This document shows positions 1-34,244 of a stretch of DNA of 34,244 nt, in pieces. The DNA is from Gammaproteobacteria bacterium (GTDB lineage: Bacteria; Pseudomonadota; Gammaproteobacteria; Arenicellales; UBA868), in contig JAAZYQ010000006.1 of the NCBI GenBank assembly GCA_014239575.1, forward strand, positions 1 to 34,244. Reading direction: 5' to 3'. Within the stretch, counting starts at the first letter, position 1. Each line of letters starts with the position of its first letter. Position numbers and translations under genes: made by a program. The notes below the pieces were generated by a model, which was given only the letters and a program-made list of their open reading frames with translations, was not told where the DNA came from and searched no databases.

Positions 1-2
1 TC

Positions 3-638
3 GGGTATTACCAGTTTCTGGTCAGCGCCTACCGGGTGGGTTACTTAAGTCACGTTTACCCAATTTCACGAGGCAGTGCCGCGCTGCTGGTGGCTCTCGG
101 TGGCGTCGTAATTGCCCAGGAACAACTCCCGTTACTGACGCTGTTTTGTGTCGTGATTACCAGCATCGGCATCATGTTACTGGCCATATCGGGTGCTAAC
201 TCCAAAACACGAAATCATCGATCAACACAGTGAGCCCTTATTACTGGGTTCTTTATCGCCACCTACACATTGGTCGATGGGCTGGGCGTACGCCAGGGCG
301 AGGTTGCATTGTCTTATATCGGTTGGCTGCTCCTCATGAACGGGCTCTTCTTTGATCTTTTTGTTTCTCTTCGATGCCCGGGTGAAATGCTGGGCTTGTG
401 GCGCGAGGAAACGGCACGGATCGTGGGCGGAGGAATAGCGAAAGCGATCGCCTACGGCACCGTTATATTTGTTATGTATTACACCCCGATGGCTGTGGTA
501 GCAACGCTGCGCGAGACAAGCGTCATTATGGCAGCGTTGATTGGCGTTTACTTCCTGCGCGAGCCTGCTGGCCAACTGCGTATTGCGGCCGCACTGCTGG
601 TGGCGGGTGGGGTAATCGCGATGAATCTACCGAGCTAA
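3..638 (+). pseudogene. EamA/DMT-family transporter, 5'-truncated by the window edge and interrupted by an in-frame TGA at 231-233
   Basis: Frame 3 reads YYQFLVSAYRVGYLSHVYPISRGSAALLVALGG...STQ*ALITGFFIATYTLVDGLGVRQ...; both sides of the stop are in the same frame and match the two EamA repeats. Confidence 0.75.
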
Positions 639-658
639 TCAAGGCTGGCAAACACTAC

Positions 659-1531
659 CTAGCCTCCCAGAAACAGCTCTCCGACCTTTGGGTTCTGGAG
701 TAAATCGTCACCCTTGCCGGCAATAGCAATCTGCCCCGACACCATGACATATCCAATGTCGGCAAACTCCAGGCCTTTCTTGGCATTTTGCTCAACCATG
801 ATGATCGTCTTTCCCTCTTTATGCTGAAGATCATTCAGAATTTCAAAAACCATATCAATGAAACGCGGTTCCAGGCCGATCGAGGGTTCATCGACCAATA
901 AAACATCAGGGTTCATAACCAGCGCCCGCGAGATCTCCAGTAACCGTCGCTCCCCGCCTGACAACACTTTGGCCTGATGTTTTCGGCGTGCAGCCAACTG
1001 GGGATATTTCTCAAAAATCTCCTCGGCCGAGCGTTTCGCCTCAGCCTTCTGGTCCTTGAGAAAACCACCCATCCACAGATTTTCCTCTACCGTCATTCCT
1101 GGAAAAATCGACTTATCCTGCAAGATATAGGCAACACCAGCTTTAGCAAGCTTCTGATTAGATGAAAGTGTCGTAACATCGAGTTGGCTATCGCCATGGC
1201 CGATCAGAATACGGCCCGAGAAGATATTGTTGAATCCAAAAATCGCATGCAGAACCGTCGATTTACCTGCACCGTTGGGGCCAATCAGACACAGTGATTG
1301 TTTGCGCCCCACACGAAGATCAATCTCGTGCAGAATCTGCATCCGGCCATAACCGGCAGACAGTTTCTCCAGTGACACATAAGGATCACCATCAACCAGT
1401 GCATCAAGCTGTTCAGGGCTGATGTCTTCTGCGATTGAGGCCGCCTGCTTGGTTACTTCATCAACAGATATGACCGAGTCGACAGCTCCAAGCCCGTACC
1501 CGCCAGCGTTTTTGTTGTCATTGGGTGTCAT
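659..1531 (-). CDS. livF: HAAT-type ABC transporter ATP-binding protein (LivF-like) with an N-terminal extension of about 50 aa
   Basis: Walker A GPNGAGKST, signature LSGGERRLLEI, Walker B VLLVDEPSIGL; start overlaps livG stop (TAATG). Confidence 0.93.
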   Translation of the reverse strand: MTPNDNKNAGGYGLGAVDSVISVDEVTKQAASIAEDISPEQLDALVDGDPYVSLEKLSAGYGRMQILHEIDLRVGRKQSLCLIGPNGAGKSTVLHAIFGFNNIFSGRILIGHGDSQLDVTTLSSNQKLAKAGVAYILQDKSIFPGMTVEENLWMGGFLKDQKAEAKRSAEEIFEKYPQLAARRKHQAKVLSGGERRLLEISRALVMNPDVLLVDEPSIGLEPRFIDMVFEILNDLQHKEGKTIIMVEQNAKKGLEFADIGYVMVSGQIAIAGKGDDLLQNPKVGELFLGG

Positions 1532-2274
1532 TAATGCGCGCCCAGATAAGCGTCGATAACACGCGGGTCACTCTGGATTTCGGCAGGTGAACCCTGAGCC
1601 AGTAGCTCACCATGGGCGAGACAATAAATCTTGTCGGCCATGTTCATAATGACCCGCATGTTGTGCTCTATCACAAATAGCGTGATGCCAAGTTCTGAAT
1701 TGGCGCGACGCAATCGATCAATCAGTCCGTTAATCAAGGTAGGGTTAATCCCGGCTGTAGGCTCGTCCAGCAACAACCCGGTAGGCTCGTTCATCAAGGC
1801 CATGGCGAATTCCAGAAGTTTCTGCTGACCAAAAGAAAGTGACCCAGCTCGTAAGAATCGTTTTTCGTATAGCCCGACAAACTCAAGAAGCCGTTCTGCG
1901 CGTTCATGTTCTTCGGCACCATTCCGGCCGAAGGTGTCAACGAAACGCATTTTTCGATGCGGCAAGGAAATCAGCATATTCTCGACCCCGGTCATCTCCC
2001 CATATATGCGTGTCTGCTGGAAGGTGCGCAACAGGCCGAGCCTGGCTATTTTCTGCACCGGCAGTTTCGAAATCTCCCGGCCTTCGAACTGGATGGTTCC
2101 CGAATCAATCGGGTGATATCCCACGATGGAGTTAAATAACGTGGTCTTGCCAGATCCGTTGGGGCCAATTAACCCCGTAATTCCCCCTTTTTCTACCGAC
2201 AATGAAATATCGCTGTTGGCCACAACCCCGCCATAGGACTTGCTGACATTGTTGACCTCAATAATGATTGTCAC
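1531..2274 (-). CDS. livG: HAAT-type ABC transporter ATP-binding protein (LivG-like)
   Basis: GPNGSGKTT, LSFGQQKLLE, LLLDEPTAGINP; LivG-type C-terminus DPRVIDAYLG. Confidence 0.95.
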   Translation of the reverse strand: MTIIIEVNNVSKSYGGVVANSDISLSVEKGGITGLIGPNGSGKTTLFNSIVGYHPIDSGTIQFEGREISKLPVQKIARLGLLRTFQQTRIYGEMTGVENMLISLPHRKMRFVDTFGRNGAEEHERAERLLEFVGLYEKRFLRAGSLSFGQQKLLEFAMALMNEPTGLLLDEPTAGINPTLINGLIDRLRRANSELGITLFVIEHNMRVIMNMADKIYCLAHGELLAQGSPAEIQSDPRVIDAYLGAH

Positions 2275-3311
2275 TGCCCTGCCTCAGTTGCGGCATCATC
2301 TGACGACTCACGCGCTTCAAGACGATCGGGTCTTTTGTTTAAAAACCAACCAACCACACCGCCCTCGAAATAAACCACGGTTATCACAATCAATGCGCCT
2401 AAAGCGACCCATTGCCAGCCCAAAAGATAAGTCCAGGTGACCTCCTTAAATACATGAAACACGATTGCGCCGATCACGGGGCCCCACAAAGTCCCCTTTC
2501 CACCCAGCAATACGCAGACCACCATGAAAATCCCCAAATTAATCGTCTGATATGCGGTTTCCAAAGGTTCAAAATGAATCAGCTGGAAGGCAGATATTGC
2601 GCCGACAACCCCAACAAAGAATGCTGACATCGCCCAGGTGGCTAATTTGTACTGCAGGGTATGTATACCCATCGCTTCGGCCTTTTCCTCATCATCCCGG
2701 ATCGCATTAATAGCGGCACCGAATCGCGTTGTATACAGCCACTTGAGAAAGACGAAAAGAGCAACGCCTGTACCCGCAAACAGAAAGTAGAAAAGGACTT
2801 TTCCCGTGGCGAAATCACCTGGGTACACCGGCAGCGCAATTCCCTGGCCAGCGCCGACCCATTCCCAGTTGGACACCAACTCTCCAGTGGCGATGGCAAC
2901 GCCCAAGGTGCCGATCGCAAAATACGGGCCGCGCAGACCGAAGGTGACGTAACCGATAATGACGGCTACCAACGCGCAAAACAGGCCAGCCCCGAGCATA
3001 CCCAGAAACAACCCAGAAAAATATTGCAGGTCGGTAAACGCTTGTATTCCGCCGCCTGCCGCATTCGTGTAGTCACCCACATCGTAGACCATGCCAATCG
3101 TAATCACCGCGGCGACGTACATTCCGGTGCCGTAAAAGGTGATATTGCCAAGCGAGTTATAGCCCATTTGCCCGCCGGTCATATCCCATGTTAAAGCAAC
3201 AATAATCATCAGCCACAAGGTTGCCAGCTGTGTTCCAAAGTTAGGAAACACAAACGGCGCTGCAATGATTCCAACTAGCAGCAAAAGGTAGGAAAACTGT
3301 TTTCGCGTCAT
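2271..3311 (-). CDS. livM: HAAT-type ABC transporter permease (LivM-like)
   Basis: Multi-TM protein with LivM-type motifs; stop overlaps livG start; ATG at 3311 preferred over the longer ORF start at 3356. Confidence 0.92.
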   Translation of the reverse strand: MTRKQFSYLLLLVGIIAAPFVFPNFGTQLATLWLMIIVALTWDMTGGQMGYNSLGNITFYGTGMYVAAVITIGMVYDVGDYTNAAGGGIQAFTDLQYFSGLFLGMLGAGLFCALVAVIIGYVTFGLRGPYFAIGTLGVAIATGELVSNWEWVGAGQGIALPVYPGDFATGKVLFYFLFAGTGVALFVFLKWLYTTRFGAAINAIRDDEEKAEAMGIHTLQYKLATWAMSAFFVGVVGAISAFQLIHFEPLETAYQTINLGIFMVVCVLLGGKGTLWGPVIGAIVFHVFKEVTWTYLLGWQWVALGALIVITVVYFEGGVVGWFLNKRPDRLEARESSDDAATEAGQ

Positions 3312-3333
3312 GGTCTGGTATATACCTTGAAAT

Positions 3334-4245
3334 TTACTGCAGGCTTTGACGAGCACGTCGCTGCTGCCAAAGCCGAATGATCAACACGATCAATAGTAAC
3401 AACACCGCTATTGCCTGTTGATACCCGATACCAAAAATGTGAGCGCCATACTGTTCTAGAGCCCCTATCCCAAGGCCGGCTGCAATGACCCCGGGCAGGT
3501 TGCCCAAGCCCGCGGCGGTGACGATCACAAATGCTCGAATCGAATGGGTAATACCGTAGAAGGGCTGAATAATCCAGACCATGACGATGATCGCGCCAGC
3601 GGCACCGCAAATAGCGGCATTTAGCGAGAAAGTGAACGAGTAGACCTTGTCCGTATCGATACCCAGTACACGGGCTGCCCGCCGATCCTGTGCCGTGGCC
3701 CGAATCGCCTGCCCCATGCGACTGTACTTCATAAAGATGACAACTCCGGTTGCTAATGTTCCCGCCATCAGCACGCCGATCAACTTTGCAATCGGCACAT
3801 CAATGAAGCCATCGAAGAAGTACAGCGTGTTGTAACCCAAATCGACACTTTGCGTATCCGAGCCAAATAACAAGTTAAGTATCTGTGCAATCATGATCGC
3901 AAGACCAAATGTGGCCAGCAATGTAGTGAATAAGTCCCGATCGATTACCCGGCAGATAATCACTCGGTATATAAACCAACCAAAACCCCACATCACCATA
4001 AACGCGATTGGCACCCCCAGTAAGGCATGGACACCTCTCTCCACCAACCACCAGGAGATGTAACCTCCCGCAATAACAAAGTCGCCCTGAGCAAGGTTCT
4101 TGACATTCATTACCCCCCATACCAGAGCCAAACCATAAGCCGCAAGGGCAAACAAGGAGCCAATCATGATTCCGTCAAGAACAATCTTGAGGTTTACAAC
4201 CGGAAATTGAAATAACAGAGAAATATTACCGGCAATTTGATCCAT
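3334..4245 (-). CDS. livH: HAAT-type ABC transporter permease (LivH-like)
   Basis: DGIMIGSLFALAAYGLALVWGVMNVKNLAQGDFVIAGGY N-terminus typical of LivH. Confidence 0.94.
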   Translation of the reverse strand: MDQIAGNISLLFQFPVVNLKIVLDGIMIGSLFALAAYGLALVWGVMNVKNLAQGDFVIAGGYISWWLVERGVHALLGVPIAFMVMWGFGWFIYRVIICRVIDRDLFTTLLATFGLAIMIAQILNLLFGSDTQSVDLGYNTLYFFDGFIDVPIAKLIGVLMAGTLATGVVIFMKYSRMGQAIRATAQDRRAARVLGIDTDKVYSFTFSLNAAICGAAGAIIVMVWIIQPFYGITHSIRAFVIVTAAGLGNLPGVIAAGLGIGALEQYGAHIFGIGYQQAIAVLLLLIVLIIRLWQQRRARQSLQ

Positions 4246-4450
4246 TAGAACTACTTTTGGGTAAGGACATTAAGAGTCTGCTGATGATTTAGGATACAAG
4301 CCGCGTTTGTCAACTGGTAGAAAGGGCAAATGACAGCGCCGACGCGATCGGCGAACTTGCCACACCTGCTGTAATGCCACCCGTCAGGATCACCCGCGAG
4401 CCGCTAGCCCTTTTTGCCAACGCCAGACTCTCAAAGCACTGGCGGTAGAA

Positions 4451-4486
4451 ACTGGTACCGGGCATTCACCAATACCTGGTACCAGT
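4451..4486 (-). promoter_or_regulatory. Perfect 9-bp inverted repeat (ACTGGTACC ... GGTACCAGT, 18-nt loop) between binding-protein and livH genes
   Basis: Read directly from sequence; role as mRNA processing/stabilising hairpin is inference. Confidence 0.5.
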
Positions 4487-4504
4487 CCAGAACAACCGAT
4501 TTTC

Positions 4505-5734
4505 CTAGTTTCGTGGCCAATTGAGTGGATGCGATGCAAAAGCCGAAGGCGCCACGACGTTATATTTTCCGTCCTGAATCTGACGGAGCACCATCGGTTT
4601 AGCAATATTGTTTCCGGCCTCGGAGAACCTAATGTCCCCATAGAAGGTCTTGAGGTCAGTTGCAGCTATGGCATCACGCAGCACCTCCTTGTCGAGACTG
4701 CCTGCGCGCTCAAAGGCATCTTTGAACACGTACACTGCGGCGGAGGCCTGTGCTAACTGATACGGGACCTTCTTGTTTGCATAATCAGAGTATGCCCCTT
4801 TAACTTCAGTATTGAAGTTCGCTGCGGTCCCGAAAAGTGAATCTTCGTAAGTCAGGGTCTCGGCCCACTGCGTTGAGCACAGAATATCGTTGGCCGCTGC
4901 ACCAAACTTACCGGTCACATCGGCTGCCTCACAATGCGTCACCGCTACCATCGGCACCTTTACGTTCTGTTCATCGATCTGGCGTACGGCGGTGGCCGCG
5001 CCTTTGGAGTGTCCACTTACGATCAAGACATCAGGCTTGAGCAATTTCACTTTCGTCAGGATTGCACTCATGTCAGAAAGATCGCGCGGCAGCTTCTCAT
5101 CAACAACTGCCTTCATGCCAAATTTCGCCGCGTCTTCAAGCACGCCAGCACGAATATCGAGAGAGAAAGGATCGTTCTCGACTGCTATGGCAACTCTGAC
5201 TGAAGACGGATCTTTACCGGACTCAGTGGCTTTTTCTGCCGCCAACGCAATAGCAGATGCGAGGTACTGTTCGGATGTTGACAACACAGCGAACAGGTAT
5301 TTGTATCCTTTGTTAAACAATGATCGTGACGCGCCTTCAGCTTCAATCATGGGAATCTGATACTTTTCGGTGATCGGCGCGATCGCCTTGGTCATACCGG
5401 AGGAATAGGGGCCCAACATGTATTGCACTTTATCCTGATTGATCAGCCGTTCGGCCAGCGTAGCCGCGCGATCGCCCTTGGACTCGTCATCGTAGTAAAT
5501 GACCTTAAAGTTGTAACACTTGCCATCCACTTGCACGCCACCAGCGTCTTTGATCTTCTGGATCGCGAACTCGTATCCATTTTTGGCGTGCATGCCGTTG
5601 GTTGCATATTTCCCGGTCAGCGAGATCGCTGAGCCAAGGGTGATAGTTTCACACTCTGCAGATGCCGATGCAGATCCGGGAAACAATAGGGTTGCCCCAA
5701 CTAAGGCACCCATCAAAGACAGATTGATTTTCAT
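4505..5734 (-). CDS. HAAT-type ABC transporter substrate-binding protein, secreted
   Basis: Signal peptide MKINLSLMGALVGATLLFPGSASASA; periplasmic-binding fold motifs (ITLGSAISLTGKYATNG); strong AGGAGG Shine-Dalgarno upstream. Confidence 0.95.
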   Translation of the reverse strand: MKINLSLMGALVGATLLFPGSASASAECETITLGSAISLTGKYATNGMHAKNGYEFAIQKIKDAGGVQVDGKCYNFKVIYYDDESKGDRAATLAERLINQDKVQYMLGPYSSGMTKAIAPITEKYQIPMIEAEGASRSLFNKGYKYLFAVLSTSEQYLASAIALAAEKATESGKDPSSVRVAIAVENDPFSLDIRAGVLEDAAKFGMKAVVDEKLPRDLSDMSAILTKVKLLKPDVLIVSGHSKGAATAVRQIDEQNVKVPMVAVTHCEAADVTGKFGAAANDILCSTQWAETLTYEDSLFGTAANFNTEVKGAYSDYANKKVPYQLAQASAAVYVFKDAFERAGSLDKEVLRDAIAATDLKTFYGDIRFSEAGNNIAKPMVLRQIQDGKYNVVAPSAFASHPLNWPRN

Positions 5735-6048
5735 TAGATCATCCTCCTTATTTACTTCTAGATATTGTCAACAAGGAACAATCGACGAGGTGTCGACGTG
5801 CCAGGTTATGCTAATTTCGCGTCTTTCGACGACTTCACTATTGCACAACAAATGACTAAACACAATATCCTTATATACTATTTTCAAATACAATTCCTCC
5901 CCCCTCGCCAATAGAGACTTACTGACTTTGGCTTCCGTTTGACTGATTCTGTTATTGTCGCATCTGGATGCCTCACACCGGACAATATCGGCCCAGTTTC
6001 GCCATTTTTGGGCGCAACACGCTGATGCCTTGAAATGAAGATCAGGCT

Positions 6049-6792
6049 ATGAGCCAATTACCGGTGATCAAACGAGACGATGTTGTCAATATGCGTATCT
6101 GGCGCGGCGACGCCAGCGGCGGAAGTTTTGTTGACTACAAAATCCCGATGTCAGAAACTCAAACCGTTCTCGACGCCGTGACTTGGGTTCAACGCAATGT
6201 TGAGCCGGGCCTGTCCTATCGTTTCGCCTGTCGTGTGGGCATGTGTGGCTCTTGCGCCATGATGGTCAACGGTCGTCCGCGCTGGACATGTCGCACCCAC
6301 GTGTCGAAAGTCATCAAGAATCATCAGATCAAACTTGAACCGCTACGCAATCTTCCGGTGATCAAGGATCTGGTATGCGACCTGTCAGATTTTTTTGCCA
6401 AATGGCTCAAGGCCAATGGGCGGTTCGTCCCCACAGAAACGCGCGAGCGCCCGGTGAAAAAAATCTCTCCTTTGTCCAAACAACGCCAAGCGGCGAACAC
6501 GGCTATTGAGTGCATCAATTGCGCGATCTGCTACGCTGCCTGTGATGCGGTTGAACAAAATCCCAACTATCTGGGTCCGGCGGCGCTGAATCGCGCCTGG
6601 ACCCTGATGAATGATGTAAGAGATGGTGGCAAGCCAGAGCGTCTTCGTGCAGTTACTGGGGACGGTGGCTGCCAGTGCTGCCACTCACAACATGGCTGCG
6701 CCAGCCACTGCCCTAACGAGCTTAACCCTGCTCGGTCTATAGCCGGTCTAAAACAGGCCGCGGTAACCGCTATATTCAAAGGAGAGGTCTGA
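6049..6792 (+). CDS. sdhB: Succinate dehydrogenase/fumarate reductase-like iron-sulfur subunit
   Basis: 2Fe-2S motif CRVGMCGSC, CINCAICYAAC cluster and CHSQHGCASHCPNELNP cluster. Confidence 0.93.
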   Translation: MSQLPVIKRDDVVNMRIWRGDASGGSFVDYKIPMSETQTVLDAVTWVQRNVEPGLSYRFACRVGMCGSCAMMVNGRPRWTCRTHVSKVIKNHQIKLEPLRNLPVIKDLVCDLSDFFAKWLKANGRFVPTETRERPVKKISPLSKQRQAANTAIECINCAICYAACDAVEQNPNYLGPAALNRAWTLMNDVRDGGKPERLRAVTGDGGCQCCHSQHGCASHCPNELNPARSIAGLKQAAVTAIFKGEV

Positions 6793-6796
6793 GTTA

Positions 6797-7129
6797 GTGT
6801 CGGGGTTAGGTCTTTATCTGGCACAACGCATAAGCGCTATGGTGATGATTCCTTTAGTGCTAACGCATCTAGGGGTAATGATCTACGCAGTCCGTGGGGG
6901 GCTCGATACAGCCGAGATTCTTTCCCGCACTCAGGGTAGTTTGTTCTGGGGAAGCTTATATGGGTTGTTTGTTATTACCGCCTCGATCCACGCTGCAATT
7001 GGCCTTCGGGTTATTGCTTATGAGTGGCTCAAGCTATCCGGATTAGGGCTAAATGTGTTTGCCGTACTTGTTGGGTTGGGACTCCTGGCTCTCGGGGGAC
7101 AAGCAGTCTATACGGTGGTACTTGCATGA
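6797..7129 (+). CDS. Succinate dehydrogenase-like membrane anchor subunit (first, GTG start)
   Basis: Small 3-TM protein between SdhB-like and SdhA-like genes; QRISA and HAAIGLRVIAYEWL motifs. Confidence 0.8.
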   Translation: MSGLGLYLAQRISAMVMIPLVLTHLGVMIYAVRGGLDTAEILSRTQGSLFWGSLYGLFVITASIHAAIGLRVIAYEWLKLSGLGLNVFAVLVGLGLLALGGQAVYTVVLA

Positions 7130-7467
7130 TCAGGCCGCACCAAAAACAGCCGCTGTGGCTGGCATTCGCCGTGCATCGAATGTCGGGTATCGGCTTGGCA
7201 CTGTTTCTGCCTGCTCACTTTTATATCCTCGGGACAGCGATGAAAGATCCGCAGTCGCTGGATACCTTTTTGCATTGGTCTGAGCTTCCGCTGGTACGAG
7301 TCGCTGAGACTGGCCTGGTGTTCCTTCTGGCAGTCCACTGCTTTGGCGGCCTGCGACTGCTGGCCCTCGAATTTCTCCCGTGGACCCCATACCAGAAAAC
7401 ACTCGCAGCGCTTGCAGCCTCATTGGCCCTTTTTTTCGCTGTCAGTTTTCTTTTGAATGGAATCTAA
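7126..7467 (+). CDS. Succinate dehydrogenase-like membrane anchor subunit (second)
   Basis: ATG at 7126 overlaps the previous stop (ATGA); FAVHRMSGIGLALFLPAHF and HCFGGLRLLALEF resemble SdhC heme/quinone motifs. Confidence 0.8.
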   Translation: MIRPHQKQPLWLAFAVHRMSGIGLALFLPAHFYILGTAMKDPQSLDTFLHWSELPLVRVAETGLVFLLAVHCFGGLRLLALEFLPWTPYQKTLAALAASLALFFAVSFLLNGI

Positions 7468-7469
7468 CT

Positions 7470-9215
7470 GTGCTCGAACGTATTGACACCGATATTCTGA
7501 TACTTGGCGCCGGGGGTGCTGGGCTGGTTGCCGCTCTGCATGCCTACAAAGGCTCACCTGACTTAAAACTCACCATTGCCGTCAAAGGACTGATGGGTAA
7601 ATGTGGCTGCACCCGCATGGTTCAAGGCGGCTACAACGTTGCACTGGGTCCCGGCGACTCGATAGAGCGCCACTTCATGGACACCATTGTCGGTGGCAAA
7701 TGGCTACCGCACCAGGAGATGGCCTGGAAACTGTGTGAAACCGCAGTGACCCGGGTTCAGGAACTGGAAAATGAAATCGGGTGTTTTTTTGATCGGGAAG
7801 ATGACGGCTCACTACATCACAAGGCATTCGCAGGCCAAACTGTAGATCGTACCGTTCATAAAGGTGATCTTACCGGTATCGAGATCATCAACAGGCTCAT
7901 GGAGCAGGTGCTTGCGCTCCCCATTCAGCGACTCGAGGAACACCGAGCTCTAGCGCTTATTCCCAATCGGGCCGGTGATGCGTTAGCCGGCGTACTATTA
8001 TCAGACATGCGTCGCGGCACAATGCGGTTGGTACGGGCAAAGGCAGTTCTTTTGGCCACCGGCGGCGGGCCGAGCATGTATCGCTACCATACACCCTCTG
8101 GTGAAAAGAGTATGGATGGTCTGGCGATGGCCTTGCGCCTGGGCTTACCGCTGCGGGACATGGAGATGGTGCAGTTCCATCCCACCGGACTGCTTGGCGG
8201 AAAAGACACCCGAATGACCGGCACCGTTCTCGAAGAAGGCTTGCGTGGCGCCGGCGGCCATCTTCTGGACGGCAATGGACGCCGATTCATGTTTGACTAC
8301 GATGAACACGGCGAACGAGCCACCCGGGATATTGTCAGCCGTGGGATCTATGCGCAAATGAGAAGCGGCCACACCACACCCCATGGAGGCGTCTACATCT
8401 CGATGGGTCATCTGGGTGCAGACAATGTGCGCAACAAGTTCCGCGGCATGGTAAAGCGTTGCGCCGACTGCGGATTCGATCTGGCCGGAGGTCGCGTCGA
8501 GGTCGTCCCAACCGCACACTATTTTATGGGAGGACTGGTATGCGATCCCGACACAACGACTGAACTCCCTGGCTTGTTTGTCGCCGGAGAAGATGCCAGC
8601 GGCATGCATGGTGCAAACCGGTTGGGCGGTAACGGAGTGGCCAATTCGACTGTTTTTGGTGGTGTGGCCGGTGAGGTTATGAGTGCGTACGCCGCTTCTG
8701 CCGGGCTACACCAGGATCCCGATGAAACCATCGTTGAAGCTGAAATATCCAGGGCACTTCACCCTTTTTCGAAAAAACCCGGAAACGTCAATAGTCTTCG
8801 TGAAGAGCTGATGGAAATCATGTGGGACAAGGTAGGCGTCATACGAACCGCCGAAGGGATCAAACGGGGTCTCGGCCAGATTCGCCAGTTGAAGGCAGAA
8901 TTGCTTGAAACCGGCGTGGGCGAGTTCAATACCATCTTCAATATGACCTGGAACGACTGGCTCAATCTGCAAAGCCTTACCGAAACATCGGAAATGATCG
9001 CCCAAGCAGCATTGTCACGAGAAAACTCGCGCGGCGCTCATTATCGTGAGGACTTTCCGCACCCCGGCGAATTGGATGATTCCCGCTTCACTCTCGCTCG
9101 CTCCCGCGCCGACGGTATAACTGTCAAGCAGGAGGCGGTGGTATTCTCAATCATTCAACCCGGTGAATCGTTGATTGAGGGTTACCATGAATCCGCTGCG
9201 TCAACTAGGAAGTGA
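7470..9215 (+). CDS. sdhA: Succinate dehydrogenase/fumarate reductase-like flavoprotein subunit (GTG start)
   Basis: FAD motif ILGAGGAGLVAALHA; FHPTGLLGG, EEGLRGAGGHLL, HGANRLGGNGVANSTVFGG. Confidence 0.93.
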   Translation: MLERIDTDILILGAGGAGLVAALHAYKGSPDLKLTIAVKGLMGKCGCTRMVQGGYNVALGPGDSIERHFMDTIVGGKWLPHQEMAWKLCETAVTRVQELENEIGCFFDREDDGSLHHKAFAGQTVDRTVHKGDLTGIEIINRLMEQVLALPIQRLEEHRALALIPNRAGDALAGVLLSDMRRGTMRLVRAKAVLLATGGGPSMYRYHTPSGEKSMDGLAMALRLGLPLRDMEMVQFHPTGLLGGKDTRMTGTVLEEGLRGAGGHLLDGNGRRFMFDYDEHGERATRDIVSRGIYAQMRSGHTTPHGGVYISMGHLGADNVRNKFRGMVKRCADCGFDLAGGRVEVVPTAHYFMGGLVCDPDTTTELPGLFVAGEDASGMHGANRLGGNGVANSTVFGGVAGEVMSAYAASAGLHQDPDETIVEAEISRALHPFSKKPGNVNSLREELMEIMWDKVGVIRTAEGIKRGLGQIRQLKAELLETGVGEFNTIFNMTWNDWLNLQSLTETSEMIAQAALSRENSRGAHYREDFPHPGELDDSRFTLARSRADGITVKQEAVVFSIIQPGESLIEGYHESAASTRK

Positions 9216-9224
9216 GCGAAACAA

Positions 9225-10163
9225 ATGATCACCTATGAAGCCCTTGAACAGACCGCCAGCAATATTATGGCCAATGCTGCCATTGATATTCCCCCAGACT
9301 ACCGCAAAGGGATCGAACAAATGGCGGTAACGGAGACGGGAAACCTGTCGTGCTTTGTCCTTAAGACCATGATTGATAACTGGGATGCGGCGACTGAGGA
9401 CCGCCGACCAATGTGTGCGGATACAGGCCTACCCCGCTACTACGTTAAGGTAGGCAACAACGCGCAGGTGGAAGGTGGGTTTATTGCGCTTGAGAAAGCG
9501 CTGCGTAATGCGACGGCCCAGGCAACCCACGACATTCCACTGCGGCCCAATCGCGTTCATCCCCTGTGGCGCACGGACAACAATAATAACGTCGGTATCA
9601 ACGCACCCGAAATCGACTGGAGTTTTGAACCCGACGTCAGTTGGGTCGACATTACAACAGTCCATAAAGGCGGTCTGTTTGGTACGGATTACCGGATGCT
9701 TTTCCCCGGAGATGGCATTGACGGCATCAAACGTTTTTATCTGGATACCTTGATTTCGTTTGGAAAACGAGGCCTGGCTTGCCAGCCGGCCATTGTCGGG
9801 GTTGGTCTTGGTGGCTCAAAAGATACCTGCATGGTGCTTGGAAAACAGGCCGCCTGCCTGCGCACTGTCGGCAACCGCAATCCAGATCCCAAAATCGCCG
9901 CGCTGGAACTGGAACTTCAAACTCTTGGTAACAACATCGGCATGGGGGCTATGGGTTTTGTCGGGTCGTCCATGGTGGCCGATTGCCACATCGAAGTGGG
10001 GTATACCCATACCGGTGGATTACCCATGAGTGTTCATACCTTTTGCCTCTCCTCACGACGCGCAACTGCCAGAATTCATTTGGATAACACTGTCGAATAT
10101 CGTACGGACCCGCAATGGTTTACACCTTACATACGCCGGGAGACACCGTCATGGCCAAACTAA
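9225..10163 (+). CDS. Class I (4Fe-4S) fumarate hydratase / tartrate dehydratase alpha subunit
   Basis: MCADTGLPRYYVKVG, GLGGSKDTCMVLGKQA, ELELQTLGNNIGMGAMGFVG, GYTHTGGLPMSVH. Confidence 0.92.
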   Translation: MITYEALEQTASNIMANAAIDIPPDYRKGIEQMAVTETGNLSCFVLKTMIDNWDAATEDRRPMCADTGLPRYYVKVGNNAQVEGGFIALEKALRNATAQATHDIPLRPNRVHPLWRTDNNNNVGINAPEIDWSFEPDVSWVDITTVHKGGLFGTDYRMLFPGDGIDGIKRFYLDTLISFGKRGLACQPAIVGVGLGGSKDTCMVLGKQAACLRTVGNRNPDPKIAALELELQTLGNNIGMGAMGFVGSSMVADCHIEVGYTHTGGLPMSVHTFCLSSRRATARIHLDNTVEYRTDPQWFTPYIRRETPSWPN

Positions 10164-10831
10164 CTGACGGATTTGAGACAGTCCATCTGACGATTCCAAT
10201 AGATACGCAAGAGATCGCTAATCTAAAAATAGGAACCATCGTCTATCTCGACGGGGTCATCTACACCGCACGCGAGGGGGTATACACACGGGTTATCGAC
10301 AATGGCCATAAGATTCCAACGGATCTTGCTGCAATCAGTAACGTTAATTTTCAGTGTTCACCCGCAGCTGCAATCAAGGCGGATGGCAGTTACAACGTTG
10401 GCGGAGTCACGGCAACGGCCAGTTTTCGTTTTGCCAAGTGGATGAAAGAGTGGTTTCGTCTCTCCGGTGCCCGTGTCATCATTGGCAAAGGTGGCATGTC
10501 GAGCGAGCAGTATAAAGAACTGTTTGTCCCAGCCGGTGCGATCTACCTGACCACAGTCGGATACGGAACCGGAGCACTGTTAGGGCGCGGCATCCAAAAG
10601 GTCCGGCAAGTCCACTGGGCCGAGGAATTAGGCACTGCGCAGGCCATGTGGATTTTTGAGGTAGAGAATTTCGGTCCGTTTATTGTCGATAGCGACTTAC
10701 AGGGTAACAGCCTTTTCGAGGCACAAGGAGCGCTCATCAACGAGCGACTGGCTACCCTGTACGAAGGCCTCAAAAGCCCCTCGCTCAGCCGTTACGGCGA
10801 AACTGACGATCGACGTGACGAGTTAATTTAG
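10151..10831 (+). CDS. Class I fumarate hydratase / tartrate dehydratase beta subunit
   Basis: YLDGVIYTARE, GKGGMSSEQY; overlaps the alpha gene by 13 nt (ATG at 10151 preferred over ORF start 10115). Confidence 0.9.
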   Translation: MAKLTDGFETVHLTIPIDTQEIANLKIGTIVYLDGVIYTAREGVYTRVIDNGHKIPTDLAAISNVNFQCSPAAAIKADGSYNVGGVTATASFRFAKWMKEWFRLSGARVIIGKGGMSSEQYKELFVPAGAIYLTTVGYGTGALLGRGIQKVRQVHWAEELGTAQAMWIFEVENFGPFIVDSDLQGNSLFEAQGALINERLATLYEGLKSPSLSRYGETDDRRDELI

Positions 10832-11037
10832 ATCCCGAAATTCTGCGTTAATGCCCGTACCGTGCCTGCCTAGACTAAATGGTTGGCACCCTCTTGGGCC
10901 GTTGGGTGAGCACCCAACAGGGCTACCCGGAGTCGTCTCGCAGTGAGTACGGTCACCGTGGACTCGCTCTTTAGTCAAACCCAAAAGCCGAAAACACTTT
11001 GAGACGCTGATCAGTCACTCAGCCTGGCAGTCGCGGA

Positions 11038-11730
11038 CTACTTGACCTCGCGCAACTCGATTTCAAAAACCAGAGTCTCCTCGGGGCCAATAGCTCCGCC
11101 AGCACCAGTACTGCCATAGGCGAGCTCCGGCGGGATCACCACCTCCCACCGCGATCCTTCAGACATCAGTTGAAGAATCTCTTGCCAGCCCGGAATAATG
11201 CCCCCCAGGCTGAATGTTGCAGGCTGGTTACGTTTGAACGAGCTATCGAACTCGGTGCCGTCAATCAGCGTGCCGCGGTAATGCACGACCACCGTGTCAC
11301 TCGCCTGTGGCTGTCTTCCAGTTCCTTCAACCAAAACGGTGTATAGAATCCCGCTGTCTGTTGTGCTCACGCCTTCGCGCTGCCCATATTCAGCCCGGAA
11401 TGCCGCCCCGGCGCTGGCACTTCCCTGCGATTTCGCCATAGTCTCCTCCTGTGCGTGCTTTCGTGCTCCAGTGATCGCGGCTGCCATCTGCTCATCCGTC
11501 ATCGCCGGAGCACGCCCTGCGAGTACGTCTTCAATTGCCTGCGCCAGATGTACCGGATCCAAATCGAGATTATCGGCCTTCATCTGTTGTGCAATCTGAC
11601 TGCCGATCTGAAACCCTAGGGCATAACTGAATTGCTCGCTCGAGGTTTGTGGCACATCATCACCCCTAGCAGACGACCCAATCAGTAGGGCCACTAATGC
11701 TGAGGTAACGGATAAAACAATCTTGGTCAT
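11038..11730 (-). CDS. FKBP-type peptidyl-prolyl cis-trans isomerase, FkpA/Mip-like, exported
   Basis: Signal peptide; SYALGFQIGSQIAQQ N-domain; VVHYRGTLIDGTEFDSSFKRNQPATFSLGGIIPGWQE FKBP domain. Confidence 0.94.
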   Translation of the reverse strand: MTKIVLSVTSALVALLIGSSARGDDVPQTSSEQFSYALGFQIGSQIAQQMKADNLDLDPVHLAQAIEDVLAGRAPAMTDEQMAAAITGARKHAQEETMAKSQGSASAGAAFRAEYGQREGVSTTDSGILYTVLVEGTGRQPQASDTVVVHYRGTLIDGTEFDSSFKRNQPATFSLGGIIPGWQEILQLMSEGSRWEVVIPPELAYGSTGAGGAIGPEETLVFEIELREVK

Positions 11731-12851
11731 AGGTCTTTCAGGTCTCCAGGGTAGGTTTCGCTCTGCAGCGACTTATCTTCAACAATGCCCTGCACTTCAA
11801 TAGTGACATGCGACACCCGGGGGCAACGCTCACGGAGTTGGGCTTCGAGTTCATCAATTATACGTTCTATGCGTTCCAGGGTCGCCTGGACCGCAGCACG
11901 GTCAGCGACATAGGATTGAAGCGCAAGGTCTGAGCGGCGTGACTCAGGCAATGCAGCCAGTAATGTTCGCTCATGTTTATCAATATGATCACGTAATCCT
12001 GCCAGAACTGCCTCTTCACGCATCTCGACTTCAGCTACCAGTACGGTGTGATCCTCGTCTATGACGATGCTACGTAGATCGTGGTAGTCCTCGATTTCAT
12101 GGTGCGCCTTCGTGATGGCCTCGAAAATACTTTCTGCCTCGCGATCCCGCACATCCGACAGAAACCGCATATTGATGGCGCCCAGGATAATGGCCGTAAC
12201 TCCCAGCATTAGGGCAATAGCCATTGAAAAACCGACATCCCAAGCTGCATTACCCGTCAGCCGGGATAAGGCAATCCCGCAACTCGCCAGCACCAGTCCG
12301 GTGACCGCGATTGCATCCTCGAGCACCACTGCCAGCAGGGTTGGATCACTCGCCCGAAACAATTTTTGCCACGGCGACAGCGATTGCAGGCGTGCCCGAC
12401 TGGAAAATTCCGCCCAGGCAATACGCAATACGTAACCCTCAACAACGAATGCGATTGCCAGTACCGCAGCCGCCAGCCAGATCGAGTCAATATTGAAATC
12501 GCCGATAACAATAACAGAAATCCCAACACCTTCATCCAACTGGCGCCAGGCATGCCAGGCATGGGCCACCCCAAGCCCGCAGCCGATTGAGAAAAGGCCG
12601 ATGGCGCTCCAAAGATTCCAAAGGTATTTTTTCTGCCCGTGACCAAATGCGTAACGGACGTCGGCCTGCCGTTTGCCCTGGGCCAGACCAATCAGAAGAA
12701 ATAGCTGATTCAAGGTATCCATCAAGCTATGTACCGCCTCGTTCATCATGGCGGCAGACTGGGTCGGGAGTGCAACAGCAAACTTGAGTACGGTCAAAAC
12801 TGCATTACCGCAAATAGCACTCAAGACGGCGCGCTGGGAGCCAGAAGCCAT
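11727..12851 (-). CDS. Cation diffusion facilitator family transporter, SLC30A9 (ZnT9)-like
   Basis: MMNEAVHSLMDTLNQLFLL, YAFGHGQKKYLWNLWSAIG, LEDAIAVTGLVLASCGIALSRLTGNAAWD; overlaps downstream FKBP start by 4 nt. Confidence 0.9.
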   Translation of the reverse strand: MASGSQRAVLSAICGNAVLTVLKFAVALPTQSAAMMNEAVHSLMDTLNQLFLLIGLAQGKRQADVRYAFGHGQKKYLWNLWSAIGLFSIGCGLGVAHAWHAWRQLDEGVGISVIVIGDFNIDSIWLAAAVLAIAFVVEGYVLRIAWAEFSSRARLQSLSPWQKLFRASDPTLLAVVLEDAIAVTGLVLASCGIALSRLTGNAAWDVGFSMAIALMLGVTAIILGAINMRFLSDVRDREAESIFEAITKAHHEIEDYHDLRSIVIDEDHTVLVAEVEMREEAVLAGLRDHIDKHERTLLAALPESRRSDLALQSYVADRAAVQATLERIERIIDELEAQLRERCPRVSHVTIEVQGIVEDKSLQSETYPGDLKDL

Positions 12852-12969
12852 AGTTGCTTAAATCCTGTACTGATAACGGTTAGGCGACCGATGCCTACAC
12901 CAGGCGCCCAGAGTATACTTAGTTGGATAATACAAGTTGCAACCCATCCCTGAATATCCCACAGACCCG

Positions 12970-13236
12970 ATGCCTATAGACCGCAAACTTCTGGAAATCC
13001 TCTGCTGCCCCGTTAGCAAACAAGCGTTGGCCGTGCTCAATTCTGAGCAACTGGCTCTGATCAACCAGCAGATCGCCGCAGGAAGTATCACCACTGCCGA
13101 TGACAGGGTCATAACCACACCACTGAATGAGGGGTTGATCACAAACAACCAGCAGCGAATCTACCGGATCGATGACGATATTCCGGTTATGCTGGAAAAA
13201 GAAAGCATCCCCGCAGACCAATTCGACGGACTATAA
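12970..13236 (+). CDS. Trm112 family protein
   Basis: MPIDRKLLEILCCPVSKQALAVL ... LITNNQQRIYRIDDDIPVMLEKESI; ATG at 12970 preferred. Confidence 0.85.
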   Translation: MPIDRKLLEILCCPVSKQALAVLNSEQLALINQQIAAGSITTADDRVITTPLNEGLITNNQQRIYRIDDDIPVMLEKESIPADQFDGL

Positions 13237-13282
13237 CGACTTCTTGGGGCGACCCACTGGGCACTCCGGGGGATCAGGCGAC

Positions 13283-14473
13283 TTACGCAGCGTCCTCGGC
13301 ATAATGATCCATCAGGATGCGTGCCACTTCAGGGCGAGCGAATTCCAGGGGCAGATCCTCGCCCGCTGCAAGCATCTCCCGAACCCGAGTGCCAGATAAC
13401 AGTACAAAATCTTCTTTCTGGTGATCCGGTGCATCACGCATCATCACTACCCGGTTCAGCTTCTTTGAATAGGCGGTGTGGTCTGCTCGGAAAATTTCGA
13501 TATCGAGCGCATCTGAAGGCACTTCTTCATCAAAAATCTCCTGCGCGTCAAAGGCGCCGTAAAAATCACCAACCCCAGCATGATCACGCCCAACAATCAG
13601 GTGCGTGCAACCGGCATTCTGTCGAAACAGTGCATGCAGCACGGCTTCTCGCGGCCCCGCGTAGAGCATATCAAAGCCATACCCGCTGATCATTACTGAA
13701 TTAGACGGAAAATACAGATCGACCATCTTACGGATAGCAGCGTCTCGCACCTCGGCCGGTATATCACCGGGCTTGAGTTTGCCCAGCAGCATATGGATCA
13801 GCACACCATCAGCGCCTACCGTGTCACTGGCTATCTTGCACAACTCTTCATGGGCGCGGTGCATGGGGTTGCGCGTCTGAAACGCGACCACAGTCTCCCA
13901 CCCGCGTTCGGCGATCTCCTGACGAATTTGGCCAGCTGTGCAAAAAGTGCCAGGGAACTCGCTTTCAAAATAACTGAAGTTCAACACCTCGATCGGCCCT
14001 GAGATTACAAACTTTCCTAAAGAGATAAAGGTCGCAACACCCGGATGCTCGGGATCTACTGTGCGGTACACCTTTTGTGTGATGAGATCGATTTCTTCAT
14101 CAGTCAGTTCCTCGACGGCTTCGACCTTCTGAATGGCAATCACCGGATCACCGAATATATTCGGATCACGCAATGCGATCTGTGAACCCACAGCAATCCC
14201 GTGACCATCGGATACAAGGTTGAGGACTGGCACAGGCCAGAACAGACCATCGCTGGTACGCATATCAGTGGCCACACTAAGCGCGTCAACCTTGTTCATG
14301 AACCCGGTTAGAGGCGTGAAATATCCGGCTCCCAGCATCACGACATTGGCCGCTGCTGCAGAACTGATGATCAATTGTGGCAGTTTGACGGCTTGCGCTT
14401 CCAACGTCGCGCGACGCGCCGAATCCTCTACCAGCAGTGGAGTGAGGGAATCTGAACCATGGGGCCTGATCAT
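13283..14473 (-). CDS. sat: Sulfate adenylyltransferase (ATP sulfurylase), homo-oligomeric type
   Basis: GYFTPLTGFM, VVAFQTRNPMHRAHEEL, LIVGRDHAGVGDFYG, LSGTRVREMLAAGE. Confidence 0.96.
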   Translation of the reverse strand: MIRPHGSDSLTPLLVEDSARRATLEAQAVKLPQLIISSAAAANVVMLGAGYFTPLTGFMNKVDALSVATDMRTSDGLFWPVPVLNLVSDGHGIAVGSQIALRDPNIFGDPVIAIQKVEAVEELTDEEIDLITQKVYRTVDPEHPGVATFISLGKFVISGPIEVLNFSYFESEFPGTFCTAGQIRQEIAERGWETVVAFQTRNPMHRAHEELCKIASDTVGADGVLIHMLLGKLKPGDIPAEVRDAAIRKMVDLYFPSNSVMISGYGFDMLYAGPREAVLHALFRQNAGCTHLIVGRDHAGVGDFYGAFDAQEIFDEEVPSDALDIEIFRADHTAYSKKLNRVVMMRDAPDHQKEDFVLLSGTRVREMLAAGEDLPLEFARPEVARILMDHYAEDAA

Positions 14474-14659
14474 GACTTAAAGTCTCCGGGAATAGGGTCG
14501 AATCACTGATGAACGTGTTGATAACAGCCCATTACCTACGCGGACCTGGCGCCAAGCATTCATCGCTAAGGCAAACATTAGCACCTTCGAATCGAGGCGC
14601 TGACAAAATTTGTTGATTAACCCATAAGGTTTAAGCACCCCAATACAACCAAACAACTC

Positions 14660-14677
14660 AGCCAGTTGGCACTGGCT
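14660..14677 (-). terminator. Hairpin (AGCCAGT GCCA ACTGGCT) just downstream of the DAHP synthase stop
   Basis: Perfect 7-bp stem with 4-nt loop, followed on the minus strand by GAGTTGTTTGG (moderately T-rich). Confidence 0.5.
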
Positions 14678-14682
14678 CAGGT

Positions 14683-15732
14683 TTATCTACGGCGTCGGCC
14701 CCGAACCGCCTCAGCCAGATGCGACAACAGTGGCAGCGTGTCCTCCCAGCCAATGCAGGCGTCAGTAATACTCTGGCCGTAAGTCAGTGTCTCGTCAGGG
14801 ACAATATCCTGTCGGCCCGATTGCAAATGGCTCTCAATCATGACCCCCATCAGACGACGTTCGCCAGCAGCCAGTTGATCGCAGACAGCCCCGACGACCT
14901 CGAGCTGTCGCTGTGGATCCTTGTTGCTGTTAGCGTGACTACAGTCGACCATAAGGCGAGTGGGAATACCGGCCTTGGACATCAGCGCTGCCGCTTGGTC
15001 AAGACTTTGGGAGTCATAATTAGGCTCAATACCACCGCGAAGGATTACGTGACCATCGTCATTGCCAGCCGTGGCATAAATAGCCGAGCGCCCTTCCTTG
15101 GTAAGGGTTAGAAAATGATGCGGATGTTGCGCGGCTCCGACAGCATCGACTGCAATCTTTAGATTGCCGTCCGTGCCATTTTTGAATCCTACTGGGCAAG
15201 AGAGTCCAGACGCCATCTCACGGTGCAGCTGACTCTCGGTAGTCCGCGCACCAATAGCCCCCCAACTGACAAGGTCGGCCAGGTATTGCGGCGTTAACAG
15301 GTCCAAGTACTCGGTTCCCGCCGCGACGCCCAGTTCATTGATATCAGCCAACAGTTTGCGTGCTGTGCGCAAGCCCCGGTTAATATCAAATGACCCGTCG
15401 AGGCCTGGATCATTGATCAACCCTTTCCAACCAACAGTAGTGCGGGGCTTCTCAAAGTAGGTCCGCATGATCAACACTAGCTCGTTGGCATACTGGCCTA
15501 CCAGCGGCGACAGTCGACCAGCATATTCCAGCGCTGCCGAAGGATCATGAATCGAGCATGGCCCAACTACGACGATGAGACGGTCGTCGTGGCCGTGGAG
15601 TATTTGGTGAATATCCTGGCGAGCCGCAAAAACGACTTCGGCGATCCGTTGATTCACGGGAAACTCGGCGACAACCGTTGCCGGATTGGCAACATCTCGG
15701 ATGTCGACAATACGAAGATCGTCGGTTTTCAT
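14683..15732 (-). CDS. Class I 3-deoxy-7-phosphoheptulonate (DAHP) synthase
   Basis: VVGPCSIHDPSAALEYA, MRTYFEKPRTTVGWKGLINDPGLDGSFDINRGL, VDCSHANSNKD; ATG at 15732 preferred over GTG at 15741. Confidence 0.96.
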   Translation of the reverse strand: MKTDDLRIVDIRDVANPATVVAEFPVNQRIAEVVFAARQDIHQILHGHDDRLIVVVGPCSIHDPSAALEYAGRLSPLVGQYANELVLIMRTYFEKPRTTVGWKGLINDPGLDGSFDINRGLRTARKLLADINELGVAAGTEYLDLLTPQYLADLVSWGAIGARTTESQLHREMASGLSCPVGFKNGTDGNLKIAVDAVGAAQHPHHFLTLTKEGRSAIYATAGNDDGHVILRGGIEPNYDSQSLDQAAALMSKAGIPTRLMVDCSHANSNKDPQRQLEVVGAVCDQLAAGERRLMGVMIESHLQSGRQDIVPDETLTYGQSITDACIGWEDTLPLLSHLAEAVRGRRRR

Positions 15733-15832
15733 TGCGTGCACTGTGATAACCCAGGGGCTTGGCTTGCGTCACCCCCGCGGTGGCGCAAAACGGCGCGGAT
15801 TATATCACTGCATGAACACCAGTCGTAGCTCG

Positions 15833-17872
15833 TCAATCCTCCACGGGGTGTTCGAAACTCGACATCAGTTGTTTCTGTATCGCCGCTGGCGCGGGTTCAT
15901 AGTTGGCAAACTCCATATTGTAGCTACCTTCCCCACCCGTCACCGACTTTAGCCGAGACTGGTAATTGGTCATCTCGGCGAGAGGCGCCTGGCCGGTGAT
16001 CACCATGCGTCCCCCACTGACCATATCGGTACTCACGACTCGGCCACGCCTTGATGAAAGATCGCCTGCAATGTCTCCCATATTGTCAGCTGGAACCATC
16101 GCCTCGATACTGACTATCGGCTCTAGAATCAGTGGTTTGGCCTTGGCAATAGCGTCCAGAAATGCCTTGCGCCCCGCATTCACAAAAGCCACCTCCTTAG
16201 AATCGACTGGGTGATGCTTGCCGTCATAGACCTTGACCCGGACGTCCTGCATGGGAAATCCGGCTATCGCACCTCCATTTAGAACGCTGCGTACACCCTT
16301 TTCCACCGCAGGAATAAATTGAGTTGGAATCACCCCACCAACGATTTTATTGGCAAACTCGAAACCCGAACCACGGGGCAAAGGTTCAATCTCCAGGAAC
16401 ACTTCGCCAAATTGGCCCGCACCGCCGGTCTGCTTCTTATGTCGGCAATGCCCTTTGGCAGCTTTGCCAATGGTTTCCCGGTAGGGAATAGATGGCACCC
16501 CGGTCGTGACCGTGAGACCATATTGATCAGACATACGTTCAATAGCCATGCGTAGATGCAGTTCACCGGTTCCACGCAGAACTGTCTCGTTAGCTACCGG
16601 ATCTCGCTCTACCCGCAGACAGGGATCGGATGTGGTGAGGCGCAACAACACATCTGCCATCTTCTGTTCATCGCCTCGGCTACTCGGCGCAATCGATACA
16701 CCGGCCATCGGCGTAGGAAGATTCAACGGCTCGAGGTGAATGAGATCTTCATCGTGCGAGTCATGCAACACATCATCGTAGGACAAGCCATCAACCTTGG
16801 ACACCAGCGCAATGTCACCGGGAACGGCGACACTCAACTCGCTGCTTTCCTTACCCAATGGAGTTGATAAGTTGCTGATTTTTAGAGGCTTACGAGCATC
16901 GCCCACGAATAACGGCATATCCTTGCGGATCTGGCCCTGGTGTACACGGAGCAGGGTCTGGCGCCCGACATATGGATCAAAAGAAACTTTAAACACATGG
17001 GCCAGCGCATGTTTTGTGGGGTCGGTGCTGACCTCAACCTTTTGCGCATCATCGCCGAAGCCATTTTTAAAATGAGGGGGGTTTCCTTCGGCTGGATTAG
17101 GTAACAAACGGACAATAAAATCCAGTAGTTCAGAAATCCCAACTCCGGTATGGGCAGACACGAAACACACCGGGACAAGGTGCCCCTCACGCATCGCCTG
17201 TTCAAATGCATCATGCAACTGTTGGGCCGAGACTACGCCCTGATCAAGGTAAACCCCCATGAGTTCCTCGTCTACCTCAACCGCCTGATCCACAATCGCG
17301 GTGTGGGAACTTTCCGCTGAGGAAAACGCCGGCTCTCCCTCAGCTTTGAAAAAGCAATCTATAACCTCCTTACTGTCACCGGACGGCAGGTTAACTGCAA
17401 GACACTCGTCGCCAAAAGCTTCGCGCACCTGCTGGTAGATTGCCTGAAGATCAGCCTGATCATCATCGATATGGTTAATCACCACCATGCGGCACTGATC
17501 CTGACTCTGGGCCCAACTCATCATCCGGCGACTGGTGCTCTCAACACCCCGTTGGGCATTGATTACCACAGCCACTGTTTCAACGGCAGGCAAGACGCTG
17601 AGCGCCGCACCAACAAAGTCAGGGTAACCTGGGGTGTCGAGCAGATTGATGTGGGTGTTACGGTAATCGAAGCCAGCAAGTGAAGACGAAAGCGAGTGAC
17701 CGTGCTTCTTTTCAAGTTCATCCCAGTCACTAACCGTGGTACCTTTGTCGATCACACCTGGAGTCTTAATCGCACCGGCATGAGCCAGAATCTGCTCTAC
17801 CAACATCGTCTTGCCCGCGCCAGCGTGGCCAGCAAAAGCGACATTACGAATATCCTCTGTCTGGTAATCCAT
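15833..17872 (-). CDS. Elongation factor G-like (EF-G2 type) GTPase
   Basis: GHAGAGKT P-loop, DTPGYPDF, EF-G domains IV/V; ATG at 17872 with GGAGG upstream. Confidence 0.93.
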   Translation of the reverse strand: MDYQTEDIRNVAFAGHAGAGKTMLVEQILAHAGAIKTPGVIDKGTTVSDWDELEKKHGHSLSSSLAGFDYRNTHINLLDTPGYPDFVGAALSVLPAVETVAVVINAQRGVESTSRRMMSWAQSQDQCRMVVINHIDDDQADLQAIYQQVREAFGDECLAVNLPSGDSKEVIDCFFKAEGEPAFSSAESSHTAIVDQAVEVDEELMGVYLDQGVVSAQQLHDAFEQAMREGHLVPVCFVSAHTGVGISELLDFIVRLLPNPAEGNPPHFKNGFGDDAQKVEVSTDPTKHALAHVFKVSFDPYVGRQTLLRVHQGQIRKDMPLFVGDARKPLKISNLSTPLGKESSELSVAVPGDIALVSKVDGLSYDDVLHDSHDEDLIHLEPLNLPTPMAGVSIAPSSRGDEQKMADVLLRLTTSDPCLRVERDPVANETVLRGTGELHLRMAIERMSDQYGLTVTTGVPSIPYRETIGKAAKGHCRHKKQTGGAGQFGEVFLEIEPLPRGSGFEFANKIVGGVIPTQFIPAVEKGVRSVLNGGAIAGFPMQDVRVKVYDGKHHPVDSKEVAFVNAGRKAFLDAIAKAKPLILEPIVSIEAMVPADNMGDIAGDLSSRRGRVVSTDMVSGGRMVITGQAPLAEMTNYQSRLKSVTGGEGSYNMEFANYEPAPAAIQKQLMSSFEHPVED

Positions 17873-17986
17873 TATCTTCACCCTCCTCGGTTATCCTTGC
17901 GTTTTATACTTGCGTGTCGATTCCTATAATGACTGATTTTCCGAATTTGGCCTTCAAACTGCGGCTTTCTTTTTAATGACAGAGTC

Positions 17987-18601
17987 ATGACTATCACGTT
18001 CACCGAACCAAATCAACAAGATGTGTGGGAAAATCGCTACCAGGGCAGGAAAACCGGATGGGATCGGGGGCAATCTAGCCCAGCAATCGGCCACTGGTTT
18101 CCCTCGATATCTCCACCCCCGGCCCGGATACTGGTGCCTGCCTGTGGTTGCGGTCACGAGGTCGTGACACTTTGTGAACAGGGATATGTCGTCACCGCTA
18201 TCGATTTCGCACCCAGTGCGATCGAGACACTCAATACAAAACTCCATCAAAAGGGACTGCGGGCTGATGTCATCCAGGCTGATCTGCTTGCCTGGGAGCC
18301 AACGCAGGCATTTGATATTGTTTATGAGCAAACGGCTCTGTGTGCACTGGAGCCGGCCTTGTGGCATAACTATGCCGATCGCCTGTACCAGTGGTTGACG
18401 GCCGAAGGAATACTATTGGGCCTGTTCATGCAGACTGACCGTGAAGGCGGGCCGCCCTGGCACTGCGCTATTGAATCGCTGAAAGAGGTGTTCCCGGCGA
18501 CACGATGGCACTGGCCATCCCAACAAGACCAACGGATTACGCACCCAAGTGGCTTTAACGAGTTAGCATTAGTTCTAAAACGTCGAAGGTCGGCCAGATA
18601 A
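17987..18601 (+). CDS. TPMT-like class I SAM-dependent methyltransferase
   Basis: WENRYQGRKTGWDRGQSSPAI, ILVPACGCGHEVVTLCEQGYVVTAIDFAPSAIE. Confidence 0.88.
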   Translation: MTITFTEPNQQDVWENRYQGRKTGWDRGQSSPAIGHWFPSISPPPARILVPACGCGHEVVTLCEQGYVVTAIDFAPSAIETLNTKLHQKGLRADVIQADLLAWEPTQAFDIVYEQTALCALEPALWHNYADRLYQWLTAEGILLGLFMQTDREGGPPWHCAIESLKEVFPATRWHWPSQQDQRITHPSGFNELALVLKRRRSAR

Positions 18602-18782
18602 AACTATTTTTGCCCTAAAATTGTTGCAACCTTGACAACGGTTGCCTAAAGTTGCGTCGTCTCAACGCATGTCGTAACCCGCTCGACGGAATGGTTCATA
18701 TTGAGATCAACTGCATGTTCCGATCCGAACCCGGGTATGCAGTCGCACATACACTGGGTTCGCGTGGCATACTGACAAACCG

Positions 18783-20468
18783 ATGCGCGAAAACAATAGC
18801 ACCGTAACACCTGCCCATTTTATCCGCCAAAAGATCGCGGCGGATCTGGCCGCTGGCAAGTACACTGAGGGCATAACGACTCGTTTTCCGCCCGAGCCCA
18901 ACGGCTATCTGCATATCGGTCATGCAAAATCGATCTGTCTGAATTTTGGATTAGCCAAAGAATTCAGCGGACGCTGTTTTCTGCGCTTCGACGACACCAA
19001 CCCCGACCGGGAGAGCCCGGAGTTTGTCAAGGCCATCAAAGAAGATGTGAAATGGCTAGGCTTTGACTGGAGCGACCGACTACGGCACGCCTCAGACTAC
19101 TTTGAGCCGTTATACCAATGGGCAGTGGAGTTGGTTGAGAATGGTCACGCTTATGTCTGCGATCTAAGCGCTGAGGAAATTCGGGCTACCCGAGGCACCC
19201 TCACCCTTCCCGGCAGCAACAGCCCGTACCGGGATCGCAGCGCTGAAGAAAACCTTGAACTCCTGGCGCAGATGCGCGCTGGAGAATTTGCCGACGGTAG
19301 CCGCGTTCTACGGGCGCGGATAGACATGGCATCACCCAATCTACACCTGCGGGATCCGACTCTATACCGGATCCGCCACCAGACGCACCATAATACCGGG
19401 GATCGCTGGTGTATTTACCCGATGTACGACTTTACTCATCCCCTGTCAGACGCTATCGAAGGGGTGACCCATTCGCTGTGTACTCTGGAATTTGAGGACA
19501 ATCGAGCTCTGTATGATTGGGTGCTTGAACACGTATCGATCCCGTCCCGCCCTTACCAGACCGAGTTCTCCCGCCTGTCACTGGAATACACGGTAGTCAG
19601 CAAGCGGCTTTTGACCACCTTGGTCAGCGAACGTGTGGTCGACGGCTGGGATGATCCACGCATGCCGACTCTTTCGGGACTGCGGCGGCGAGGTTATTCG
19701 CCCGCCTCACTTCGGGACTTCTGCAACCGGATCGGAGTCACACGCAATCAGCAGCACGTTGAACTCAGTGTGCTGGAGAATTGTATCCGTGAGGATCTTG
19801 AGCGGACCGCCGCACGGGCTTTTGCTGTCATTCGTCCTCTCAAACTGGTGATCGACAACTATCCACAAGACCAGGAAGAATTCTTTGAGGCCGCCAACCA
19901 TCCGGCGGACCCCGCGCGCGGCTCAAGAGCGGTGAGTTTCTGCCGCGAACTCTATATCGAACAGGACGATTTCATCGAAGATCCACCGCGAAAATTCTTC
20001 CGCCTCTCTCCTGGACGCGAAGTGCGGCTACGCTATGCCTACCTGGTTACCTGTACCAAGGTAATCCACGATGAGCAGGGCAACGTCACGCAAGTGCACT
20101 GCACCTATGACCCTCAAAGTCGTGGCGGCAATCCAGCTGACGGCCGCAAGGTCAAAGGTACCATTCATTGGACCTCAGCCCGTCACAGCAAAAAAGCGCA
20201 GATTCGACTGTATCAGCCGCTGTTCAAAGATTCACAGCCGCGCTTCTCGTCTCAGGACGATCTTCACGATAGCCTTAATGAAAATTCACTAGTCACGATA
20301 GATGATGCTCAGATTGAGCCAAGCCTGGTAGAGGCCACTGCAGGCAATACCTTTCAGTTCGAACGCCTCGGTTACTTCTGTGTTGACCGCGATAGCGCGC
20401 CAGAAAAAATGATATTTAACCGGACTGTCCCTTTGCGCGATACCTGGGCTCGGGTAAAGGCGCGCTAA
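18783..20468 (+). CDS. glnS: Glutaminyl-tRNA synthetase
   Basis: FPPEPNGYLHIGHAKSICLNFGLA, CTLEFEDNRALYDWVLE, VVSKRLL. Confidence 0.97.
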   Translation: MRENNSTVTPAHFIRQKIAADLAAGKYTEGITTRFPPEPNGYLHIGHAKSICLNFGLAKEFSGRCFLRFDDTNPDRESPEFVKAIKEDVKWLGFDWSDRLRHASDYFEPLYQWAVELVENGHAYVCDLSAEEIRATRGTLTLPGSNSPYRDRSAEENLELLAQMRAGEFADGSRVLRARIDMASPNLHLRDPTLYRIRHQTHHNTGDRWCIYPMYDFTHPLSDAIEGVTHSLCTLEFEDNRALYDWVLEHVSIPSRPYQTEFSRLSLEYTVVSKRLLTTLVSERVVDGWDDPRMPTLSGLRRRGYSPASLRDFCNRIGVTRNQQHVELSVLENCIREDLERTAARAFAVIRPLKLVIDNYPQDQEEFFEAANHPADPARGSRAVSFCRELYIEQDDFIEDPPRKFFRLSPGREVRLRYAYLVTCTKVIHDEQGNVTQVHCTYDPQSRGGNPADGRKVKGTIHWTSARHSKKAQIRLYQPLFKDSQPRFSSQDDLHDSLNENSLVTIDDAQIEPSLVEATAGNTFQFERLGYFCVDRDSAPEKMIFNRTVPLRDTWARVKAR

Positions 20469-20490
20469 GCAAAAACTATTTGAGCCCGGT

Positions 20491-23400
20491 TTAGTCTGGA
20501 GCTCGAATCAGACCCCGGCTGAGCCGACGGGCTGCCCACCAGGAACCAACATTCGCTTGTAGTACCAAAGCGCTTGGCGTCACCACCAGAGTGAGCACCG
20601 TGGCGAAACTCAGGCCGAAAACGATCGAGGTGGCTAACTGTGTCCACCACTGGGTAGAGGGCGCGCCCTGGGTCACCTCTCGCGAAAGGAAATCTATATT
20701 AATACCCAGCATCATCGGCAACAGCCCCAATATGGTTGTCACGGTAGTTAGCATCACTGGACGAAGTCGCTGAGCCCCAGAACGCAGCACCGCCTCCACT
20801 GGATCGGCGATGGTCTGGCGAAGCCGGACATAGGTATCAATCAGGACAATATTATTGTTGACCACAATACCGGCCAGGGCAATCACACCAATGCCGTTCA
20901 TAACGATGCCAAAAGGTGATCCGGTAGCCATTAAACCAATCAGCACGCCGACCGTAGACATCACTACAGCAAAAAGTATCAGGAAGGCTTGATAGAAGCT
21001 GTTGAACTGCGTTACCAGTATCAGCCCCATCACGAACAATGCCACCAAGAAAGCCTTGCCCAGGAACGCCTTGGCCTTGGCCTGCTCTTCATCCTCTCCC
21101 TTGAATGTGACCTGGATCCGAGGATCAAGAGGAGACTTTGCCAGCCACGACTCTAATTCTTGCAATTTAGCGTCGGCCAGCACCCCATCATCCACATCGG
21201 CTTTGACCGTGATTACCCTAAATCCGTCGACGCGCTTGAGCATCCCCGTTTTTTGGCGGGCCTCACGCGCCACAAAATTCGACACCGGTATCGAACCCGC
21301 TGGCGTGCTGACACGAACCTCGCTCAAACCCGTAATAGTCCTGTCGGACTCAGGAAAGCGCACCCGGATTTCGATCTCATCTGCACTGTCGTCAGGACGA
21401 TATTCGCCAATTTTGTAACCGCCAGTTGTCATCTGGATCATATTGCCGACCTTCCCGATATCGACCCCGTACTTGGCGGCCTGGGCGCGATCAACTTGCA
21501 GGGTCCAATCGATACCCGGCAAGGGCCGAGAGTCCTCGATACTATTTAGCCCGGTCATACCGTCGAACTGAGCTCGAACTATTGCAGCGGCCGGCACCAG
21601 CAGTTCCGGATAATCGGAAGAAAGTTGTAGTTGGAGGGGTTTGCCGACGGGGGGTCCACCTTCTTCCTTGCGCAGATCAATAATCACCCCGGAAAAATCA
21701 GCCAAGCGCTCACGCAATGTCTGAAAAATTTGGTTGACCCGTGGCCGGTGGCGCCAGTCAGCAAATTCCAGTGATATCGAACCGACAATATCCTCGGCTT
21801 CTTCGCTGTTGGCATTGCCGCCGACTCGCGTATAAAAAGTACGCACGCCGCGAATATCCAAAACCCGTTGCTCCACCGCTCGCATGATCTCATCCTGCTC
21901 ATCTACTGACAGGTTGCCACGCGCACGGACCTGAATCTGAGCATTATCAGGTTCAACATCGGGGAAAAACTCCACCCCAGGTCCGATTCGTCCGTAAAGA
22001 AGGAGTACGCCAATAAGCAATCCAATTGCCAAAGCCATCACCTGACCGGGCCTTTTCACTGCCTGGGCCAAAAACGCGAGATACCGCCCGGTAAATCCGC
22101 TGATACTAAAAAGATCACCACTTTCCCCTGCATTCAGCGTGCGCAGGGCTCGACTGCTGATATCAGCAGGTTTACCAATTAAGGCGCCCACCGTGGGTAC
22201 GAAAATAAGCGCCATCAATAATGAGGCACTCAGAGTCATCAGCACTGTCATTGGCAGAAACTTCATGAACTCACCAACGATCCCAGGCCAGAACACCAAC
22301 GGTAAAAAGGCTGCCAGTGTGGTCGCAGTCGAGGCAATGATTGGGGCGGCCATGCGCTGAGAAGCCTGCAGATAAGCCTGCCGACGCGGGACGGCTTCAC
22401 TCAACCTGCGGTCGGCAAACTCGGTTACGACGATAGCGCCATCAACAAGCATCCCCACTGCAAGAATAAGGCTGAATAACACCACAATATTCAGTGACAC
22501 CTCCAGCAGGTAAAGCAACAGCAAGGCCGTTAGAAAAGAACCAGGAATAGCCATGCCGACTAAGGCACCACTACGTACGCCCAGTGCGGCAATAACAACC
22601 ACCATCACCAGAATGACGGCACTCAGCACACTATTCTGCAAGTCGCTCAGCATCGTGCGAATCTGGTTGGAGCGATCCTGCGAATAGCTGACCTGTACCG
22701 ACTCGCGCAGTGTCGTTGGCCACTTGAGCTGTTCACCTTTGACCACCGCTCGGATTTTTTCAATCGTGGCGATGACATTTTCTCCCGACCGTTTCGATAC
22801 TTCCAATGCCACAGCAGGTTTACCGTTGACCCGGGCATAAGTTGAAGGGTCGCGGAAGGTACGCCGGACCTGCGCAATATCGCCGACAGTGACCACTGAG
22901 TCCCCATCAGTTAAAACCGGCAGGCCAACGATATCGAGCACACTTTCGAACAGGCCAGGTACCTTGATCGAAAAGCGACCCTGCCCGGTATCCTGTACCC
23001 CGGCAGCCACCAACAGATTCGAGCCACTTACGGTAGCCGCGGCGAGGGCGGGATCAAGCCCGTAACTCTCCAAGCGCAAAGGATCAACGATGACCTCCAC
23101 AACCTCATCTCGGTTACCGGCAAGTTTTGCCTCAAGCACCTCTCCAATTCCCTCGACGGCATCCTTTAGGTCCTGGGCGAGATCATAAAGCGCGCGATCC
23201 GGCACATCTCCCGAAAGAATGACCACGACGACCGGAAACAGACTGAAGTTAACCTCATGCACTTCGGGATCATCAGATGCTGCCGGGAGTTGGGTTTTCG
23301 CCAGATCGACCGCTTCGCGGACATCTTGCAGCGCGGTATCCGCATCGAACCCCGCGTCAAACTCCAATAACACGTTAGCGCCACCCTCGTAACCGGACGA

Positions 23401-23643
23401 ACGTATCTCCTTAACCCCTTCTATCGTCTTTAGCTCCTGCTCCAGGGGTCGAATCAGCAGTCGCTCGGCATCTTCTGGGGATATGCCGTCATGGTTCACC
23501 GTGACATAAATGATCGGAATATCGATATCCGGCTCAGATTCCTTTGGAATATCCCGGTAGGCAAAAGAACCCGCTATTAAAATGAACACCAGAACACACA
23601 GCACTGTCCGCGAATAATTGAACGCTGTACCAACGAAAGACAT
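20491..23643 (-). CDS. RND family efflux transporter permease subunit
   Basis: 1050 aa AcrB/HAE-like architecture; IPKESEPDIDIP N-terminal motif; GMLVDGAIVVTEFADR and GIVVNNNIVLIDTY repeats. Confidence 0.94.
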   Translation of the reverse strand: MSFVGTAFNYSRTVLCVLVFILIAGSFAYRDIPKESEPDIDIPIIYVTVNHDGISPEDAERLLIRPLEQELKTIEGVKEIRSSGYEGGANVLLEFDAGFDADTALQDVREAVDLAKTQLPAASDDPEVHEVNFSLFPVVVVILSGDVPDRALYDLAQDLKDAVEGIGEVLEAKLAGNRDEVVEVIVDPLRLESYGLDPALAAATVSGSNLLVAAGVQDTGQGRFSIKVPGLFESVLDIVGLPVLTDGDSVVTVGDIAQVRRTFRDPSTYARVNGKPAVALEVSKRSGENVIATIEKIRAVVKGEQLKWPTTLRESVQVSYSQDRSNQIRTMLSDLQNSVLSAVILVMVVVIAALGVRSGALVGMAIPGSFLTALLLLYLLEVSLNIVVLFSLILAVGMLVDGAIVVTEFADRRLSEAVPRRQAYLQASQRMAAPIIASTATTLAAFLPLVFWPGIVGEFMKFLPMTVLMTLSASLLMALIFVPTVGALIGKPADISSRALRTLNAGESGDLFSISGFTGRYLAFLAQAVKRPGQVMALAIGLLIGVLLLYGRIGPGVEFFPDVEPDNAQIQVRARGNLSVDEQDEIMRAVEQRVLDIRGVRTFYTRVGGNANSEEAEDIVGSISLEFADWRHRPRVNQIFQTLRERLADFSGVIIDLRKEEGGPPVGKPLQLQLSSDYPELLVPAAAIVRAQFDGMTGLNSIEDSRPLPGIDWTLQVDRAQAAKYGVDIGKVGNMIQMTTGGYKIGEYRPDDSADEIEIRVRFPESDRTITGLSEVRVSTPAGSIPVSNFVAREARQKTGMLKRVDGFRVITVKADVDDGVLADAKLQELESWLAKSPLDPRIQVTFKGEDEEQAKAKAFLGKAFLVALFVMGLILVTQFNSFYQAFLILFAVVMSTVGVLIGLMATGSPFGIVMNGIGVIALAGIVVNNNIVLIDTYVRLRQTIADPVEAVLRSGAQRLRPVMLTTVTTILGLLPMMLGINIDFLSREVTQGAPSTQWWTQLATSIVFGLSFATVLTLVVTPSALVLQANVGSWWAARRLSRGLIRAPD

Positions 23644-23659
23644 AAAACTCAGCCGTGAT

Positions 23660-24745
23660 CTATTGCAGGTTACGGCTAACCGTCACCTGCTGACCCACCG
23701 AGACAAATTCGTGCCCCACCGTGATCAGTTCGATCGTATCCGGCAATCCGCCCAGCCACATACCATCAGGCGTGTCCAAGATCAGATCTACCGGCAGGAA
23801 GCGTACCCGGCTGCTGTTATCAATAATCTTGACACCAACCCGACCTTCGTCATCCAGAGTCAGCACCGCTGGGGTGAGGAGATGCCCTGGAGTCGTGCCC
23901 AGATTCAAACTGATCTTGGCTGTCATCCCACTGGCTACGGCAAGATTCTTATTGGACGCGGTGACTTCGACTCGAAAGGTTCGGGTTGCGCTATCGCTCG
24001 CGTGAGCAATAAAGGTCACCATACCGGTTAGCTGTTGACCGCTGGACAAAGTCAATTGAGCCGGCATACCGGTGCGCAGTTGTCCGATATCCCGCTCTGA
24101 GGCCTGACCACTGATAACCACCTCCGATAAATCCAACAAATCCGCGACCGGATCTCCCACATCGAGATAGTCGCCAATCTCGACGAAACGTCGCTCAATG
24201 ATCCCTGCGAAAGGTGCCGTTACCCGGGTATGGCGCATATCAAGCTCAATACCTTGCAGCAAGGCTTTGGCCGCTTCCAGCAGCGCCTGAGCCTCGGCCA
24301 CCGTGGTCTTGGAACTGAGTTTCTTTTTCGAAAGCTCAGACGCTGCCCGGTACTCGGTCTGGCGCTGAGCTACCAGCGCCTTGGCTTGGCGTTGGCGGGC
24401 TTTGCGATCACGGATATCAATCCGAATCACCACATCACCGGCCTTCAGCATCTCGCCTTCATTAGATTGAACCACAACAACAGCACCGGCGGTCTGCGCC
24501 CGCAACTGTACAGTCCGCTTCGGCTGCGTCACTCCCATCAAGTGAAGCTCTCGTGCAACGGGAGCCGCAGCCAGAATACGTACCTGGACAGCGGGCGGCA
24601 GTACCGATCGAGAACCCGTGTTTTCAGCTGAACCGGCCGATACACTCGGCACCGAGCTGAGCTTTTGGTCAACCAGCAAACCCGAGCCAATCCAGGCGCT
24701 GACAGCCAACAGTAGCGTGGCCGCCAGAAGAACAGATTTTTTCAT
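23660..24745 (-). CDS. RND efflux periplasmic adaptor (membrane fusion protein)
   Basis: N-terminal signal/anchor; VQLRAQTAGAVVVVQSNEGEMLKAGDVVIRID lipoyl-type motif; VTAPFAGIIERRFVEIGDYL. Confidence 0.93.
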   Translation of the reverse strand: MKKSVLLAATLLLAVSAWIGSGLLVDQKLSSVPSVSAGSAENTGSRSVLPPAVQVRILAAAPVARELHLMGVTQPKRTVQLRAQTAGAVVVVQSNEGEMLKAGDVVIRIDIRDRKARQRQAKALVAQRQTEYRAASELSKKKLSSKTTVAEAQALLEAAKALLQGIELDMRHTRVTAPFAGIIERRFVEIGDYLDVGDPVADLLDLSEVVISGQASERDIGQLRTGMPAQLTLSSGQQLTGMVTFIAHASDSATRTFRVEVTASNKNLAVASGMTAKISLNLGTTPGHLLTPAVLTLDDEGRVGVKIIDNSSRVRFLPVDLILDTPDGMWLGGLPDTIELITVGHEFVSVGQQVTVSRNLQ

Positions 24746-25693
24746 TCCAGCATATTCCTTAGCCCCTATCGATCCGAGCGCAAACTTGTCGAAGCTTCAA
24801 TTGCACAATAGTTGCTTAATCAGAGCCGGCTCAAGAACTCGCGATCAGCCGACTGTCGCCGGGTCAGTCTCAGATCTTGCGCCAGTATTGTGGTTAAACT
24901 GCCAAGCGCCCAAACCATCGTTACTCTCAGTCGCTGATCCTTTTGGGAAAAAAGTTCGGAAAACATTATAACCTTGAGCCTTGTGAATCCGCCGGTATTA
25001 CTCTCACTTGTGACATAAGTCAGTCCTGGGCGCTGACTCGGGGGATTAATTTGGGGACATCAATCCGGATGGAAGTCGGCTTTGCCTTAGCCTATACGGG
25101 CCATCCCAGAGTCTGTATCGCCTAACCCTGTATTTAATCCAGATTTGATCCGATGCTGCGATCACGTCGGGCACACTACACTTTCTGCCCTATGGCTATT
25201 CCGCTTGGGGATCGGCAATGGAGGTGGCCCGCATCGTTGAACTGGGCTCCACCCCCAACTACTGATCTCGACAGCGCCATAACCCACGGCTACCGCTAGC
25301 GAGTCGGATCATGACGCCTGACTGGCATAGTTGGATTGAATGCGGGATTGGCTATCGAGCAACACCTTCGCCAGACTCTCGGCGCACCCCAATTTAAGCC
25401 TGTCGAAACTCCTTTAGCATAGGGTTCGCAACGATCTTCGCGACAAGAAAATGGACGTGGCTTCTTCCATTGGCGTGACTAAATCACCCTGGCGCCACAC
25501 TTGTAGAACCAACATCCATCGCCGGCGGATCTTAATACTGGTTAATGGGAAAGTTGCGTTGATTCAAGCAACCCACTAAAGTGGCGATACGACCACATTG
25601 ACACGTTGCCTCTTATGAGGCCCGGCGCACCAGGATTTCCCAAACAGTGCAGCATCCGAAAACGGGTTGGCCTTGGGGTTATGACCAAAAACC

Positions 25694-25712
25694 CTGCCTA
25701 ATTACCAGGCAG
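25694..25712 (+). promoter_or_regulatory. Hairpin CTGCCT AATTACC AGGCAG in the leader of the second binding-protein gene
   Basis: 6-bp perfect inverted repeat ending 20 nt before the ATG; function is inference. Confidence 0.35.
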
Positions 25713-25732
25713 ACAAAATGTGAGGATGAAAT

Positions 25733-26917
25733 ATGAAACTCCGAATTGTTCTACTTTCAGTAGTCGCCGCTCTAACGGCCCTGCCGGCCGTCGCAGCAGA
25801 GACGGTCAAGATTGGCTTTGTGACCACGTTGACGACCCCAGCCGGTGCGCTTGGTCGGGATCAGATAGACGCGGCCAACATCGCGCTTGACCATATCGGC
25901 CATAAAATGGGCGGCAAGGACGTTGAATTTATCGTTGAAGACGACGGATTCAAACCAGAGATTGGTAAGCAGAAAACCGACAAACTGGTGAAGCAGGATG
26001 ATGTAGATTTTATTGCCGGCTTCCTCTGGTCACATGTCCTTTTGGCCTCAAAGAAATCAGCTCTGGATGGAGGGAAATTCCTGATTAGCGCCAATGCTGG
26101 CCCCTCGCCGCTGGCAGGCAAAGCATGCCATAAGAACTTCTTCTCTTCTTCCTGGCAAAACGACCAAAACCCAATGGCGACCGGCGAAGTGCTGAACAGC
26201 AAGGGTGTCAAAAAACTTTATATCATGTCACCGAACTATGCTGCGGGGAAAAACATGGTCTCCGGTGTTGAGCGCACTTTCAAGGGTGAAGTCGTCGGCA
26301 AAGATATGACCAAGTGGGGCAAAGACATGCAGCTCGACTTCTCTGCCGAATTGGCCAAAGCAAAAGCATCAGGTGCTGACGCGATCTTTGTATTTTATCC
26401 AGGCCCAGCCGGACCGGCATTCATTAAGCAATATGAGCAGGCAGGCCTGCGCGGTACGATTCCCCTTTACACGGTATTCACGGTCGACGCCTTGTCATTG
26501 GCGCGCCTGCAGAAAGCCGGGCTCGGGGGTGTTTTAGGCTCATGGAACACCATGTTCTGGGCGCCGGATCTGGACAACGCCACTAATAAGCGTTTTGTTG
26601 CGGATTTCAAAGCCAAAACCGGACGTTACCCGACCCACTACGCCGCTCAGGCTTATGATGCAATCATGCTGATCAAGAGCGGTGTCGATGCTGTCGATGG
26701 CAACACAGATGATCAGGACGGAATTCGGGCAGCCTTGAGCAAGGCCGATTTTCCGAGCGTCCGCGGGAAATATCGCTATGGGCCGAACCATTTCCCGATC
26801 CAGAACTTCTATCTTCGTACGGTTAAAGCCGATGCCAATGGGGACTGGTTTGTGTCATATGTATCTACCGTTCTTACAGACCACCAGGATACCTACTACG
26901 ATCAGTGCCATTTGTAG
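25733..26917 (+). CDS. HAAT-type ABC transporter substrate-binding protein, secreted (system 2)
   Basis: Signal peptide MKLRIVLLSVVAALTALPAVAAET; periplasmic-binding motifs; GAGG upstream. Confidence 0.94.
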   Translation: MKLRIVLLSVVAALTALPAVAAETVKIGFVTTLTTPAGALGRDQIDAANIALDHIGHKMGGKDVEFIVEDDGFKPEIGKQKTDKLVKQDDVDFIAGFLWSHVLLASKKSALDGGKFLISANAGPSPLAGKACHKNFFSSSWQNDQNPMATGEVLNSKGVKKLYIMSPNYAAGKNMVSGVERTFKGEVVGKDMTKWGKDMQLDFSAELAKAKASGADAIFVFYPGPAGPAFIKQYEQAGLRGTIPLYTVFTVDALSLARLQKAGLGGVLGSWNTMFWAPDLDNATNKRFVADFKAKTGRYPTHYAAQAYDAIMLIKSGVDAVDGNTDDQDGIRAALSKADFPSVRGKYRYGPNHFPIQNFYLRTVKADANGDWFVSYVSTVLTDHQDTYYDQCHL

Positions 26918-26940
26918 CGTTGTTTTCTCGTTCCTGATAG

Positions 26941-26975
26941 ACGCCCGGCAGATTGATCTAAAATCTGCCGGGCGT
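26941..26975 (+). promoter_or_regulatory. Strong intercistronic stem-loop: 14-bp perfect stem (ACGCCCGGCAGATT / AATCTGCCGGGCGT), 7-nt loop
   Basis: Read directly from sequence, between the binding-protein stop and livH start. Confidence 0.8.
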
Positions 26976-27028
26976 ATTCCGGCGCTTTCATTTGACCTTC
27001 TTCGCGTCTCACTGATTCAGAGATCACC

Positions 27029-27952
27029 ATGGACTGGACACTGCTGACCGTACAACTGCTGAACGGTCTGCAACTGGGAATTCTGTTGTTTTTACTGGCG
27101 TCGGGGCTGACGCTGATCTTCGGCATCATGGATGTAGTGAACCTGGCGCACGGCTCACTGTACATGGCCGGCGCGTTCCTGTGTGCCACTTTCACACAAT
27201 GGTTTGACTCGTTTCTTCTCGGCCTGCTCGCAGCACTACCGGCAGTCGCGATTATTGGCCTGCTGGTTGAACTAATCGTAATCCGCCGTCTTTATCAACG
27301 TGACCACCTGGATCATGTCCTGGCGACGTTTGGCCTGATTTTGGCATTTGATACCCTGACACAGATGATCTGGGGGCCAGATGGACAGGTGATTCCACTG
27401 CCAGCCTGGCTCGACGGGCAAGTCACGCTAACCGCCGATATCGTGTTACCTACCTATCGACTTGCCATCATTACAACGGGTTTGCTCGTTGGTGTTGGCC
27501 TTTTTGTGCTGGTTACCCAAACCCGGCTCGGTATGCGCATCCGCGCCGGCGCAACTAACCGAACTATGATCAGTGCGTTGGGAATCAATATCGGCATGTT
27601 ATTTTCGATCGTCTTTGGAATAGGCGCCGTACTGGCTGGCCTGGCCGGGATGATGATCGCCCCGATTACTGAAGCATCGATTGGCATGGGCAACCAAATT
27701 ATCATCGTCGCATTTGTGGTTATCGTCATTGGCGGGATCGGCTCAATCAAAGGTGCTTTCATTGCTGCAATCCTGGTCGGTTTAATCGACACCATGGGGC
27801 GCTCCTATCTCGACGTACTATTCAAATTGTTTATGTCCGCTCAGAACGCTGAAACCTCGGCTCCCGCGATATCGGCCATGCTGATCTACATCCTGATGGC
27901 TGTGATACTGGCCGTTCGACCAACTGGCCTTTTTGGGCCGCGTGGCCGTTGA
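27029..27952 (+). CDS. livH: HAAT-type ABC transporter permease (LivH-like, system 2)
   Basis: LNGLQLGILLFLLASGLTLIFGIMDVVNLAHGSLYMAGAF. Confidence 0.95.
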   Translation: MDWTLLTVQLLNGLQLGILLFLLASGLTLIFGIMDVVNLAHGSLYMAGAFLCATFTQWFDSFLLGLLAALPAVAIIGLLVELIVIRRLYQRDHLDHVLATFGLILAFDTLTQMIWGPDGQVIPLPAWLDGQVTLTADIVLPTYRLAIITTGLLVGVGLFVLVTQTRLGMRIRAGATNRTMISALGINIGMLFSIVFGIGAVLAGLAGMMIAPITEASIGMGNQIIIVAFVVIVIGGIGSIKGAFIAAILVGLIDTMGRSYLDVLFKLFMSAQNAETSAPAISAMLIYILMAVILAVRPTGLFGPRGR

Positions 27953-27965
27953 TTCCAAGTACGCC

Positions 27966-28928
27966 ATGAGTTTGTCTACCCTAACCTTGCGAGGCTTTGT
28001 CACAGTACTGATGCTTGCGGTCCTGGCGCTGGTGCCACCGTTAGTAGACCTTACCGGCAATGCCTTTCTTATCGACCTGGCAACGCGTTGTGTCATTCTG
28101 GCGATCGCTGCCGTCAGCCTCAATTTGATTCTCGGTTATGGCCGGATGATCAGCTTTGGCCACGCAGCCTACCTGGGCATTGGCGCCTATGCCGTCGGAA
28201 TACCGGTCTACTATGAAATTTACAACGGCTATCTTCATATTCTGGTGGCGATGGCGGTATCGGCCGTATTTGCGTTCGCCACTGGTCTGGTCTGCCTGCG
28301 GACCCGGGGCGTGAACTTCATCATGATCACGATGGCTTTCGCCCAGATGGTGTTTTTTACTTTCGTTTCGATGGAAGAATACGGCGGTGACGATGGACTG
28401 GTGATTGAAGTGAGAAGTGAGTTCAGCAGATTCATAAACCTGGAGGATGCGACGACTCTCTACTATGTCTGTTTCGCCTCACTACTGGTGGTGCTTTATC
28501 TGGTTAAACGTATCGTTAGTTCACGCTTTGGCATGGTGATTCGGGGTGCTCGGGGCAATGAGTTACGGATGCAATCCTTGGGTTTTGACACTTTCAGATA
28601 CAAATTGATCTGCTATGTGATCGCCGGCACGATTTGCGGGTTTGCTGGCGCACTACTCGGCAATTTCACTAATTTCATCAGTCCCGAAATGATGGACTGG
28701 ACTCGTTCCGGCGAACTAATCTTTATGGTGGTCCTTGGCGGTGCGGGCAGCCTATTCGGGCCGGTGCTTGGCGTCAGCGTATTTTTGTTGTTGGAAGAGT
28801 TCCTATCAGGGCTTTGGCTTTACTGGCAGTTGGTTTTCGGAATATTTCTTATCCTGGTGGTGCTATTTGCCAACGGCGGCATCGACAGTTGGCTGAGCGG
28901 ACGCAGCAAACGATCCCATGACAGCTAA
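27966..28928 (+). CDS. livM: HAAT-type ABC transporter permease (LivM-like, system 2)
   Basis: AAVSLNLILGYGRMISFGHAAYLGIGAYAVG; ATG at 27966 preferred over ORF start 27933. Confidence 0.94.
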   Translation: MSLSTLTLRGFVTVLMLAVLALVPPLVDLTGNAFLIDLATRCVILAIAAVSLNLILGYGRMISFGHAAYLGIGAYAVGIPVYYEIYNGYLHILVAMAVSAVFAFATGLVCLRTRGVNFIMITMAFAQMVFFTFVSMEEYGGDDGLVIEVRSEFSRFINLEDATTLYYVCFASLLVVLYLVKRIVSSRFGMVIRGARGNELRMQSLGFDTFRYKLICYVIAGTICGFAGALLGNFTNFISPEMMDWTRSGELIFMVVLGGAGSLFGPVLGVSVFLLLEEFLSGLWLYWQLVFGIFLILVVLFANGGIDSWLSGRSKRSHDS

Positions 28929-29730
28929 AGCTATCCTCAGCATCGCCAACCTGCACAAATCCTTTGGAGGGGTTGCCGCGACCAAACAGGTTTCATTGGA
29001 TGTAGTCGAAGGAGAAATTCATGCGATCATCGGCCCCAACGGCGCAGGGAAAACCACGTTGGTCTCCCAGTTGGCCGGGGTACTGCTGCCGGATTCTGGC
29101 CGGATCCTCTTTCAGGGAAACGACATCACCCAGATGCCGGCCCACCGGCGCCCTCATCTGGGGATCGCGCGGTCTTTCCAGATCACCAGCATTATCCTTG
29201 ACATGACCGTACTCGAAAATGTACTGCTGGCGGTGCAGGCCAAAGCAGGTCACTCCTACCGTTTCTGGGCCAACAGTGGCGATGACGCATCTCTGGTAGA
29301 GCCGGCTATGGCATCGTTAGAGCAGGTTGGGCTCCAGAATCAGGCCATGCAAATGGCAGGCCCGTTATCCCACGGCGAACATCGACAGTTGGAAATGGCT
29401 ATGGTGCTGGCGACCCATCCCGTACTAATACTGCTGGACGAACCAACCGCTGGTATGGGACAGGAAGATTCCAGTCGGATGGTCAGAACACTCCAGGCAC
29501 TGAAGGGGTCACGCACCATTATCTTGGTGGAACATGACATGAACACGGTGTTCATGCTAGCCGACCGGATTACCGTATTAGTCGAAGGACAGGTCATCGC
29601 GACCGGAGACCCGGATGCGATTCGCTCTAACCCAAGGGTACGTCAGGCCTATCTCGGTGAAGAACTGGATTCGATTCCCAGCGAACCGCGCGCTGAGGAT
29701 CCGATGGCCCATTCACCGTCAGCATGTTAA
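28918..29730 (+). CDS. livG: HAAT-type ABC transporter ATP-binding protein (LivG-like, system 2)
   Basis: IIGPNGAGKTTLVSQLAG, LSHGEHRQLEMAMVLA, LLDEPTAGM. Confidence 0.95.
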   Translation: MTAKAILSIANLHKSFGGVAATKQVSLDVVEGEIHAIIGPNGAGKTTLVSQLAGVLLPDSGRILFQGNDITQMPAHRRPHLGIARSFQITSIILDMTVLENVLLAVQAKAGHSYRFWANSGDDASLVEPAMASLEQVGLQNQAMQMAGPLSHGEHRQLEMAMVLATHPVLILLDEPTAGMGQEDSSRMVRTLQALKGSRTIILVEHDMNTVFMLADRITVLVEGQVIATGDPDAIRSNPRVRQAYLGEELDSIPSEPRAEDPMAHSPSAC

Positions 29731-30425
29731 GTGTCGAAAGCCTTCAGGCTCATTACGGCGCAAGCCAGGCCCTGTTCGGAGTCAATCTACAGGTCAATGC
29801 TGGAGAGGTTGTCACCCTGATGGGCCGCAATGGTATGGGGAAAACGACGTCCATCAACTGTATCATGGGGATTATTCCAACCAGTGCCGGCCAGATCACA
29901 TGGGAAGATCAAGTGATTACAAACCGACCCAGTTATTATATTGCACAGGCGGGGATCGGACTGGTTCCTGAAGGTCGGCAGATTTTCCCGAATCTCTCGG
30001 TCCTCGAAAACCTGATTGTCGCTGCCCGCGCAGGACCCAGCGACAGCGATCCCTGGGACAGTATGCGGGTGTTTCAGATGTTTCCCGCTCTGGCCGCACG
30101 CCGGCATGGGCTTGGTAATCTTCTTTCGGGCGGTGAACAACAGATGCTCGCCATCGGCAGAGCGCTGATGACTAACCCTCGCCTGCTCATTCTGGACGAG
30201 GCAACTGAAGGGCTGGCGCCTCTGGTACGTCAGGAGATCTGGTCCTGCCTTTCTCGCCTCAAAGGAGATGGTCTTTCGATTCTGGTGATCGACAAGAACG
30301 TTGCCGACCTGGCTCGAGTCGCCGACCGGCATTTTATTATCGAAAAAGGGGAAACGGTCTGGTCCGGCCAGTCGGAAGCGTTGCTCGCCAGTGAGGATAT
30401 CAAACGCCGCTATCTGGGTATTTGA
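29724..30425 (+). CDS. livF: HAAT-type ABC transporter ATP-binding protein (LivF-like, system 2)
   Basis: LMGRNGMGKTT, LSGGEQQMLAIGRALM, LILDEATEGLAP. Confidence 0.95.
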   Translation: MLSVESLQAHYGASQALFGVNLQVNAGEVVTLMGRNGMGKTTSINCIMGIIPTSAGQITWEDQVITNRPSYYIAQAGIGLVPEGRQIFPNLSVLENLIVAARAGPSDSDPWDSMRVFQMFPALAARRHGLGNLLSGGEQQMLAIGRALMTNPRLLILDEATEGLAPLVRQEIWSCLSRLKGDGLSILVIDKNVADLARVADRHFIIEKGETVWSGQSEALLASEDIKRRYLGI

Positions 30426-30553
30426 TCGAGTGTTGATGTGGCGGCATTGCCATCCACGCCGAGTTGTCGCAACCCAAAGTGCCTTTCCTACCCCGCTGCA
30501 TGGCATTGACTGACAGATCAAGCGTCGTATATGACTTGGCTGATTGACACGGC

Positions 30554-32089
30554 TTAGGCGCTGTAAAGATCCTTGGCATGCCAACCGCTCAGGTCATAGT
30601 CGCTCAAGCATTGCTCAACCATTTCTTCGTACCGGCGGCTGTCGCCGCGCAAATCTGCCCACCGCAACGCATCTAATCGCTGTTGATCGTGGTTGCCCGC
30701 ATAATTCTTCTCGTAGAGCGCATGGCGCCCGGCAAATTCGGAATAAAGTGCATCCCAGATCAATTTAAAGAGTTTTATCCGATCATGGGCGGTCAAACCC
30801 GTGCCACGAAAATACCGCTCTATTACAGGATCTAAATCCGGCGTTTGCAGATCTCGGTGGGATGAGACCGTCACTATCGGCGCGCCGGCAAGAATCTCTT
30901 CAAATATCTGTCGAACTTTTTGCCATACGCCCGTCATATAAATACGCGCGGCGGCGGCTGTCTGGAGTCTAGGCACCACTGAATCCCCTACCCCTGGCTC
31001 AGGGTCAAGCGCCATTGCCGTAGTCAGCGCCCAAACCAACTGACTCATGCCAACCAGTTCTCCTACTGCAGTTTGTACACCACGAAACGAAGCGGTTCCC
31101 GTGGCTTGCGTCCCTTTCATCAACAGCCCACAGGCAAATTCAAGCTTAACCGAAAGACGCGTTGCCGATTGAAGGTTGTACCGATTAAAAAATCCTGAAC
31201 TTGCATAAAATCCCTTGGCCTTATCCACATCGCGATAAACCAAAACATTCTCCCAGGGAATAAACGCATTATGAAATATCAACACGGCATCGTTTTCGTC
31301 GAATCGACTGGCAAGTGGCGCATCAAACGGACTGGCTGCTTTCATTTCATACGATGGCCGGCTTACCAGTTTCATCCCCGGGGTATCCATTTCGACAAAG
31401 AAGACCAGGGCAAACGCTTCATCCTTGCCAGTTTCCATTCGTGCCGCTGAGCCGCTATTGGGAGCAACGAAGGTGGCATGGGTCAATGCAGAACCGGTAG
31501 CAACCATCTTGGCGCCACTCACATACATCCCCCTGTCGTCGTCATGGGTGACGTTGACAAATACGTCAGTTCCCTGGTGATGGGGCTGATCTCTATCCAC
31601 CGGCGGGTCCACCAGTACGTGATTGAGAAACAATGCCTGGGAAGCCACTTTTTTATACCAATTGAGCGCATTACCGCCATTGGGGTGATAGAAATCGGCC
31701 CCTTCAGCAAGTTGCGCCATAAAGGCCGCTTTGTAATCGGGGGTCCGGCCCATCCAGCCAAAACTCATCCGCTGCCACACCGCTATAGCATCCCGCGCTT
31801 CCAGCAGTTCGCCAGCGCTGTAGCTTGGGCAAAAAAACTTGTGAGTGACAATGCCATATTTGTCCGGCCTAGTGAGTACCTGGGCGAATTCGGGGTCATG
31901 CAACCGATCATAGAGTCGAGCTACACTGCTCGCACTATTTCGAAAAGCAGGGTGCCGGGTAACATCCTTGACTCGCTCACCGTCATACCAGATTTCACGC
32001 CCGTCCCGGATACTCTCTAGAAAAGTCTCTCCGGTGAGAAGACAGTTAGTGAGTTTCGCTTTCGTCGGTGGTGTTTGTTTTTCACTCAT
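30554..32089 (-). CDS. FADH2-dependent aromatic monooxygenase, 4-hydroxyphenylacetate 3-monooxygenase (HpaB)-type oxygenase
   Basis: 511 aa; LTGETFLESIRDGREIWYDGERVKDVTRHPAFRNSASSVARLYD N-terminus and FHNAFIPWENVLVYRD typical of HpaB/PvcC-like oxygenases. Confidence 0.9.
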   Translation of the reverse strand: MSEKQTPPTKAKLTNCLLTGETFLESIRDGREIWYDGERVKDVTRHPAFRNSASSVARLYDRLHDPEFAQVLTRPDKYGIVTHKFFCPSYSAGELLEARDAIAVWQRMSFGWMGRTPDYKAAFMAQLAEGADFYHPNGGNALNWYKKVASQALFLNHVLVDPPVDRDQPHHQGTDVFVNVTHDDDRGMYVSGAKMVATGSALTHATFVAPNSGSAARMETGKDEAFALVFFVEMDTPGMKLVSRPSYEMKAASPFDAPLASRFDENDAVLIFHNAFIPWENVLVYRDVDKAKGFYASSGFFNRYNLQSATRLSVKLEFACGLLMKGTQATGTASFRGVQTAVGELVGMSQLVWALTTAMALDPEPGVGDSVVPRLQTAAAARIYMTGVWQKVRQIFEEILAGAPIVTVSSHRDLQTPDLDPVIERYFRGTGLTAHDRIKLFKLIWDALYSEFAGRHALYEKNYAGNHDQQRLDALRWADLRGDSRRYEEMVEQCLSDYDLSGWHAKDLYSA

Positions 32090-32257
32090 AAGACTTGTGT
32101 ACCCAATGCCCGTAGAAATTCCTCCGACTAGAACTGCTGGCCAACCCTGACTAACCCCGCTCTATAGCGTTGCTTAGTTTCAGAAAGAAGATCAATTGTC
32201 CCCGGTGATTCTAGGGCACATCTGTCAGCCGTGTTTAGCCCCATAGTTCCCAATGCG

Positions 32258-33454
32258 TCACTCTGGCCGGGCCTGCCTCCTTTCGGTGTGATGTAACGCG
32301 ACGGCCAGCACCAGTGAAGCCAGCGCACATCCCACCATAAACCAGCGAACATCCTGCCACTGACCATGGATCGTCACTATCATTGCGACCACGGGCGGAC
32401 CGACAAACTGACCAAGATGCGATCCCTGAATGATCATTCCATTGACGGTGCCGATATGCCCTGAATCAGGTGCATGCAAACGACTGGTGCCGAGAATCGC
32501 GGCGGGCAGCAACCCTCCGACAAAAGAAAAGACCATGCAGAACCCGTAACGCAGAACATCGCCAAACTGGCCACTGAACACGATGTAAGTCGATAGTCCC
32601 ATACCAATAGACGAAAGAGCGACGATAACTCCTCCGCTCCACCGTCGACGTAGCAACCAAGTACCCAGCAGGTTGCCGGGAACATTCGCTGCAACTACCG
32701 CTGCGCTCAGCAACGAGGCGGTTCCCGGAACCAGACCCCGATGATTGATCAGGTAGGTTGGAAGCCAGGCCATAATGGATATCCACATCATCGTATAAGC
32801 GATAAAACTGCCCGCGAGCAGCCAGGGGCCGAGTCGCCGAAATACTGGCATCAGGCTGCCGGTGAATCGTTCGCGAGAATAAAAATCTGGTGTCCGCGGT
32901 AATATCTGGTGTCCCAAAATAGCTAAAGCAGATATCAGAACCACGTAGAAGAACCACACCCCACGCCAACCTACCGTTTCCAGAGTCAATGCCGCCAAAA
33001 TCATGGCCAGGCTGATTCCCACCGGCACATTGATGCTCCACAAGCCCAGACTCCAGACCCGAACACCACTCGAGCTGGCGGCAAGGATGATCCCCGGTGC
33101 CGAAACCGCTACTGCGAGAAACCCGGCGCCTTCCAGTAATCGTGTAATCAGTAGTATCGACGCAGATTCACTCAGTACTGCCAGCGTTCCGGCAATAGCC
33201 TGAACCCATAGGCCCCCCAGCAGTACCATCCGCGGGCCCAAGCGGTCTGCCAATGTTCCAAACCCAGTGCCGGCGACCATTCCCAAAGCACTCAGAACAG
33301 AGAGAATCCAACCGGCATAAATCAGCCCCAATGAATACTCCTCGCGTAGCAAACTCACCGCCGGAGGCGCCTTGCCAACCGCCCCTGCCGCTAGAATTCC
33401 GCTGCCAATAGCCATGAAAACGATGGGCCAGCGGCTTGAACTAAGGCAGGTCAT
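32258..33454 (-). CDS. MFS transporter
   Basis: About 12 TM segments; GFGTLADRLGPRMVLLGG loop 2-3 MFS motif. Confidence 0.88.
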   Translation of the reverse strand: MTCLSSSRWPIVFMAIGSGILAAGAVGKAPPAVSLLREEYSLGLIYAGWILSVLSALGMVAGTGFGTLADRLGPRMVLLGGLWVQAIAGTLAVLSESASILLITRLLEGAGFLAVAVSAPGIILAASSSGVRVWSLGLWSINVPVGISLAMILAALTLETVGWRGVWFFYVVLISALAILGHQILPRTPDFYSRERFTGSLMPVFRRLGPWLLAGSFIAYTMMWISIMAWLPTYLINHRGLVPGTASLLSAAVVAANVPGNLLGTWLLRRRWSGGVIVALSSIGMGLSTYIVFSGQFGDVLRYGFCMVFSFVGGLLPAAILGTSRLHAPDSGHIGTVNGMIIQGSHLGQFVGPPVVAMIVTIHGQWQDVRWFMVGCALASLVLAVALHHTERRQARPE

Positions 33455-33606
33455 AAATGGCTTTTTGATTCAGCATCCGTGTGAAACTCGCCATCCGTAA
33501 ACTGAGGTGCGGCGAGCTTCGATAGAGTCTATCCAACTGATCCAGCATTTTGAGTCACTACCGTGCGAGTCGCCCGAGTGATGGCATCCCCGGCATTCAA
33601 GCCTAC

Positions 33607-34244
<638 letters not shown>

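Follow-up and report, generated by a model that had tools for sequence, protein, structure and literature searches.

A complex II-type flavoprotein with cysteine at the FAD-linking site marks a distinct family probably linked to organosulfonate catabolism

Complex II is normally held to act on succinate and fumarate. The locus described here raises the question of what such an enzyme does, and how it holds its flavin, when the FAD-linking histidine of the flavoprotein is replaced by cysteine. The window is the whole stretch of DNA that was analysed, 34,244 nucleotides of contig JAAZYQ010000006.1 in GenBank assembly GCA_014239575.1, a marine gammaproteobacterium assigned to the Arenicellales. 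The features of the operon that contains the flavoprotein gene are collected in Table 1.

Table 1. Features of the complex II-type operon and its flanking transporter in the window
Feature	Position	Strand	Details
Branched-chain-type ABC transporter	659..5734	−	Divergent from operon; two ATPases, two permeases, binding protein 4505-5734
SdhB-like iron-sulfur subunit	6049..6792	+	Cys ligands of three clusters kept
Membrane anchor, SdhD-like	6797..7129	+	His24 and His65 invariant in 74 loci
Membrane anchor, SdhC/cytochrome b-like	7126..7467	+	His17 and His31 in 77/77 loci; His71 in 76/77 loci
Complex II-type flavoprotein (P0001)	7470..9215	+	581 aa; GTG start 7470, stop 9215; directly after anchor gene
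Signature GKCGCTRMVQGGYN	7596..7637	+	Cys47, codon 7608-7610, at the site of the FAD-linking His
RGAGG (R259-G263)	8244..8258	+	Ala261 corresponds to FrdA Glu250; R259 to FrdA R248
Class I fumarase-like hydratase, N-terminal part	9225..10163	+	Fe-S Cys64, Cys186, Cys274; CADTG replaces CQDTG
Class I fumarase-like hydratase, C-terminal part	10115..10831	+	Alternative start: internal ATG 10151

Cys47 aligned with the FAD-linking His, immediately preceding the conserved Thr of the pattern xHTVxA[Q/E]GG, both in a phmmer comparison with Escherichia coli FrdA and in a MAFFT alignment with E. coli FrdA, SdhA and NadB and the genome's own SdhA. The loop that holds it is one residue longer than that of FrdA and SdhA. 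Against M. smegmatis Sdh1 the aligner placed a gap at Cys47 and paired Gly46 with the His, and whichever gap placement is taken there is no His in residues 43–56 of the window flavoprotein. The preliminary description of this DNA had placed a Cys at the position of the FAD-linking His, and both the coordinates and the alignments agree with it.

A scan of species genomes gave at least 589 confirmed relatives, and the counts below use the best 80 of these. Cys47 is kept in all 80 (67–96% identity), whereas at the adjacent position 45 there is Cys in 68 of them and Ser in the other 12; the invariance of Cys47 beside a position that varies to Ser therefore goes beyond chance. The closest relative among the matches listed, 96% identical, is from the Arenicellales MAG ETNP20 (locus L023). 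Cys is also found at this site in archaeal and actinobacterial members (∼48% identity), and in the members carried on plasmids of Haloarcula, Natribaculum and Rhodococcus jostii RHA1 (47–49% identity) the signature reads GKSGCTRMVQGG or GRSGCTRMVQGG.

In a 27-sequence tree the Cys47 family grouped as a single clade, with support of 100/99, distinct from SdhA, FrdA, NadB and the actinobacterial Sdh1-like proteins; the branches are long and the order of the outer groups is unsafe. Within this set SdhA, FrdA and the Sdh1-like proteins keep the His, and NadB has Ser. An alignment and a tree, which the preliminary description had named as checks, thus gave no conserved His at the site and a clade of its own. 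As judged from sequence, Cys47 is a signature of a distinct complex II family with its own operon and not a quirk of one genome. This branch is widespread and, within the literature searched, seems to be uncharacterized. One member, 70% identical and lying inside the proteobacterial clade, comes from a record titled Oceanobacillus sp. HTM 045 with a Bacillota label (locus L039); that assembly is likely to be mislabelled or contaminated.

The second deviation in the preliminary description, RGAGG where RGEGG is common, is also real: among the best 80 relatives the residue is Ala in 78 and Ser in two, and the Haloarcula member has RGEGA. Loss of the catalytic acid was considered as its meaning and rejected, since E256, which aligns with FrdA Glu245, is retained and lies five positions ahead of the Ala. 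The residues equivalent to FrdA H232, T234, E245, R248, R287, H355 and R390 (H237, T239, E256, R259, R286, H350 and R384) are all present in 80 of the best 80. The complex resembles E. coli FrdABCD and SdhCDAB in fold, in its four-subunit make-up, in its Fe-S ligands and in these catalytic His, Thr, Glu and Arg residues. It differs from them in the Cys and the longer loop around it, in changes near the active site (FA replaces FrdA FG, Ala replaces E250, NG replaces NS, and residues are inserted following HPTG), in extra conserved His residues in the anchors, in being joined to a hydratase operon and in its separate clade.

The flavoprotein scored under the NCBIfam cut-offs of the sdhA, frdA, nadB and tfrA models. 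The TIGR01812 score was 409 bits against a curated cut-off of 567, and every other sdhA/frdA equivalog model was also below its cut-off. The best NCBIfam score, 473 bits, was to TfrA of thiol:fumarate reductase (NF004900), far under the cut-off of 718, and the window operon has membrane anchors rather than a fused TfrB. NadB shares the flavoprotein fold and also lacks the FAD-linking His (Ser in E. coli NadB), but it is soluble, binds FAD non-covalently and has neither SdhB nor anchors; the separate clade and the operon with SdhB and anchors led us to reject an L-aspartate oxidase, and NadB is encoded elsewhere in the source genome. An AlphaFold2 model from a 28-member alignment had a mean pLDDT of 70, falling below 50 for residues 45–80, which include the Cys47 loop; a Foldseek search with the predicted structure gave E. 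coli FrdA as the best match.

The source genome is a draft of 2.5 Mb in 378 contigs (77% complete, 4.5% contamination). It does contain a second, canonical sdhCDAB with the His in SHTVAAQGG, and a homologue of the SdhE assembly factor on the same contig, both of which the preliminary description had marked for a search. The window enzyme is therefore a paralogue and not the housekeeping succinate dehydrogenase. A separate fused fumarase is encoded as well.

The order of SdhB-like subunit, two anchors, flavoprotein and two-part hydratase is found in ∼70 of the best 80 loci, and the individual pieces in 67–77 of the 80, several loci being cut by contig ends. The anchors suggest a dihaem type, because helices one and two of each anchor carry one of the conserved His residues apiece, four in all. 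The binding protein of the divergent ABC transporter stays adjacent to the operon in loci L023, L028, L035, L036 and L140, and this transporter is likely to be the uptake system of the pathway.

Class I fumarases bind substrate through CQDTG and GPT motifs. The hydratase parts, which match Pfam Fumerase and Fumerase_C and show just 26–28% identity to the separate fused fumarase of the source genome, share with FumA and TtdAB the three Fe-S Cys residues (Cys64 in 75 of 75, Cys186 in 72 and Cys274 in 70). They differ in having C[G/A]DTG in all 75 and TAT where GPT is expected. Because the catalytic and Fe-S residues are kept while the near-site residues of the flavoprotein and the CQDTG and GPT motifs are changed, the dehydrogenation and hydration chemistry of the operon looks intact and its pockets look altered. 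In haloarchaeal members no class I fumarase adjoins the flavoprotein and SdhB genes; an ArgH-annotated gene of the fumarase/aspartase superfamily does so (L105:7308-8810 and L106:7227-8729), with a SuyAB-like pair and TauE near, and may be an independent replacement of the hydratase.

The neighbours of the operon in annotated relatives give an indication of its substrate. They include TauE/SafE sulfite exporters, UxaA-family pairs (SuyAB), Ldh-family and hydroxyacid dehydrogenases (among them SlcC-like and ComC-like enzymes), YeiH and sulfite dehydrogenases, along with transporters of the TTT or TRAP type. On plasmids of Methylobacterium radiotolerans and M. oryzae the operon lies together with a TPP enzyme, TauE, a SuyAB-like pair, a symporter, SlcC-like and ComC-like genes and GntR. 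In another genome (G382, 2.0 Mb), ∼16 kb holds SoxC, YeiH, SuyB, SuyA, ComC-like, SlcC-like, two TctC, TPP enzyme, TauE, flavoprotein and hydratase genes. TauE was present in 31 of the best 80 loci and in none of 20 comparably long control stretches taken from carrier genomes, with LysR, TctC and TctA likewise enriched; SuyAB was adjacent in just one of the 80.

Two further neighbours recur. A TPP enzyme of ∼535–545 aa, acetolactate-synthase-like, lies near the operon in 14 of the 80 loci (for instance L112:11730-13355, L110:5404-7005 and L135:12201-13829); it is not Xsc and falls under every NCBIfam cut-off shown. A small NIPSNAP-family protein, 72–94% identical between loci, recurs in nine of the 80 (L111:14479-14793; also L021, L022, L047, L053, L073, L082, L085, L092 and L093).

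Co-occurrence was counted in an even sample of 399 Pseudomonadota genomes, the source genome included. Of these, 11 encoded the flavoprotein, 15 encoded SuyB and 27 had an Xsc that scored above cut-off; all 11 flavoprotein carriers had SuyB or Xsc. With the source genome left out, SuyB or Xsc was present in 10 of 10 carriers compared to 36 of 398 genomes (hypergeometric p ∼1e-11, kinship ignored), and SuyB alone in four of 10 compared to 14 of 398 (p ∼2e-4, kinship ignored). Five of the carriers belong to one family rich in Xsc and five others come from four other families; the association is partly kinship, Xsc being common in Rhodobacteraceae. Among 72,556 plasmids, 15 carried the flavoprotein at 60% identity or more and 13 carried SuyB at the same level, five having both. 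From neighbourhoods and co-occurrence together, we hold with good confidence that the operon is linked to organosulfonate catabolism.

The source genome itself encodes a SuyA-SuyB pair (contig C310) with a divergent GntR-like gene, and Xsc (contig C222). Its SuyB is 67% identical to the SuyB adjoining hpsN and hpsO in Cupriavidus pinatubonensis, where the cluster is hpsRNOUPsuyAB (PMC11382572). Since the draft is incomplete and partly contaminated, the SuyAB and Xsc genes could have been wrongly binned. SlcC had no close homologue in this genome (best 39%). Oxidation of sulfite through APS was considered and is unsupported, as no AprA above the cut-off was found in the draft.

We infer, with moderate confidence, that the operon encodes a counterpart of the succinate-fumarate-malate steps acting on sulfonates, for which 3-sulfopropionate, succinate with a sulfonate for one carboxylate, would be the most likely substrate. 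The membrane-bound complex II paralogue would oxidize 3-sulfopropionate to 3-sulfoacrylate at its FAD, from which the electrons would reach quinone by way of three Fe-S clusters and, probably, a pair of b haems. Next, the fumarase-like hydratase would add water to sulfoacrylate to give sulfolactate. An L-malate-type geometry would yield (R)-sulfolactate, the isomer cleaved by SuyAB; by our reasoning (R)-sulfolactate is the spatial equivalent of (S)-malate because the sulfur alters the priority order. SuyAB, which converts R-sulfolactate to pyruvate and sulfite (PMC12421959), would complete the route, and in other carriers an Xsc route is possible instead. The SuyAB, SlcC/ComC and Xsc enzymes known from C. 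pinatubonensis, Paracoccus and Roseovarius, which cluster or co-occur with the operon, would thus take its predicted product. The known entry points to the sulfolactate pathway are DHPS, sulfolactaldehyde and cysteate (PMC11382572, PMC12421959), in contrast to a complex II-type dehydrogenase.

The sulfonate hypothesis was drawn from the neighbourhoods before we found a report of the same intermediates. A thesis, as cited in PMC11489063, describes homotaurine metabolism in Roseovarius nubinhibens ISM via 3-sulfopropionate, sulfoacrylate and sulfolactate; otherwise no bacterial degradation of 3-sulfopropionate had been reported as of that paper (PMC11489063). R. nubinhibens ISM has the operon, next to TauE, LysR and a TTT transporter (locus L052), and our literature search gave no paper assigning genes to this route. 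When Paracoccus wurundjeri was grown on sulfofucose, a ‘fumarate and tartrate metabolism’ cluster with a TauE homologue seventh by gene number was more abundant and was ascribed to the Krebs cycle (PMC12421959). In P. onubensis (locus L059), TauE follows six operon genes. The induced P. wurundjeri cluster fits the operon of the Cys47 family, the match being one of gene order and numbering alone. If the 3-sulfopropionate reading is correct, a complex II paralogue with a substrate other than succinate would account for the way bacteria begin to degrade 3-sulfopropionate from sulfosugar fermentation or homotaurine, and many ‘fumarate reductase flavoprotein’ annotations would need correcting, possibly with that of the sulfosugar-induced cluster.

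FAD is probably bound non-covalently in this family rather than linked through Cys47, because an E. coli FrdA variant with this His changed to Cys reportedly held its FAD non-covalently. It is possible, though we consider it doubtful, that with any substrate Cys47 bears 8-alpha-S-cysteinyl FAD, attached autocatalytically as in monoamine oxidase. The same reported variant counts against this, as does the 28-member alignment, in which the block G46–N56 is wholly invariant and Cys47 is not singled out; for it are the constancy of Cys47 from Archaea to Pseudomonadota where Cys45 varies to Ser, and the fact that a covalent link would resolve the redox-potential problem of non-covalent oxidation. 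Covalent attachment raises the FAD potential of complex II, engineered non-covalent forms lying ∼90–150 mV lower (PMC9557727). Relatives with non-covalent FAD are reported to reduce fumarate and not to oxidize succinate (PMC9557727), which is in tension with oxidation of 3-sulfopropionate. Oxidation by non-covalent FAD would call for another balance of potentials; alternatively, Cys47 may form a thioether. The invariant Cys is a natural test of why complex II needs covalent flavin: either the family oxidizes its substrate without a link, or it uses Cys for the link where other members use His. The fullest form of the proposal, a sulfonate-oxidizing branch with 8-alpha-S-cysteinyl FAD feeding electrons from 3-sulfopropionate to the quinone pool across Archaea, Actinomycetota and Pseudomonadota, seems unlikely.

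The behaviour of these non-covalent relatives (PMC9557727) and the kept catalytic residues would also suit an ordinary second succinate dehydrogenase/fumarate reductase with non-covalent FAD, such as a low-potential form run reductively. We regard this as improbable: the genome already has a canonical sdhCDAB and a fused fumarase, the hydratase is a constant part of the operon and has altered motifs, and the sulfonate linkage would be left unexplained. The reductive direction, one option in the preliminary description, was set aside on context, the genes sitting among catabolic and sulfite-export genes. Another of its options, a different dicarboxylate, holds in so far as a change of substrate accounts best for the findings; the neighbourhood favours an organosulfonate over methylsuccinate. 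The same operon could act on sulfosuccinate, giving sulfofumarate, which on hydration at the sulfonated carbon would form the bisulfite adduct of oxaloacetate and so oxaloacetate and sulfite. Sulfite exporters fit such a route, and so do the retention of both carboxylate-binding sets and the small replacements nearby (FG to FA, E250A, NS to NG). It would need no SuyAB, SlcC or ComC, yet several cassettes hold them; literature searches on sulfosuccinate catabolism gave no support, and the R. nubinhibens report, as cited in PMC11489063, names 3-sulfopropionate, so that we give this substrate little chance. Methylsuccinate dehydrogenase with a class I fumarase-like mesaconase (methylsuccinate to mesaconate to citramalate), our first idea, would explain an altered active site and draws on promiscuous class I fumarases described in PMC4682846 as having mesaconase activity, but it was set aside as very improbable because it has no role for the sulfite exporters, SuyAB, the sulfite dehydrogenases or the co-occurrence with SuyB and Xsc.

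Elsewhere in the window, a Sat-like (sulfate adenylyltransferase) gene lies ∼2.5 kb from the operon (13283-14473, − strand). Among the 80 loci only L023 shares it, so it may be unrelated to the operon. A second branched-chain-type ABC transporter occupies 25733-30425 (+ strand), and a gene at 30554-32089 (− strand) resembles, by eye, HpaB, a flavin-dependent 4-hydroxyphenylacetate 3-monooxygenase.
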